Of a stretch of DNA of 64,000 nt, positions 1 to 64,000 are shown piece by piece. Source of the DNA: Curvibacter sp. (lineage in GTDB: Bacteria > Pseudomonadota > Gammaproteobacteria > Burkholderiales > Burkholderiaceae_C). The stretch's first letter is position 1, and each line of letters starts with the position of its first letter. Both the position numbers and the translations under genes were made by a program. The stretch lies in NCBI GenBank assembly GCA_019233055.1, contig JAFAMV010000112.1, positions 1-64,000 of the forward strand. Direction: 5' to 3'. The notes beneath the pieces were generated by a model. That model saw only the letters and a list, made by a program, of their open reading frames with translations. It had not been told where the DNA came from and made no database searches.

Positions 1-484
1 AGATCGGGAAGTCCTTGCGGAAGGGGTGGCCGATGAAGCCGTAGTCGGTCAGGATGCGGCGCAGGTCGTCATGGCCCTCAAAGACGATGCCATAGAGATC
101 GAAGGCTTCGCGCTCATACCAGTTGGCCGAATTCCAGAGGCCGGCCACCGAAGCGACGAGCGGAAATTCGTCATCGGCACAGAACACCCGGACGCGCACG
201 CGCTGGTTCAGGCTGACGGACAGCAGATGCGAGACGACCGCGTAACGCGCCCCGTCCCAGCGACCGTCGCCATAGGTCGAATAGTCGACCCCGCAAAGAT
301 CAAGCAATTGCTCGAAGCGGCAGGCCGGTGCATCGCGCAGCGTCTGCATGGCGGCCAGGTAGTCGGCCGCAGCCACTTCGATGGTGAGCTCGCCCAATGC
401 GATCCGGGCGGACTTCAGTTTGTCGCCCAGGGCCGCTGTGACAGCGTCCTTCAGGGCTTCGGGGGTGATGGCAGTCAAGGTCAT
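1..484 (-). CDS. nuoC: NADH-quinone oxidoreductase subunit C (NuoC), 3' end cut by the window edge
   Basis: NuoC is a hydrophilic subunit of the peripheral arm of respiratory complex I and helps anchor the 49-kDa (NuoD) subunit. Reading leftwards from the ATG at 484 gives about 161 residues, starting [15 protein letters not shown] and reaching the family signature WYEREAFD followed by RRILTDYGF and GHPFRKDFP at the window edge. These are hallmarks of the NuoC/30-kDa family. Only the last few dozen residues are missing. The start lies 14 bp after the nuoB stop, as expected for the conserved nuoA-B-C order. A frame on the opposite strand here is a high-GC shadow. Confidence 0.93.
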
Positions 485-498
485 GGCAAAAAACGGCC

Positions 499-978
499 TC
501 AGGCCCGGGCGATCGTGTGGGTGCGGCGGATCTTCTGCTGCAGCTGGATGATGCCGTAGATCAAGGCCTCGGCCGTCGGCGGGCAACCCGGCACATAGAC
601 ATCCACCGGAACGATGCGGTCGCAACCACGCACCACCGAATAGCTGTAGTGGTAGTAGCCGCCGCCATTGGCGCAGGAGCCCATCGAGAGCACCCAGCGG
701 GGTTCGCTCATCTGGTCATAGACCTTGCGCAAGGCAGGCGCCATCTTGTTGCACAGGGTGCCGGCCACGATCATCAGATCGCTCTGACGCGGGCTGGCGC
801 GGAACACCTCGGCGCCGAAACGACCGATGTCGTAGCGCGCCGCAGCCGCGTGCATCATCTCGACCGCGCAGCAGGCCAAGCCGAAGGTCATGGGCCACAG
901 CGACCCGGTCTTGGCCCAGTTCACCACCGCGTCGTAGCTGGTGGTGACGAAGCCCTCTTTCATGACGCCTTCAATCAT
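499..978 (-). CDS. nuoB: NADH-quinone oxidoreductase subunit B (NuoB)
   Basis: NuoB carries iron-sulfur cluster N2, the last electron carrier before quinone in complex I. The 159-residue product has the four N2 ligands: the adjacent pair Cys36-Cys37 in [10 protein letters not shown], Cys102 in MGSCANGGG and Cys132 in [10 protein letters not shown]. The open frame extends upstream to 1044. The ATG at 978 is preferred because it gives the family N-terminus [13 protein letters not shown] and has an AGGA eight bases upstream, and because the longer form would run into nuoA. It sits 25 bp downstream of nuoA and 14 bp upstream of nuoC in one operon. Confidence 0.95.
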
Positions 979-1003
979 TGCATGGGTCCTTTTTGAATCC
1001 TGA

Positions 1004-1363
1004 TCATTCCCAATCCAGGGCGCCTTTTTTCCATTCGTAGGCAAAGCCCACGACCAGGATCGCCAGGAAGACCACCACCGCCAGGAAACCGGTCATGCCG
1101 ACCTCCTTCAGGGCGACTGCCCAGGGGAACAGGAAGGCGATCTCGAGGTCGAAAAGGATGAAGAGGATGGCCACGAGGTAGTAGCGCACATCGAACTTCA
1201 TGCGCGCATCTTCAAACGCCTCGAAACCGCACTCGTAGGGGGAATTTTTGGCCGCATCGGGCCGGTTGGGGCCCAGCAGGTAGCCCAGCGCCTGAGGTAA
1301 CACCCCGACACCAAGGCCCACCAGGATGAACAAGAGAACGGGAAGGTACTGATCGAGGTTCAT
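1004..1363 (-). CDS. nuoA: NADH-quinone oxidoreductase subunit A (NuoA)
   Basis: NuoA is a small membrane subunit of the proton-pumping arm of complex I. The 119-residue protein shows three hydrophobic segments (about residues 7-30, 62-82 and 88-110). Between the first two lies the conserved loop with NSPYECGFE and [22 protein letters not shown], which is diagnostic for the family. It is the first gene of the nuo operon. The tRNA-Leu gene lies about 55 bp upstream, so the tRNA and nuo could share a transcript or be separated by the stem-loop at 1388-1412. Confidence 0.95.
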
Positions 1364-1387
1364 CGGGAGGCTTTTTTGATCACCGCA

Positions 1388-1412
1388 CCCCTCCCGGAAG
1401 GACCGGAAGGGG
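1388..1412 (-). other. GC-rich stem-loop between tRNA-Leu and nuoA
   Basis: A 10-bp stem (1388-1397 with 1403-1412, one G-T wobble) closes a five-base loop just 3' of the tRNA and just upstream of nuoA. There is no T-run after it in the minus direction, so it is not a classic intrinsic terminator. It may be a processing site or a weak pause separating the tRNA from the nuo message. Confidence 0.45.
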
Positions 1413-1419
1413 TTTGATT

Positions 1420-1504
1420 TGGTGCCGTCGGCGAGACTCGAACTCGCACAGCTTTCGCCACTACCCCCTCAAGATAGCGTGTCTACCAATTTCACCACGA
1501 CGGC
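1420..1504 (-). tRNA. tRNA-Leu (anticodon GAG)
   Basis: The minus strand folds into a complete class II tRNA. The acceptor arm GCCGTCG (1504-1498) pairs perfectly with CGACGGC. The D arm contains TGGTAGACA, and the anticodon stem CTATC/GGTAG closes the loop TTGAGGG with anticodon GAG. There is a short variable arm with a GAAA loop, and the T arm is GCGAG-TTCGAGT-CTCGC. The discriminator A and the CCA end are encoded. Its place between secG and nuoA fits Burkholderiales. Confidence 0.95.
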
Positions 1505-1622
1505 GGGATGTTGCTGCCTGGATGGCATGAGGACCAATCGGTTTTGGCTTTCCAGACAGACTTGGATTCTACCCGTAAAAACCCGCCCCCAGAAGCAATC
1601 CGGGGGCAGATTTTCGATTCAC

Positions 1623-2009
1623 TTACTTGGTCGGGATCGCGGCCGCGCCCTTGGCCGGCTCAGCCGGCGTCGGCACAGGTGCAGCAGGCGCGGCGGCCGG
1701 TGCCGGTACGCTTTCAGCTGCGGGCGCATGGGTCACCGGCGTGTCCAGCACACTGCCCGACGAGACCGCACGGGTGTTGCCGAAATAGGCCAGCGCCAGG
1801 GTGCAGACAAAGAACACCACGGCCAGCACCGCCGTGGTGCGCGACAGGAAGTTGGCACTGCCGCTGGCACCGAACAGGCTGCCCGAGCCGCCGCTGCCGA
1901 AGGCGGCGCCCATGTCGGCTCCCTTGCCATGCTGGACCAGGACCAGGCCGATCATGCCGACCGCGGCGAGCATCTGCAGCGCCAGGATGAGGGTGGTGAC
2001 GATATTCAT
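1623..2009 (-). CDS. secG: Protein translocase subunit SecG
   Basis: SecG is the third membrane subunit of the SecYEG translocon. The 128-residue protein has two transmembrane helices (about residues 4-24 and 54-76). Between them is the conserved cytoplasmic stretch LVQHGKGADMGAAFG followed by GSLFGASGSANFLSR. The C-terminal 50 residues are an Ala/Pro/Val-rich tail typical of betaproteobacterial SecG. It follows tpiA by 24 bp on the same strand, so the two are probably co-transcribed. Confidence 0.95.
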   Translation of the reverse strand: MNIVTTLILALQMLAAVGMIGLVLVQHGKGADMGAAFGSGGSGSLFGASGSANFLSRTTAVLAVVFFVCTLALAYFGNTRAVSSGSVLDTPVTHAPAAESVPAPAAAPAAPVPTPAEPAKGAAAIPTK

Positions 2010-2033
2010 AAAGACTCCAATGCAATGTTCAGT

Positions 2034-2783
2034 TCAGGTCGCCAGGGCGGACGCAGCCGCCACGATGGACAGGAAATCCGGCGCCTTCAGCGAGGCGCCG
2101 CCGATCAGCCCGCCGTCGATGTCGGTCTGCGCCAGCAGTTCTGCCGCGTTGGCGGCATTCATGCTGCCGCCGTAAAGAAGGTGGATGCGGTCTGCATGGG
2201 CGCTCGCCGCCTGCAGCTGGGCCCGCAGCACCGCATGGACCGCCTGCGCCTGTTGCGGCGTGGCGGTCTTGCCGGTCCCGATCGCCCAGACCGGCTCATA
2301 GGCCACCACGATCTCGCTGATGCAGTGGCCATTGAGGTGGATCACCGCCGCCAGCTGGCGCTTGACCACCTGCTCGGTCTGGCCGGCTTCGCGCTGCTCA
2401 AGGGTCTCGCCGACACAGACGATGGGCACCAGACCGGCGGCCAGCGCGCGCTGGGCCTTGCGGGCCACCACATCATCGGTCTCGCCATGGTATTGACGGC
2501 GCTCGGAATGCCCCACGATGACGTAACGCACGCCGAATTCACGCAGCATGGCGGCCGACACCTCACCAGTGTAGGCTCCGGCCTCATGGGCCGACAGGTC
2601 CTGGGCGCCGAGCTCGAGCCCCCCACGCAGCGCCGCCACCTGGGACAGATAGGGCGCCGGCACACAGACGGCCACATCGGCCCGGGCCGAATCCAGGCCG
2701 GCGTTCAGTGCCGTCAGCAGCGCCTCGTTGGCGGCCAGCCCGCCATTCATCTTCCAATTGCCGGCAATCAATTTCTTTTTCAT
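2034..2783 (-). CDS. tpiA: Triose-phosphate isomerase
   Basis: Interconverts dihydroxyacetone phosphate and glyceraldehyde 3-phosphate in glycolysis and gluconeogenesis. The 249-residue length is normal for the family. The catalytic residues are visible: Lys11 in AGNWKMNG, His92 in VGHSERR and Glu163 in [11 protein letters not shown]. The phosphate-binding LYGGSM and GGLIGGASL motifs lie near the C-terminus. It sits only 4 bp downstream of the quinone oxidoreductase gene and 24 bp upstream of secG, forming a qor-tpiA-secG transcription unit. Confidence 0.97.
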
Positions 2784-2787
2784 GATT

Positions 2788-3774
2788 TCACCAGGTCAAG
2801 ACAATCTTTCCGACATGCTGGCCGGACTCCATCAAGGCATGCGCCTGCGCCGCCTGCGCGGCCGGCAGGGTCGCATGGACCACCGGCTTCACGGCACGCG
2901 ATGACAACAAGGGCCACACCTGCTCGCGCAGGGCTCGGGCGATCGCCGCCTTGAAGGCCACCGGGCGCGGCCTCAGGGTCGAACCCGTGATGCTGAGGCG
3001 ACGACGCAGCACCTGGGCCGCATTGAATTCACTTCTTGTGCCGCCCTGCACCGCAATGATCACGATGCGACCATCATCCGCCAGGCAGTCGATCTCGCGC
3101 GCCACATACGGCCCCGCGACCATGTCCAGCACCACATCGACCCCACGCCCCTGCGTCAGTTCCTTGACCGCCTGGACGAAATCGGTGCTCTTGTAGTTGA
3201 TGGCATGGTCGGCACCCAGGGACAGACAGGCCGCGCACTTGTCGTCGCTGCCCGCCGTGACGATCACCGTCGCCCCCCTGGCCTTCGCCAGCTGGATGGC
3301 GGTCACGCCGATGCCGCTGGTGCCGCCCTGGATCAACAGGGTCTCGCCGGCCTGCAGCCGCCCCCGATCGAAGACGTTGCTCCAGACGGTGAAGAAGGTC
3401 TCAGGCAGCGAAGCAGCCTCGACATCGCTCCAGCCCGCCGGCACCGGCAGGCACTGCCCCACCGGCGCGACGCACAGCTCGGCATAGCCGCCCCCCGCCA
3501 CCAGGGCGCAGACGCGGTCGCCGACCGCCAGGCCGGCCGCCGCCATCGCGGCAGCATCCCCCGCCACCACCACGCCAGCCACTTCGAGCCCCGGGATGTC
3601 CGAGGCACCCGGCGGTACCGGGTAGTGGCCCAGGCGCTGCAGCACATCGGGACGGTTGACGCCACTGGCCGACACCCGGATCAGCAATTCGCCTTCACCG
3701 GGCACCGGATCGGCACGCAAACCCGGCTGGAGCACCTCGGGTGCGCCGTACGCCGTGATCTCAACGACTTTCAT
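2788..3774 (-). CDS. Zinc-independent NAD(P)H-quinone oxidoreductase (MDR superfamily, PIG3-like)
   Basis: A 328-residue medium-chain dehydrogenase/reductase. It has the GroES-like N-terminal fold with [18 protein letters not shown], the nucleotide-binding [18 protein letters not shown] and the C-terminal [10 protein letters not shown]. Family members (Qor, TP53I3/PIG3) reduce quinones or enones with NAD(P)H and lack the catalytic zinc site. The frame stays open to 3819, but the ATG at 3774 gives the typical [15 protein letters not shown] start, so the extra 15 residues are probably untranslated. It is followed immediately by tpiA. The physiological substrate cannot be read from the sequence. 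Confidence 0.88.
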
Positions 3775-3831
3775 AAGACATTGACCTCCAGAGCCCCCGC
3801 CAGGCGGGGACACATCCACGTCAAGACGTTC

Positions 3832-5961
3832 TTATTGTTGCTGCTGTTGCTGGGCTTCGCCGTGGGCCGGTCGATCGCTCAGCGCCTTCATCGACAGCTT
3901 GACGCGACCCTTGTCGTCGGTCTCGAGCACCTTCACGCGCACGATCTGGCCTTCGCTGAGGAAGTCGGTGACCTTCTCGACACGCTGGTGGGCGATCTGG
4001 CTGATGTGCAGCAGGCCATCCTTGCCGGGCAGCAGGTTGACCAGGGCACCGAAGTCCAGGATCTTGGTCACGGGGCCTTCGTAGATCTTGCCGATCTCGA
4101 CCTCGGCCGTGATCTGCTCGATGCGGCGCTTGGCCTCGTCGGCCTTGGCGCTGTCGGTGGCGGCGATGGTGATGGTGCCGTCTTCCTCGATGTTGATCTG
4201 GGTGCCGGTCTCTTCGGTCAGCGCGCGGATGGTGGCGCCGCCCTTGCCGATCACGTCGCGGATCTTCTCGGGGTTGATCTTCATGGTGAACAGCTTGGGC
4301 GCGAAATTCGACACCTCGGCCTTGGCCTCACCCAGGGCTTCCTGCATCTTGCCCAGGATGTGCAGACGCGCTTCCTTGGCCTGGGCCAATGCCACCTGCA
4401 TGATTTCCTTGGTGATGCCCTGGATCTTGATGTCCATCTGCAGCGCGGTGATGCCGTTGGTGGTGCCGGCCACCTTGAAGTCCATGTCGCCCAGGTGGTC
4501 CTCATCGCCCAGGATGTCGGTCAGCACGGCGAAACGATTGCCTTCCTTGATCAGGCCCATGGCGATGCCGGCCACATGGGCCTTCATCGGCACGCCGGCA
4601 TCCATCAGCGACAGGCAGCCGCCGCAGACCGACGCCATCGACGAGGAGCCGTTCGACTCGGTGATCTCCGACACCACGCGCATGGTGTAGGGGAACTCTT
4701 CCTTGCTCGGCAGCACGGCGACCAGGGCACGCTTGGCCAGGCGGCCGTGACCGATTTCGCGGCGCTTGGTGCTGCCCATGCGGCCGACTTCGCCGGTGGC
4801 GAAGGGAGGCATGTTGTAGTGCAGCATGAAGCGGTCTTCGTACTCGCCGGCCAGGGCGTCGATGCGCTGGGCATCGCGCTCGGTGCCGAGGGTCGCCACG
4901 ACCAGGGCCTGGGTCTCACCCCGGGTGAACAGAGCCGAACCATGGGTGCGCGGCAGCACCGAGTTGCGGATCTCGATCGGACGCACGGTGCGGGTATCGC
5001 GACCGTCGATGCGGGCTTCGCCGGCCAGGATCTGGCCACGCACGATGCGGGCCTCGATCTCGAACAGCAGGCCTTCGACCTTGACGCTGTCGAATTCGAC
5101 GCCTTCGGCCTTCAGGCCGGCCATCACGGCCGCGTAGGCCTCGCGGCAGGCCTGGGTGCGGGCCTGCTTGTTGCGGATCTGGTAGGCCGCGCGCAGCTTG
5201 TCTTCGGCCAGGGCATTGACCTTGGCGATCAGCGGTTCGTCCTTGGCCGGGGCTTCCCACTGCCAGACCGGCTTGCCGGCCTCGCGGACCAGTTCATGGA
5301 TGGCGTTGATGGCGATGGCGCCCTGCTGGTGACCGAACACCACCGCACCCAGCATCACCTCCTCGGCCAGCTGGCTGGCTTCGGATTCGACCATCAGCAC
5401 GGCCGCTTCGGTGCCTGCGACCACCAGGTCCATCTGGCTGTTCGCGCGCTGGGTCTGGCCCGGGTTGAGGACGTATTCGCCATTGATGTAGCCCACGCGC
5501 GCGGCGCCGATCGGGCCATTGAACGGGATGCCCGACACAGCCAGAGCGGCCGAGGTGGCGATCATGGCGGCGATGTCGGCATCGACCTCGGGGTTCAGCG
5601 AGACGGTGTGGATGACCACATGCACCTCGTTGAAGAAGCCTTCGGGGAACAGCGGACGGATCGGGCGGTCGATCAGGCGGCTGGTCAGGGTCTCGAGTTC
5701 GCTGGGCTTGGCTTCGCGCTTGAAGAAGCTGCCAGGGATCTTGCCGGCGGCATAGGCCTTCTCGATGTAGTCGACGGTCAGGGGGAAGAAGTCCTGCCCG
5801 GGCTTGGCGCTCTTGGAGGCCACCACGGTGGCCAGCACCACGGTGTCGTCGATGTTCACCAGCACGGCGCCACTGGCCTGACGGGCGACCTCACCGGTCT
5901 CCATGGTGACGGTGTGCTGACCCCATTGGAAGGTCTTGGTGACTTTGTTGAAAATGCTCAT
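3832..5961 (-). CDS. pnp: Polyribonucleotide nucleotidyltransferase (PNPase)
   Basis: A 3'-5' phosphorolytic exoribonuclease and core enzyme of mRNA decay. The 709-residue product has two RNase PH domains (about 1-225 and 310-540) and a KH domain around residues 550-610 with [19 protein letters not shown]-terminal S1 domain at about 620-690 begins [18 protein letters not shown]. It ends in six consecutive glutamines. The ATG at 5961 gives the family start [14 protein letters not shown]; 38 further upstream codons are open but unlikely to be used. It lies downstream of rpsO, as in many Proteobacteria, with a terminator and a long hairpin between them. Confidence 0.97.
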
Positions 5962-6061
5962 GTTCAGCTCCTGTTGAACCGCCGGCCCTTCGGGGATCCG
6001 GCTGGATGGCCGCCCTGCCCGGGCGGTCGGGGTCAGTGCCTGGAAACCCGGAACACGATGC

Positions 6062-6115
6062 CATTCCAGAAACACCCGATCGTCGGCCTGGAGCCCCCCG
6101 GATGTTTCTGGAATG
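6062..6115 (-). promoter_or_regulatory. Long stem-loop in the pnp leader (candidate RNase III/PNPase autoregulation site)
   Basis: A perfect 13-bp inverted repeat (6062-6074 with 6103-6115) is extended by a further short helix towards a GC-rich loop. It lies about 100-150 bases upstream of the pnp start. In E. coli the rpsO-pnp intergenic RNA forms a stem-loop cut by RNase III, after which PNPase represses its own synthesis. The position and form here suggest the same role, by analogy only. Confidence 0.6.
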
Positions 6116-6149
6116 ACACAGCGCGCATCCCTGTTTTCAGCCCTGATGA

Positions 6150-6196
6150 TGAAAAAACAAAAAACAAACGCCTGAGCTAGTGAACTAACTCAGGCG
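6150..6196 (-). terminator. Intrinsic terminator/attenuator after rpsO
   Basis: In the minus direction an 8-bp GC-rich helix (6189-6196 with 6169-6176), one mismatch and three more pairs close a four-base loop at 6181-6184. It is followed directly by a T-rich run (TTTGTTTTTTGTTTTTTC, 6168-6151). It lies 21 bp after the rpsO stop and would reduce read-through into pnp. Confidence 0.88.
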
Positions 6197-6216
6197 TCCT
6201 GCATTCGTGCGGCGGC

Positions 6217-6483
6217 TTACTTGCGCAGGCCCAGCTTGGCGATCAGCGCGGTGTAGCGGTCAGCGTCCTTGCTCTTCAGGTAGTCCAGCAGCTTGCGGCG
6301 GCGGCTCACCATGCGCAGCAGACCGCGACGGCCGTGGTGGTCCTTGGCGTGGGTCTTGAAGTGGGGGGTCAGCTCGTTGATGCGGGCGGTCAGGATGGCC
6401 ACCTGGACTTCGGGACTGCCAGTGTCGTTGGCGCTGCGTGCGTTGGCCTTGACGACTTCGGCCTTGACGGTAGATGCGATCAT
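6217..6483 (-). CDS. rpsO: 30S ribosomal protein S15
   Basis: An 88-residue primary 16S rRNA-binding protein of the 30S central domain. Conserved blocks are [36 protein letters not shown] and the C-terminal [10 protein letters not shown]. The ATG at 6483 matches the family N-terminus ([15 protein letters not shown]) and is preceded by AAAGGAATCAAGAA. An upstream in-frame extension to 6558 is not used by known S15 proteins. It has its own TATAAT-type promoter inside the end of the upstream aminotransferase gene and a strong terminator before pnp. Confidence 0.97.
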
Positions 6484-6510
6484 TTCTTGATTCCTTTGGT
6501 GTTTGACTTG

Positions 6511-6538
6511 CGCTGGCCACCGGAAATTGCGGCCAGCG
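6511..6538 (-). promoter_or_regulatory. 8-bp stem-loop in the rpsO 5' leader
   Basis: A perfect helix CGCTGGCC/GGCCAGCG (6538-6531 with 6518-6511) with a 12-base loop lies about 28 bases upstream of the rpsO start. S15 represses its own translation through leader RNA structures that differ between phyla, so this hairpin is a candidate site. The match to any known S15 element was not tested. Confidence 0.4.
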
Positions 6539-6567
6539 TGCTGCTCTGCGAAATGCAAAGCCTTGGG

Positions 6568-6596
6568 ATTATACCCCGAGCCAGGAACGCAGGCGA
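6568..6596 (-). promoter_or_regulatory. Candidate sigma-70 promoter for rpsO
   Basis: A perfect -10 hexamer TATAAT (6573-6568, minus strand) lies 85 bases upstream of the rpsO ATG, overlapping the last codons of the aminotransferase gene. At 17-bp spacing the -35 hexamer is poor (TCGCCT, 6596-6591), so activity would rest on the -10 and its flanks. Confidence 0.5.
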
Positions 6597-7738
6597 GACA
6601 CCCCCTCCTCGAGCCGCGCCGTGTCCCTGGAGGCGAAGCACCAGCGCAGCCATCCGTCGGCCTCCGGCCCGAAGGCGCTGCCGGGCGCCAGCCCCAGCCC
6701 CGCCTCGCGCACCAGGCGCTTGGCGACCTGCAGGGAGTCGGCGTGTCCGGCCAGTTGGAAGAAGGCGTACATCCCGCCCTTGGCCGAGGCCACGCGCACG
6801 CCCGGAACCGCCTGCAGCCGCGGCACCAGCACGTCGCGACAGGTTTTCAGGTGGGACACCACGCGGGGGGTGATGTCGGCCACACCGGTCAGGGCCGCCA
6901 GGCCGGCGCGCTGGGTGAACACCGACGCACAGGAGGTGTTGAATTCGATGAGCTTGCCCATGGCGTCGAGCATGGACGGCGGCATCACCAGCCAGCCCAG
7001 GCGCCAGCCGGTCATCAGAAAGCTCTTGGAAAAGCTGTGCACCACCACCAGCCGGTCTTCCGGCTCGGCCAGGTCCAGGAAACTGGGCGCACACTGCCGC
7101 GCGGTGGGCTCATAGAACAGCCGCTCGTACACCTCATCGGCGAGGATCCAGGTCCCCGTCTGGCGGCAACGCGCCAGAATGGCCTGCTGCTCGGCAGAGC
7201 TCAAAGTCCAGCCGGTCGGATTGTTGGGCGCATTGACAATCAGCAGCCGGGTGGCCGGCGTGATCGCCTCCAACAGGGCCGGCAGGTCCAACTGCCAGGC
7301 CCCCTCGTCGGGGCCAGACGTCACCGGCCGCAATGGCAGTGTCTTCACCACCCCGCCCATGATGGCCGGCTGGGCCAGCAGATTGGGCCACACCGGCGTG
7401 ATGGCCAACACCTCGTCACCCGGCTCGACCAGGGCCTGCACCGCCAGCATCAGGGCATTGACCCCACCCGAGGTGATGGCGATGCGCTCCATGCCGATCG
7501 GGCGATGCAGCTGGCTGGTGTAGTCGGCCACCGCCTGACGCAGTTCGGGCAGGCCCAGGTTGTGCGCATAGAAGGTCTCGCCACGGGCGATCGAGGCCAT
7601 CGCCGCCTGGCGCACCGGCTCGGGGGTCACCTCGTCGCTTTCGCCGAACCAGAAGGCCAGCACGTCGCTGCGCCCCATGCCGGCATTGGCCACTTCACGG
7701 ATGCGGGATTCTTCGAGTTGGAGGATGGCCTGTCGCAT
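6569..7738 (-). CDS. Pyridoxal-phosphate-dependent class I/II aminotransferase
   Basis: A 389-residue fold-type I PLP enzyme. The cofactor residues are evident: Asn173 in NAPNNPTGW, Asp201-x-x-Tyr204 in DEVYERL and the Schiff-base Lys238 in [16 protein letters not shown]. The substrate-carboxylate arginine region LRWCFAS is near the C-terminus. The substrate is uncertain; the sequence resembles the broad AspC/AlaC-like group. It reads towards rpsO and ends 85 bp before it, with the rpsO -10 box inside its 3' end. Confidence 0.85.
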
Positions 7739-7847
7739 GCAAAAGTCGTCCTGTGTACCGATCGCCAGGGCGAAGGGAATTGGTCAAAACGGGCATGTTA
7801 GCGGAGGTCTCTAGCATGCCCACCGCTCCTTCCGCAGCCCCTACACC

Positions 7848-8159
7848 ATGACCGACCTTCTGCCGCCCGAATTCCCCACACGCAGATCCTTTCTGCGCAC
7901 CGGCATCGCCTGCCTGCTGCCCGCCGCCGTCACCGCATCGGCCGCCAGCCAGAACGCAAACCCGCTCCCCGAGCCTTGCGCCCGAAGGGCCAAAAACAAA
8001 GCGACACCCAAAAAAGCCGCCCAGGGCGCGCGGGGCCGCCGCAGCCGGGTCACCGCCCCCCGCAACAACGAAGAGACCCGCGCCGAGCGCGACCGCCGCA
8101 TGCTGCGCGAATGCCGCGGCAAACCCAACGCAGGCGCCTGCGAGGGCTACGCCAGCTGA
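7848..8159 (+). CDS. Small secreted protein with twin-arginine signal, function unknown
   Basis: I do not recognise a named family. The 103-residue product begins with a twin-arginine-like signal: TRRSFLRTG, then a hydrophobic stretch IACLLPAAVTA and a likely cleavage after SAAS. The mature part is basic (KNKATPKKAAQGARGRRSR) and ends in a compact Cys-containing motif, RRMLRECRGKPNAGACEGYAS, with two cysteines ten residues apart that could form a disulfide. It stands alone between the divergent aminotransferase gene and the convergent substrate-binding protein gene. The opposite-strand frame covering it has no recognisable features. Confidence 0.6.
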   Translation: MTDLLPPEFPTRRSFLRTGIACLLPAAVTASAASQNANPLPEPCARRAKNKATPKKAAQGARGRRSRVTAPRNNEETRAERDRRMLRECRGKPNAGACEGYAS

Positions 8160-8186
8160 CGCTTCGGCCCGAGCCCCGTCACGCCC

Positions 8187-9467
8187 TCAAGGACGCTGCA
8201 TGCGGCAGCTGCTGGCCATCTCCGCCTGCCCCGCCGGGATCTGGCGGATCACCTTGAAGCCATAACCGGAGCCTTCGACGTCGAAACGCACACCGGGCCG
8301 CCCCAGCCTGTCCATCAGGCCCACGGCCAGGGGTTGCTGGAATTGATGGTCCAGCGCCCGCATGCTGCCGGTCTGCCCTGCCAGGGTGACCGTGGCGGTC
8401 TCCAGGCGGCGGGCGACAGCCACCGCATCGACGGCACCCGCCTTCTCGATGGACTGGGCCAGGGCTTCGATCATCAGTTGCATGCGCAGATGGACATAGT
8501 CGTCCGCCGGTTTGGGGAAACGCTTGTGGAAGGCCTGGTAGAAGGCCTCGCTCTGCGCACCCGGCACATTGGGCAGCCAGTCGGCGACCGCCACCACCCG
8601 CCCCACACCGGCGTCACCGATCGCCGCCGGCGCCCCGAGCGCATTGCCGTAGAAAGTGTAGAAGCGCCCCTCATAGCCGATCTCGCGGGCCGCCTTGATC
8701 AACAGCGTGAGGTCGTTGCCCCAGTTGCCGGTGATCACGGCCTGCGCGCCACTGGCCTTGATCTTGACCGCATAGGGCGCGAAGTCCTTGACCCGGCCCA
8801 TGGGATGCAACTCTTCACCGGCGATCTTCACCTCGGGCCGCTGCTCGGCCAGTTGGCGGCGCGCCTCCTTGAGCACCGATTGGCCGAAGCTGTAGTCCTG
8901 TCCGATGAGGTAGACGCTGCGCAGGGCCCGGTCCTCGCGGATCACCTCCATCAGGGCGGCCATGCGCATGTCGGCATGGGCATCGAAACGGAAATGCCAG
9001 AAGCTGCAACGCTCGTTGGTCAAGGCCGGGTCCACGGCGGCGTAGTTGAGGAACAGCACCCGCCGATCGGGCTCCCGCTCGTTGTGCTTGTTGATGGCCT
9101 CGAGCAGCACCGAGGCGGTGGCCGACGAATTGCCCTGCAGCACGAAGCGCGCGCCGTCGTCGATGGCCGAGCGCAGGGCCGACAGCGCCTCTTCATTCTG
9201 GCCCTTGCTGTCGTAGCGATCGACCTGCAGCAGCCGCGCACCACCCGGCAAACGGACGCCGCCGCGCGCGTTGACCCGCTCCACCGCCCAGACGATGTTG
9301 CGCCAGACCGCTTCGCCCGCATTGGCGAACGGGCCGCTCAGACCTTCGATCAGGGCCAGGCGGATCGGGCCCGAACCCGATGCCGGCTGGGCCCGCACCA
9401 CCGCGGCGAGGCCGGCAGATAGCGACAGCACAGCCGATTTCAAGAGCGTTCGGCGCAGATATTCCAT
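8187..9467 (-). CDS. Branched-chain amino acid-type ABC transporter substrate-binding protein
   Basis: A 426-residue periplasmic binding protein of the LivJ/Leu-Ile-Val type I fold. It has an export signal (MEYLRRTLLKSAVLSLSAG, with an RR pair that could be Tat or Sec, cleavage near VRAQP). The mature start PIRLALIEGLSGPFANAGEA is typical of this family. Later blocks include VLQGNSSATASVLLEA and VYLIGQDYSFGQ. The ATG at 9467 is chosen because it begins the signal peptide; the frame is open 16 codons further up. No permease or ATPase genes are adjacent, so it is an orphan binding protein whose ligand is unknown. Confidence 0.82.
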   Translation of the reverse strand: MEYLRRTLLKSAVLSLSAGLAAVVRAQPASGSGPIRLALIEGLSGPFANAGEAVWRNIVWAVERVNARGGVRLPGGARLLQVDRYDSKGQNEEALSALRSAIDDGARFVLQGNSSATASVLLEAINKHNEREPDRRVLFLNYAAVDPALTNERCSFWHFRFDAHADMRMAALMEVIREDRALRSVYLIGQDYSFGQSVLKEARRQLAEQRPEVKIAGEELHPMGRVKDFAPYAVKIKASGAQAVITGNWGNDLTLLIKAAREIGYEGRFYTFYGNALGAPAAIGDAGVGRVVAVADWLPNVPGAQSEAFYQAFHKRFPKPADDYVHLRMQLMIEALAQSIEKAGAVDAVAVARRLETATVTLAGQTGSMRALDHQFQQPLAVGLMDRLGRPGVRFDVEGSGYGFKVIRQIPAGQAEMASSCRMQRP

Positions 9468-9559
9468 AAAGAAAATTCCTTGAAAAGACAGGCACGGATC
9501 ACACCTTCTGTCCATGCAGCGCTCACTTCGAGCGCCGCGCAGTGTAAAGGAGTCCTTTC

Positions 9560-9952
9560 ATGATCTTCGCCCCCGTGATCCGTCCCGCCGCCTTCCGCCC
9601 CAACCTGCGCGCCATGGACCGCAACCTCGAACGCTTCCTCCACCAGACCCTCTGGTCGCAACCCGATGCCGCCTGCCGGCCCGGCTCGAAGGTCGAGCAG
9701 GACGACAAGAGCTACACCCTGCAGTTGGACGTTCCGGGCCTCGGCCGCGACCAGTTGCAGGTGGACATCGACGCCCACACGGTGCGCATCGAAAGCAGCG
9801 CCGAGGCACCGCGCCGCTATCAAAGCGCCTTCGAACTGCCTCAGGAAATCGATGCCGCCCAGAGCAGTGCCCAGCTCGCAAACGGCGTGCTGACACTCAA
9901 GCTGGTCAAGAAGGTCGCCTCGCCACAGGCCACCCGACTGAACATCCAGTGA
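9560..9952 (+). CDS. Hsp20/alpha-crystallin family small heat-shock protein
   Basis: A 130-residue protein with an alpha-crystallin core (about residues 45-125). The conserved beta-strand segments are SYTLQLDVPGLGRDQLQVDID, which forms the first strands, and the motif LANGVLTLKLVKK (A-x-x-x-n-G-v-L) near the C-terminus. Members are ATP-independent holdases that bind unfolding proteins. The N-terminal region is short. The gene is divergent from the substrate-binding protein gene and is closed by a clear intrinsic terminator at 9973-9996. Confidence 0.85.
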   Translation: MIFAPVIRPAAFRPNLRAMDRNLERFLHQTLWSQPDAACRPGSKVEQDDKSYTLQLDVPGLGRDQLQVDIDAHTVRIESSAEAPRRYQSAFELPQEIDAAQSSAQLANGVLTLKLVKKVASPQATRLNIQ

Positions 9953-9972
9953 GCTGAAGCCGCTCGCCATGA

Positions 9973-9996
9973 CAGGGGCCCCAGGGCCCCTTTTTC
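9973..9996 (+). terminator. Intrinsic terminator after the Hsp20 gene
   Basis: A 7-bp helix (9974-9980 with 9985-9991), four-base loop and T-run 9991-9995 lie about 20 bp after the hsp20 stop codon. Confidence 0.88.
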
Positions 9997-10017
9997 ATGC
10001 CTGGAACAAAAAGACGC

Positions 10018-10055
10018 GAAAAAAAACCCCGCGGCCTCAGAGGGCGACGCGGGGT
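10018..10055 (-). terminator. Intrinsic terminator after the excisionase-HTH/receiver regulator
   Basis: In the minus direction the helix CGCGGGG-side 10054-10048 (read as CCCCGCG) pairs with 10033-10027. It is followed by an eight-base T-run (the A-tract 10019-10026 on the plus strand). It ends the transcript of the regulator gene 50 bp after its stop and stands back-to-back with the hsp20 terminator. Confidence 0.85.
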
Positions 10056-10105
10056 CTGAAGCCAGCCCAGGGCTGGCAAGGGAGGATGGTGGGAGATGGC
10101 GCCGC

Positions 10106-10771
10106 TCAGCCGGTCGACTCCACCTCGGTATTCGCAGCGGCGGAACCATCCGCCGCATCGGGCTCGCGCAACAGACGGCCCAGCAGCTCGGGCAGTTCGG
10201 TCACCAGATTGGGCTTGTAGATCAGCGGGATGTCCCGCAGCGCAAAGGCATAGGGGCGGCGCTGCTCCTCGTCGAGTGAGGTCACCACCACCAATTGGCT
10301 GCGGTTGAGCTCGGGATGGGCCCGCAGGCTGGTCAGCAGGGTGGCACCGTCGATGCCGGGCAGCAACAGATCCAGCAACAGCACATCGGGTTGCAACTGG
10401 CCGTACATGGCCAAACCGACAATGCCGTCGTCGGCCAGATGCAAGGCCACTTCCGGGAAGTGCTGCTGCATCATCAGAGCGACCAGATTCTGGTAGTGCG
10501 CCGAATCCTCGATGAAGAGGACGCGCCGCGGATTGGCCGGACTGCCCCGCTGCGCGCCGCGTCGCCCGGCCCGGCGGTTGGCCAGCCAGCGGTCCACGGA
10601 AACGCGCGAAATGCGTCGATGCCCACCCGGCGTCTTCCAGGCCTCCAGCTCACCCCGGTCCACCATCATCTGGACCGAGCGCACGGCCATGCCCAGTTCG
10701 CGCGCCACCTCGATGGTGGTGCAGTGCTCACCCGCAGGAGGCATGGAGGAGAAGGTGTTTTCGGTGCTCAT
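10106..10771 (-). CDS. Response regulator with N-terminal excisionase/MerR-like HTH and C-terminal receiver
   Basis: The 221-residue protein has an unusual domain order. Residues about 17-66 form a helix-turn-helix of the excisionase type (TTIEVARELGMAVRSVQMMVDRGELEAWKTPGGHRRI, where the wing motif TPGGHRRI is diagnostic). Residues about 82-200 form a receiver. Its acidic pocket is intact: Glu88-Asp89, phospho-acceptor Asp134 in LLLDLLLPGID, Thr164 and Lys186 in IYKPN. It should therefore be phosphorylated, probably to control DNA binding. No cognate kinase is adjacent. It has its own AT-rich promoter and terminator, so it is monocistronic. Confidence 0.85.
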   Translation of the reverse strand: MSTENTFSSMPPAGEHCTTIEVARELGMAVRSVQMMVDRGELEAWKTPGGHRRISRVSVDRWLANRRAGRRGAQRGSPANPRRVLFIEDSAHYQNLVALMMQQHFPEVALHLADDGIVGLAMYGQLQPDVLLLDLLLPGIDGATLLTSLRAHPELNRSQLVVVTSLDEEQRRPYAFALRDIPLIYKPNLVTELPELLGRLLREPDAADGSAAANTEVESTG

Positions 10772-10777
10772 GAATCA

Positions 10778-10808
10778 ATTCTACCGAATTTGCCGATTAA
10801 ATTGTCAA
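10778..10808 (-). promoter_or_regulatory. Candidate promoter of the excisionase-HTH/receiver gene
   Basis: TTGACA (10808-10803) and TAGAAT (10783-10778) on the minus strand, spaced 19 bp, lie in a conspicuously AT-rich block in an otherwise GC-rich window. The -10 ends only six bases before the ATG at 10771, so the message could be leaderless or nearly so. The spacing is longer than optimal. Confidence 0.45.
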
Positions 10809-10931
10809 GAACAGCAAAGTGATATCCAAGTAAATTATTTTTACCTCTCCTGGCATCACCCTGCTCGGCTGGGACGAAGCGTAAACCCGGAGGCCTGCCC
10901 CTCCAATACCCATGGGAAGACCATGGGGAAT

Positions 10932-12008
10932 TCAGGGCTCAGGCCGTTCGAGCGAGTCGAGCGGCCAACGCGGCCGGACGTCAAAACTGTAGAGGGTGCC
11001 GGCACTGGCGGGCCGCGCCTGCAGGCGCATGGCGGCGGCCATCGCGATCATGGCGCCGTTGTCGGTGCACAGGTGCAGCTCCGGGTAATGGACCCGGACC
11101 CGGGCCTGGCGGCAGGCCGCGTCCAACTGCGTCCGCAGCTGGCGGTTGGCCCCGACGCCGCCGGCCACCACCAGACGGCGCAGGCCGGTCTGCCGCAAGG
11201 CGGTCATCGACTTCTTCAACAGCACCTCGACGATGGCCGCCTGGGTGCTGGCCGCCAGATCGGCCTTGCGGTCCTCCAGCGCATCGCCCAGTTTGCGCGC
11301 CTGGGTCAGCACCGCCGTCTTGAGGCCGGCAAAGGAGAAGTCGAGGTCGCCGCTGTGCAGCAGCGGGCGCGGCAGCCTGAAGGCCTGCGGGTCGCCGTGT
11401 TCGGCCAGCCTGGACAACGCCGGTCCGCCCGGGTAGCCCAGGCCCATGAGCTTGGCCGACTTGTCGAACGCCTCGCCGGCCGCATCGTCGATGGTCTCGC
11501 CGAGGATCTGGTAGCACCCCACCCCATCCACCCGCATCAGTTGGGTGTGCCCACCGGACACCAGCAAGGCCACGAACGGGAATTCAGGCGGGTCGGCGCT
11601 CAGGAAGGGCGACAGCAGATGGCCCTCGAGGTGATGCACCCCGATCACCGGCCGGTCCAGCGCGGCGGCCAGCGCGCAGGCCACGCCGGAACCGACGAGC
11701 AGGGCGCCGGCCAGGCCCGGGCCGCGCGTGTAGGCCACCACATCGATCTCCTCCAGACGCCGACCGGCCTCGGCCAGGACCTGGCGGGTCAGGGGCAGCA
11801 CACGCCGGATGTGGTCCCGGCTGGCCAGTTCGGGCACCACGCCGCCATAGGCCTGGTGCATCTCGATCTGGCTGTGCAAGGCATGGGCTTCCAGCCGGGG
11901 GACGCCAACGGCTTCGGCCCGGACCAGGGCCACCCCGGTCTCGTCACAGGAGGATTCGATGCCCAGGATCAAGCCTGGGAAAGCGGTGGCAGGGGTGTCG
12001 GTCGGCAT
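10932..12008 (-). CDS. tsaD: tRNA N6-threonylcarbamoyladenosine transferase TsaD
   Basis: TsaD, with TsaB and TsaE, transfers the threonylcarbamoyl group to A37 of ANN-decoding tRNAs. The 358-residue protein starts [25 protein letters not shown], the characteristic ASKHA N-terminal motif. It carries the metal-binding [10 protein letters not shown], the [14 protein letters not shown] loop, [10 protein letters not shown] and [13 protein letters not shown] near the C-terminus. The frame is open far upstream, but the ATG at 12008 gives the family start. It is divergent from nasT with about 90 bp between the start codons. A 7-bp hairpin without a T-run follows the gene at 10909-10927. Confidence 0.96.
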
Positions 12009-12098
12009 GGGGTGCCAAGTGTAGGGCAGCCTTGCCGGGCCCTGCGGCAGACAGGTCTTGTCTGCCACCAGGGCCCACTTCTTGCACAATGCCCGGCC

Positions 12099-12725
12099 AT
12101 GACAGAGGCATTGAGAATCGTCGTGATCGCGCCAGAACCCGTCGGCCTGCACCAGGCCGAGGACTTCGCGCAGGCCCAGGCCGAGCGGTTGCGCAGCCTG
12201 CGCACCGGCCTGGTCGAGGGCGGTTTCAACCTGGTCGCGACCCTGCCCGCCGACGTGTTTCTCAGTGAGCGGCTGGCCCAGCTGCAGCCCGACCTGATCA
12301 TCGTCGACGCCGAAAGCGAAGCCCGCGACGCGCTGGAGCACGTGGTCATGGCGACCCGGGATGAACGCCGCCCCATCGTGCTGTTCACCGACGACGACGA
12401 CACCACCCATGTCAGGGACGCGGTGGCGGCCGGCGTCAGCGCCTACATCGTGGCCGGGCTGTCGACCCAGCGCATCCGCCCCATCCTGGAGGTGGCCCTG
12501 GCGCGCTTCCAGCACGAGCAGAACCTGCGCCACCAACTGGCCGAGGCGCGCGACCAGTTGAGCCAGCGCAAGGTCATCGATCGGGCCAAGGGCCTGCTCA
12601 TGAAACGCCAGAACCTCAGCGAAGCCGAGGCCTATGACAAGCTACGCAAGACCGCCATGGACAAGGGTCTGAAACTGGTCGAAGTGGCCCAGCGCATCCT
12701 GGACATCGCCGACCTGCTCAATTGA
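12099..12725 (+). CDS. nasT: ANTAR-domain antiterminator of nitrate assimilation, NasT
   Basis: A 208-residue regulator with an N-terminal receiver-like domain (about 1-130) and a C-terminal ANTAR RNA-binding domain (about 145-205, with [23 protein letters not shown]). NasT proteins bind two-hairpin leader RNAs and stop formation of a terminator; NasS sequesters NasT when nitrate is absent. The receiver is degenerate: the usual acidic pair is replaced by APEP and the conserved lysine by Ala (SAYIVAGLS), so control is by protein partner rather than phosphorylation. Two matching leaders lie nearby (12889-13013 and 17482-17606). The start is the ATG at 12099; longer upstream reading is antisense to tsaD. 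Confidence 0.9.
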
Positions 12726-12760
12726 CGCCTGGATTTGGTGCAGTGCGCCAATCCGGTGCC
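12726..12760 (+). promoter_or_regulatory. Two tandem NtrC-like binding sites upstream of nasS
   Basis: CGCCTGGATTTGGTGCA (12726-12742) and TGCGCCAATCCGGTGCC (12744-12760) resemble the NtrC consensus TGCACCA-n3-TGGTGCA. The second matches 12 of 17 positions compared with a typical glnA site. They begin right after the nasT stop and lie about 100-135 bp upstream of the sigma-54 promoter, the normal enhancer distance. The rest of the 12726-13023 gap holds the promoter and leader described separately. Confidence 0.55.
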
Positions 12761-12861
12761 TGCGCGCCCGTGACCCGACGTGCGTGCCTTGCTTCATCAA
12801 ACTCCGCACCAGCCCTTGACGATCAGCTACATCATCAATAGCAACCTCATGCCGAGAGACA

Positions 12862-12876
12862 TGGCACAGCGCTTGC
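12862..12876 (+). promoter_or_regulatory. Sigma-54 (RpoN) promoter of the nasS-narK operon
   Basis: TGGCAC-AGCGC-TTGC has the invariant GG (-24) and GC (-12) separated by exactly ten bases (GG 12863-12864, GC 12875-12876). Transcription would start near 12888, immediately at the first leader hairpin. Confidence 0.85.
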
Positions 12877-12888
12877 GTTGACCTGGGC

Positions 12889-13013
12889 CTGGCCAACGGC
12901 GGCCAGAACCGGCCCTCCTGGCTTGCGCCAGGGCGGCCACTGGACAAAGGCGTCCCCACCCCGTTTCGCGGCCCGTGCCGCCTGGCGGGCGTGAGGACGC
13001 CTTTCTGTTTTTC
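12889..13013 (+). promoter_or_regulatory. ANTAR (NasT-type) antitermination leader with intrinsic terminator, upstream of nasS
   Basis: Hairpin P1 is CTGGCC-AACGGC-GGCCAG (12889-12906). Hairpin P2 is GGAC-AAAGGC-GTCC (12942-12955). Both hexaloops have A at position 1 and G at position 4, the recognition rule for ANTAR proteins. P2 shares its sequence with the 5' arm of a terminator: 12946-12955 pairs over 10 bp with 12995-13004, followed by CTGTTTTTC. NasT binding to P1/P2 would therefore block the terminator and permit expression of nasS and narK. Confidence 0.85.
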
Positions 13014-13023
13014 AGCCCTGACC

Positions 13024-14247
13024 ATGGAGAAGCCCGTGTCCCCGTCCCCAGCCCCGGGTCCCGCCACCGGGATGCCGCCCACCGGCCCCCTGCCCGCTCC
13101 AGCCCCCGCCCCGGCGCGCCTGGAACTGCCCGAGGTCCGCATCGGCTTCCTGCCCCTGAGCGACTGCGCCAGCCTCATCATGGCGGCCGAGCTGGGCCTG
13201 GACCGCCGCCATGGCGTGCAGATCGTGCCCAGCCGCATCGCCAGCTGGGCCGGCATCCGCGACCGCCTGCTGGCCGGTCAGATCGATCTGGCCCACGCCC
13301 TCTACGGCCTGGTCTATGGCGTCCACCTGGGTCTGGGTTCGGCACAACGGGACATGGCGGTGCTCATGACCCTGAACCGCAATGGCCAGGCGATCACGCT
13401 CTCGCGCGCCCTGGCCGGGCAGGGCGCGGTCGACGGCCCGGGACTGGCCGCCCTGCTCAGGCGCTCGCCCGGCCTGTCGCCCACCCTGGCCCAGACCTTC
13501 CCGACCGGCACCCATGCCCTGTGGCTCAACTACTGGCTGGCGGCCTCGGGCATCCACCCCCTGCGCGATGCGCGGGTGATCACGGTGTCGCCTTCGCAGA
13601 TGGTGGCAGGGCTGCAGGCGGGCACCATGGACGGGTTCTGCGCCGGCGAACCCTGGCATCAACTGGCCCTGGACCAGGGGGTGGGCATCACTGCCTGCAC
13701 CAGCCAGGCGATCTGGCCGGACCACCCCGAGAAGGTCTTGGCAGGCACGGCCGATTTCGTCCGCCGCCAGCCCCAGGTCGCGCAGGCGGTGATCCGGGCC
13801 ACGCTGGAGGCCGCCCGCTGGATCGAGGCCAGCGACGACAACCGGCGGCACACCGCGCGCATCCTCGCCGACAAGGCCTATGTGGGCCTGCCCGAGGCGG
13901 TGCTGGCGCCGCGCCTGCTGGGCCGCTATGAGGACGGCCTGGGCCGGCAGTGGCAGGACCCGCAGGGCCTGCGCTTCTTCGGCGACGGGGCGCTCAACTT
14001 CCCCTACCTGTCCGACGGCATGTGGTTCCTGACCCAGTTCAAACGCTGGGGCTGGCTGAGCCGCCACCCGGACTACCTGGCCCTGGCCACCCAGGTCCAG
14101 CAGACCGCGCTGTACCTGGACGCGGCCGCCGGCCTGGACCTGGCCCCGCCCGACAGCCTCTGCCGCCGCAGCACCCTGATCGACGGCAGGGTCTGGGACG
14201 GCAACGCCCCGGCCGCCTATGCCGACAGCTTCGATCTGCACGGATGA
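13024..14247 (+). CDS. nasS: Nitrate sensor NasS (CmpA/NrtA-like binding protein without export signal)
   Basis: A 407-residue protein of the NrtA/CmpA nitrate-binding family; core blocks are VRIGFLPLSDCASLIMAAELGL and TFPTGTHALWLNYWLAASGIHP. It begins with a Pro/Ala-rich stretch and no signal peptide. No ABC permease or ATPase gene is present, so the cytoplasmic sensor NasS, which holds NasT inactive until nitrate binds, is the best call. The ATG at 13024 is used because an in-frame GTG at 12991 lies inside the terminator stem. It is followed 37 bp later by the transporter gene. That the sensor sits behind its own NasT-dependent terminator suggests feedback. Confidence 0.82.
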   Translation: MEKPVSPSPAPGPATGMPPTGPLPAPAPAPARLELPEVRIGFLPLSDCASLIMAAELGLDRRHGVQIVPSRIASWAGIRDRLLAGQIDLAHALYGLVYGVHLGLGSAQRDMAVLMTLNRNGQAITLSRALAGQGAVDGPGLAALLRRSPGLSPTLAQTFPTGTHALWLNYWLAASGIHPLRDARVITVSPSQMVAGLQAGTMDGFCAGEPWHQLALDQGVGITACTSQAIWPDHPEKVLAGTADFVRRQPQVAQAVIRATLEAARWIEASDDNRRHTARILADKAYVGLPEAVLAPRLLGRYEDGLGRQWQDPQGLRFFGDGALNFPYLSDGMWFLTQFKRWGWLSRHPDYLALATQVQQTALYLDAAAGLDLAPPDSLCRRSTLIDGRVWDGNAPAAYADSFDLHG

Positions 14248-14284
14248 CCCCTTTCCTTCACTTCACCCACCGCGAGGCCTCACC

Positions 14285-15550
14285 ATGTTCAACTTCCGCG
14301 AGTTCCTGAGATCCGGGCACGCCCCCACGCTGTGGTCGGCGTTTCTCTATTTCGGCTTCTCCTTCGCCATCTGGTCCATCAACGGCAGCATGGCGCCTTT
14401 CATCACGGAAAGCCTGCACCTGAGCCCGACCCAGAAGGGGCTGATGCTGTCGATCCCGATCTTCGCCGGCGCCTTCATGCGCTTCCCGCTCGGCCTGCTG
14501 GCCCAGTACATCGGCCGCAAGAAGGCCACCCTGGTCGAGATGGCCGGCATCGCCATCGCCATGGCCTACGGCTACTTCTTCGTCCAGACCTTTGATGATC
14601 TGCTGGCCATGGGCGTGCTGCTCGGGGTGGCGGGCGCCAGCTTCGGCGTCGCCATGTCGCTGGGCTCGGGCTCCTTCCCGCCGCGCTACAAGGGGCTGGC
14701 GATGGGCATCGTCGGCGCCGGCAATGTCGGCACCGCGGTGGCCGCCCTGCTCGCCCCGCTGCTGGCCCAGCGCTACGGCTGGCAGGCGGTGTACGGCCTG
14801 GCCTCGCTGAGCGTGGCCGCCCCGGCGCTGGTGATGGTGGTCTTCGCCCAGGAGCCGCCCGACCTGGCTGCCCATTCGACCCTGCGCGAGCACCTGGGCT
14901 GCCTGTTCGAAAAGGACGGCTGGGCCTTCAGCCTGATCTACGCAGTGACCTTCGGCGGCTTCGTGGGCCTGGCCGCCTTCCTGCCCAGCTACTTCTATGA
15001 GCAGTTCGGCGTGAGCAAGGTGCAGGCCGGTCAACTGACGATGCTGGCGGCCTTTCTCGGTGCCGCGCTGCGCGTGATGGGCGGCTGGCTGTCCGACCTC
15101 TGGGGCGGGGTGAACACCCTCACCGGCGTGCTGGTCCTGGTGGCCCTGACCCTGGTGGGCTGCGCCTTCGCCCAGGGGTCGCTGACCCTGACCGTGCTGC
15201 TGTTCCTGCTGTGCTTTTCCGCCCTGGGCGCCGGCAACGGCGCCCTGTTCCAACTGGTGCCGCTGCGCTGGCCGCTGACCACGGCGGTCGCCGGCTCCAT
15301 GATCGGCGAACTGGGTGCCCTGGGCGGCGGCTTCATCCCCAATGGCATGGGCCTGGCCAAGCAATACGCCGGCAGCTACACCCTGGGTTTCCTGGGCTTC
15401 GCCGCCTGCGCCGTGCTGGTGCTGGCCCTGCTGCGTCGCATGCAGATCCGCTGGACCCGCACCTGGGCCGAAAAAGGCGGCAGGGCCCGTCCCGCGGCGG
15501 CACCGGCACCGGCCCAGACGCAGGCCCGGCAGCGCCCCCTGGCGGGCTGA
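14285..15550 (+). CDS. narK: MFS nitrate/nitrite transporter (NarK/NNP family)
   Basis: A 421-residue polytopic inner-membrane protein with about 12 predicted helices. Family features include FSFAIWSINGSMAPFI in helix 1 and the cytoplasmic MFS signature GLLAQYIGRKKATLVEM. The nitrate signature appears in helix 5 (GVAGASFGVAMSLGSGSFPPRYKGLAMGIVGAGNVGTA) and again near helix 11 (GSMIGELGALGGGFIPNGMG). The 40-residue C-terminal tail is basic and Pro/Ala-rich. It is co-transcribed with nasS and converges on the kinase gene, the two stops being 17 bp apart. In an assimilation cluster it most likely imports nitrate. Confidence 0.9.
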   Translation: MFNFREFLRSGHAPTLWSAFLYFGFSFAIWSINGSMAPFITESLHLSPTQKGLMLSIPIFAGAFMRFPLGLLAQYIGRKKATLVEMAGIAIAMAYGYFFVQTFDDLLAMGVLLGVAGASFGVAMSLGSGSFPPRYKGLAMGIVGAGNVGTAVAALLAPLLAQRYGWQAVYGLASLSVAAPALVMVVFAQEPPDLAAHSTLREHLGCLFEKDGWAFSLIYAVTFGGFVGLAAFLPSYFYEQFGVSKVQAGQLTMLAAFLGAALRVMGGWLSDLWGGVNTLTGVLVLVALTLVGCAFAQGSLTLTVLLFLLCFSALGAGNGALFQLVPLRWPLTTAVAGSMIGELGALGGGFIPNGMGLAKQYAGSYTLGFLGFAACAVLVLALLRRMQIRWTRTWAEKGGRARPAAAPAPAQTQARQRPLAG

Positions 15551-15567
15551 GCCTTTGTCCCTGCCGC

Positions 15568-17334
15568 TCAGCGCGGCAGGAACAGCAGCCAGTACAGCAG
15601 GAGCAGGTTGACCAGCAGGCTGAATGCCGCCAGCAGGCGCCAGAACAGCACGGGATCACGGCTCAGCAGCGGGCTGGCGACGCCAGGGCCCATCGGGCGC
15701 ATGGACCCCCGCTCCAGGGCCAGCACCAGTTCCTCGGCGGTCTCGAACCGTGCCGGGGCCTGGCGTGCCACCGCCTTCAGGGCCAGTTGGTCCAGCCACA
15801 CCGGCACCTCGGGGTTGTGCCGGCTCGGCGGCAGAGGGTCCCGGTAGTAGCGCCCCAGTTGGTAGGGCAGCACCTCGCCATAGGGCAGACGGCCCCGGCT
15901 CAGCAACTGGTAGAGGGTCACCCCGAGGGCGAACAGATCGCTCTGGGCGTCGGGCAGGCGGCCGCCCTCGCCGGCAGCACCGCCCCGCTCATAGCCGGGC
16001 CATTGTTCCGGGTTCATGTAGCTGGGGGTCCCCGCATGCAGCTGCCGCGTGGCCGCAGGTTCGCGGCCGCTGAGTGCCACCCCGAGGTCCAGCAGACGCA
16101 GCACACCGTCCTCGTCCAGGTGCAGGTTGTCGGGCTTGACGTCGCGGTGCACCACCCCCTGCCGGTGCAGCAGCCCCAGGGTGCGGGCCGCCTGCAGCGC
16201 CAGTTCGACCGCCTGCCCCGCACCAAAAGCCTGCTGGCGCGCCAGCCGCTGCCCCAGGGTCTCGCCGCGGTGCCATTCATAGAGCAGGTAGAAGCAATCG
16301 CTGCGCGGCCCCATGGCATGCGTGCCCGCCGGCGGCCAATCGACCAGCCGCGCCAGATGCTCGGCCGCCCGCCCGCCCTGCATGCGCCGGGCCACCCAGG
16401 CTTCATGGGCCAGGGTGGCGCGTTCCTCGTGGTCATGGGCCCGCTGGGGATGCAGGGTCTTGAGCGCATACAGGCGCTGGCTGGCCGGATCCCGCACCTG
16501 GTAGAGGCGGAACACCCCGCTGTCGGCCACCAGGGCGGTCACCACCAGGCCATCGACCCCGTCGCCGACCTTGAGCAGGGGCAACACGCCCTGCGCGGCC
16601 GCACGCCGGGCGTCATCCTGCAGCAGGGCCTCCTGGGCGCCCAGCACCCGCACCACCAGGGCGCTGACATTGTCCTGGCTACCATGGCGCAGCGCGGACT
16701 CGACCAGCGCCTCGCTCAGGGCCTGGGCGCCCAGACCCCGGGCCAGCAGCTCGCGCCATTCACGGCTGGGCAGCACCCCATGCACCCCGTCGGACACCAG
16801 CACGAAGAGGTCGCCGCTGTGCAGGTCGCCCTGGCTGTAATCGACCAGGATGCGGTCGTCCAGCCCCATGGCCCGGGTCAGCTGGTGGCTGAGGTCGCGG
16901 TGGCCCACCGCATGGTCCGTGGTCAGTTGCAGGCGTTCGCCATCACGCACCAGATAGGCGCGCGTATCCCCGACATGGGCCACGGTGTACGACTGGCCGC
17001 ACAAAACCAGGGCGGTCAGGGTGCTCAGGCCCAGGCGTGGTGCCTGGCGGCGGTTCATGGCCGCCAGCCAGCTGTTCTGGGCCGCGATGACCCGGTCCAG
17101 CGCCACCGTGGTCTCCCAGGTGTCGGGGGTGCCGAAATAGTCGTGCAGCAGGGTGTTGACGCTGGTCTGGGCCGCATCGCGCCCCAGGCCGCCCTGGCTC
17201 ACCCCATCGGCAATGGCCGCCACCACGCCGCGCGAGCGGTCCGCGCCCTGCCCTTGCAGCAGACCCGCGAAATCCTCGTTGCTGCCCTTGCGGCCGGCCT
17301 GGGAGACGAAGCCGAAATCAAGATCGAAACTCAT
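15568..17334 (-). CDS. Bifunctional PP2C-type protein phosphatase / Ser-Thr protein kinase, membrane-anchored
   Basis: The 588-residue fusion has a PP2C phosphatase domain (about 5-235) with metal-site motifs NED (19-21), ADGVSQGG (Asp43), HVGDTRAYL (Asp123), SDGVHG (Asp182) and GSQDNVSALV (Asp221). A protein kinase domain (about 265-540) follows, with ATP lysine Lys292 (YALKTL), catalytic loop HRDVKPDN (396-403), DLG in place of DFG (416-418) and GTPSYMNPEQW. A C-terminal transmembrane helix at about 562-586 leaves both domains cytoplasmic. It lies antisense between the nas and nir operons, divergent from nirB, so it shares the 17335-17646 control region. Its targets are unknown; a role in nitrate regulation is inferred from position. 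Confidence 0.88.
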   Translation of the reverse strand: MSFDLDFGFVSQAGRKGSNEDFAGLLQGQGADRSRGVVAAIADGVSQGGLGRDAAQTSVNTLLHDYFGTPDTWETTVALDRVIAAQNSWLAAMNRRQAPRLGLSTLTALVLCGQSYTVAHVGDTRAYLVRDGERLQLTTDHAVGHRDLSHQLTRAMGLDDRILVDYSQGDLHSGDLFVLVSDGVHGVLPSREWRELLARGLGAQALSEALVESALRHGSQDNVSALVVRVLGAQEALLQDDARRAAAQGVLPLLKVGDGVDGLVVTALVADSGVFRLYQVRDPASQRLYALKTLHPQRAHDHEERATLAHEAWVARRMQGGRAAEHLARLVDWPPAGTHAMGPRSDCFYLLYEWHRGETLGQRLARQQAFGAGQAVELALQAARTLGLLHRQGVVHRDVKPDNLHLDEDGVLRLLDLGVALSGREPAATRQLHAGTPSYMNPEQWPGYERGGAAGEGGRLPDAQSDLFALGVTLYQLLSRGRLPYGEVLPYQLGRYYRDPLPPSRHNPEVPVWLDQLALKAVARQAPARFETAEELVLALERGSMRPMGPGVASPLLSRDPVLFWRLLAAFSLLVNLLLLYWLLFLPR

Positions 17335-17373
17335 GCACCAGCTCCAAGCACCATCCATGCCCAGGCTGGTGCA
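17334..17373. promoter_or_regulatory. NtrC-like half-site cluster upstream of nirB
   Basis: TGCACCA (17334-17340), GCACCA (17348-17353) and TGCCCAGGCTGGTGCA (17358-17373) are matches to NtrC half-sites. They lie 80-120 bp upstream of the nirB sigma-54 promoter and overlap the start of the divergent kinase gene. A GGTGCGCACC palindrome at 17430-17439 is a further, weaker candidate. Confidence 0.45.
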
Positions 17374-17452
17374 ATCGGGATTGGAAAGCGCCACCCGACG
17401 GCCGCCGTCCGACCATGCCGACCCAGCCTGGTGCGCACCGGCGCGAAATGCC

Positions 17453-17467
17453 TGGCACGCCGATTGC
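17453..17467 (+). promoter_or_regulatory. Sigma-54 (RpoN) promoter of the nirB operon
   Basis: TGGCAC-GCCGA-TTGC matches the consensus with GG (17454-17455) and GC (17466-17467) exactly ten bases apart. Transcription would start near 17479, just before hairpin P1 of the leader. Confidence 0.88.
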
Positions 17468-17481
17468 ATATCCGTAGGCAA

Positions 17482-17606
17482 CGGCCAACGCTGGCCGCCG
17501 CTTCGAGCACTGCAACGGCGCACCGCAAGAAGCCCAGGACAAAGGCGTCCCCACCCGGATTCTCGAACACCGAGAGCCCCGCGTGAGGACGCCTTTTTTG
17601 TTTTTC
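17482..17606 (+). promoter_or_regulatory. ANTAR (NasT-type) antitermination leader with intrinsic terminator, upstream of nirB
   Basis: Hairpin P1 is CGGCC-AACGCT-GGCCG (17482-17497). Hairpin P2 is GGAC-AAAGGC-GTCC (17537-17550), identical in core to that upstream of nasS. A third possible hexaloop, TGC-AACGGC-GCA, lies at 17511-17522. P2 overlaps the 5' arm (17541-17550) of a terminator whose 3' arm is 17587-17596, followed by TTTTTTGTTTTT. Loop positions 1 (A) and 4 (G) fit ANTAR recognition. The rest of the 17335-17646 gap holds the NtrC-like sites and the sigma-54 promoter. Confidence 0.87.
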
Positions 17607-17646
17607 CGACGCGCTGATCGACAGCGCAGGCATTGGAGTGGTGGCC

Positions 17647-20079
17647 ATGAAAAAACTCAGGCTGGTGATGGTGGGCAATGGCATGGCGGGAGTCCGCACG
17701 GTCGAGGAACTGCTGAAGATCGCGCCCGATCTGTACGACATCACGATCTTCGGCGCAGAGCCGCATCCCAATTACAACCGCATCCTGTTGTCGCCGGTGC
17801 TGGCCGGCGAGCAGACGCTGGACGAGATCGTGCTCAACCCCTTCGACTGGTACCGCGACCACGGCATCACGCTGCACACGGGCAAGAAGGTGACCCAGGT
17901 GGACCGGGTGCGCCGCATCGTGCGCGCCGAGGACGGCACCGAAGCCCCCTACGACCGGCTGCTGCTGTGCACCGGCTCCAAGCCCTTCATCCTGCCGGTG
18001 CCGGGCAAGGACCTGCAGGGGGTGATCGCCTACCGCGACATCAGCGACACCAACACCATGATCGAGACCGCCGCCACGCATCGGCACGCGGTGGTCATCG
18101 GCGGCGGCCTGCTGGGGCTGGAGGCCGCCAACGGCCTGATGCGCCGGGGCATGAGCGTCACCGTGGTCCATGTGGCGCCCTGGCTGATGGAGCGCCAGCT
18201 CGACGATGCGGCCGGCCGGCTGCTGCAGAAGTCGCTCGAGGAGCGCGGACTGAAGTTCCTCATCGGCGCCCAGACCCAGGAGCTGCTCGGCGACGAGGCC
18301 GGCCGCGTGCGCGCCATCCGCTTCAAGGACGGCACCGAGGTGCCTGCCGATCTGGTGGTGATGGCGGTCGGCATCCGCCCGAACACCGAGCTGGCCGAAT
18401 CCATGGGCCTGCATGTGAACCGCGGCATCGTGGTCAACGACACGCTGCAGACCGTCACCGACGCGCGCATCTGGTCGGTCGGCGAATGTGCCGCCCACCG
18501 CGGCACGGCCTACGGCCTGGTGGCGCCGCTGTTCGAGCAGGCCAAGGTGGCGGCCAACCACCTGGCCGAATACGGCATCGGCCGCTACCAGGGCTCGCTG
18601 ACCTCGACCAAGCTCAAGGTCACCGGCATCGACCTGTTCTCGGCCGGCCAGTTCATGGGCGGCGAGGGCACCGAGGAGATCGTCATGAGCGACCCCTATG
18701 CCGGGGTCTACAAGAAGCTGGTGATCCAGGACGACAAGCTCATCGGCGCCTGCCTCTACGGCGACACCGTCGATGGCGCCTGGTACTTCAAGCTGCTGCG
18801 CGAGGGCCGCAGCATCGCCGACATCCGCGACAAGCTCATGTTCGGTGAATCGAACATCGGCGACACCGGCCACGAAGGCCACAACAAGGCCGCCGCCATG
18901 CCCGACAACGCCGAAGTCTGCGGCTGCAACGGCGTGACCAAGGGCACCATCTGCAAGGCCATCCAGGAAAAAGGCCTGTTCACCCTCGACGAGGTGCGCA
19001 AGCACACCAAGGCCAGCGCCAGCTGCGGCTCGTGCACCGGCCTGGTCGAGCAGATCCTGATGTTCACCGCCGGCGGCGACTACTCGGCCACGCCGAAGAC
19101 GCGGGCCCTGTGCGGCTGCACCGAGCACGGCCATCAGGCGGTGCGCGACACCATCCGCGCCAACCACCTGGTGACGATGGACCAGGTCTTGCGCTTCATG
19201 GACTGGAAGACCCCCAACGGCTGCGCCAGCTGCCGGCCCGCCGTCAACTACTACCTGATCAGCACCTGGCCCAAGGAAGCGCGCGACGACCCGCAGAGCC
19301 GCTTCATCAACGAACGCAGCCATGCCAACATCCAGAAGGATGGGACCTACAGCGTCATCCCGCGCATGTGGGGCGGCGAGACCACGGCCGACGAACTGCG
19401 CCGCATCGCCGACGCGGTGGACAAGTACCAGATCCCCACCGTCAAGGTCACCGGCGGCCAGCGCATCGACCTGCTCGGGGTGAAGAAGGAAGACCTGGTG
19501 AACGTCTGGAAGGACATCGGCATGCCCAGCGGCCATGCCTACGCCAAGGCGCTGCGCACCGTGAAGACCTGCGTGGGCAGCGAATGGTGCCGCATGGGCA
19601 CCCAGGACAGCACCCAGATGGGCAAGGACCTGGAGCGCGCGATGTGGCGCATGTACGCCCCGCACAAGGTCAAGTTCGCGGTCTCCGGTTGCCCGCGCAA
19701 CTGCGCCGAAGCCGGCATCAAGGACGTCGGCATCATCGGCGTGGACAGCGGCTGGGAGATGTACATCGCCGGCAACGGCGGCATCAAGACCGAGGTCGCC
19801 CACTTCTTCACCAAGCTCAAGACCGCTGCCGAGGTGCTCGAATACACCGGCGCCTTCATGCAGCTCTACCGCGAGGAAGGCTGGTACCTCGAACGCACCG
19901 TGCATTACGTGGGCCGGGTCGGGCTGGACCATGTGAAGAAGAAGATCCTCGACGACGCCGCCGGCCGCAAGGCCCTGTGGGAACGCCTGCAGTTCGCGCT
20001 CGACGGCGAGCCCGACCCCTGGTTCGAGTTCGACAAAGCCGAAGTCGACACCCGCCAGTTCACCGCCCTCAAGGCCTGA
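17647..20079 (+). CDS. nirB: Assimilatory nitrite reductase (NAD(P)H), large subunit NirB
   Basis: Reduces nitrite to ammonium in the cytoplasm. The 810-residue protein starts with an FAD/NAD(P)H module (VGNGMAGVRTVEELL, then VVIGGGLLGLEAANGL at about 150). Two BFD-like [2Fe-2S] cysteine sets follow around residues 420-540 (CGCNGVTKG with CGSC, and CGCTEHG with CASCRP). The siroheme/[4Fe-4S] domain has CVGSEWC (C-x5-C) and CPRNC (C-x3-C). The ATG at 17647 is chosen because GGAG lies eight bases upstream; in-frame GTGs at 17638 and 17641 are too close to it. It heads the operon nirB-pilJ-type gene-nirD-nasA. Confidence 0.96.
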   Translation: MKKLRLVMVGNGMAGVRTVEELLKIAPDLYDITIFGAEPHPNYNRILLSPVLAGEQTLDEIVLNPFDWYRDHGITLHTGKKVTQVDRVRRIVRAEDGTEAPYDRLLLCTGSKPFILPVPGKDLQGVIAYRDISDTNTMIETAATHRHAVVIGGGLLGLEAANGLMRRGMSVTVVHVAPWLMERQLDDAAGRLLQKSLEERGLKFLIGAQTQELLGDEAGRVRAIRFKDGTEVPADLVVMAVGIRPNTELAESMGLHVNRGIVVNDTLQTVTDARIWSVGECAAHRGTAYGLVAPLFEQAKVAANHLAEYGIGRYQGSLTSTKLKVTGIDLFSAGQFMGGEGTEEIVMSDPYAGVYKKLVIQDDKLIGACLYGDTVDGAWYFKLLREGRSIADIRDKLMFGESNIGDTGHEGHNKAAAMPDNAEVCGCNGVTKGTICKAIQEKGLFTLDEVRKHTKASASCGSCTGLVEQILMFTAGGDYSATPKTRALCGCTEHGHQAVRDTIRANHLVTMDQVLRFMDWKTPNGCASCRPAVNYYLISTWPKEARDDPQSRFINERSHANIQKDGTYSVIPRMWGGETTADELRRIADAVDKYQIPTVKVTGGQRIDLLGVKKEDLVNVWKDIGMPSGHAYAKALRTVKTCVGSEWCRMGTQDSTQMGKDLERAMWRMYAPHKVKFAVSGCPRNCAEAGIKDVGIIGVDSGWEMYIAGNGGIKTEVAHFFTKLKTAAEVLEYTGAFMQLYREEGWYLERTVHYVGRVGLDHVKKKILDDAAGRKALWERLQFALDGEPDPWFEFDKAEVDTRQFTALKA

Positions 20080-20092
20080 GCCGCCCCGCGCC

Positions 20093-20881
20093 ATGCTCAC
20101 CCCGGGCTTGCAACGTCGCCATCTGCTGGGCCTGGCCGCCTGCTGGGCCGGCACGGCCTCGGCACAGACCGATCTGGCCGACGCCATCAACATGGCTGGC
20201 CGCCAGCGCATGCTGTCCCAGCGCATGGTCAAGGCCTGGCTGGCACAGGCCTGCCGGACCCCCACCCCCACGGCGGTCCAGGTGCTCAGCCAGTCCATGG
20301 CGCTTTTCGAGCGCCAGCGCGAACAACTCGCTGCCTACGCCCCCGGGGCCACGCTGCGGGCCACCTTCGCGGCCATGGACGCGGCCTGGCAGGACTTGCG
20401 CGAGGTGCTGGGCAGCCCGCCGCAGGCAGGCCGGGCGGTCGCCCTGCTGCAGGCCGACAACCGGGTGCTGGCCCTGGCACAGCAAGGCACGGCCCTGCTT
20501 GAGGCCACCTCGAACCGGCCGGCCGGCCCCCTGGTCAATCAGGCCGGCCGCCAGCGCATGCTCTCGCAGCGCATGGCCAAGTACTACTTCGCCACGGTCC
20601 TGCGCGTGGAGCCGGAGGCGGCCGCAGCAGAGATGGCCCATGCCCGCACCGAGTTCCTGCAGGCCCAGGATGCGCTGCGCAGGGCCCCCGACAGCACGGG
20701 CCCGATCGCCGAGGAACTGGCCCTGGCCGATGGCCAGTGGGTGTTCTTCGAGTCCGCCTTGAAGAACGCCACGACGGCCACCCCGGGCAGCAGGGCGCTG
20801 GCCGAGGTGTTCGTGACCAGTGAGAACCTGCTTTCGGTGATGGATCGCGTCACCGGGCTGTATGCGGCCCTGAGGGCCTGA
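20093..20881 (+). CDS. Secreted PilJ/NarX-type sensor-domain protein with duplicated P-box-like motif
   Basis: A 262-residue exported protein (signal at about 1-24, ending GTASAQT) made only of two PilJ-type helical sensor modules. Each begins with the same motif, AGRQRMLSQRM, at 35-45 and 151-161. This resembles the P-box of nitrate sensors NarX/NarQ and of PilJ-domain nitrate chemoreceptors, which bind nitrate between paired helices. There is no transmembrane or signalling domain after it, so it should be a free periplasmic protein. It lies 13 bp after nirB and 11 bp before nirD, clearly within the nitrite reductase operon. A role as a periplasmic nitrate/nitrite-binding protein is inference. 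Confidence 0.8.
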   Translation: MLTPGLQRRHLLGLAACWAGTASAQTDLADAINMAGRQRMLSQRMVKAWLAQACRTPTPTAVQVLSQSMALFERQREQLAAYAPGATLRATFAAMDAAWQDLREVLGSPPQAGRAVALLQADNRVLALAQQGTALLEATSNRPAGPLVNQAGRQRMLSQRMAKYYFATVLRVEPEAAAAEMAHARTEFLQAQDALRRAPDSTGPIAEELALADGQWVFFESALKNATTATPGSRALAEVFVTSENLLSVMDRVTGLYAALRA

Positions 20882-20892
20882 ATGGAGAAAAC

Positions 20893-21288
20893 ATGAGTGA
20901 CTGGAAACTGATCTGCCGCGTCGACGACATCCCGCTGCTCGGCGCGCGCCGCGTGAGCCGTGCCAACGGCCTGGAAGTGTCGCTGTTCCGCACCGGCCAG
21001 GACGAAGTCTTCGCCCTGCTCGACCGCTGCCCCCACAAGGGCGGCCCGCTGTCGCAGGGCATCGTCTTCGGCCGCAGCGTGGCCTGCCCGCTGCACAACT
21101 GGACCATCGGCCTGGCCGACGGCCAGGCCCAGGCCCCCGACGTCGGCTGCACCCCGCGCTTCCAGGTCCGCGTCGAGGACGGCCAGGTCTACCTCGATGC
21201 CGACGAACTGCAGAACCACGCGACCGAGCTCACCCGGCCCGTGGCCGGCCCCACCAGTCGCAAGGGCTGCAACGCAGCCGCCTGCTGA
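20893..21288 (+). CDS. nirD: Nitrite reductase small subunit NirD (Rieske-type)
   Basis: A 131-residue Rieske-like subunit that partners NirB. Unlike NirD proteins that have lost the cluster, it keeps both ligand pairs: C-x-H in RCPHKGGPLSQG and C-x-x-H in ACPLHNWTIGLADG, so it should carry a [2Fe-2S] centre. The short C-terminal tail ends in KGCNAAAC. An ATGGAGAAAAC ribosome-binding region precedes the ATG at 20893. Its stop codon overlaps the start of nasA (TGATG), indicating translational coupling. Confidence 0.93.
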   Translation: MSDWKLICRVDDIPLLGARRVSRANGLEVSLFRTGQDEVFALLDRCPHKGGPLSQGIVFGRSVACPLHNWTIGLADGQAQAPDVGCTPRFQVRVEDGQVYLDADELQNHATELTRPVAGPTSRKGCNAAAC

Positions 21289-24143
21289 TGGACGCCGGCG
21301 CCGCCTCCTTCGGGCCTGTGGCCGAGACCCGCTCCACCTGCCCCTATTGCGGGGTCGGGTGCGGCGTGATCATCGAGTCGCGTGACGGGGCCATCACCGG
21401 CGTGCGCGGCGACCCGGCCCACCCGGCCAACTTCGGCCGCCTGTGCACCAAGGGCTCGACCCTGCACCTGACCGCCAGCGCCGAGATCGGCCGCCAGACC
21501 CGCCTGCTGCAACCCCTGCGGCGCCTGCAGCGCGGCGGCCCCACCGAGCCCCTGGGCTGGGACGCGGCCCTGGACCAGGCCGCCGCCCGCCTGGGCGACA
21601 TCGCGGCCGCCCACGGCCCCGACGCACTGGGCTTCTACCTGTCGGGGCAGTTGCTGACCGAGGACTACTACGTCTTCAACAAACTGGCCAAGGGCCTGCT
21701 CGGCACCAACAACCTCGACACCAATTCGCGCCTGTGCATGAGCAGCGCGGTGGCAGGCTACAAGGCCAGCCTGGGCGCCGACGCCCCCCCCGGCTGCTAC
21801 GAGGACATCGACCACACCGACTGCCTGTTCATCACCGGCAGCAACACCGCCTGGGCCCACCCGATCGTCTTCCGCCGCATCGAGGACGCCCGGCGCGCCC
21901 GCCCCGGCCTGAAGATCATCGTGGTCGATCCGCGCCGCACCGACACCGCCGAACTGGCCGACCTGCACCTGGCCATCCAGCCCGGCACCGACGTGATGCT
22001 CTGCCACGGCATGCTGCACCTGATGCTGTGGGAAGGCTGGACCCGGCCCGGCTACATTGCGGCCCACACCACCGGCTTCGAAGACCTCAAGACCCTGGTG
22101 CGCGACTGCACGCCGAGCCGGGTGGCCCAGGTCTGCGGCATCGCCGAGGCCGATCTGGTCGAGGCCGCGCGCCTGTTCGCCACCTCGCCCGCCACCCTGA
22201 GCCTGTATTGCCAGGGCCTGAACCAGTCGAGCAGCGGCACCGCCAAGAACAGCGCCCTGATCAACCTGCACCTGGCCACCGGCCAGATCGGCCGCCCCGG
22301 CGCGGCCCCGCTGTCGCTCACCGGCCAACCCAACGCCATGGGCGGACGCGAGGTCGGCGGTCTGGCGAATCTGCTGAGCGCCCATCGCGACATGGCCAAC
22401 CCGGCGCACCGCGCCGAGGTGGCCGCCCTATGGGGCGTGGCCGAGGTGCCCGCCACGCCAGGCAAGAGCGCGGTGGAGATGTTCGAGGCGGCCGCCGACG
22501 GGCAGATCAAGGCGCTCTGGATCGCCTGCACCAACCCGGCCCAGTCGCTGCCCGACCAGGCCACGGTGCGCCGGGCCCTGCAGCGCGCCGAATTCGTGGT
22601 GGTGCAGGAGGCCTTCGCCACCACCGCCACCTGCGCCTTCGCCGACCTGCTGCTGCCCGCCAGCACCTGGGGCGAGAAGACCGGCACGGTCACCAACAGC
22701 GAACGCCGCATCAGCCGGGTGCGCGCCGCCCTGCCGCCGGCCGGCGAGGCACGCCACGACTGGGCCATCGGTGTGGCACTGGGCCGGCGCCTGGAGGCCC
22801 GGCTGCGCCCGGGCCGCCCCAGCCTGTTCCCCTATTCCACCGACGACGCCCTGGCCGGCACCGAGGCCATCTGGTGCGAGCACCGCGACAGCACCCGGGG
22901 CCGCGACCTGGACATCGGCGGCCTCAGCTACGGACTGCTCGACCGCCAGGGGCCCCAGCAATGGCCTTTTACCGAGGCCACCGGGGCCGGACTCGCCCGC
23001 CTCTATGCCGATGGCGTGTTCCCCACCCCGGACGGACGGGCCCGCTTCGTGGCCACGCCCTACCAGGGTCTGGCCGAGGAGCGCGATGCGCGCTACCCGA
23101 TCTCGCTGACCACCGGCCGCCTGCGCGATCAATGGCACGGCATGAGCCGCACCGGCACCGTCGGACGGCTGTTCGGCCATGTGCCCGAGCCCAGCGTGCA
23201 GATGCCGGCCCAGGACATGGCGCGGCGCGGCCTGCAGGACGGCGAACTGGTCCAGGTCAGCTCCCGGCGCGGCGCCATCGTGCTGCCGCTCGAGGCCAGC
23301 GACACCCTGGGGGCCGGCCAGGCCTTCATCGCCATGCACTGGGGCGAGGAGTTCCTGAGCGGCTGCTCGGCCACCGGCGAAGCCCTGGCCGGCGTGAACA
23401 CGCTGATGCCCTCGGCGTTCTGCCCCGGCTCCAAGCAGCCCGAGCTCAAGCACGCGGCGGTGAAGGTCAGCGCCATGGCCCTGCCCTGGTCGCTGGTGGC
23501 GATGGCCTGGATGCCGGCGGGCACGGCGCTTTCGGCGCGCGAGACGCTCAAGCCCCTGATGCGCCTGTTTCCCTACAGCAGCTGCGTCCCCTTCGGCAGC
23601 AGCCAGCCTCTGGAGGCCGGCGCCCCCGAGCGGACCGGCGTGCTGTTCCGCGCCGCCGCCCATGAACCCCCGGCAGAGTCGCTGCTGCTGCAGATCGAGG
23701 CGGCACTGGGCCTCGACAACGAGGAAGCGCTCCACTACAGCGACCCGCGCCAGGGCCAGCGCCGCACCGTGCGGGTGCAGGCCGTGGGCGCGGACAGCCG
23801 CTTGAGCGGGCTGCTGCTGGGCGGCGACGTCCGGGCCCAGAGCTGGCTGCGCACCCTGCTGCTCGACGACCTGCCGGTGCAGGCCTTTGGGCGCCAGTTG
23901 CTGCAGGCCGGCCCGACCGCGCCGCTGGCCCTGGTGCCGCGTGGCAAGACGCTGTGCAACTGCGTGGGCGTCGGCGAGCAGGCCATCCAGGCCGAGCTGG
24001 GCCGTTGCCAGGGCAGCGAGGCCGAGCGCCTGACGCAACTGCAGGACCGCCTGCAATGCGGCACCCGTTGCGGCTCCTGCGTGCCCGAGCTCAAACGCCT
24101 GGTGCGGCTGATCCAGCCGGGCTCGGCGCCATTGACCATATAG
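21288..24143 (+). CDS. nasA: Assimilatory nitrate reductase catalytic subunit
   Basis: A 951-residue cytoplasmic molybdopterin oxidoreductase that reduces nitrate to nitrite. The N-terminal [4Fe-4S] motif is CPYCGVGCG followed by LCTKG. The Mo-bisMGD domains include NTNSRLCMSSAVAGYKASLG (with the likely Mo-ligand Cys), FITGSNTAWAHPI and GRLRDQWHGMSRTG. The C-terminus carries a BFD-like [2Fe-2S] domain (CNCVGVGE and CGTRCGSC), as in Klebsiella-type NasA. No separate NAD(P)H-dependent electron-transfer subunit gene is next to it. The ATG overlaps the nirD stop, so nitrate and nitrite reductases are made from one message. Confidence 0.94.
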   Translation: MDAGAASFGPVAETRSTCPYCGVGCGVIIESRDGAITGVRGDPAHPANFGRLCTKGSTLHLTASAEIGRQTRLLQPLRRLQRGGPTEPLGWDAALDQAAARLGDIAAAHGPDALGFYLSGQLLTEDYYVFNKLAKGLLGTNNLDTNSRLCMSSAVAGYKASLGADAPPGCYEDIDHTDCLFITGSNTAWAHPIVFRRIEDARRARPGLKIIVVDPRRTDTAELADLHLAIQPGTDVMLCHGMLHLMLWEGWTRPGYIAAHTTGFEDLKTLVRDCTPSRVAQVCGIAEADLVEAARLFATSPATLSLYCQGLNQSSSGTAKNSALINLHLATGQIGRPGAAPLSLTGQPNAMGGREVGGLANLLSAHRDMANPAHRAEVAALWGVAEVPATPGKSAVEMFEAAADGQIKALWIACTNPAQSLPDQATVRRALQRAEFVVVQEAFATTATCAFADLLLPASTWGEKTGTVTNSERRISRVRAALPPAGEARHDWAIGVALGRRLEARLRPGRPSLFPYSTDDALAGTEAIWCEHRDSTRGRDLDIGGLSYGLLDRQGPQQWPFTEATGAGLARLYADGVFPTPDGRARFVATPYQGLAEERDARYPISLTTGRLRDQWHGMSRTGTVGRLFGHVPEPSVQMPAQDMARRGLQDGELVQVSSRRGAIVLPLEASDTLGAGQAFIAMHWGEEFLSGCSATGEALAGVNTLMPSAFCPGSKQPELKHAAVKVSAMALPWSLVAMAWMPAGTALSARETLKPLMRLFPYSSCVPFGSSQPLEAGAPERTGVLFRAAAHEPPAESLLLQIEAALGLDNEEALHYSDPRQGQRRTVRVQAVGADSRLSGLLLGGDVRAQSWLRTLLLDDLPVQAFGRQLLQAGPTAPLALVPRGKTLCNCVGVGEQAIQAELGRCQGSEAERLTQLQDRLQCGTRCGSCVPELKRLVRLIQPGSAPLTI

Positions 24144-24213
24144 CCACAAGTAGATAAGCATCGCCGACAATCCGCGACTCCCCCAAGAACAGCGCCAGAC
24201 GGCCAAGCACCCC

Positions 24214-25125
24214 ATGGGCATCAGTGCATACATCAAGGAAATCGGCCGCGGCAAGGACGGCGCCCGGGCGCTGTCGCGCGAGCAGGCCTGCGACCTGCTC
24301 GGCCAGGTGCTCGACGGCCAGGTCAGCGACCTGGAGATCGGGGCCTTCTGCCTGGCCATGCGCATCAAGGGGGAGACCCCGGCGGAGATGGCCGGCTTCC
24401 TCGACGCGCTGCATGTCCGGCTGCAGAAACTGCCTCACGCCCCGGGCCTGCCGGTGGTGGTCCTGCCGAGCTACAACGGCGCCCGCAAGCTGCCGGTCCT
24501 GACGCCGCTGCTGGCCCTGCTGCTGGCGCGGCGCGGCGGCCGGGTGCTGGTGCACGGCACGCCGACCGAGGACCGGCGCGTCGCAGCGTCGTCGGTGCTG
24601 GAGGCCCTGGGAATCCCTACATCGGCCCCTCTGAAGGCCCTGCAGGCAGGCGAAGTGGCCTTCGCGCCCACCGAAACGCTGCTGCCGGGCCTCAAGCGAC
24701 TGCTCGATGTGCGCCGTGTGGTCGGCCTGCGCAACCCGGCCCACAGCCTGGTCAAGCTGATGAGCCCCTGCGCGGGCCCGAGTGTGCTGGTGAGCAGCTA
24801 CACCCACCCCGAATATGCGCTGTCGATGGCGGCCACCCTGGCCCTGACAGGCCAGACCGCCCTGCTGCTGCGCGGCACCGAGGGCGAGGTCGTGGCCGAC
24901 GCCCGCCGCACCCCCGAGATGACGGCCTATCTGGGCGGGCAGGCGCGCACGGCGCAGACCGCCCAGGCCGGCCCCCTGCAGGCCCTGCCCGGGCTGCCGC
25001 AGGACATCAGCGCCGAATCGACGGCCCGCTACATCCGACAGGTGATGGCGGGCGAACTTCCCGTGCCTGGCCCGATCGCATGCCAGGTGGACCACATCCT
25101 TCAGCTCGCGGAGCAAGCCCGATGA
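24214..25125 (+). CDS. ybiB: YbiB/TrpD2-family protein
   Basis: The 303-residue protein resembles anthranilate phosphoribosyltransferase in fold (ALSREQACDLLGQVLDGQVSDLEIGAFCLAMRIKGET is the TrpD-like N-terminal helical domain; RVLVHGTPTEDRRV and NPAHSLVKLMSPC lie in the core). It lacks the PRPP-binding signature of true TrpD. E. coli YbiB is such a TrpD-like protein that binds nucleic acid. It follows nasA by 70 bp and its stop overlaps the cobA start. Presence in nitrate clusters of Proteobacteria is recurrent as I recall, but the reason is unknown. Confidence 0.8.
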   Translation: MGISAYIKEIGRGKDGARALSREQACDLLGQVLDGQVSDLEIGAFCLAMRIKGETPAEMAGFLDALHVRLQKLPHAPGLPVVVLPSYNGARKLPVLTPLLALLLARRGGRVLVHGTPTEDRRVAASSVLEALGIPTSAPLKALQAGEVAFAPTETLLPGLKRLLDVRRVVGLRNPAHSLVKLMSPCAGPSVLVSSYTHPEYALSMAATLALTGQTALLLRGTEGEVVADARRTPEMTAYLGGQARTAQTAQAGPLQALPGLPQDISAESTARYIRQVMAGELPVPGPIACQVDHILQLAEQAR

Positions 25126-25922
25126 ACACACCGCACACCCCACGCTCGTTCCATGGCGGCGACTGCACCCTGGTCGGCGCCGGCCCCGGCGACCCCGAAC
25201 TCCTGACCCTCAAGGCCGTCAAGGCCATCCAGGCGGCCAGCGTGCTGCTGGTGGATGACCTGGTCAGCGACGCCATCGTCGCCCTGGCCTCGCCCGCCGC
25301 GCGCGTGATCCACGTCGGCAAGCGGGGCGGCTGCAAGTCCACACCCCAGTCCTTCATCGAACGGCTGATGATCACCGCAGTCCAGGAAGGCGAACGCGTG
25401 GTGCGGCTCAAGGGTGGCGACCCCTTCATCTTCGGGCGCGGCGGCGAAGAGGTCGAACACCTGCGCGAAGCCGGCATCGAGGTGCGCGTCATCAACGGCA
25501 TCACCTCGGGCCTGGCCGCCGTCACCTCGCTGGGCGTGCCCCTGACCCACCGCGAACACGCCCACGGCGTGGTCTTCGTCACCGGCCACGCCAAACCCGG
25601 CGACCAGGGCCCCGACTGGCGCGCGCTGGCGGCCACCGCGCAGCGGGCCCGGCTGACCCTGGTGATCTACATGGGGATCAGCGACGCGGGCCACATCCAG
25701 CAGGAGCTGCTCAGCGGCCTGCCGGCCGACACCCCGGTCGCCATCGTCCAGCACGCCACCCTGCCCCAGCAGCGCCATGCGGTGGGCACACTCGGCGAAC
25801 TCGCCGCCACCCTGCAGCGCGAGGGGCTGGCCAGCCCTTCGGTGATCGTCGTCGGCGACGTGTTGCAGGGCCTGCTGGCCGCCAGCACCAGCCCCTCGCT
25901 GACACGCACCGGCACGGCCTGA
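25122..25922 (+). CDS. cobA: Uroporphyrinogen-III C-methyltransferase (siroheme synthesis)
   Basis: A 266-residue SAM-dependent SUMT that makes precorrin-2, the precursor of siroheme, the cofactor of NirB. Motifs are VGAGPGDPELLTLKAVKAI, VGKRGGCKSTPQ, VVRLKGGDPFIFGRGGEE and GITSGLAAVTSLGVPLTHR, all typical. It is the single-domain CobA type without the CysG dehydrogenase/ferrochelatase part. The ATG at 25122 overlaps the ybiB stop (ATGA). As the last gene of the island it ties cofactor supply to nitrite reduction. Confidence 0.93.
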   Translation: MNTPHTPRSFHGGDCTLVGAGPGDPELLTLKAVKAIQAASVLLVDDLVSDAIVALASPAARVIHVGKRGGCKSTPQSFIERLMITAVQEGERVVRLKGGDPFIFGRGGEEVEHLREAGIEVRVINGITSGLAAVTSLGVPLTHREHAHGVVFVTGHAKPGDQGPDWRALAATAQRARLTLVIYMGISDAGHIQQELLSGLPADTPVAIVQHATLPQQRHAVGTLGELAATLQREGLASPSVIVVGDVLQGLLAASTSPSLTRTGTA

Positions 25923-25979
25923 GCCCTCCGCCCACGGCACAATCCTGGCTTTGCGGGCTGTGCCCGGGCTGTTGCGGGG

Positions 25980-27203
25980 ATGTGTCGCGTGAATTTCGAT
26001 GTGGTGATCGTGGGTGCCGGTGCCGCCGGCCTGTTCTGTGCCGGCCTGGCGGGGCAATTGGGTCTGAAGGTGCTGGTGCTCGACCATGCCGACAAGGTGG
26101 CCGAGAAGATCCGCATCTCCGGCGGCGGGCGCTGCAACTTCACCAACCGCGACGCCACCCCCGCCCAGTTCCTGAGCGCCAACCCGCATTTCTGCCGCAG
26201 CGCCCTGAGCCGCTACACGCCGCAGGATTTCATCGCCCTGGTGCAGCGCCACGGCATCGGCTTCCACGAAAAGCACAAGGGTCAGTTGTTCTGCGACCGC
26301 TCGGCCGACGACCTGATCGAGATGCTGCTGCGCGAATGCGACGCCGGCGGCGTGACGCGCTGGCCCTCCTGCCGGGTGGCGGGCATCCGCCACCATGACC
26401 AGGCGCAGCGGCGCTACGAGATCGATTGCAGCCAGGGCGTGGTCCAGGCGCACAGCCTGGTGATCGCCACCGGCGGCCTGTCCATCCCGCAGATCGGGGC
26501 CAGCGACTTCGGCTACCGGGTGGCCCGCCAGTTCGACCTGAGCCTGGTCGAACAACGCCCGGGCCTGGTGCCCCTGACCTTCGACGGCGCCGCCTGGCAG
26601 CCCTACGCCCAACTGGCCGGCCTGGCCCTGCCGGTGGCCATGGAGACCGGCACCAAGAAGAGCCGCATGGTCTTCCTCGAAGACCTGCTGTTCACCCACC
26701 GCGGCCTGTCCGGGCCGGCGGTGCTGCAGATATCGAGCTACTGGCAGCCCGGCACGCCGATCCGCATCAACCTGTCGCCCGAGCGCGACTGGACGGCCGA
26801 ACTGAACCGGGCCAAGGCCAGCTCGCGCAAGCTCCTGGCCAATGAGCTGGCCCAGCAACTGCCGGCCCGCCTGGCCGAGGCCTGGGTGCAGCAGGACGCC
26901 CTGCTGCAACGGCCGGCCAATGAAGTGCCCGATCGCGCCCTGGCCCAGCTGGCCCAGCGCCTGTCGCAGTGGGAGCTGACCCCCACCGGCACCGAGGGCT
27001 ACCGCAAGGCCGAAGTCACGCTGGGCGGGGTGGACACCCGCGACCTGTCGCAACAGACCCTGGAATCGCGCCAGCCCGGCCTGTATTTCATCGGCGAGGT
27101 GGTCGATGTGACCGGCTGGCTCGGCGGCTACAACTTCCAGTGGGCCTGGGCCAGCGCCTACGCCTGCGCCCAGGGCCTGGCGGCGGCAGCCGGCAAGGCC
27201 TGA
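25980..27203 (+). CDS. BaiN/HI0933-family FAD-dependent oxidoreductase
   Basis: A 407-residue flavoprotein. The FAD motif is VVIVGAGAAGLFCAGLAG, followed by the family marker ISGGGRCNFTNRD, then TGGLSIPQIGASDFGY and the C-terminal GGVDTRDLSQQTLESR plus FIGEVVDVTGWLGGYNFQWAWASAYACAQ. These are typical of the HI0933/YhiN group, whose natural substrate is generally unassigned (BaiN acts on bile-acid intermediates in gut Clostridia). Either the ATG at 25980 or a GTG three codons later could start it. It is 57 bp after cobA and may be a separate unit. Confidence 0.85.
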   Translation: MCRVNFDVVIVGAGAAGLFCAGLAGQLGLKVLVLDHADKVAEKIRISGGGRCNFTNRDATPAQFLSANPHFCRSALSRYTPQDFIALVQRHGIGFHEKHKGQLFCDRSADDLIEMLLRECDAGGVTRWPSCRVAGIRHHDQAQRRYEIDCSQGVVQAHSLVIATGGLSIPQIGASDFGYRVARQFDLSLVEQRPGLVPLTFDGAAWQPYAQLAGLALPVAMETGTKKSRMVFLEDLLFTHRGLSGPAVLQISSYWQPGTPIRINLSPERDWTAELNRAKASSRKLLANELAQQLPARLAEAWVQQDALLQRPANEVPDRALAQLAQRLSQWELTPTGTEGYRKAEVTLGGVDTRDLSQQTLESRQPGLYFIGEVVDVTGWLGGYNFQWAWASAYACAQGLAAAAGKA

Positions 27204-27262
27204 GAGCCCGGTCAAAGTCTCCCACGGGTCGTGCGAGACATTGAACAGGCTCTGAGACGCCC

Positions 27263-27297
27263 AAAAAAAACGGCCGCCAGGTGTGTCCCTGGCGGCC
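27263..27297 (-). terminator. Strong intrinsic terminator reading leftwards in the baiN-rpsU gap
   Basis: A perfect 10-bp helix (27288-27297 with 27272-27281) with a six-base loop is followed in the minus direction by eight T (A-tract 27263-27270). No minus-strand gene precedes it, and on the plus strand there is no T-run after the hairpin, so it does not look like a baiN terminator. Confidence 0.75.
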
Positions 27298-27508
27298 CGT
27301 CAAAAGTCTGACCGGAGCCAGACAGCAGCTCACCCCCGCGAGCGCTTTGGGCGGACCCCGCGGCGGTGTCGCCCGGGGTCCATGGGTGTGACTTTGGCAC
27401 GGGGCCACCGGGCCGTGAACGAATCAGCTCGCATATGGATATTCAGGGATCTGCGCGAATGAGCCCGGCTTTTTGAACCCTGCCGCCCCCAGACTTGCCG
27501 ACGGCCTC
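27298..27508 (-). ncRNA. Possible small RNA ending at the leftward terminator (unassigned)
   Basis: About 210 bases of noncoding sequence lie between the leftward terminator and the rpsU promoter. A transcript from this stretch would end exactly at the 27263-27297 hairpin. It contains an internal inverted repeat (GTCTGaccggagcCAGAC, 27306-27323) and a GC-rich palindromic segment near 27355-27380. I could not match it to 6S, tmRNA, RNase P or SRP RNA. Short minus-strand reading frames here have no convincing protein features. This is a tentative call resting on the orphan terminator. Confidence 0.25.
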
Positions 27509-27536
27509 TTGTGACGGTGATCCAAAAGGCTATAAT
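27509..27536 (+). promoter_or_regulatory. Sigma-70 promoter of rpsU
   Basis: TTGTGA (27509-27514) and a perfect TATAAT (27531-27536) are spaced 16 bp, about 100 bases upstream of the rpsU start codon. Confidence 0.75.
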
Positions 27537-27643
27537 CTCAGGCTTTGCTGGCAAATACCCCGCCGGCCGATCCATCTACATCATGGCGGGGAACCCCGCC
27601 TGTGGGCCCGATCTTCCCCAGGCACCAATTGGATAAATGACGA

Positions 27644-27856
27644 ATGACCACCATCCGTGTTAAAGAAAACGAGCCTTTTGACGTCGCCCTGCGCCGTTTC
27701 AAGCGCACCATCGAAAAGCTGGGCCTGCTGACCGACCTGCGCGCCCGCGAGTTCTACGAAAAGCCGACCGCCGAGCGCAAGCGCAAGAAGGCCGCTGCCG
27801 TGAAGCGTCACTACAAGCGCGTGCGCAGCATGCAGCTGCCCAAGAAGCTGTACTGA
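27644..27856 (+). CDS. rpsU: 30S ribosomal protein S21
   Basis: The 70-residue protein is a full-length bacterial S21: [21 protein letters not shown] at the N-terminus, [21 protein letters not shown] in the middle and a basic C-terminal helix ending [10 protein letters not shown]21 binds the 30S platform near the anti-Shine-Dalgarno region. It has its own promoter upstream and a strong terminator 35 bp downstream, so it is mainly monocistronic, with yqeY next on the same strand. Confidence 0.97.
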
Positions 27857-27891
27857 TGACAGTCGGCCCGCGACCACCCCGTGGTCCGATG

Positions 27892-27930
27892 AACCCGCGC
27901 TCGGGACGCCTGGCGCGGGTTTTTTGTTTT
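27892..27930 (+). terminator. Intrinsic terminator after rpsU
   Basis: An 8-bp helix ACCCGCGC/GCGCGGGT (27893-27900 with 27913-27920) is followed by TTTTTTGTTTT. It separates rpsU from yqeY. Confidence 0.9.
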
Positions 27931-27961
27931 CCGCCCCCTTCCATCTCAACGGAGTTGCACC

Positions 27962-28408
27962 ATGACCCTCAAGGAACAGATCAGCGAAGACATGAAGGCC
28001 GCCATGCGGGCCAAGGACAGCGAGCGCCTGGGCACCATCCGCCTGCTGCAGGCCGCCATCAAGCAAAAGGAAGTCGATGAACGCATCGTGCCGGATGACG
28101 TGGTGATCGTCGCCATCGTCGACAAGCTCATCAAGCAGCGCAAGGACTCGATCGCCGCCTTCGAACAGGCCGGCCGCCAGGACCTGGCCGACAAGGAAAG
28201 CGCCGAGATGAAGGTGCTGCAGGGCTACCTGCCGGCGCGCCTGAGCGCCGACGAAGTGGCCGCCGAGGTCCGTGCCATCGTGGCAGAACTGGGCGCCAGC
28301 GGCCCCGGCGACATGGGCAAGGTCATGGCGGCGGTCAAGACCCGGCTGGCCGGCAAGGCCGACATGGGCCAGGTGTCGGCCGCCGTCAAGGCCGCCCTGG
28401 CGGGCTGA
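27962..28408 (+). CDS. yqeY: GatB/YqeY domain protein
   Basis: A 148-residue single-domain protein homologous to the tRNA-binding tail of GatB. It has the typical start MTLKEQISEDMKAAMRAKD, then RLGTIRLLQAAIKQKEVDER, the helix LIKQRKDSIAAFEQAGR, and the C-terminal three-helix bundle with GDMGKVMAAVKTRLAGKADM. Its cellular role is not established. Its place after rpsU and near dnaG/rpoD-type genes is common in Proteobacteria, but here the following gene is unrelated. GGAGTTGCACC precedes the ATG. Confidence 0.92.
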   Translation: MTLKEQISEDMKAAMRAKDSERLGTIRLLQAAIKQKEVDERIVPDDVVIVAIVDKLIKQRKDSIAAFEQAGRQDLADKESAEMKVLQGYLPARLSADEVAAEVRAIVAELGASGPGDMGKVMAAVKTRLAGKADMGQVSAAVKAALAG

Positions 28409-28520
28409 GCGCACCGAAGACCGTGGCCTTGTTTGTGATTTTTTGTTTCAATTCCGCCTTGTACGTGCGCGATCCGGCCGCCTGAGACGTTGAGCAGGCA
28501 TCGCGCCGCGGAGTCGCCCC

Positions 28521-30209
28521 ATGCCTGCCACCTCTTTGCTCTCCATTTCCCGCCCCCTTGTGGGCGGACTGCTGCTGGCCTGCAGCCTGTGGCTGCCAGG
28601 CCACGCCGCCCTGGCCCAGGAACCCCCGGGCCGCGTGGGCCAGTTGACCTGGATCGAAGGGACGGTGCAGACCTCGCTGGCCGGCGACGCCGCCTGGCAG
28701 GCGGCTGAACTCAACCGCCCGCTGAGCACCCAGGATCGGCTGTCACCCAGCCCCGGAGCCCGCTTCGAGCTCAGCATCGGCAACGCCACCTGGCGCATGG
28801 AAGGCCCGGGGGAGCTCGACATCTCCAGCCTCAGCGACCCGATGGCCCAGATGCAGCTGCAGCGGGGCCATCTGAGCTTCAGGGTGGACAGCCTCGCGCC
28901 CGGCGAACGCATCGAGGTGGACACCCCCAACCTCGCGGTGGTGGCCCAGCAGCCGGGCCTGTACCGCCTGGACGTGGACCCCGAACTGGGCACCACCCGG
29001 GTGAGCGTGGCGCAGGGCTCGCTGCTGGCCTATGGCGAGAACGGCAGCGCCCTGAGCCTCCCGGCCCGGCTCAGCTGGACCTTTGCCGGGCGCCTGCTCG
29101 GACAGGCCGCTCCCAGCACGGCCCTGGGGCAGGACAACTTCGATGCCTGGGTGGCCGGTCGCAACCAGGCCCAGGACCAGTCCCTGGCCGCCCGCTACCT
29201 GCCGCGCGAGGTGATCGGCTACCAGCAGCTCGACGGCTGGGGCGACTGGCAGAGCGACAACACCTGGGGCACGATCTGGTATCCCCAGGTCAGCGTGGTC
29301 GACTGGGCCCCCTACCGCTATGGTCAATGGGTCTGGATGGACCCCTGGGGCTGGACCTGGGTCGACGACGCCCCCTGGGGCTTTGCCCCCTTCCATTACG
29401 GCCGCTGGGTCCAGGTGGGCGGCCGCTGGGGCTGGGTGCCCGGCAGCCTGGGGCCGCGCCCCGCCTATGCGCCGGCCCTGGTCGGCTTCATCGGCAACCC
29501 GGTGCCCGGCCGGCCGCGCCTGTCGCTCAAGCCCGGTGTGCCCTGGGTGCCGCTGGCGCCTGGCGAACGCTGGCAGCCCGGCTACAACCTCAGCCCGCGC
29601 TACCTGAACCAGGTGAACCAGCCGGTCCACCCGGCCCCGGCCGGCCTGCAGCCGCCCGCCAATGGCTACATCAACCAACAGCGCCCCCAGGCCATCACCT
29701 CCACACCCAACCACAATCCAGGCCGAAACTGGACCCCCGGCGAGATGCCGCCCCGCCCCGGCCAGACCCCGACCGCGCCCACCACCCCGCCGCCGGGCAA
29801 CACCGGCACCCTGCGTCCACCACCTCGCATCGTGTTGCACGGCGATGAGGGGGCCGAGGAGAGGGAAAGGCTGCAACGCGCCCAGGCGCAGCAGCAGCAG
29901 CAGCAACAACAACTGCAGCAACAGCGGGTCGAACAGGAACGTCAGTTGCGGGAACAACAGTCCCGGGAACAACAAGCTCGAGAACAACAAGCTCGAGAAC
30001 AACAAGCCCGGGAGCAGCAAGCTCGGGAGCAGCAAATCAGGGAACAGCAGATGCGTCAGCAACCCGCCTTCCAACGCCCGCAGGGCGCGGGTGCCGAATC
30101 CAACGGCGACGGACGCCAGTCACGCGATGGGCGGGCCCGCGAGGGCGAAACCAATGCGCCGCGCCAGTTGCGGCCGGTGGCGCCGGAGCCCCGGCCCAAC
30201 ACACAATGA
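28521..30209 (+). CDS. Secreted FecR-domain protein with Trp-rich repeats and Gln-Arg coiled tail
   Basis: A 562-residue exported protein with a signal peptide at about 1-33 (ending AALAQ). It has three parts. A FecR-like beta domain (about 38-170) contains RLSPSPGARFELSIGNATWRM and LRVDSL-type strands. A Trp-rich segment (about 225-360) repeats Y-x-Y-G-x-W motifs such as APYRYGQWVWMDPWGWTWV and FHYGRWVQVGGRWGWVPG, typical of the DUF6600 group. A low-complexity Pro- and Gln/Arg-rich tail (about 380-562) includes seven EQQ-x-R pentapeptides. No anti-sigma transmembrane segment follows the signal, so a periplasmic or surface structural role is more likely than FecR-type signalling. Function is unknown. 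Confidence 0.8.
   Translation: MPATSLLSISRPLVGGLLLACSLWLPGHAALAQEPPGRVGQLTWIEGTVQTSLAGDAAWQAAELNRPLSTQDRLSPSPGARFELSIGNATWRMEGPGELDISSLSDPMAQMQLQRGHLSFRVDSLAPGERIEVDTPNLAVVAQQPGLYRLDVDPELGTTRVSVAQGSLLAYGENGSALSLPARLSWTFAGRLLGQAAPSTALGQDNFDAWVAGRNQAQDQSLAARYLPREVIGYQQLDGWGDWQSDNTWGTIWYPQVSVVDWAPYRYGQWVWMDPWGWTWVDDAPWGFAPFHYGRWVQVGGRWGWVPGSLGPRPAYAPALVGFIGNPVPGRPRLSLKPGVPWVPLAPGERWQPGYNLSPRYLNQVNQPVHPAPAGLQPPANGYINQQRPQAITSTPNHNPGRNWTPGEMPPRPGQTPTAPTTPPPGNTGTLRPPPRIVLHGDEGAEERERLQRAQAQQQQQQQQLQQQRVEQERQLREQQSREQQAREQQAREQQAREQQAREQQIREQQMRQQPAFQRPQGAGAESNGDGRQSRDGRAREGETNAPRQLRPVAPEPRPNTQ
29946..30062 (+). repeat. Seven in-frame 15-bp repeats encoding x-R-E-Q-Q
   Basis: Seven consecutive 15-bp units (29946-30050) encode LREQQ, SREQQ, four AREQQ and IREQQ, followed by a partial MRQQ. 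They sit just after a CAG/CAA run coding for polyglutamine. Such tracts are prone to copy-number change; the frame is preserved because the unit is a multiple of three. Confidence 0.9.
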
Positions 30210-30240
30210 GGCCAATGAGGCCAATGAGGCCGGCGAGGCC
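30205..30240 (+). repeat. Four 9-bp tandem repeats across the FecR-protein stop codon
   Basis: AATGAGGCC is repeated three times (30205-30231) and followed by a variant GGCGAGGCC (30232-30240). The stop codon of the upstream gene is the TGA within the first unit; the remaining copies lie in the 63-bp convergent gap before pmbA. Confidence 0.85.
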
Positions 30241-30272
30241 GCACAGGGTGCCGCCCCGCCCGGTCGCGCCGC

Positions 30273-31661
30273 TCAGCTGCCCGCGACCTTCATGCGGTTG
30301 ATGAGGATGGAGCCCACCGTCTTGGCGCCGTAGTTGTAGGCATCGGCCCCCACCGCCTGGATGCCCTTGAACATGTCCTTGAGGTTGCCGGCGATGGTGA
30401 TCTCATGCACCGGGAACGCAATGCGGCCGTTCTCCACCCAGAAGCCGCTGGCCCCGCGCGAATAGTCGCCGGTGACGTAGTTCACGCCCTGCCCCATCAA
30501 CTCGGTCACGAACAGGCCGGTGCCCAGCTTGCGCAGCATCGCCTCCAGGTCGTCGCCGGCCCGGGTCAGCCGCGAGCGCAGGCTGAGGTTGTGCGAGCCG
30601 CCCGAGTTGCCCGTGGTCTTCATGCCGAGCTTGCGCGCCGAATAGCTGGTCAGGAAATAACCCTCGACCCGGCCCGCCTCGACGACCTGCCGGGCGCGGC
30701 AACGCACGCCTTCGTCATCGAAGGGCGAACTGCCCTTGCCGCGCGGCACGAAGGGGTCTTCGGCGATGTCGATGTGCTTGGGAAAGACCTGCTTGCCCAG
30801 CGAGTCCAAGAGGAAGCTGCTCTTGCGGTAGAGCGCGCCGCCGCTGACGGCCTGCACGAAGCTGCCCAGCAAGCCTGCCGCCAGCGGAGATTCGAACAAC
30901 ACGGGGCATTGGGTGGTGGCGATCTTGCGTGCGCCCAGGCGGCTCAGCGCCCGCTCTGCGGCATAGCGCCCGACGGCCTGGGCGCTGGCGAGTTCACCGG
31001 CACAGCGCATCGAGCTGTACCAGGCATCGCGCTGCATGTCGCCCTTGCGGCCCGGCAGCGACGCGATCGGGGCCACCGAGAAGCTGTGGCGCGAGCTGGC
31101 ATAGCCGCCCCGGAAGCCATGGGTGTGGGCACTGAAGAAATGCGATTGCTGGGCCGACACGCCGGCGCCCTCGCTGTTGGTGATGCGCCGGCTGGTGGCC
31201 AGGGCGGCCGCCTCGCAGGTCCGGGCCAGTTCGGCCGCCTCTTCGCTGCTCAGCGCCCAGGGATGGAAGAGATCGAGATCGGCGCGGGCCTCGGTGGCGT
31301 CCACCACATCGGCCTCATCGGGCAGGCCGGCCACCGGGTCCTCGGCGGTGAAGCGGGCGATGTCATAGGCCGCCTGCACGGTCTGCAGGATGGCGGCCTC
31401 GGAAAAATCGGAGGTACTGGCATTGCCGCGCCGGTGCCCGAGGTAGACCGTCACGCCCAGCGATTTGTCGCGGTTGCGCTCGACGTTCTCGAGCTCGCCC
31501 TTGCGCACGCTGACACTCAGGCCGCAGCCTTCGGAGGCTTCGGCGCCGGCGTCGGAGGCGCCCAGTTTCCTGGCGTGGGCCAGGGCCCGGTCGACCAGTT
31601 GTTCGAAGGTGTCGCGGCTGTAGGCGAAGCCGCTGTCGGCAGGGGTCTGGGGATTCTTCAT
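30273..31661 (-). CDS. pmbA: Metalloprotease-associated protein PmbA/TldE
   Basis: TldE forms a heterodimer with the metalloprotease TldD and is needed for maturation of peptides such as microcin B17 and turnover of CcdA. The 462-residue protein has the family N-terminus (FEQLVDRALAHARKLGASDAGAEAS), GLSVSVRKGELENVERNRDKSLGVTVY, and the C-terminal TGDYSRGASGFWVENGRIAFPVHEITIAGNLKDMF. TldE lacks the HExxxH zinc site of TldD, and none is seen here. It is divergent from darP, the start codons being 63 bp apart, an arrangement conserved in many Proteobacteria. Confidence 0.95.
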   Translation of the reverse strand: MKNPQTPADSGFAYSRDTFEQLVDRALAHARKLGASDAGAEASEGCGLSVSVRKGELENVERNRDKSLGVTVYLGHRRGNASTSDFSEAAILQTVQAAYDIARFTAEDPVAGLPDEADVVDATEARADLDLFHPWALSSEEAAELARTCEAAALATSRRITNSEGAGVSAQQSHFFSAHTHGFRGGYASSRHSFSVAPIASLPGRKGDMQRDAWYSSMRCAGELASAQAVGRYAAERALSRLGARKIATTQCPVLFESPLAAGLLGSFVQAVSGGALYRKSSFLLDSLGKQVFPKHIDIAEDPFVPRGKGSSPFDDEGVRCRARQVVEAGRVEGYFLTSYSARKLGMKTTGNSGGSHNLSLRSRLTRAGDDLEAMLRKLGTGLFVTELMGQGVNYVTGDYSRGASGFWVENGRIAFPVHEITIAGNLKDMFKGIQAVGADAYNYGAKTVGSILINRMKVAGS

Positions 31662-31724
31662 AGCGACGGCTATGATACTTGCCGCCCGGGCCCCCCGCGG
31701 CCCGCCTCCCGGATACCCCCCACC

Positions 31725-32381
31725 ATGTCACGCAAACCCAAAAAAGGCTACTACGTCCGCGGTCAGTTCATTGCCGAAGGCAGCGAACTCGATCTGCAGC
31801 TCAAGGCCGAGCTCAAGGGCACCGATGAAGCCAGCAAGACCGACCTGAAACGCGAAAGCACCGCCCTGCAAAAGCTCGGCGAAGACCTGCTGACCCTGCG
31901 CAGCGATCTGCTGGAGCGCTTGATGCTGTCGGACAAGCTCGTCGATGCGCTCGCCGAGACGCACCGCATCACCAACTTCGAAGGCCGGCGGCGCCAGCTC
32001 CAGTACCTCGGCAAGCTCATGCGCAAGCTCGACGACGAGACCGTCGACGCCATCAAGGCCGCGCTCGAGGTGCAGCGCAAGGGGTCGGCGGCCGACACCG
32101 CCGCCCTGCACCTGGCCGAGCAATGGCGCGAGCGCCTGGTCGCCGACGACAATGCCCTCGAAGCCTGGCTGGCCGAGCACCCCGACACCGACATACAGCA
32201 ACTCCGGGCCCTGGTGCGCCAGGCACGCAAGGATGCGCCGGCCGCCGACCGGGCCTCGGTCTCGCAGGGGCTGGCACCCCGCAAGGGCCGCGCCTACCGC
32301 GAACTGTTCCAGATGCTGCGCCACCAGCTCGACCCCGAGAGCGCCGACACACCGGAGCCCGAAGAGGACGACCATGAGTGA
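31725..32381 (+). CDS. darP: 50S ribosome-assembly factor DarP (YjgA)
   Basis: The 218-residue protein begins MSRKPKKGYYVRGQFIAEGSE and carries the DUF615 core (SKTDLKRESTALQKLGEDLLTL, then ALAETHRITNFEGRRRQLQYLGKLMR and the C-terminal KGRAYRELFQMLRHQL). In E. coli DarP binds a late 50S precursor and promotes its maturation. The start at 31725 is preceded by a divergent promoter region shared with pmbA. Its stop overlaps the mog start by eight bases, so the two are co-translated. Confidence 0.92.
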   Translation: MSRKPKKGYYVRGQFIAEGSELDLQLKAELKGTDEASKTDLKRESTALQKLGEDLLTLRSDLLERLMLSDKLVDALAETHRITNFEGRRRQLQYLGKLMRKLDDETVDAIKAALEVQRKGSAADTAALHLAEQWRERLVADDNALEAWLAEHPDTDIQQLRALVRQARKDAPAADRASVSQGLAPRKGRAYRELFQMLRHQLDPESADTPEPEEDDHE

Positions 32382-32988
32382 GGTTCAGCACAGCGCCGCC
32401 GAGCCGGTGCGCATCGGCATCGTCTCGATCAGCGACCGGGCCTCCAGCGGCGTCTATGAGGACAAGGGCCTGCCCGCCCTGCGCGACTGGCTGCAACGTG
32501 CCCTGCACAACCCGATCGAATTCGTGCCCCGGCTGATTCCCGACGAGCCCGCCGTCATCCGTGCCACCCTCATGGCCCTGGTGGATGTCGAGCATTGCGC
32601 CCTGGTCCTCACCACGGGCGGCACCGGCCCCGCACTGCGCGATGTGACGCCCGAGGCCACGCTGGCCGTCGGCCACCGCGAAATGCCCGGCTTCGGCGAG
32701 CAGATGCGCCAGATCAGCCTGCGCTTCGTGCCCACGGCCATCCTGTCGCGCCAGGTGGCGGTGATCCGGGAGCAGTGCCTGATCATCAACCTGCCCGGTC
32801 AGCCCCGGGCGATCCAGGAGACGCTGGAAGGCCTCCGGGGCAGCGACGGCAGCCCGTCGGTGCCCGGGATCTTTGCCGCCGTGCCCTACTGCATCGATCT
32901 GATCGGCGGCCCCTACCTCGAGACCCGTGACGAGGTCTGCCAGGCCTTCAGGCCCAAGACCGCGCAACGACCGACTCGCCAGGCCTGA
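32374..32988 (+). CDS. mog: Molybdopterin adenylyltransferase MogA
   Basis: A 204-residue MogA/MoaB-fold enzyme that adenylylates molybdopterin before molybdenum insertion. It shows IGIVSISDRASSGVYEDKGLP near the N-terminus, the nucleotide-binding LVLTTGGTGPALRDVTPEAT, and INLPGQPRAIQETLEGL towards the end. The gene overlaps darP. Its product is required for the bis-MGD cofactor of nitrate reductase NasA elsewhere in the window, although the two loci are about 8 kb apart and separately controlled. Confidence 0.93.
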   Translation: MSEVQHSAAEPVRIGIVSISDRASSGVYEDKGLPALRDWLQRALHNPIEFVPRLIPDEPAVIRATLMALVDVEHCALVLTTGGTGPALRDVTPEATLAVGHREMPGFGEQMRQISLRFVPTAILSRQVAVIREQCLIINLPGQPRAIQETLEGLRGSDGSPSVPGIFAAVPYCIDLIGGPYLETRDEVCQAFRPKTAQRPTRQA

Positions 32989-33002
32989 ACTTCAGAAGAA
33001 GC

Positions 33003-33776
33003 TCACTTGCCGACGAGGTCGTTGAGACGGCCGGCCTCGAAGCATTCCTGCTTCAGGGCGTCGCCGGGCACGCAGTCGCCACGCGACTGTTGCGAGGACA
33101 GCTTCTCGATCGCCTGCCACAGCAGCGCGATCTGGTGCTCCTGCGAGGACGCAGTGCCGATCAGGCCCTTGAGCGCCTGCCCCACCGGGTCGTCGTCCAG
33201 GGTCACGCCATAGGCGCTGAACTTGCGGCGCTCCTGCGAGGCATCGGCGCTCTCCCCGGCCTTGGACGGGATGATGCGCGCCGGAATGCCCACCGCCGTG
33301 GCGCCGGCAGGCACCGGCTTGATGACCACCGCGTTGCTGCCGATCTTCGCGCCGTCGCCGACCGTGAAGCCGCCCAGCACCTTGGCGCCGGCGCTCACCA
33401 CCACGTCCCGCCCCAGGGTGGGGTGGCGCTTGGCCCCCTTGTAGAGCGATGTCCCGCCCAGGGTCACCCCCTGGTAGATGGTGCAGCCGTCGCCGATCTC
33501 GGCGGTCTCGCCGACCACCACGCCCATGGCGTGGTCGAAGAACACCCGCTGGCCCAATTTGGCGCCCGGGTGGATCTCGATGCCGGTCAGCCAGCGCGCC
33601 ACATGCGAGATGAAGCGCCCCAGCCACTTGAAGCCATGCGTCCAGCACCAATGCGCCGGCCGGTGCAGCACCACGGCGTGCAGGCCGGGGTAACAGGTGA
33701 TCACCTCCCAGGTGCTGCGCGCGGCAGGATCTCGGTCGAGGATGCACTGGATGTCGGATCGCAAGCGGGAGAACAT
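33003..33776 (-). CDS. cysE: Serine O-acetyltransferase
   Basis: The first step of cysteine synthesis, acetyl transfer from acetyl-CoA to serine. The 257-residue product begins [21 protein letters not shown] and has the left-handed beta-helix hexapeptide domain (about 65-170) with [28 protein letters not shown] (catalytic Asp-His pair) and [18 protein letters not shown]-terminal extension of about 80 residues follows. The frame is open to 33980, but the ATG at 33776 gives the family start. trmJ lies 32 bp upstream on the same strand. Confidence 0.94.
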
Positions 33777-33808
33777 GTCTTTTGGAAATGTTTTTATGGC
33801 CTGACAGT

Positions 33809-34537
33809 CTAAGGCGTGGCGCGGCCGGCGGTTTCGAGCATGGCCTTGGCGACACCTCTGAGGATGTGGATTTCCTCCTGGCTGAGGGCCGAGCGATTGA
33901 AAAGCTGGTTGAGCCGCGGCATCAGCTTCTTGGGCGCGGCCGGGTCCAGGAAGCCGATGCCGGTCAGCGCCTGCTCCCAATGCGCCAGCATGCCGGCGAT
34001 CTGACGCGCATCGGCCAGGCGGGCCGGCGCCGTGGCCGACTGCACCGTAAAGCCACCCAGCGCCTGGCGCCAGTCGTAGGCGATCACCTGCAGCGCCGAG
34101 CCCAGGTTCAGCGAGCCGAAACCGGGGTTGGTGGGGATGCTCAGGCAGGTGTGGCAGCGGTAGACGTCGTCGTTTTGCATGCCGAAGCGTTCCGAACCGA
34201 AGAGGAAGGCCACCCCCTCCTGCGTGCTCTGGGCCAGTTCGGCGAAATGCTCGCGCGGCGCCCGCACCGGGGGCCCGAAATCACGCGGCGTCATCGCGGT
34301 GGCGCACAGATGGGTCATGCCGTCCAGGGCCTCGTCCAGGCTGTCCACGATGCGGGCCTTCTCGAGCACATCGAGCGCGCCGCTGGCCCGCTGGATGGTC
34401 TCCTCGCGCCGCAGCACGTTGGGCCAGCGCGGCGCCACCAGCACCAGGTCGTCGAAACCCATGACTTTCATGGCACGGGCAGCCGCGCCGACATTGCCGG
34501 CATGGCTGGTCTGGATCAGGATGAAGCGGGTTTTCAT
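33809..34537 (-). CDS. trmJ: tRNA (cytidine/uridine-2'-O)-methyltransferase TrmJ
   Basis: A 242-residue SPOUT-class enzyme that 2'-O-methylates position 32 of tRNAs. The three SPOUT motifs are present: [20 protein letters not shown] at the N-terminus, [18 protein letters not shown] in the middle and [23 protein letters not shown] forming the knot. The C-terminal helices (about 165-240) are typical of TrmJ. It is divergent from suhB and upstream of cysE, an order common in Burkholderiales. Confidence 0.94.
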
Positions 34538-34686
34538 GACAGGGTGAAGTCAGGGCTATGGCGGAAAAACGGCGCGAGCAGGTAAAATCCGCCTATTGTC
34601 GCCTGCCGCATCGCCGGACAGGCCCTTCCCGTCGCAGGCATGCCCCTGCCGCATGCTGCGGAAACCCACGCTCTTCCTCACAATCC

Positions 34687-35634
34687 ATGTCATCCAACCT
34701 GCACCCCATGCTCAATGTGGCCATCAAGGCCGCGCGCGCCGCTGGCGCCCTCATCAACCGTGCCGCCCTCGATGTCGAGTCGGTCCGGATCTCGCAAAAG
34801 CAGGTGAATGACTTTGTGACGGAAGTCGACCAGGCGTCCGAGAACGCCATCATCGAAACGCTGCTGACCGCCTACCCCGGCCATGGCATCCTGGCCGAGG
34901 AATCGGGCCGCGCCCACGGCGCCAAGGACTCCGAATTCGTCTGGATCATCGATCCGCTCGACGGCACCACCAATTTCATCCATGGCTTCCCGGTCTACTG
35001 CGTGAGCATCGCCCTGGCGGTGCGCGGCAAGGTCGAGCAGGCCGTGATCTACGACCCGAGCCGCAACGACCTCTTCACCGCCACCAAGGGCCGCGGCGCC
35101 TACCTCAACGAACGCCGCATCCGCGTGAGCAAGCGCACCCAGCTGCACGAGTCGCTGATCTCCACCGGCTTTCCGTTCCGCCCGGGCGACAACTTCAAGA
35201 ACTACCTGGCGATGATGGCCGACATCATGCCGCGCACCGCCGGCCTGCGCCGCCCTGGCGCCGCCGCCCTGGATCTGGCCTACGTGGCCGCAGGCTTCTG
35301 TGACGGCTTCTTCGAGACCGGCCTGTCGCCCTGGGACATCGCCGCCGGCGCCCTGCTGGTGACCGAGGCCGGCGGCCTGGTGGGCAACTTCACCGGCGAA
35401 GCCGATTTCCTGGAGCAGAAGGAATGCCTGGCCGGCAACCCGCGCATCTACGGCCAGCTCGTCACCCTGCTCGGCAAATACAGCAAGTTCGCCACCGCCG
35501 GCGAAAAGGCCGCGGTGCGTCAGGCCACGGCCGATGACTCCGCTGCCGAAGCCAGCACTGAAACCGATGTGGGGCAGCAGGCCGCCGAGGCCGAAGCAGC
35601 CACCGACAAGCCGCTGGGCGACGCCCCCTTCTGA
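34687..35634 (+). CDS. suhB: Inositol-1-monophosphatase family protein SuhB
   Basis: A 315-residue Mg-dependent phosphatase of the SuhB group; in E. coli SuhB also acts in rRNA transcription antitermination. Metal-site motifs are [27 protein letters not shown] and [18 protein letters not shown]. The N-terminus [20 protein letters not shown] is normal. A second ATG seven codons in is also possible. The last 45 residues are an Ala/Glu-rich extension beyond the usual end of the family. It converges on the HD-GYP gene. Confidence 0.94.
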
Positions 35635-35642
35635 ACCCGCAG

Positions 35643-35666
35643 CCCGCCCCGGCACACCGGGGTGGG
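35643..35666. terminator. GC-rich hairpin in the suhB/HD-GYP convergent gap (terminator-like, no T-run)
   Basis: A 10-bp helix (35643-35652 with 35657-35666, one G-T wobble) with a CACA loop lies between the two convergent stops. It lacks a T-run on either side, so it may slow rather than end transcription, or act with Rho. Confidence 0.5.
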
Positions 35667-35672
35667 TAGGCC

Positions 35673-36800
35673 TCAATCGTCGGCGTAGCGCACGGCGATC
35701 GCCCTGAAGTCGTCGGCGATGGCGATGAAGGCGTCGACGATGTCGGGGTCGAAATGCTGGCCACGGCCCTGGACCACGATCTGGCAGGCCTGTTCATGGC
35801 TGAAGGCCGGCTTGTAGACGCGGCGGCTGATCAGGGCGTCGTAGACATCGGCCACCGCCATCAGCCGCGCCGACACCGGGATGGCGTCGCCGGCCAGGCC
35901 CTCGGGATAGCCTGTGCCGTCCCATTTCTCCTGGTGGCTGTAGGCGATCTCCTTCGAGAAGGTCAGGAACTTGACCTTCATGCCCAGGCGCCGCTCGGCC
36001 TCCTCGATGGCATCGCGGCCGATGCGCGGGTGGCGCTTCATGACCTCGAACTCCTCCACCGTCAGCTTGCCCGGCTTGAGCAGGATGCTGTCGGGAATGC
36101 CGACCTTGCCGATGTCATGCAGCGGCGCCGACTTGTAGAGCAGCTCGATGTTGCGCTCGGTCAGCACCGCCTCGAAGCGGGGATGGCCCTTGAGCTGTTC
36201 GGCCAGGGCTTTCACATAGAGCTGGGTACGGCGGATGTGGTTGCCGGTCTCACTGTCGCGGGTCTCGGCCAGCGAGGCCATGACCATGATGGTGACGTCC
36301 TGGATGGCCTGGACCTCCAGGGTGCGCAGCAGCACCTCCTGCTGCAGGTAGTCGCTCTTGCTGCGCAGGAAGTCGGCCGTGGCCTTGAGGGCCAGGTGGG
36401 TCTGCACCCGGGCCAGCAGGATCGGCGGGCTGATCGGCTTGCTGATGTAGTCGACCGCGCCGAGTGACAGGCCCAACTCCTCATCCTCGACCTCCGCGCG
36501 GGCCGTCAGGAAGATGACCGGGATGTCGCGGGTGCGCGGGTTCGACTTGAGGCGGCGGCAGACCTCGTGGCCGTCGACGTCGGGCATCATCACATCGAGC
36601 AGGATCAGGTCCGGCGCCGGGTCCTGGGCCGCGATGCGCAAGGCCTTGTCGCCATGGTTGGCCACCTTCACCCGGTAATGGTCCTTGAGCAGGGAGCTCA
36701 TCAGGCTGAGGTTGTCGGCGGTGTCATCGACCACCAGCACGGTGGCGATCGGTTTGTCGATCAGGGCGAGCCTGTCGGGGGCGGGAGGGGCCAGATCCAT
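35673..36800 (-). CDS. Response regulator with HD-GYP c-di-GMP phosphodiesterase domain
   Basis: The 375-residue protein has a receiver (about 18-135) with VLVVDDTADN, phospho-acceptor in LILLDVMMPDVDG and lysine in ISKPISP. An HD-GYP domain (about 165-365) follows, with ETGNHIRRTQLYV, the metal motif HDIGKVGIPD, KRHPRIGRDAI and HQEKWDGTGYPEGL. The full HD and GYP signatures are intact, so hydrolysis of c-di-GMP controlled by phosphorylation is expected. It lies 36 bp downstream of the large hybrid kinase on the same strand; that kinase ends in an HPt domain, making this protein the likely final acceptor. Confidence 0.92.
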   Translation of the reverse strand: MDLAPPAPDRLALIDKPIATVLVVDDTADNLSLMSSLLKDHYRVKVANHGDKALRIAAQDPAPDLILLDVMMPDVDGHEVCRRLKSNPRTRDIPVIFLTARAEVEDEELGLSLGAVDYISKPISPPILLARVQTHLALKATADFLRSKSDYLQQEVLLRTLEVQAIQDVTIMVMASLAETRDSETGNHIRRTQLYVKALAEQLKGHPRFEAVLTERNIELLYKSAPLHDIGKVGIPDSILLKPGKLTVEEFEVMKRHPRIGRDAIEEAERRLGMKVKFLTFSKEIAYSHQEKWDGTGYPEGLAGDAIPVSARLMAVADVYDALISRRVYKPAFSHEQACQIVVQGRGQHFDPDIVDAFIAIADDFRAIAVRYADD

Positions 36801-36836
36801 CGGACATCTTCCATGCTGAAGGGCCTGCAGCGCTGC

Positions 36837-41645
<4,809 letters not shown>

Positions 41646-41853
41646 GGCTCACCCTGGACGGCCGACAGGGCGGCCGGTCTTCGCCCCGGCGCACCGGCGC
41701 TGAGGCGGAATTCGAAACAAGCGAGACAACACCTGAAGCCTCCTGTGCATGCGGCCTCCATGCTAAGCCAAAGCCAGAGTCCGCCTGACGCCACAGGCAA
41801 GTGCCAACGCACCGGCCACGCCAACCGGCCCGGTGCCACGGCCGCTCCGGTGT

Positions 41854-44800
41854 TCAGGACAACCGCCAGCAGCCATGCGCCTCCCCGGGATGCGTGGCGT
41901 CGAGCGTCGTGCGGTGCAGCGACAGCGACAAGCGCCAGCCGCCGGCCGCTTCGGGTGCCAGCCCGCACTCCAGCCAACCCGCACCGCCGAAGGCCTGGGT
42001 GTCGATGGCGACCGTGCCGGACCCCTCCTCCAGTGCCAGGGTTTCATGCCGCAGCACCTCGGCAGGCACTTCGTCGGCGAACCGCATCGGCGCGTACAGG
42101 GGCGGACAGGCCAGCGCCCAGGCGCGCAGTCCGGTGACCGCGAAATCCAGCGTCGACCAGGCCGCACACCCCCCATCGCCCCCCACCATGACCAGGTTCT
42201 CGACCTTGTGGCGAACCAGCAGGCCCAGCAGGCGCCGACGCTCCTGCGGACACCCCTGCCAGCCGTCGATGTCGCGCGGGGCGGGCACGCCCTGCCCCGC
42301 CTGCAGGCCCGGCGCAGGCAGGGCCCCCATCAGCAGGAACTTGGGCCGGGCCCCCACCCTGGTCTGGCTGGCAAGCAGCCACTGTTCGAGCGCCACCCAT
42401 TGATCGGGCGACAGCATCGCCGGTTCGGGTGCCAGGCGCCGATGGAGCCGGGTGTTCAGGCGGTAGCAAGGATGGCCGGCCCATTCGAAGGCCTGGTCAG
42501 GGGCCGGCTCGGCGCCCTGCGCAGCGGCGGGGTCGGGCGGGCTCCCCGGCCCATGCGATTGCTGGAAGACCTGGAAGCAGGCCCAGGCGTTCTCATACAA
42601 CAACTGCTGCGTCGGCCCGGCGGCCAGCCAGTCGCGGCTCCAGCCCCCGGCGATCTCGTGGGCCCCCATGCCCATCAGCAGCGGCAACTGGCGCGACACG
42701 GCGCGCCAGCCCGGCGAGCCGAAAGCATCACGGTACGGCGGCACGAAGCGCTGGATGGGCGACAGGCTGTCGATCAGGCCGGCGCTCGGATCGGCCGTCA
42801 TCTGGTCCCCAAGCATCCAGACGGCCTGGGCCGGCGCCTGCTGCTGACGCCGGGCCAGCGCCTGCAGGCCGGTATCGCGCCAGTCCAGTTCCAGCGGTGT
42901 CAGGCCGGGGTAGCGGCCCGCCACCAGAAAACAGCGCAGGCCCTGCCCGGGAGACGCCCGGTGGGCCTGCCAGACGGCGGGCCGGATGCGCAGCCAGGCT
43001 TCGCGCAGCGAGCGCAGGCTGCGCTGCCGTCGGGACAGCGTGTGGGGCTGGGCGCCCAGGGCGCAGGCCCGGGCCTGCGCCAACAGCAGGGCCAGAGGGT
43101 GCAGCAGGTCACGGGCCTGGGCCAGGTCCAACGGCCATGCCAGGGCCTGCAGGGCATCGCCCTCCTGCGCCGTGGCGGACAGGTCCGGCAAGGGACAAGG
43201 CGGTGCCGGCGGGACATCGACGCCCCGGCCGGCGGCCCGCGCAGCCTCATGGACATCCCAGCACGACGGTGTGCGCCCTTTCGAGCGCCGGGCCTCCTGG
43301 ACGCTGAGGGGCACGCCCCAGGCCTCAGGCCATGGACCGGCGGCCTGCGCACCACCCGCCACCGGCACCGGCACCGACAGGCCGTCGCTGTACCGATGCA
43401 GGCTGACGGCCAGCACATTGGCCGTGCCCTCGAGGTCCGCCGGCCAGCGCAGGTCGGCCAGCGCGTAGCAAAGGCCCAGCGTGAGCGGTGCGTGCCAGTG
43501 AGTTCGCAGGTCCTGCCGGCGCAGGGGCCAGCATTGCACCACGCAATGGCGGCCCACGTGCAGCACGGTCATGGCTGCCACAGGCTCGTCGGTCTGGCTG
43601 CAGTCCACCTCGAGCCAGACCCGCTGGACGATGTCCGCGCCTTCGCGACGCACCCAGCCCGCCAGCGGACCGGTCAGGGGAAGGCGCGCGCGCAGGCGGT
43701 CCTGCCTGGGCCGGGGCTGGGCAGGCGCCTGGAAGGCCTCATCGAAGAACGACAGCACGCTGGGGAAGATGTCACGGGGCGCGTTCTTGCCGATGGTGCA
43801 ATCGAAGTGGGCATAGCCGGGCAGCAGCAGGAAGCGGTCGTGGCCCTGCTCGCGCCGGGCACGACCGAAGGCACGGGTCAGGCGGCGACGGCTCTCGGCC
43901 AGGGATTCGGCATCGAACAGCACGTTCTCCTGTCCGTGCATGAGCATCACCGGCATGTCGAGGTAGCGCTGCAGGTGTTCCTGGGTGGTGTAGACATCCT
44001 GGCCGTCGGCATTGACCAGGTGCTCCCCCGACACGCACAGCGCCCCCTGCATGAAGACCCCGAGGTTGGTGCGCCCGAAGTACCGGTCCAGCTTCTCGTG
44101 GGTGACCTCGTGCAGTTGATCGTGCCGGAACAGGCGGCTGAGCAGGCCGGCCATGCGCTTGCAGGTGGTCGAATCGGCCTGCGCATGCAACAGGTCATGC
44201 TCATGCGGACAGCGCTCGGCGGGCTCGTAGTCGAAGCTGGCGAAGACCTGGTCGAAGGCCGCGTGCAGAGGATCGGCCTGCACCGTGCCGGCCGAGAACT
44301 GCAGATAGTCCAGGCCCAGACCGGACACCAGGGCCGTGGCCACCTGGAGCCGCATCTGCGAAGTGACCGAGCCGACGACGAAAGGCAGGAACTGCGAGAA
44401 CAGCACCCCGGCGAGCTTGGAAGCCCCGTCCTCATGCACCAGCCGGCCGCCGAGCAGCGACATGGCCAGCGAGGCCGATCCGACGCAGTGCGAGAACATG
44501 AACACCCGGCTGCCGCCGCCCTGGTGGCCGCTTTCCCGGTCGAGCGTGGCCAGCACATGGTCCACCGCCGCCGGGATTTCGCCGGCCGCGATGTCGTCCA
44601 TGCTGCAAAAGCGCGCCGAGGCCCGCAGGAAGGGGCTGACGCGGTACTCGAACAGCCACACGTCCCAGCCCTGCTCGTACAGCAGCGTCGCCAGGTTTTC
44701 AGAACCCAGTTCCTCGGCCACGAACGGCAGGGTGTTCTGGGCGAAGCCATTCATCATGAGGATGGCCCGATACCGCCGGCCCCCTTCGGCCGCCAGCACC

Positions 44801-47800
44801 CGGACCTGGGGCTGGCGGTAGCGCACCAGACCGACCCGGATCATCTCGCCCGGCCCCTCGGCGGCCGGCGACGCGGCGCGCAGGGGAACGTCCAGGCGCA
44901 CCGCCGCCTCGGGCACCACCTCCGGACCGTGGGCCGGCTTCAGGCTCGGGTAGCGCTGCCGGCTCAGCTCGAAGACCCCATCGTCGGGCCCGACGGCCCA
45001 GTCCTGCGCCGGCAGCCCGGGACGGTAGTCGGGTTGGCGGAATTCCTGTGACCGGTCCAGCAGCAGGTAGCGCGCCATCAGGGCGGGGTAGGAGGCGAAG
45101 GCCGCCAGGGACTGCATCAGGTCGCCGCCGGGTTTCAGTTGGGGCACCACGCGCCGGATCATCTCCGGCAGGTCCATGGCCAGCCGACCTTCGGCCAGCG
45201 GACGGTCCGGATCGGCACCGTACAGGCACACATCGAGCTGCGTGAGTTGCTCCCAGACGCTACGCCGCCCCAGGGGCGGCCACCCTCCCTGGCGATACCG
45301 CTCCCAGAGCCAGCGCCCCAGCTCCCCCCAGCGGGCCGAGGGGTCCATGAACTTGCGCCCCTGCAACTGCAGCTCACCAGCGCCGGTGTCGAGCTGCAGC
45401 CGGTAGGTGAAGCCACGTGTCGCCGACCCACGCCAGGCCGCCTGGATCGCGGCCCAGGCCAGGGTGCCCCAACCGGCCGCCTCGGGCGATGGCGCCGGGG
45501 CCCGCCGGCGCCGGGCCATCTGGGGCCCCCAGTTGTCGACCAGGTAGCTCAGGAAGACCCGCAGGCTGCGCTCCAGACGCACCGGCCAGGCGACCCGGCT
45601 CGGGTTGAACACCTCGACCGAACCGCCACGGACCGGCCACACCAGCGAGGGCTGTCCAGGCCGGTCAATGACCAGGCGCGAGCGGGTGAACTGGCTGTCG
45701 TCGAGTTCGGGCAGGCCGTTGCCCGGAAACACCGGCGTGCTGTGCGCCGGATCGCCCCAGAGCCGGCCCCAGTCGCGCACATCCATCTGCAGGAACAGCG
45801 CAGTCGGCAGGTTCGCCGGGCGGGCGGCCTGCGGTTGCGGCAGCCCGGGCAGCCCCTGCAGCGCCCCGGGACGCCAGCTCAGCGGTCCACGCAGCACCTC
45901 GTTGAGAGAGGTGCCGTAGAGGGGCGGCTGCGGCAGGCGCAGCGCCGGCCGCTCCTGGGGTGCCGGCGGCAGCCCGGGCGCGGCCTGGCCGGCCAGGGCC
46001 CCTGCCGAAAGGTCGGCCAGGGCGCAGGCCCGTTCGGCCAGGGCGGTGATGGTCAGCAGGGGGTTGACGCCCAGCGAGGTCGGGACGACCGAGCCATCCA
46101 TCACCCAGAGCCCCTCATGCACCCCGCCGTCGCGCCGGAAGACCTGGCAACGGTCATTGACCACGCCGGCCTCGGGCCGGTCGGCCATGCGGCAGCCCCC
46201 CAGCGGGTGCACCGTGATCCAGCCCGGCGCCTGCGCCGGGCCGCCGAGCAGGCGGGCCACCGCATCCGGCAGCACGCCCGAGGCCGGATTGGGCAGGAAC
46301 AGCCCGCCGAGCCGGGCCACGGCGGCCAGTCGACGACGGTGCAGCCCGGGCGCCAGATCGCCCGCCGTCGGAGACCAACGCCAGGCCAGGCGCTCGCTGG
46401 CGCAGCCCAGGCTGGCGCTGCCACCCGAGCCGTCATGCCCCATGCCCAGCATGACCAGGCTGCGCCGGTCGGCCGCCTCGCCCGCCACCAGGGCATCGGC
46501 CGCCCCCCTGGAGCGCCGGCCGAAGGTGGTCAGCTGCGGCAGGACGCCCAGCGTGGTGAGCAACTCGGCCACCAGCGGCTTGAGCAGGCCGGGGATGCCG
46601 CCGTCCTCGGTGACGGTGCTGCGATGCACATCGCCGGCATGGTCGAAATGGATGACACCGGTGATGGTGGGTCCAGGCGGCTCCTGCGCCCCGGGTCCGG
46701 GCGCCCGGGTCTCGTCGAGGCCGAAGCCGTCGACCACCTGAGGCAGGTCGTAGGCAACCGACAAGTCATCGCCATTGGCTGACAGGCCGTCGCCCAGGGG
46801 CCCGGTGTGCAGATCCAGGCCCAGCAGCTGCGAACGCAACAGGATTTCCGGGCTGCCCAGGGCGCCGCAGGCCAGCACCACCTGCGCACAGCGCAGACGC
46901 TGCACATGGCGCTGTGCGGCCAGCGCCGGATCCTGCGCGGCCACCTCGGCCCAGAGCCCTCGCTCCAGCGTGCGCACGACATGCACCACCCAGGGGTGCC
47001 CGGGATGCTGCGGGTCGGGCTCATGGCCGACCCACAGGCCGGTGACCCCGGTGAACAGGCGCGCCCCGCCGGCACGGGCCCGGGCCAGGTAGCTTTTGTC
47101 CAGGCTCAGCTTGGCGTGGTGCTTGCAGCCCGAGGCACAGTTGCCACAGCCGATGCAGGCCTGCCGGCGCACCCCGTCCTGCGGCGGGTCGGCGCGGAAC
47201 TCCATCACCAGGGGCACGTCCTCGACATGCACACGGACGTCGGATTCGCCTGCGGCGGCCGCGGCCCGGGCCAGGCGGTCGAGCAGATGGCGCCGCCGCG
47301 TCTGCTGGGGCACACAGGCCGGCGAGTCCTGCTGCCGGGCGCCGTCCTGGACGCCAAGTCCGTCACGGGCGCGCTCATAGAAGGCATCCAGGGCATGGAC
47401 GTCGCGCAGGACCTCGGGCCAGGCCCCCTGAGCGAACACCCGGGCATCGGGGCGCAGGGCGACCGCCGCGTTGATCAGACTGCCACCGCCCAGGCCGTTG
47501 CCCACCATGGCGGCCGCCCCCTGGCCGAGCCGGAAGTCGAACAGGGCATCCTCGTGCCCCGAGGCCTTGACCCGGCCGTGGTCCGCCACCTCGGCCCGGA
47601 CGAAGCCGGCCGCCTGGCTGAAGTCGGACGGGAAATCGCCGGCCTGGTACTCCTTGCCCCGCTCCAGCAGCCAGACCGACCGGCGGGCTTCGGTGAAGCG
47701 TTGTGCGGCCACCGCCGCGCCATAACCCGAACCGAGCACCAGGCAGTCGGGCCAGGCCTGCTCACCCCGCCCGGCCTGTGCCACCAGGGCAAAAAGCGGT

Positions 47801-47826
47801 TCCGCCGCCTCGGACAACCAGTTCAT
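41854..47826 (-). CDS. Giant fusion: GMC oxidoreductase + alpha/beta hydrolase + PhoD-like domain
   Basis: A 1990-residue protein. Residues about 25-610 are a cholesterol-oxidase-like GMC flavoprotein: LVLGSGYGAAVAAQRF binds FAD, MVGNGLGGGSLIN follows, HPLGGCRMAD and GVNPLLTITALAER are the C-terminal signatures, and CIGCGNCASGC (Cys224, 227, 230, 234) is a ferredoxin-like four-Cys set. Residues about 1000-1370 are an alpha/beta hydrolase with nucleophile elbow FSHCVGSAS (Cys1114 where Ser is usual), Glu1300 in HGQEN and His1340 in GYAHFDC as candidate acid and base. Residues about 1630-1990 resemble PhoD-type phosphatases (MLGDQMTAD, AHEIAGGW, GWQGCPQERRRLL, VMVGGDGGC) but metal-ligand positions look lost. 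No signal peptide. The start overlaps the EAL gene stop (ATGA). The substrate is unknown; steroid- or lipid-like is a family-based guess. Confidence 0.85.
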   Translation of the reverse strand: MNWLSEAAEPLFALVAQAGRGEQAWPDCLVLGSGYGAAVAAQRFTEARRSVWLLERGKEYQAGDFPSDFSQAAGFVRAEVADHGRVKASGHEDALFDFRLGQGAAAMVGNGLGGGSLINAAVALRPDARVFAQGAWPEVLRDVHALDAFYERARDGLGVQDGARQQDSPACVPQQTRRRHLLDRLARAAAAAGESDVRVHVEDVPLVMEFRADPPQDGVRRQACIGCGNCASGCKHHAKLSLDKSYLARARAGGARLFTGVTGLWVGHEPDPQHPGHPWVVHVVRTLERGLWAEVAAQDPALAAQRHVQRLRCAQVVLACGALGSPEILLRSQLLGLDLHTGPLGDGLSANGDDLSVAYDLPQVVDGFGLDETRAPGPGAQEPPGPTITGVIHFDHAGDVHRSTVTEDGGIPGLLKPLVAELLTTLGVLPQLTTFGRRSRGAADALVAGEAADRRSLVMLGMGHDGSGGSASLGCASERLAWRWSPTAGDLAPGLHRRRLAAVARLGGLFLPNPASGVLPDAVARLLGGPAQAPGWITVHPLGGCRMADRPEAGVVNDRCQVFRRDGGVHEGLWVMDGSVVPTSLGVNPLLTITALAERACALADLSAGALAGQAAPGLPPAPQERPALRLPQPPLYGTSLNEVLRGPLSWRPGALQGLPGLPQPQAARPANLPTALFLQMDVRDWGRLWGDPAHSTPVFPGNGLPELDDSQFTRSRLVIDRPGQPSLVWPVRGGSVEVFNPSRVAWPVRLERSLRVFLSYLVDNWGPQMARRRRAPAPSPEAAGWGTLAWAAIQAAWRGSATRGFTYRLQLDTGAGELQLQGRKFMDPSARWGELGRWLWERYRQGGWPPLGRRSVWEQLTQLDVCLYGADPDRPLAEGRLAMDLPEMIRRVVPQLKPGGDLMQSLAAFASYPALMARYLLLDRSQEFRQPDYRPGLPAQDWAVGPDDGVFELSRQRYPSLKPAHGPEVVPEAAVRLDVPLRAASPAAEGPGEMIRVGLVRYRQPQVRVLAAEGGRRYRAILMMNGFAQNTLPFVAEELGSENLATLLYEQGWDVWLFEYRVSPFLRASARFCSMDDIAAGEIPAAVDHVLATLDRESGHQGGGSRVFMFSHCVGSASLAMSLLGGRLVHEDGASKLAGVLFSQFLPFVVGSVTSQMRLQVATALVSGLGLDYLQFSAGTVQADPLHAAFDQVFASFDYEPAERCPHEHDLLHAQADSTTCKRMAGLLSRLFRHDQLHEVTHEKLDRYFGRTNLGVFMQGALCVSGEHLVNADGQDVYTTQEHLQRYLDMPVMLMHGQENVLFDAESLAESRRRLTRAFGRARREQGHDRFLLLPGYAHFDCTIGKNAPRDIFPSVLSFFDEAFQAPAQPRPRQDRLRARLPLTGPLAGWVRREGADIVQRVWLEVDCSQTDEPVAAMTVLHVGRHCVVQCWPLRRQDLRTHWHAPLTLGLCYALADLRWPADLEGTANVLAVSLHRYSDGLSVPVPVAGGAQAAGPWPEAWGVPLSVQEARRSKGRTPSCWDVHEAARAAGRGVDVPPAPPCPLPDLSATAQEGDALQALAWPLDLAQARDLLHPLALLLAQARACALGAQPHTLSRRQRSLRSLREAWLRIRPAVWQAHRASPGQGLRCFLVAGRYPGLTPLELDWRDTGLQALARRQQQAPAQAVWMLGDQMTADPSAGLIDSLSPIQRFVPPYRDAFGSPGWRAVSRQLPLLMGMGAHEIAGGWSRDWLAAGPTQQLLYENAWACFQVFQQSHGPGSPPDPAAAQGAEPAPDQAFEWAGHPCYRLNTRLHRRLAPEPAMLSPDQWVALEQWLLASQTRVGARPKFLLMGALPAPGLQAGQGVPAPRDIDGWQGCPQERRRLLGLLVRHKVENLVMVGGDGGCAAWSTLDFAVTGLRAWALACPPLYAPMRFADEVPAEVLRHETLALEEGSGTVAIDTQAFGGAGWLECGLAPEAAGGWRLSLSLHRTTLDATHPGEAHGCWRLS

Positions 47827-50321
47827 GTGTGATCTCCTCGATCAGCGGCCCCGACCGGTTCGGCCTCTGCGGCCGGCCGTGGCGGGACAAAGGGAATGTG
47901 GGCGGCCACCCAGGCAGCCAACTGAGCGGCCGGCATCGGGCGTGCCGCAAACCAGCCTTGGGCCTGGTCGCAGTGCAGGGCCTGCAACATGGCCCATTCC
48001 TGCGCCGTCTCGGCGCCTTCGGCCACCACCACCAGGCCCAGCCGATGGCCCATGGCGATGATCGATTCGAGCAGCGACTGGGCATCCGGGCTGCGCTGCA
48101 CCTCGCGCACGAAGGCCCGATCGACCTTCAGCTCCGAGACCGGCATCTTCTGCAGATAGGACAGCGAGGAATAGCCGGTGCCGAAATCGTCGATCGACAG
48201 ACTGAAGCCGGCCCCGCGCAACTCGTGCATCACCGCCAGGGCCGTCTGCGCGTCGCGCATGGCCGCGCTTTCGGTGATCTCCAAGCAGAGATCGGCCGGA
48301 TCGGCCCCCAGCCGCTCGGCCAGGGCGCGCACCGAGGCCGAGAACAGCGGGTCGGACATGTCGTGGGTGGACAGGTTGACCGAGATCTTCAGCGGCTGCC
48401 CCGCCGCGCGCCACTGCACCGTGGCCTCCAGCGCCTGGCCCAGCATCCAGTGGGTGAGCTCGGTGATGCGCCCGGTCTTCTCGGCAAAGGGCACGAATTC
48501 GGACGGCGGCACCATGCCACGCTCCGGGTGCTGCCAGCGCACCAGGGCCTCGGCACCGCTGAGCGTCCCGTCGGACAGACGGATCTTGGGCTGCAGGAAC
48601 ATCCGCAGCTCGTTGTGCGTCACCGCGCGCTTGAGCTGGGACAGCAGCCCCAGGTCGGCCATGCGGTTAACCTCCATCGAGGCCTGGTAGCTGAGCCAGG
48701 GCCGGTGCAGCGCACGGGCCGTCTCCAGGGCCACCTCGGCATCGCGGATCAACTCGGCCATGGACTGTCCGCCGCCATGCAGCGAACTGCCCGCCACCAC
48801 CGACAGGTCCACGCTCTGCCCCCTGACCTCGGCCGCCGCCACAAAGGCCTGCTGCAGACCCTGCTGCAGTTGGACGGCCGGCACCGGCGTCTGGAACAGC
48901 AGCGCGAACTGGTCGGCATGCATGCGGGCCAGTTGGAACGGGGCGAAACGCCCCGCCAGCGAGGCCAGGCGACGTGCCGCCTCGCAGAGCAGCTGATCGC
49001 CCAGCTCGGTGCCCAGCACCTCGTTGATCGCATGGAAGCGCTCGATGTTGACCACCAGGACCTGAGGCGAGGCACCCCCGTCCACCCATTGCTGCCCCTG
49101 GCTGCGCAGCCCTTCGCGGTTGAGCCAGCCGGTCAGGCTGTCGTACATGAGCAGGCGCGACGACTCGCGCAAGGCCCGCAGGGTGCGGTCCGCCAGGCCA
49201 TAGCAGAACACCGCCGGCAGGACCAGGGTGCGCAGCAGGTCGAAATCCGATCCGATCGCCAGTTCGATGGGCACCGGCTGACGCAGCACCACCGCATAGA
49301 AAAGGAACACCAGCCAATAGACCGTGATCGGCACCATGCCCACCAGCAGCACGCCGCTGGCCCGCTCGCCGGCACGCCAGCCGTTCCAGTTTCCCGCCAG
49401 GCCGACCACGAAGTGCAAGGGCAGCAGCACATAGACGACCGGATTGACCCATTGCGGCGCCAGCCATTCGAGCGGTATCAGGGCCATGAAGGCCCAGCAG
49501 ATCAGGACCGCCGCCACCGCCATGCGCGGGCTGTGCAGGCGGAAGCGGCCGAAACGCAGGTACAGCCATGCCGACAGCCCCGAGACCGCAAACTGCAGCA
49601 AGGCGGCATTCAGCCACAGCGGCGCCAGCGGCGGCCAGACGAAACCCAGGCCGCTCTTGGCCAGGTGCGTCATGGCCTGGACCGTGGCATAGAGGGCGTA
49701 GATGCCGTAGTCGGGATCGCGCAGCGCGAACAGGAAGAACAGCGCCAGGAAGGAGGTGGTGACCAGAAAGGCCACTGCGGCCATGTTGATCAGATCGGCC
49801 TGGCCGTCCGCCAGATCCAGCCGCGCCGGGTCGACCAGCGCGATGCGCACATGGCGATCGATGGCCGGGATGTCGAGGCTGCCCGCCACCGGGGCGAGCC
49901 GGGCATACAAGGGCCAGGTCACCGCCTCGCCCAGCACGAAGGCCGCCTTGCGCCCGGTGACCCAAGCGTGGTCCTGGACACCGAGTCGGGATGCCGACCC
50001 GAGCGGCCGCCCCTGGGCATCGAAGACGCCGATGTCCACCCGCTGCATGTGCAGATCGCCGAACACCAGCCAGGACGGCGCAAGCGGTGTCGCCTCGGCG
50101 GTCGCCCGTCCCAGGCGCACCCAACAGACCTCATTGCGCCGCTGCACCGGTACCCCGTCGCCGTCTGCCCGCCGCCAGGCATCGGCGGCCAGGGCGCCCA
50201 GGGACTGTGACGGCGGACCGCATTGGTAGTCCAGGGCCAGCAAAGGCGGCTGCGCGCCGGCCACCCGCCCCCAAAGGCAGGTCAGAAACACGACCAGCAG
50301 TCCCACGCGGCGCCAGATCAC
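47823..50321 (-). CDS. 7TM sensor with degenerate GGDEF and intact EAL c-di-GMP phosphodiesterase domain
   Basis: The 832-residue protein has a signal peptide (about 1-23), a periplasmic 7TMR-DISM extracellular-type domain (about 30-170) and seven membrane helices (about 175-380). A GGDEF domain at about 390-550 has its active site reduced to HADQF (468-472) and should be catalytically dead. The EAL domain (about 560-810) keeps Glu591-Ala-Leu593, Asn649, DDFGTG (711-716), Lys732/Asp734 and Glu768, so it should hydrolyse c-di-GMP. The stop overlaps the start of the GMC fusion by four bases, implying translational coupling. The ligand sensed is unknown. Confidence 0.9.
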   Translation of the reverse strand: MIWRRVGLLVVFLTCLWGRVAGAQPPLLALDYQCGPPSQSLGALAADAWRRADGDGVPVQRRNEVCWVRLGRATAEATPLAPSWLVFGDLHMQRVDIGVFDAQGRPLGSASRLGVQDHAWVTGRKAAFVLGEAVTWPLYARLAPVAGSLDIPAIDRHVRIALVDPARLDLADGQADLINMAAVAFLVTTSFLALFFLFALRDPDYGIYALYATVQAMTHLAKSGLGFVWPPLAPLWLNAALLQFAVSGLSAWLYLRFGRFRLHSPRMAVAAVLICWAFMALIPLEWLAPQWVNPVVYVLLPLHFVVGLAGNWNGWRAGERASGVLLVGMVPITVYWLVFLFYAVVLRQPVPIELAIGSDFDLLRTLVLPAVFCYGLADRTLRALRESSRLLMYDSLTGWLNREGLRSQGQQWVDGGASPQVLVVNIERFHAINEVLGTELGDQLLCEAARRLASLAGRFAPFQLARMHADQFALLFQTPVPAVQLQQGLQQAFVAAAEVRGQSVDLSVVAGSSLHGGGQSMAELIRDAEVALETARALHRPWLSYQASMEVNRMADLGLLSQLKRAVTHNELRMFLQPKIRLSDGTLSGAEALVRWQHPERGMVPPSEFVPFAEKTGRITELTHWMLGQALEATVQWRAAGQPLKISVNLSTHDMSDPLFSASVRALAERLGADPADLCLEITESAAMRDAQTALAVMHELRGAGFSLSIDDFGTGYSSLSYLQKMPVSELKVDRAFVREVQRSPDAQSLLESIIAMGHRLGLVVVAEGAETAQEWAMLQALHCDQAQGWFAARPMPAAQLAAWVAAHIPFVPPRPAAEAEPVGAADRGDHT

Positions 50322-50459
50322 TCACCCTCTCCCTGTGCTGGGATATCCAGCCCATGGTAGCGCCAGGTGTTAACAAATGTTCTATTGGAGACAAAAAGAC
50401 ACAGGAATCCTTTGCTCTCCAGACTGCGGGCCCGAGGGGTCTGGCCCCCTCGGGGGTTC

Positions 50460-51836
50460 TCAGTGCAAGTTGACGGCCTCGCCGATCGCCACCTCAAAAC
50501 CCACCTCGGTTTCGCCGTGGGCCGAGTTCGCGAACACAGTACCGCCATGCATGGACGCCACCGCCTTCACGATGGCCAGGCCGAGGCCGTGGCTTTCGCC
50601 GCTGTTGGCCCGCGAGGGCTCGACCCGGTAGAAACGGTCGAACAGGTGGGGCAGGTGTTCAGGCGGGATGTCGGCACCGGCATTGACGATGGCGACCGCC
50701 GCCCGCCCCGGGGCCTGGGTGATGCGCACGCCGATGCGGCCGCCGTGCGTTGAATGCTGCAGGGCGTTGTGCAGCAGGTTGGTGAGGGCCCGTCGGAACA
50801 GGGCCTTCTGGATCGGGGCCAGGGCGTCGCCTTCGACCTGCACCCGGATGGCGGCCTCATCGAGCAGCAGGTCCATGAATTCGAGGGTCACGGCCACCTC
50901 GGCGGCGATCGAGGCCTGCACGCAGCCGCTGGCGCGGGCGCCCTGCTCGGCCCGCGCCAGGAACAGCATGTCGGCGACGATGGAGCGCAGGCGCTCCAGC
51001 TCTTCGAGGTTGGACTGCAGCACCTCGCGCAGCGCGTCGCCGTCGCGCTCGCGCGACAGCGCCACCTGGGTCTGGCCGATCAGATTGGCCAGCGGGGTGC
51101 GCAGCTCATGGGCCACGTTGTCGTTGAAGGTCTCCAACTGGCGGTAGGCCGCATCGAGCCGGTCCAGGGCCGCATTCAACGAGCCCCCCAGGTCGGCCAG
51201 TTCGGCCGGCAGCGCGGGCAGCGCCAGGCGTTGCGAGGGCTGGCCGGGCGCGATCCGGTGGGCCTCTTCGGACATGCGCTGCACCGGCAGCAGGCCCAGG
51301 CGGGCCACCCAGTAGCCGGCCAGGGACACCACCAGCGTGCCCAGCAGGGTCAGCACCACCAGGGCGAGCTCGAAGCTGCGCAGGGTGTGGGCGAAAGGCG
51401 TGTGGTCCATGCCCACGATGAGCCGGACTTCGCGGCGCACCGGGGTGGGTGGCAGGTCCACCGCCAGCAAGCGCATGCGCCGCCCGTCCACCGTCCAGTC
51501 GAAGAGGCCGCTGCGCCCCCGGCTGGCCGCCACCACCTCGGGCAGGTCCTGCCCATAGCGGAAGCCGGGGTCGGCACTGTCCATCCAATAGCGGTTGCGA
51601 CCGTCGGCCGGGGTCAGGGCTTCGATCTTGTTCAATGCCCGCTGCGCCAGATCCTGCGCGCGGCTGTGCTGCAGCATGTAGCTCATGTCGTTCATGCGGC
51701 CCTGGATCTGCTCCATCTGGTGGCGGTCCAGTTCCCGCACCAGCACCCAGTGCAGGGTCAGGTCGAGCAGTTTTAAAAAGAATAAGGCGACCACCGAGAA
51801 CAGCGTCGCCAGCCGGGCCGCGATGGACAGGCGCAA
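50460..51836 (-). CDS. Heavy-metal-type sensor histidine kinase of the RND efflux operon
   Basis: A 458-residue CusS-like kinase with transmembrane helices at about 8-30 and 156-178, a short periplasmic loop between them, a HAMP region (about 180-230) and His243 in NDNVAHELRTPLANL. ATPase motifs are LLHNALQHS, IVNAGADIPPEHLPHLFDRFYR and SHGLGLAIVKA. No ATG fits: the frame upstream is inside the regulator gene, and a TTG at 51836 gives the family-like start MRLSIAARLATLFSV one base after the regulator stop. It is the last gene of the OMF-MFP-RND-regulator-kinase operon. Confidence 0.88.
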   Translation of the reverse strand: MRLSIAARLATLFSVVALFFLKLLDLTLHWVLVRELDRHQMEQIQGRMNDMSYMLQHSRAQDLAQRALNKIEALTPADGRNRYWMDSADPGFRYGQDLPEVVAASRGRSGLFDWTVDGRRMRLLAVDLPPTPVRREVRLIVGMDHTPFAHTLRSFELALVVLTLLGTLVVSLAGYWVARLGLLPVQRMSEEAHRIAPGQPSQRLALPALPAELADLGGSLNAALDRLDAAYRQLETFNDNVAHELRTPLANLIGQTQVALSRERDGDALREVLQSNLEELERLRSIVADMLFLARAEQGARASGCVQASIAAEVAVTLEFMDLLLDEAAIRVQVEGDALAPIQKALFRRALTNLLHNALQHSTHGGRIGVRITQAPGRAAVAIVNAGADIPPEHLPHLFDRFYRVEPSRANSGESHGLGLAIVKAVASMHGGTVFANSAHGETEVGFEVAIGEAVNLH

Positions 51837-51837
51837 C

Positions 51838-52518
51838 TCAGGCCTCCGCGCCGCGGTCTTCGAGCACGTAGCCCATGCCGCGGATGGTGTGCAGCAGGTT
51901 GCGGTCGAAAGGGGCATCGATCTTGGCGCGCAAGCGCTTGATGGCGACCTCGACCACATTGGTGTTGCTGTCGAAGTTCATGTCCCAGACCAGCTCGGCG
52001 ATCGCGGTCTTGGACAGGATGTCGCCCTGGCGCCGCGCCAGCACCATCAGCAGCGAAAACTCCTTGGCGGTGAGATCGATGCGCTGGCCCTGGCGCATCA
52101 CCTTGCGCGCGATCAGGTCGACCTGCAGATCACCCACCCGCAGCAGCGAGGGCTCCTGCAGGCGCCCGCGCCGGTTCAGGGCCTGGACCCGGGCCAGCAG
52201 CTCCATGAACGAGAAGGGTTTGACCAGGTAGTCGTCGGCACCGTCGCGCAGGCCGCGCACGCGGTCTTCCATGCTGTCGCGGGCGGTCAGCATCAGCACC
52301 GGCGTGCTCTTCACCGCCCGCAGCGCCTTCAGCAGCGCAAAGCCGTCGAGGCCGGGCAGCATCACGTCGAGCACGATCACGTCGAAGTCGTGGTGCAGGG
52401 CCAGGTGCTGGCCGTCGATGCCGTCGGCGGCCAGGGCCACGCTGTAGCCCTGCTCGCTCAGGCCCTGGCGGAGGTAGTCCGCCGTCTTGGGCTCGTCCTC
52501 GACGACCAGGATCCTCAT
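51838..52518 (-). CDS. Heavy-metal-type OmpR-family response regulator
   Basis: The 226-residue CusR/CzcR/IrlR-like regulator has a receiver ([20 protein letters not shown], Asp51 in [12 protein letters not shown], lysine in YLVKPFSF) and a winged-helix domain (about 130-222) with [22 protein letters not shown] and [14 protein letters not shown] plus [10 protein letters not shown]. This subgroup binds palindromes with TGAC/GTCA halves; one lies upstream of the operon at 58387-58409. Its ATG overlaps the RND gene stop (ATGA), and the kinase follows directly. Metal specificity cannot be read from the sequence; a drug-type efflux pump upstream makes another signal possible. Confidence 0.92.
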
Positions 52519-55500
52519 GCGCCGCTCGAGGCCGAAGCCTTCTGGAGACGGCGTGCCGCGCGGGCCTCCTTGCGCCGGACATACCAGTGGTGCGCCCGGT
52601 CCAGGTAGAGGTAGACCACCGGCGTGCTGAACAGGGTCAGCAGCTGCGACAGGATGAGCCCGCCGACCATCGAATAGCCCAACGGGCGCCGCAGCTCAGA
52701 GCCCGCGCCATGGCCCAGCATCAGCGGCAAGCCGCCCAGCAAGGCGCACATGGTGGTCATCATGATGGGGCGGAATCGTTTCAGGCAGGCTTCGTAGATG
52801 GCGTCACGCGGCGACATGCCCTGGTCGCGCTCGGCATGCAGGGCGAAGTCGATCATCATGATGCCATTTTTCTTCACGATGCCGATCAGCAGGATGATGC
52901 CGATCAGGGCGATCACGCTGAGATCGAAACCGCCCGCCATCAGGATCAGCAGCGCCCCGACGCCGGCCGAGGGCAGGGTCGAGAGAATCGTCAACGGGTG
53001 GATGTAGCTCTCATACAGCAGGCCGAGCACGATGTAGACCGCCACCAGGGCTGCCAGGATCAGGTAGGGCTGGGTGCGCAGCGAACTCTTGAAGGCCTGG
53101 GCCGTGCCCTGGAAGCTGCCGCTGACGGTGGCCGGCAGGCGCATCTCGACCTGGGCCGCGTTGATCGCGTCCACCGCCTCGCCCAACGCAGCCCCGGGGG
53201 CCAGGTTGAAAGAGATCGTGACCGCCGGGAACTGACCCTGGTGCGAGATCGACAGGTAGCCGGTGTGGCTGGTGTCCAGCGAGGCAAAGGTCGACAGCGG
53301 GATCTGCTGCCCGTTCAGCGGCGAGGTCAGGTAGATCTGGTCGAACAGGTGCGGGTCGGCCTGCAGGCGCGGCGTCACCTCGAGCACCACGTGGTAGCTG
53401 TTGAGCTGGGTGAAGTACTGCGCCACCTGGCGCTGGCCGATCGCATCGTAGATCGTGCCGTCGACCAGGGCCGGCGAGATGCCGTAGCTCATGGCCTTCT
53501 CACGGTCGATGGTGATGTTGGCCACCGGGGCGTTGTTCTGCTGGTCGGTGGTCACGTCGCGCAGCATGGGCAGCTTGCGCAGGCGGTCGAGCAGCTTCGG
53601 CGCCCATTCGTTGAGTTCGGCCAGGTCCGCGTCGGTCAGGGTGTACTGGAACTGGGTGCGCGACAGGCGCCCGCCGACGTTGATGTCCTGTCCGGCCTGC
53701 ATGAACAGCTGGACCCCCGGCACCTGGGCCAGCTTGGGCCGCAGGCGTGCGATCACCTCGTCGGCGTTGGCGGTGCGCCCCTCGTCCTTGGGCTTGAGGC
53801 CGACGAAGAAATTGCCCCCGTTGAAGGTCGTGCCGCCGGTGGCAATGCCGAAGGACTGCACATCGGGGTCCTGCTTGACCACATCGGCCAGGGCCAGCAG
53901 ACGCTCACGCATCACCTGGGTGGAGGAGTCCTGCGCGGCGTCGGCCTGGCCGAAGATGAAGCCGGTGTCCTGCTGCGGAAAGAAACCCTTCGGAATCGCC
54001 ACGAACAGGGCCACGGTGGCGGCCACGGTGGCCATGAAGGACAGCAGCGTGGCGAACTGGTGCCGCAACACGAACTCGAGGCCTCGGCGGTAGGTGTTGA
54101 GCAGGGCGTCGAAACCGCGCTCCATCAGCATGTAGAGCCGCCCATGGTGCTCCACCTCGCCGGCCTTGTGGGCCTTGAGGTAGCGGGCGCACATCATCGG
54201 CGTGAGGGTCAGCGACACCACCATGGACATGGCGATGGTCAGCGTGACCGTCACCGCGAACTCGCGGAACAGCCGCCCGACGATGCCGCCCATGAGCAGC
54301 AGCGGGATGAACACCGCCACCAGCGAGATCGAGATCGAGACGATGGTGAAGGCGATCTCGCCGGCCCCCTTGAGCGCCGCCTCCATCGGCGCCATGCCGT
54401 CCTCGATGTGGCGGTAGATGTTCTCCAGCATCACGATGGCATCGTCCACCACGAAACCCACCGCGATGGTCAGCGCCATCAAAGACAGGTTGTCGAGGCT
54501 GAAGTTGAGCAGGTACATCACCGCGGCCGTGCCCAGCAGGGCCAGCGGCACGGTGATGCTGGGGATCACGGTCACCATCACGTTGCGCAGGAAGACGAAG
54601 ATCACCGCCACCACCAGGGCGATCGACAGCATCAGCGTGAACTCGACGTCGAGCACCGAGGCGCGGATGGTCTGGGTGCGGTCGATCAGGGTGTTGACCC
54701 GGATGCTTGGCGGCATGGCCGCCTGCAGCTTGGGCAGCGAGGCGCGGATGCTGTCCACCGTGTCGATCACGTTCGCCCCCGGCAGCTTGGTCACCGCGAT
54801 CACGATGGAGCGCCCGCTCTTCAGGGTGTTGCCCGCATCCAGGGCCGGACCGGCGATCGCCCAGGCGGCCAGTTTGGCGTTCTCGGGTCCGTCGACCGCC
54901 ACGCCGACGTCGCGCACCCGGATCGGCGCGCCGTTGCGCCAGGCCAGCACCATGTCGCTCCAGGCGTCCGCCTTGAGCAACTGGTCATTGGTGTAGACGT
55001 TGAAGGCCTGCTTCTCGCCGTCGATGGTGCCCGTGGCCTGCTTGACCGTCATGGTCGCCACCACGCCCCGGATGTCTTCAAGCGACAGGCCCAGGGTGCG
55101 CAGCTTCTCGGGATCGACCTGCAGGCGCACCGAGGGCTTCTGCTGGCCGTTCACCGTCACCAGCCCGACGCCGGGAATGCGCGAGATCTGTTGCGACAGC
55201 ACATTGTCGGCATAGTCGCTGACCACGGTCAGCGGCAGCACTTCGGATTGCACGCTGAGCACCAGGATGGGCGAATCCGCCGGATTGATCTTGCGGATCG
55301 TCGGCGGCGAGGGCAGATTGGCCGGCAATTGGCCGGTGGCGGCATTGATGGCCGTCTGCACATCCAGCGCCGCGCCGTCGATGTTGCGCTCGAGGTCGAA
55401 CTGCAGCGTGATCTGGGCCGAGCCCAGGTAGCTGGTCGAGGTCATCTGGGCCAGCCCCGGGATCTGCGAGAACTGCCGCTCCAGCGGCTGGGCCACGGTC

Positions 55501-55682
55501 GAGGCCATGGTCTCCGGCGGGGCCCCGGGCAGGGAGCCGGTGACCTGGATGGTCGGAAAGTCGACCTGCGGCAGCGGGGCCACCGGCAGCAGGGGCCAGG
55601 CCACCAGCCCGACCAGCAGCATGGCGATGCCCAGCAGCGTGGTGCCGATGGGCCGCTTGATGAAATTGGTCGAGATGCTCAA
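52515..55682 (-). CDS. RND multidrug efflux transporter, inner-membrane pump (MdtB/MdtC-like, HAE1 family)
   Basis: The 1055-residue pump has 12 predicted membrane helices and two large periplasmic loops. The start [21 protein letters not shown] and the following [21 protein letters not shown] are typical of MdtB/MdtC. The proton-relay Asp pair is in helix 4 ([17 protein letters not shown]), and motif [18 protein letters not shown] is in the second half. It lacks the heavy-metal (HME) signature features expected in CusA, pointing to drug, bile-salt or similar substrates. It overlaps the fusion-protein gene by four bases and the regulator by four bases. Confidence 0.93.
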
Positions 55683-56845
55683 GGCCGCGCTCCTGCTGCA
55701 GCCGCCGGCGCCGCCGCATTGGGCTCGGTGATTCGGGCCCCCGGGGTCAGGCGGTACTGGCCGTCCACCACCACACGGTCGCCGGCATTCAGGCCCTTGC
55801 CGATCACCGCACGCTGGCTGTCGATGTCCTGCACCTCGACTGGTTGCACGCGCACCGTCTCATCGGCCTGCACCACATAGATGAACTGACCTTTCTGCCC
55901 GCGCTGGACCGCCACCGAGGGCACGGTCAGGGCTTGCGCCCGGTCGCCCAGGGTGATGCGGGCGTTGACCGACTGGCCCGGCCAGAGCCGGTGCTCGGCG
56001 TTGGCGAAGCGGGCCTTCAGGGTGATCGTGCCGGTGGCGGTGTCGATCTGGTTGTTCAGCAGGATCAGCTCGCCCTCGGCCAGCACCTGCTGGCTGCCAC
56101 GCTCCAGGGCCTCCACCCTGAGCGGCCGGTGGCTGCTGCGCAGGGCCTGGTTGAGAGGCTGGAACACGGATTCGGGCAGGGTGAACTGCAGACCGATCGG
56201 ATCGATCTGGTTGATCACCACCAGGCCGCCGACATCGGCGGCGTGCACGATGTTGCCCGGATCGATCAGCCGGGCCCCGATGCGCCCGCTGATCGGTGCG
56301 CTGATGCGGGTGTAGTCGAGCTGCACCCGGGCCAGGCTGATCTGCGCCTCGTCCCCTTGCAGGGCCGCGCGCAACTGCCGCACCAGGGCCGCCTGGGTGT
56401 CCAGGGTCTGCTGGGTGGTGGCCTCGTCCTTGATCAGCTCGCTGTAACGCTTCAGATCGGCTTCGGCATTGGCCAGGGTGGCTTCGTCCTTGGCCTTCTG
56501 GGCCAGCGCCTGGTCGAGCTGGGCCTGGTAGCTGCGGGCGTCGATGCGGGCCAGCAATTGGCCGGCCTTGACATCCTGGCCCTCACGGAATTCAACCGCT
56601 TCGAGCTGGCCGTCGACGCGGGCCTTGAGGGTCACCGAGGCCAGTGCCAGCACATTGCCGGTTCCGGTCTGGGTGATGGGCACGCTGGCGGCGGCCACCC
56701 GCACGGTGCTGACCTGCACGGCGGGGACGGCCGGGCGCGCCGGTGCGTCCTCGGCATGCAGGGGCGCCGCCGACGCGCCCAAGGCCAGGGCGCAGGCAAG
56801 GGCCGATCGGCGCAGGGAAATGGAAATCATCTCTGGGTGCTTCAT
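55679..56845 (-). CDS. RND efflux periplasmic adaptor (MdtA-like membrane fusion protein)
   Basis: A 388-residue secreted adaptor (signal at about 1-31, ending PLHAED). The barrel-sandwich/lipoyl halves are VSTVRVAAASVPITQTGTGNV and ISAPISGRIGARLIDPGNIV, separated by an alpha-hairpin rich in coiled-coil heptads (about 105-165). The beta-barrel follows, with TLKARFANAEHRLWPGQSVNARI. It connects the inner-membrane pump to the outer-membrane channel. It is 7 bp after the OMF gene and overlaps the pump gene by four bases, within the five-gene operon. Confidence 0.92.
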   Translation of the reverse strand: MKHPEMISISLRRSALACALALGASAAPLHAEDAPARPAVPAVQVSTVRVAAASVPITQTGTGNVLALASVTLKARVDGQLEAVEFREGQDVKAGQLLARIDARSYQAQLDQALAQKAKDEATLANAEADLKRYSELIKDEATTQQTLDTQAALVRQLRAALQGDEAQISLARVQLDYTRISAPISGRIGARLIDPGNIVHAADVGGLVVINQIDPIGLQFTLPESVFQPLNQALRSSHRPLRVEALERGSQQVLAEGELILLNNQIDTATGTITLKARFANAEHRLWPGQSVNARITLGDRAQALTVPSVAVQRGQKGQFIYVVQADETVRVQPVEVQDIDSQRAVIGKGLNAGDRVVVDGQYRLTPGARITEPNAAAPAAAAGARP

Positions 56846-56852
56846 GGTGTGG

Positions 56853-58325
56853 TCAATCTTGTTGGGAGGTCCAGCCGCCCCCCGTGGCCTTGATCAGGGT
56901 GACGGTGGCGCCGAGCTGGCGGGCCCGGACCTGCAGCGCGGCACGCTGGTTGCCGAGGGTCAGGGACTGCGCCGTGATCACCGCCAGGTAGGTGGCGGTA
57001 CCGGCCCGGTACTGGCTCATCAGCACCTGCTCGGCACGGCGGGCGGCGGCGGCGGCGGCCTCGAGCTGTTCACGCTCGCGGGCCAGCTCCCGCTGGGCCG
57101 CCAGGTTGTCCTCGACCTCCTGGAAACCGGCCAGCACGACCTGGCGGTAGTTGGCGGCGGCGGCCTCGAAGGCGGCCTGCGCCTGCACGTCCTGCGACTG
57201 GCGCAGCCCGCCGTCATACAGGGTGGCGGCGACCTGGGCCCCCACCGCCCAGATGCGGTAGGGCGCGGCGAACCAGTTGCCCAGGCCCACACCGCTGCTG
57301 CCCGCCGAAGCGGTCAGCCCCAGTTGCGGATACCAGGCCGATTCGGCGATGCCGATGTTGGCATTGGCCACGGCCACGCGGCGCTCGGCCCCGGCGATGT
57401 CGGGCCGACGCTCCAGCAATTCCGAGGGCAGAAGACCCGGCACGGCCGGCGGCACCGGCAAGCCCTGCTCGGCCCGGTCCTCAGGCCAGGCCGCGACCGA
57501 GAACTCCGAAGGGGTGCGACCGACGAGCACCGCGATCGCGTGCTCGAGCTGCTGGCGCGCCAGTTGCAGGTCGGTGGCCGCGGCCTGGGCGGAGCGGAGC
57601 GTGGCTTCGGCCAGCGACACATCGGACAGGCTGGCCACACCGGCACGCTGCTGGCTGCGGGTGAGCTGCAGCGCCTTGTCATAGCCCTGCACCGTGCGGG
57701 CATAGAGGGCCAGCAGGGCATCGTCCACACGCAGTTGCAGATAGCTGTTCACCACGGTCGCCTGGACCGAAAGACGGGCGCCCGCCAGATCGGCCGCGCT
57801 GGCCTGCGCCCCGGCCTGGGCGGCTTCCACCGAGCGGCTCACCCGGCCCCAGAGATCGGGCTCCCACGCCGCCTGCAGGCTGGTGTTGTGGGCATAGCCT
57901 TCATAGATGCCGTTGGTGTTGGAACGCTCGTGCACGCTGGTCGAACTCAGGCCCAGGGTGGGCATGCCGGCAGCCTCGGCCGCCTGGATCAGCGCGCTGG
58001 CCTGACGGTACTGGGCCGCCGCCTGGGCCAGGCTCTGATTGGCCTGGTTGGCCTGCGCCACCAGCTCATCAAGCGCAGGGTCGCCAAAACGCTGCCACCA
58101 CGGCGAGCGGGCGTCGATCTGCGACGGGACCGCCCGCTTCCAGTCGCCCGCCTCCTTGAACGAGGTGGACAAGGCCCCGGCAGGTGCGGCGGGACGCACA
58201 TAGTCCGGGCCGACCGAACAGGCCGTCAGGGCGGCGGCGGCCAGCAAGGCCAACGCCGGGCGACACCCGCGCAGGGACGGGGTCCGGGCCGGTGTTTCTG
58301 TGGATCTTGTGGATTGGGTGGGCAT
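56853..58325 (-). CDS. Outer-membrane efflux channel lipoprotein (NodT/OprM family)
   Basis: A 490-residue TolC-type channel subunit and first gene of the operon. It has a lipoprotein signal with lipobox LTAC (Cys36), then SVGPDYVRPAAP, the usual mature start of NodT-family proteins. The internal repeat of the long helical barrel is visible in the paired segments around 100-250 and 310-460 (ANANIGIAESAWYPQLGLTASAG, then YDGGLRQSQDVQAQAAFEAA). The ATG at 58325 precedes the signal; the open frame upstream overlaps the divergent control region and is not used. A TGAC-N6-GTCA palindrome lies about 65-80 bp upstream. Confidence 0.92.
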   Translation of the reverse strand: MPTQSTRSTETPARTPSLRGCRPALALLAAAALTACSVGPDYVRPAAPAGALSTSFKEAGDWKRAVPSQIDARSPWWQRFGDPALDELVAQANQANQSLAQAAAQYRQASALIQAAEAAGMPTLGLSSTSVHERSNTNGIYEGYAHNTSLQAAWEPDLWGRVSRSVEAAQAGAQASAADLAGARLSVQATVVNSYLQLRVDDALLALYARTVQGYDKALQLTRSQQRAGVASLSDVSLAEATLRSAQAAATDLQLARQQLEHAIAVLVGRTPSEFSVAAWPEDRAEQGLPVPPAVPGLLPSELLERRPDIAGAERRVAVANANIGIAESAWYPQLGLTASAGSSGVGLGNWFAAPYRIWAVGAQVAATLYDGGLRQSQDVQAQAAFEAAAANYRQVVLAGFQEVEDNLAAQRELAREREQLEAAAAAARRAEQVLMSQYRAGTATYLAVITAQSLTLGNQRAALQVRARQLGATVTLIKATGGGWTSQQD

Positions 58326-58386
58326 GACAGTGCTTGAGATACGCGGCTGCACTGTAGAACCCGGGCCCGAACAAATCACTGACAGA

Positions 58387-58409
58387 AAAATGACAATTCC
58401 GTCAGAAAT
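58387..58409 (-). promoter_or_regulatory. CusR/CopR-like operator upstream of the efflux operon
   Basis: AAAATGACAA (58387-58396) and the facing CCGTCAGAAAT (58399-58409) form a palindrome with core TGAC-AATTCC-GTCA. The left half matches the CusR-type box half-site AAAATGACAA exactly; the right half keeps GTCA. Its position, about 65 bp from the OMF start codon, suits autoregulation by the operon's own response regulator, although the divergent receiver gene could also be affected. Confidence 0.5.
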
Positions 58410-58535
58410 GCACCTGAGCCTGGGCCCCAGACCCCATTGAAACCCAAGGCCACCCCGCTTCAAGATATCATTTCTCCAGGCTCTGTCGGTTTTCTCAGAT
58501 CAAACCGCCCTCCTCCACCGCTGCAGCAAGCACCC

Positions 58536-58934
58536 ATGAGTCAACGCATCCTCATCGTCGACGACCAGGCCCAGATCCGGCAGTTGATCCGCTTCTCGCT
58601 CGAAGACGAGGACTACCAACTGCGCGAAGCCAACAGCGGCGCCCAGGCCCTGAGCACGGCGATGGACTTCCAGCCCCACCTGGTGCTGCTGGACATCATG
58701 ATGCCGGGCGGCATCGACGGCCTGGACGTCTGCCGCGAATTCAAGAACCGGCCGGAATACGGTCAACCCAAGGTGCTGATCCTCAGCGCCATGGTCAACC
58801 AGGAGGCCGAGGACGGCGCGCGCCAAGCTGGCGCCCGGGCCTTCATCGGCAAGCCCTTCAGCCCCGCCAAGCTCTGCAAGCTGGTGCAGGCGCTGCTGAC
58901 GCCGGTCACGCCAAGCACCCCCGGCAAGCCCTGA
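58536..58934 (+). CDS. Single-domain response regulator (receiver only)
   Basis: A 132-residue CheY-like receiver. It has the acidic pair Asp9-Asp10 (ILIVDDQAQIRQLIRFSLED), phospho-acceptor Asp53 (VLLDIMMPGGIDGLDVC), Ser84 in the Thr position and Lys106 (FIGKPFSPAKL). There is no output domain, so it acts in a relay or by protein contact. It is divergent from the efflux operon; no kinase gene is adjacent on its strand. The ATG at 58536 is chosen because it opens directly on the receiver. Confidence 0.88.
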   Translation: MSQRILIVDDQAQIRQLIRFSLEDEDYQLREANSGAQALSTAMDFQPHLVLLDIMMPGGIDGLDVCREFKNRPEYGQPKVLILSAMVNQEAEDGARQAGARAFIGKPFSPAKLCKLVQALLTPVTPSTPGKP

Positions 58935-58967
58935 AATCGGTGGGCGCCACTGCGCCAAGCCCCCCGG

Positions 58968-59861
58968 CTATGCCAAGGCCGCCTGCAAGGCGTCCAGGAA
59001 GGCCTGCGGGCGCTCGAACTGAACCCAATGTCCGGCCTCCGGGATCAGGGTGAGCCCCCGGAAATCCGGGGCCGCCGCGGCAAAGGCCGCCTCCAGTTGA
59101 CTGATCCAGCTCTTGTAGAGCGCATCATGGGCGCCGTAGATGGCATGCACCGGGCAAGGCACCTGGGGCAGTGAGCGCGCCAGGATGTCGGTGTGGGCCA
59201 GGCGCCGCCGCGGCAGGCGGTCCCGCACCACATTGGCCACATGCACCTGCAGGGCCAGACCCTCGATCTGGGCCGGGTCATGCAGCATCAGGGCCGCCAG
59301 GTTGTAGCGGTGGATGTCGGCCTGGGCCCCGGCATCGGGCAGATGGCGCCAGGCCTTGAGTTCGAATTGCCGCTGCGGCACCACGCCCATGGCGGGCGCC
59401 CCCACCAGCACCAGGCGCCGGGCCAGCTCCGGATGCTCGGCCAACAACAGACCGGCCGTCATGCCGCCGAAGGAAAACCCCAGCAGGTCGCAGGCGCGCC
59501 TCTCCAGCAAGCGGGCCAGGCCCAGGCGCAGCGGTTCGACCATGCCATCGGCATCGCCGCCCAGGGGCGACACGGCGGACTCGCCGAAACCCGGCAGGTC
59601 AGGCACCCAGAGCTGCCGCCCCAGCGCCACCAGGGGCTCGATATTGCGCACGAAATGGGTCCAGCTGCCGCTGCCGCCATGGAACATGACCAAGGGCGGC
59701 ACCCCCGGCCTGGCCTCACCCCAGACATGCCACACCAGCTCCCCGTCCCCGCATGGGGTGGTCAGGCGCCGGGACCGGGCCTCCAGGGCCTGCCAGGGTG
59801 CCGGTTCGCCGGCCTGAGCGCTGGCCGAAGGAGTTGAAAACAGGTTCGACATCCAATTCAT
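58968..59861 (-). CDS. Alpha/beta-fold hydrolase
   Basis: A 297-residue alpha/beta hydrolase. It has the oxyanion motif FHGGSGSW (60-67), DLPGFGES, nucleophile Ser130 in LLGFSFGGMTAGLLL, the acid in YGAHDAL and the base His in PEAGHWVQFERP. This is the MhpC/haloperoxidase-like group, with esterase or C-C hydrolase activity possible; the substrate cannot be named. The ATG at 59861 is preferred over an open extension to 59924. It converges on the single-domain receiver gene, with 33 bp between the stops. Confidence 0.85.
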   Translation of the reverse strand: MNWMSNLFSTPSASAQAGEPAPWQALEARSRRLTTPCGDGELVWHVWGEARPGVPPLVMFHGGSGSWTHFVRNIEPLVALGRQLWVPDLPGFGESAVSPLGGDADGMVEPLRLGLARLLERRACDLLGFSFGGMTAGLLLAEHPELARRLVLVGAPAMGVVPQRQFELKAWRHLPDAGAQADIHRYNLAALMLHDPAQIEGLALQVHVANVVRDRLPRRRLAHTDILARSLPQVPCPVHAIYGAHDALYKSWISQLEAAFAAAAPDFRGLTLIPEAGHWVQFERPQAFLDALQAALA

Positions 59862-59997
59862 CGCAGAAAACACTTCGCACAGAGATTCAGGATCCGGCAG
59901 CCTGCTGCCGGTGCCCTTTGCCACATCGGGCGGGTCCCCGATTCTGAGGCCATCCGGGCCTCTGTACGCGCCCTGTGCGCCCGGTCACAGGAGAGTC

Positions 59998-60032
59998 AAA
60001 AAAACCGGCTGCGCCGTGTAGCGCAGCCGGTT
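59998..60032 (-). terminator. Intrinsic terminator after the Tyr/Pro-rich secreted protein gene
   Basis: A perfect 12-bp helix (60021-60032 with 60003-60014) with a six-base loop is followed by a T-run in the minus direction (A-tract 59998-60004). It lies about 50 bp after the stop of the gene at 60081-60413. Confidence 0.92.
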
Positions 60033-60080
60033 CCTGCAGTCTGCCCGCAAAACGCCCTGATCCGTCGGGGCAGCGCAGGA

Positions 60081-60413
60081 TCAGCGCCAGCCGTGGTGGT
60101 GCCAGCCCCAGCCGAAGCGGGCACCGACATAGACCGGTGCCACGGAGGGCCCATAGATCACCGGGGCCGGAGCCGCATACACCACCGGAGCCGGTTGGCT
60201 GTAGACCACGGCAGGCGGGCTGTAGACCGGGGCGGGCACATAGGCAGGTGCCGCATAGACCGGCGCGGCATAGACCGGCGCCGCCACATAGCCGCCCAGG
60301 GGAATGCCCACCGAGATCGAGACACCGGCCTGGGCGGTGCCGGCCAGACCCAACGCGGCCAGCATGGCCGCCCCCATGAGGGCCCAGGAACGGGTGCGGG
60401 TGATGAACTTCAT
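60081..60413 (-). CDS. Small secreted Tyr/Pro/Ala-repeat protein
   Basis: A 110-residue exported protein with a Sec signal (MKFITRTRSWALMGAAMLAA, cleavage near AQA-GVS). The mature part starts GVSISVGIPLGGYVAAPVY and consists of short PVYxAP repeats (PVYAAPVYAAPAYVPAPVY) before ending in an aromatic/His-rich GARFGWGWHHHGWR. Such YxxP/GWHHHW proteins are common envelope-associated hypotheticals in Burkholderiales; function is unknown. AAAGGAGTTCACC precedes the ATG at 60413, and a strong terminator follows. It is divergent from glnS across a 146-bp gap. Confidence 0.75.
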   Translation of the reverse strand: MKFITRTRSWALMGAAMLAALGLAGTAQAGVSISVGIPLGGYVAAPVYAAPVYAAPAYVPAPVYSPPAVVYSQPAPVVYAAPAPVIYGPSVAPVYVGARFGWGWHHHGWR

Positions 60414-60559
60414 GGTGAACTCCTTTGCTGATGGCCACGGCACCGTGAATGCGCCGCGCCTTGATCCGATTAACGGCTGTTGGAGCGGGATGGTTGTCGA
60501 AAACTCCGGCAAGAGTGTTTCAATCAGTAACAGGCAGGAGCGCCCTCTAAAATAAGGAG

Positions 60560-62365
60560 ATGACCTCGCATACAACGCCCTCCGACGACAAGAATACCCA
60601 CAAGCCCAGCAACTTCCTGCGCCAGATCATTGAGAGCGACCTCGCCCAGCACCGCTATGCACAGCGCCATTGGGGCGGCAGCCCGGGCGATGCAGCCCAC
60701 CATGCCGCCGGCCCGGTCGACCCGGCCCAGGTCCGGCTGCGCTTTCCGCCCGAACCCAACGGCTATCTGCACGTCGGCCACGCCAAGAGCATCTGCCTCA
60801 ATTTCGGCCTGGCCCGCGACTATGGCGGCGTCTGCCACATGCGCTTCGACGACACCAACCCCGAGAAGGAAGACCAGGAGTATGTCGACTCCATCCTCGA
60901 CGCGGTGCAATGGCTGGGCTTCCACTGGGACAGCAGCTTCAACGGAAACAAAACATCACACCTGTACCAGGCCAGTGACTATTTCGGCTTCATGTACCGT
61001 GCCGCCGAGGCGCTGATCGAGCGCGGCCATGCCTACGTCGACGAGCAGAGCGCCGACGAGATGCGCGCCAACCGGGGCGACTTCGGCAAGCCCGGGGTCG
61101 ACAGCCCGTTCCGCAGCCGCAGCCCGGCCGAGAATCTGGCGCGCTTCCGCGAGATGCGTGATGGCCGCCTGCCCGATGGCGCCGCCGTGCTGCGCGCGCG
61201 CATCGACATGGCCTCGCCCAACATCAATCTGCGCGACCCGGCCATCTACCGCATCAAGCATGCCGAGCACCACAACACCGGCAACACCTGGTGCATCTAC
61301 CCGATGTACACCTTTGCGCACCCGATCGAGGACGCCCTGGAGAACATCACCCACAGCATCTGCACCCTCGAATTCGAAGACCAGCGGCCCTTCTACGACT
61401 GGCTGCTCGAACGCCTCGTCGAAGCCGGCCTGCTGGCCTCGCCGCCGCCGCGGCAGTACGAGTTCTCGCGGCTGAACCTCAGCTATGTGATCACCAGCAA
61501 GCGCAAGCTGGCCCAACTGGTGAACGAGCGCCATGTCGCCGGCTGGGATGATCCGCGCATGCCCACCATCGTCGGCCTGCGCCGACGCGGCTACACCCCC
61601 GAGGCGATCCAGCTGTTCTGCGACCGCATCGGCGTGACCAAGGACTACAGCTGGATCGACTACAGCACGCTGGAAGGCGCGCTGCGCGACGACCTGGACG
61701 GCAAGGCCGCCCGGGCGATGGCGGTGCTGGACCCGGTGAAGCTCACCATCGGCAACTGGGATGCCCTGATGGGTGCCGGCACGCTGGACGACTGCAGCGC
61801 ACCGGTGCATCCGCACCACCCCGAACTGGGCCGGCGCAGCTTCAAGTTCGGCCGGCAGCTCTGGATCGAGCGCAGCGACTACGAAGAGGTGCCGCCCAAG
61901 GGCTACCACCGCCTCTACCCCGGCAACAAGGTGCGGCTCAAATACGGCCATGTGATCGAGTGCAAGGGCGCCGTGCGCGACGAGTCCGGCCGCATCACCG
62001 AGGTGCTGGCCGAACTCATCCCCGACACCAAGAGCGGCACCCCGGGCGCCGACGCGATCAAGGTCAAGGGCGTCATCACCTGGGTCGGCGCCGACGATGG
62101 CGTCGAAGCCGAAGTCCGGCTGTACGACCGGCTCTTCACCGAAGCCCAGCCGGATGCTGGCGGCAAGGACTTCCTGGCCAGCCTGAACCCGGACAGCCTG
62201 CAGACCGTGCGCGCCATGGTCGAACCGGCCCTGGCCGCCTGCGCAGCCGACAGCAAGTTCCAGTTCGAACGCCACGGCTATTTCGTGGCCGATCGGCTGG
62301 AGCACCAGGCGGGCCGCCCGGTCTTCAACCGGGCCGTGGGCCTGAAGGACAGCTGGGGCAAATGA
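60560..62365 (+). CDS. glnS: Glutaminyl-tRNA synthetase
   Basis: Charges tRNA-Gln with glutamine. The 601-residue class I synthetase has the HIGH-type motif in FPPEPNGYLHVGHAKSICLNFGL, FDDTNPEKEDQEYVDSI, and a KMSKS equivalent VITSKRKLAQLV. The C-terminal beta-barrel anticodon-binding domains span about 370-590. Length and start (NFLRQIIESDLAQHRY close to the N-terminus) are normal for proteobacterial GlnS. It converges on ylqF with 36 bp between the stops. Confidence 0.97.
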   Translation: MTSHTTPSDDKNTHKPSNFLRQIIESDLAQHRYAQRHWGGSPGDAAHHAAGPVDPAQVRLRFPPEPNGYLHVGHAKSICLNFGLARDYGGVCHMRFDDTNPEKEDQEYVDSILDAVQWLGFHWDSSFNGNKTSHLYQASDYFGFMYRAAEALIERGHAYVDEQSADEMRANRGDFGKPGVDSPFRSRSPAENLARFREMRDGRLPDGAAVLRARIDMASPNINLRDPAIYRIKHAEHHNTGNTWCIYPMYTFAHPIEDALENITHSICTLEFEDQRPFYDWLLERLVEAGLLASPPPRQYEFSRLNLSYVITSKRKLAQLVNERHVAGWDDPRMPTIVGLRRRGYTPEAIQLFCDRIGVTKDYSWIDYSTLEGALRDDLDGKAARAMAVLDPVKLTIGNWDALMGAGTLDDCSAPVHPHHPELGRRSFKFGRQLWIERSDYEEVPPKGYHRLYPGNKVRLKYGHVIECKGAVRDESGRITEVLAELIPDTKSGTPGADAIKVKGVITWVGADDGVEAEVRLYDRLFTEAQPDAGGKDFLASLNPDSLQTVRAMVEPALAACAADSKFQFERHGYFVADRLEHQAGRPVFNRAVGLKDSWGK

Positions 62366-62401
62366 GCCCGCTGCGGTGCACCCGGCCTCCGGGCGCCTGA
62401 G

Positions 62402-63364
62402 CTACCAGCGCGCGTTGCGTGACTTGCGCCCCGGCGCCTGGCGCGCCTGGGCATGGGCCTCCTTGCGGGCCGTGCGTTCAGCGTCGAGCTGGCGGCCTTC
62501 CGCCAGCCAGCGCGCGTAGGCCTCGGGACTTTCGAGCGAGACCCGTCCGAGCGCCCCGGTGCGGAAGTCGGTCAGCACGATCTCCGCCGCCTTCTGCAAG
62601 TTGACCCGGTTGCCCGGCAGCAGGGCGCCGCGCTTGCGGCCGATGGCCTCGAGCCAGGCTTCTTCGGTCCAGCCTTCGCGCGCGGTGTCGTCCAGGCTGA
62701 GGCCGTAGCGGCTCTCGAGCGCGCTCGCATAGTGCTGCTTGAGGTAGGCCAGCAGTTCCAGCACCACCTCGGCCTCATCGAAGGCATTGCGCCCCACCGC
62801 GCCGCTGGCGGCCAGGTTGTAGCCGCTCTGCGCCACGATGATGCGCGGCCAGAGCACGCCGGGGGTGTCGTAGAGGTAGAAGCCGTCTTCGAGCACATGG
62901 CGCTGCTCGGTCTTGGTCACGCCGGCCTCGTCGGCGGCCTTGGCGGCCCGCTTGCCGACCAGGGTGTTGATGAGGGTCGATTTGCCCACATTGGGGATGC
63001 CGCAGATCAGCACCCGCATCGGCTTGGCCAGGCTGACACCGCGCGTGGGGGCCAGTTGGCGGCAGGCCTCGACCAGGGCCCGTGCGGGCGCCTTCTCGTG
63101 GTTGTCCAGGGCGATGGCGCGGGTGCCGGGCTGGGCGTTGTAATGCGCCAGCCAGGCAGCGGTCTGGACCGGATCGGCCAGGTCCTGCTTGTTCAGGACC
63201 TTCAAGGCCGGCTTCTGGGCGGTCAGGCCGACCAGCATCGGGTTGGCGCTGGAGCCGGGCAGGCGGGCGTCCAGCATCTCGATGACCACGTCGATCTCCT
63301 TGATGCGCTCGCCGATGGCCTTGCGCGTCAGGTGCATGTGACCGGGAAACCACTGGATGGCCAT
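62402..63364 (-). CDS. ylqF: Ribosome biogenesis GTPase YlqF/RbgA
   Basis: A 320-residue circularly permuted GTPase. Motifs occur in the order G4-G1-G3: LNKQDLAD, then GIPNVGKSTLINTLVG and DTPGVLWP. The N-terminus MAIQWFPGHMHLTRKAI is the family start, so the ATG at 63364 is used although the frame is open further up into gshA. B. subtilis RbgA is needed for 50S maturation. The C-terminal 35 residues are basic. gshA lies upstream on the same strand, 80 bp away. Confidence 0.93.
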   Translation of the reverse strand: MAIQWFPGHMHLTRKAIGERIKEIDVVIEMLDARLPGSSANPMLVGLTAQKPALKVLNKQDLADPVQTAAWLAHYNAQPGTRAIALDNHEKAPARALVEACRQLAPTRGVSLAKPMRVLICGIPNVGKSTLINTLVGKRAAKAADEAGVTKTEQRHVLEDGFYLYDTPGVLWPRIIVAQSGYNLAASGAVGRNAFDEAEVVLELLAYLKQHYASALESRYGLSLDDTAREGWTEEAWLEAIGRKRGALLPGNRVNLQKAAEIVLTDFRTGALGRVSLESPEAYARWLAEGRQLDAERTARKEAHAQARQAPGRKSRNARW

Positions 63365-63444
63365 CTGGAATTCTTTCTTGGGCAGGGGCCGGCGTCTGTC
63401 AGCCCCCCGTCCACCCGGAAAGCCCGCGCGGGCGGGCGTGGATT

Positions 63445-64000
63445 CTACCCAAGCACCGCCACCGGGGGCAGTTCGAGCCCCAGGCGCTCCTGGGACACGT
63501 AGTTCAGCCGGTAGTCCTCGAAGGACAGGGTATCGGCCGCCTCGATGGCACGCTGGTCCACCAGCGACTTCTGGCTCAGGGCCAGGTAGCGTGCCTCCTG
63601 CTCGCAGCTCCAAGGGCGCGCCAGCAGTTGCTGGCGGGTCTGCAGCGAGCGGGTGCGCACAAAGTCGATGAAGCTGTTGTCGTGCTCGGCCGCCATCACC
63701 TCGAGCACGCGGGCCGACGGGGTCAAGGCGGGTTGCGACAGCAACTTCTCCGCGTGGGCCACCGCGGCGCTGTACTCGCTGCTGCGGTGGGCGGCATCGA
63801 GTGCCGCCGCGATCGGCATGCATTGGGCCAGCACCTCGCGCCCCCAGTCCACCAGGGGCAGTTCACCGCCGGCCCGGCGCAGGAGCAGACCGGGCTCGCG
63901 TCCACGGGCAGCGGTCTGGTGCTGGTTGTGCTTGAGTTCGGCGATCTCGGCCGGGGTATCCGGCGGGCTGTCGGCCAGCAGGCACTGCAGCAGGAAGACA
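63445..64000 (-). CDS. gshA: Glutamate-cysteine ligase, C-terminal part (5' end beyond window)
   Basis: The first enzyme of glutathione synthesis. The 185 residues visible run from the window edge to the stop at 63445. They include RGREPGLLL, PSARVLEVMAAEHDNSFIDF and the terminal DQRAIEAADTLSFEDYRLNYVSQE, which match the C-terminus of proteobacterial class I GshA (E. coli has a comparable EAADTEPF segment). The catalytic N-terminal part is outside the window. The assignment rests on these tail motifs only. Confidence 0.75.
   Translation of the reverse strand, partial: VFLLQCLLADSPPDTPAEIAELKHNQHQTAARGREPGLLLRRAGGELPLVDWGREVLAQCMPIAAALDAAHRSSEYSAAVAHAEKLLSQPALTPSARVLEVMAAEHDNSFIDFVRTRSLQTRQQLLARPWSCEQEARYLALSQKSLVDQRAIEAADTLSFEDYRLNYVSQERLGLELPPVAVLG

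Follow-up and report, generated by a model that had tools for sequence, protein, structure and literature searches.

PHA synthases are alpha/beta hydrolases with a Cys nucleophile. An artificial cysteine lipase was made by Cen et al. (2019), and the excerpted text poses the natural occurrence of such enzymes as a question (PMC6642262). For GMC oxidoreductases, a His/Asn (or His/His) catalytic pair is described in the excerpts of PMC6719666, which also give Cys212/218/222 as ligands of the 3Fe-4S cluster in the DET-type FAD glucose dehydrogenase of Burkholderia cepacia (BcGDH). The metal ligands of PhoD named in the excerpts of PMC4223295 include Cys-180, a Tyr and Asp-436. The window analyzed here (the whole 64,000-nucleotide stretch from a Curvibacter sp. 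contig, JAFAMV010000112.1) encodes one chain in which a GMC oxidoreductase, a linker domain, an acid-lipase-fold hydrolase and a PhoD-like part follow in this order. Its features are:

41854..47826, minus strand: whole fusion open reading frame (ATG start, 1990 aa)
46009..47757, minus strand: GMC oxidoreductase domain, residues 24-606 (Pfam, profile and residue conservation)
47125..47157, minus strand: C224-x2-C227-x2-C230-x3-C234, Fe-S-type motif within the GMC domain (conservation; spacing compared with BcGDH)
44827..45921, minus strand: linker domain, residues 636-1000 (conserved, undescribed)
43717..44775, minus strand: alpha/beta hydrolase of the acid-lipase fold, residues 1018-1370 (predicted fold and profile)
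44485..44487, minus strand: Cys1114, at the alignment position of the GHSQG serine of human gastric lipase (1hlg)
43924..43926, minus strand: Asn1301, at the position of the GGNDLL Asp of dog gastric lipase in an alignment with a weak E-value
43807..43809, minus strand: His1340, at the alignment position of the YNHLDF His of gastric lipase
43387..43674, minus strand: beta domain before the PhoD core, about residues 1385-1480 (predicted fold)
41947..42975, minus strand: PhoD-like metallophosphatase domain, residues 1618-1960 (predicted fold; residue losses)

We consider it somewhat probable (roughly 57%) that the gene product is a cytosolic, sensor-controlled multi-enzyme chain acting on a lipid-like substrate. 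The substrate class (esters, alcohols) is a guess from the folds and the neighboring genes.

The fusion is genuine and not the result of a joining error. The open reading frame has no internal stop, and GC by codon position is even over the whole chain. The GMC, hydrolase and PhoD parts share one frame in 36 of the 73 tree rows (the window counted in), and predicted folds and Pfam matches agree with the three enzyme types named in the preliminary description. When the triple architecture was checked for phylogenetic spread, as that description had proposed, the fused rows were found in several clades and genera, and the clade that unites the window with its three nearest rows (starred in the tree) is fused throughout. 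A split at residue ~1380 in all relatives, which had been named as the sign of a false join, is not seen. PhoD is the next gene in 12 further tree rows and, counted by locus, has an adjacent or overlapping gene of its own in 12 of 48 PhoD-linked loci. These separate genes are the one point in favor of neighbors having been joined through a sequencing or assembly error, but the probability of such an origin is negligible given the even codon-position GC and the fully fused starred clade, and the 36 fused rows rule it out. Because PhoD can be a separate gene, covalent fusion is not essential. The family occurs in several phyla. Among the matches listed from the open-licence literature (titles and abstract openings), those for Cys-His-Asn triads included, we did not find this architecture described, which is no proof of absence.

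The GMC domain has Pfam matches to GMC_oxred_C (2.5e-14, 54.4 bits against a cut-off of 24.6) and GMC_oxred_N (3e-10, 40.7 bits against a cut-off of 23). It shares the FAD-binding GSGYG motif and the His/Asn pair with cholesterol oxidase and other GMC oxidoreductases, and His540 and Asn588 are each kept in 99/99 rows. Here and below, residue counts cover all HMM rows, including three second copies of genomes already counted (L061/L079, L064/L121 and L070/L120) and proteins matched in two pieces, with non-gap rows as denominators. The first description of this part as cholesterol-oxidase-like is borne out by the profile search of the PDB (profile A1), in which cholesterol oxidase was the best match (2.3e-43). 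Unlike cholesterol oxidase, however, it carries the four-cysteine motif and is fused to the linker and hydrolase. Membership in the cholesterol oxidase equivalog NF058674 was rejected (147.7 bits, far under the cut-off of 850). Among four relatives compared with NCBIfam, three gave flavoprotein models, with cholesterol oxidase first and all far under cut-offs; no NCBIfam match was identified for the separate PhoD protein of L024.

Within the GMC domain, C224, C230 and C234 are kept in 101/101 rows and C227 in 99/101. The C-x5-C-x3-C spacing of the first three equals that of Cys212/218/222 in BcGDH as given in the excerpts of PMC6719666, the fold positions not being superposed. Judged from cysteine spacing alone, the motif fits 3Fe-4S ligands of the BcGDH type. 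The two proteins have the GMC fold in common, whereas a fourth cysteine is differently placed; the profile match to 6a2u is weak (9.4e-9).

The roughly 370 residues between the first two enzyme parts had been noted as lacking a recognizable domain. By sequence, no relative of the linker was identified in the PDB (best E 0.8) or in Pfam (best E 0.031, in 1 of 18 members). The stretch is nevertheless a single conserved, nameless domain: linkers of the fused and two-part families match each other in hhalign (98.8%, E 1.2e-16), with conserved residues E643-x3-G647, Y808 and K825. Its predicted model consists of beta strands and long helices.

No Pfam match was identified for the hydrolase part of the window protein. 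Abhydrolase_1 was found in all four of the hydrolase-bearing relatives scanned (three above the cut-off), and residues 603-1382 have a predicted fold that matches acid lipases, in agreement with the alpha/beta hydrolase originally proposed for the middle of the chain. In the predicted model, human lysosomal acid lipase 6v7n (Z 32.3, rmsd 3.2, 335 aligned) scores highest, followed by gastric lipases (Z 31.4 and 30.4), and the profile matches 1hlg with E 5.7e-21. The likeness to gastric and lysosomal acid lipases (fold Z 30-32) extends to the sequence motifs around the nucleophile and the His, but the protein differs from them in being fused, in having no signal-like hydrophobic segment and in its triad. 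The nucleophile position, serine in acid lipases, is Cys in 90/91 rows, and the His is kept in 89/90. The third position is Asn in 86/89 rows and Ser in the other three, instead of aspartate; by itself, the alignment of Asn with Asp is weak (E 0.025 and 0.15). The Ser-His-Asp triad would thus align to Cys-His-Asn, making the domain a candidate for a natural 'cysteine lipase'. PHA synthases also match the hydrolase model (Z about 23), but acid lipases score higher, and the third residue here is Asn. The engineered cysteine lipase CALB QW4 likewise uses a Cys nucleophile; it differs, in the excerpts of PMC6642262, in being a product of laboratory evolution with a Cys-His-Asp triad in another lipase.

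These relationships could also indicate a hydrolase and oxidase for esters of the sterol or hopanoid type, used in catabolism and with only incidental regulation. Among solved structures, the GMC part is closest to cholesterol oxidase, and the hydrolase fold is closest to lysosomal acid lipase, which hydrolyzes cholesteryl esters. We regard this as improbable in view of the low equivalog score given above and the patchy occurrence of the linker-hydrolase (34 of the 250 family genomes).

For the C-terminal part, the predicted model matches the PhoD fold (2yeq, Z 29.2, rmsd 3.3, 409 aligned). The Pfam PhoD match in the window (3.6e-5, 23.5 bits) is under the cut-off of 27, and reaches 28.7 bits with its neighbors in the frame. 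The fold of the PhoD / S. chromofuscus phospholipase D family (excerpts of PMC4223295) is thus shared, as first described, whereas the window copy is fused, probably cytosolic and lacks six conserved residues. The window alone lacks a Cys, a Tyr, two Asp, an Asp/Asn and a His that are kept in 54-55 of the 55 other rows; at Cys, Tyr, Asp, Asp and His, each kept in 55/55, it has gap/T/G/A/G. In relatives, the Cys that is an Fe ligand is retained, as are the motifs DDHE and GDxH. The Asps of DDHE and the His of GDxH, lost in the window, belong to the PhoD metal site. The window copy does not carry the full metal-site set, and is probably a pseudo-phosphatase. It retains D1674, D1679, H1723, E1724 and D1884, of which D1884 aligns with the metal-bridging Asp-436; some metal binding may therefore still be possible. 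No second genome with a PhoD degenerate like this one was identified among nine genomes of the genus, and therefore the loss rests on one assembly.

Signaling genes flank the fusion on the same strand:

47823..50321, minus strand: upstream 7TMR-DISM / GGDEF (degenerate, MHADQF) / EAL protein, 832 aa, with a 4-nt ATGA overlap with the fusion start
36837..41645, minus strand: downstream PAS hybrid histidine kinase (HisKA, HATPase, REC, Hpt), 208 nt past the fusion
35673..36800, minus strand: REC-HD-GYP response regulator

A signaling gene lies beside the enzyme in 44 of 45 assessable PhoD-linked loci, and in 37 of these loci it is a membrane hybrid histidine kinase. At L068, kinase and enzyme occupy one 2377-codon frame. 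No match to the PAS hybrid kinase was identified directly behind the fusion in L075, L080 and L083. Across the 250 family genomes, the kinases' sensor domain lies within 8 kb of 26 of 37 GMC-hydrolase places, the nearest match being on the same strand. This count uses 37 of 38 places (a weak one on G000 C179 was dropped) and 42 sensor places, namely those on contigs that could matter and the best 25. Four of the best 25 sensor matches are not adjacent: three have no enzyme in the region examined, and one is at a contig end. In G002, G003 and G006 the sensor domain is carried on GGDEF-EAL proteins (E 9e-22 to 2e-18 among 5606 ORFs). The GGDEF-EAL sensor of the window shows no relationship to the kinases' sensor domain (E 7), and that domain was not identified in the window's genome at E <= 1e-10 (13 of 64 candidates scored). 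A kinase search there gave 28 matches at E <= 1e-10, generic kinases only, the best of them 31% over residues 188-522 of 572, in the kinase and receiver part. Patatin, ADC-like (decarboxylase-like) and metallophosphoesterase genes neighbor the enzyme in two distant clusters. The preliminary description did not include the Fe-S-type motif, the cysteine triad, the conservation of the linker domain or the association with sensor genes.

CqsA makes the signal for CqsS, and a similar pairing can be imagined here: the enzyme would make or destroy a diffusible lipid signal read by the neighboring membrane kinase, and the output would run through c-di-GMP or a LuxR-type regulator. The sensor domain remains the enzyme's neighbor even as the output varies (mostly histidine kinase, GGDEF-EAL in the three genomes above), and response regulators are of the LuxR type (L061, L092, L126 and L068) or REC-PAS-GGDEF-EAL (L024, L093 and L165). 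The shared frame at L068 and a Cys nucleophile suited to acyl transfer are also consistent with this pairing. However, the sensor-domain family is the wider of the two (present in 97 of 250 genomes, versus 34 for the linker-hydrolase) and occurs in many genomes without the enzyme, and ordinary substrate-induced regulation explains the linkage equally well. We hold a signaling role to be rather unlikely.

Under the preferred reading, a sensor-controlled multi-enzyme chain, Cys1114 would attack an ester or thioester with the help of His1340 and Asn1301, and the acid-lipase-fold domain would then release or transfer the acyl group. The GMC domain would oxidize an alcohol at FAD through His540/Asn588, with electrons passing from FAD to an Fe-S cluster whose ligands would be C224/C230/C234, C227 lying close by. 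The linker domain connects these two domains and may hold substrate. The PhoD domain of relatives may take off a phosphate or head group; in the window, with its metal site lost, it would stay as a structural or regulatory domain. We infer that the adjoining membrane sensor, which in the window is a 7TM GGDEF-EAL protein and in most relatives a hybrid kinase, sets expression of the enzyme or reads the state of its substrate. The chain contains no strongly hydrophobic TM-like segment (highest Kyte-Doolittle mean over 19 residues, 1.55). The suggestion made at the outset, that one hydrophobic substrate is processed successively, is plausible given the acid-lipase fold and the patatin, decarboxylase-like and metallophosphoesterase neighbors, but it is unlikely that all three steps are active in the window, whose PhoD has lost six residues kept in relatives.

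A wider and tentative possibility is that natural cysteine lipases (acid-lipase fold, Cys-His-Asn) are joined with an Fe-S flavin dehydrogenase and a phosphodiesterase around a new linker in one chain, making or consuming a lipid read by the adjacent sensor. In the lineage of the window, the phosphodiesterase would now be a pseudo-enzyme and the kinase would have been swapped for a c-di-GMP phosphodiesterase-type sensor.

The window contributes a probable pseudo-phosphatase within an otherwise conserved fusion. Across the family, two kinds of metallophosphoesterase, PhoD and calcineurin type, repeatedly accompany one enzyme set, and one sensor domain retains its position next to the enzyme although the output switches between His-Asp signaling and c-di-GMP. 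With its occurrence in several phyla, the family is a concrete candidate for naturally occurring cysteine lipases that can be cloned and assayed.

The fusion is a single open reading frame:

41854-47826, minus strand: GMC oxidoreductase, linker domain, acid-lipase-fold hydrolase and PhoD-like domain (1990 codons open, beginning with ATG)

A short distance (a few bases) 5' of this ATG is an SD-like GAGGAG, and the start shares four nucleotides (ATGA) with the stop of the preceding gene. Pfam identified GMC_oxred_N, GMC_oxred_C and, under its cut-off, PhoD; the top NCBIfam model, cholesterol oxidase, scores 147.7 bits, where its cut-off is 850. Among the literature matches listed, no published work on this architecture was identified.

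The relatives in the initial 60 genomes (the window's own aside) are GMC-hydrolases, with PhoD separate or not seen. With the C-terminal third as query, matches were found in 31 of 299 family genomes. Leaving aside the window's genome, nine of the strongest matches sit in frames of 1790-2443 codons. The species-genome collection was scanned with a nine-row alignment (A1), and the 80 named loci are the best 80 of at least 545 relatives. They were classified by scanning every ORF with profiles built in the analysis and by a 73-row tree (three duplicate genomes removed; quick LG+G4, midpoint root). The triple fusion claimed in the preliminary description is real: GMC, hydrolase and PhoD share a single frame in 36 of the 73 rows, including the window. 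Genera with the fused form include Rhodoferax, Pseudacidovorax, Variovorax, Polaromonas, Ramlibacter, Caenimonas, Janthinobacterium, Pelomonas, Hahella, Bradyrhizobium, Ruegeria, Chelatococcus and Exilibacterium. PhoD is a separate downstream gene in 12 rows (assigned by hand) and lies upstream in one (Amphritea). At the nine junctions checked among the 12, the start of the PhoD ORF ranges between 207 nt within the preceding ORF and 39 nt past its end. An adjacent calcineurin-type phosphoesterase occurs in seven rows (six of one kind, one of another), no phosphoesterase partner was seen in 16, and a contig end cuts one. On this tree, PhoD linkage changes twice and the fused versus split state five times. 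The window groups with loci L075, L080 and L083 (top identity 62%, SH-aLRT 100).

The GMC part has C224, C230 and C234 in 101/101 non-gap rows and C227 in 99/101; His540 and Asn588 are present in 99/99. In B. cepacia glucose dehydrogenase, Cys212, Cys218 and Cys222 hold the 3Fe-4S cluster (PMC6719666), and C224, C230 and C234 have the same spacing. We infer that the GMC part binds an Fe-S cluster.

The linker (residues 636-1000) is shared with two-part proteins, as the linkers of fused and two-part forms match profile to profile (98.8%, E 1.2e-16, 234 columns). Any one Pfam family was matched by at most 1 of 18 linker members (best E 0.031), and the sole listed match among PDB sequences has E 0.8. 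The linker-hydrolase part is present in 34 of 250 family genomes and 26 of 141 genera, and its predicted model (residues 603-1382) has a mean pLDDT of 89.9. The closest fold to the hydrolase is human lysosomal acid lipase (Z 32.3, rmsd 3.2, 335 aligned), followed by gastric lipases (Z 31.4 and 30.4) and StnA (26.0). Profile alignment with human gastric lipase places Cys1114 at the Ser of GHSQG and His1340 at the His of YNHLDF, and in dog gastric lipase the GGNDLL Asp lines up with Asn1301, at weak E-values (0.025 and 0.15). These aligned Ser, His and Asp are the gastric lipase triad. The Cys is conserved in 90/91 rows, the His in 89/90 and the Asn in 86/89, the remaining three having Ser. Alpha/beta hydrolases that use cysteine are already known, dienelactone hydrolase and PHA synthase among them. 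PMC6642262 asks for a family of lipase fold whose nucleophile is cysteine.

In the model of the C-terminus (mean pLDDT 84.1), a beta domain is followed by a metallophosphatase domain, and the top structural match of this region is B. subtilis PhoD (Z 29.2, rmsd 3.3, 409 aligned). Ligands of that enzyme include the iron ligand Cys-180, a Tyr, the calcium ligand Asn-272 and Asp-436 (PMC4223295). The Cys aligned with Cys-180, the Tyr of GDQxYxD, both Asps of DDHE and the His of GDxH each occur in 55/55 other PhoD-like rows, whereas the corresponding positions of the window are a gap, Thr, Gly and Ala, and Gly, respectively. The Asp/Asn three residues past DDHE, beside the residue aligned with Asn-272, occurs in 54/55 and is Gly in the window. 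On these residues, the window's PhoD part is probably a dead phosphatase. Retention of D1674, D1679, H1723, E1724 and D1884 (the Asp-436 equivalent) speaks against a complete loss. PhoD is intact in the three closest relatives; its identity to three outgroups is 37-41% for the window versus 46-50% for these sisters. The window's GMC and hydrolase parts are at most 5 points lower than those of the sisters, and the linker up to 7. The reading frame and codon-position GC are intact across the domain, and it is therefore probably still made. The degenerate copy was found in one genome only, which encodes a further PhoD elsewhere (341 bits to the family).

Signalling genes were tallied for the 48 PhoD-linked tree rows (Amphritea left out), reduced to 45 as the contigs of L081, L089 and L108 end too close. 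A membrane hybrid histidine kinase adjoins the enzyme in 37/45: 32 upstream on the same strand, one fused in frame, two divergent and two convergent behind PhoD (L104, L115). The kinases of L096 and L103, both included in the 37, are broken or cut. HisKA, HATPase and REC were identified in the first eight tested, in L024 and in the L068 N-terminus; the sensor regions have six hydrophobic segments in 15/35 and two to five in the others (simple hydropathy count). At L068:5201-12334, in a single-contig genome, kinase, REC, GMC, linker, hydrolase and PhoD form 2377 codons with no stop. A divergent large cyclase/AAA gene is present in 4/45 (L107 and L097 by Pfam; L114 and L137 judged from a similar protein start). 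In the alphaproteobacterial L107:3431-7486 and L097:3712-7935, a divergent guanylate cyclase with AAA_16 (1350-1410 aa) replaces the kinase. One locus of the 45 (L080) has no signalling gene beside the enzyme. Outside the tally, L169 and L170 are fused with a kinase, L167 is split and without one, L163, L164 and L166 have a kinase without the enzyme in the fetched region, and the L165 kinase is at a contig end.

In an independent check of 250 family genomes, the kinase's sensor domain lies within 8 kb of 26/37 enzyme places; the other 11 lack it within that distance, some at contig ends. Of the 25 best sensor-domain matches, 21 adjoin the enzyme. The domain is not peculiar to this system, as 97/250 genomes have it.

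A GGDEF-EAL gene adjoins the enzyme in 3/45 (window, L075, L083). Directly downstream of the fusion is an RpfC/RpfG-like pair:

35673-41645: PAS hybrid kinase and REC-HD-GYP regulator

A degenerate GGDEF (MHADQF) is common to the GGDEF-EAL proteins of the window, L075, L083 and L088. Their EAL and DDFGTG motifs are intact, which suggests c-di-GMP breakdown. The window's protein carries 7TMR-DISM and gave no kinase-type sensor domain (E 7). In genomes G002, G003 and G006 of the window's genus, GGDEF-EAL proteins with that sensor domain (E 9e-22 to 2e-18, 5606 ORFs) precede phosphoesterase and GMC(-hydrolase) genes. A sensor-type GGDEF-EAL, calcineurin-type phosphoesterase and GMC(-hydrolase) in succession, at L021:9934-13369 and L022:2185-7988 of this genus, form another version of the system, separate from the first. 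Ahead of the kinase are a REC-PAS-GGDEF-EAL gene in L024, L093 and L165, and LuxR-type regulators in L061, L092 and L068.

GMC-hydrolases of two parts, and GMC and hydrolase encoded by separate genes, are present in cyanobacteria, Bacteroidota, actinobacteria, Acidobacteria and others. A Caldithrix MAG (L113:654-5434) has tandem GMC genes, and in the second of these the cysteine motif is altered. Two clusters, of a type for which a literature search found no paper, encode cysteine-type hydrolases:

L119:7839-16571, Pedobacter: hydrolase, acetoacetate-decarboxylase-like (ADC-like), patatin, calcineurin-type phosphoesterase, GMC
L109:7992-14507, Nostoc: GMC, hydrolase, ADC-like, patatin

Thus, a phosphoesterase or phospholipase repeatedly accompanies the GMC-hydrolase pair. 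The analysis shows the parts, predicted folds, residues and linkage of the system. By analogy with the families, the GMC part would oxidize an alcohol at FAD and pass electrons out via the Fe-S cluster, the cysteine hydrolase would cleave an ester or thioester or transfer an acyl group, and PhoD would cleave a phosphoester in the relatives, though probably not in the window. The adjacent sensor may control the enzyme. The recurring phosphoesterase and phospholipase neighbours hint that the substrate may be a lipid.
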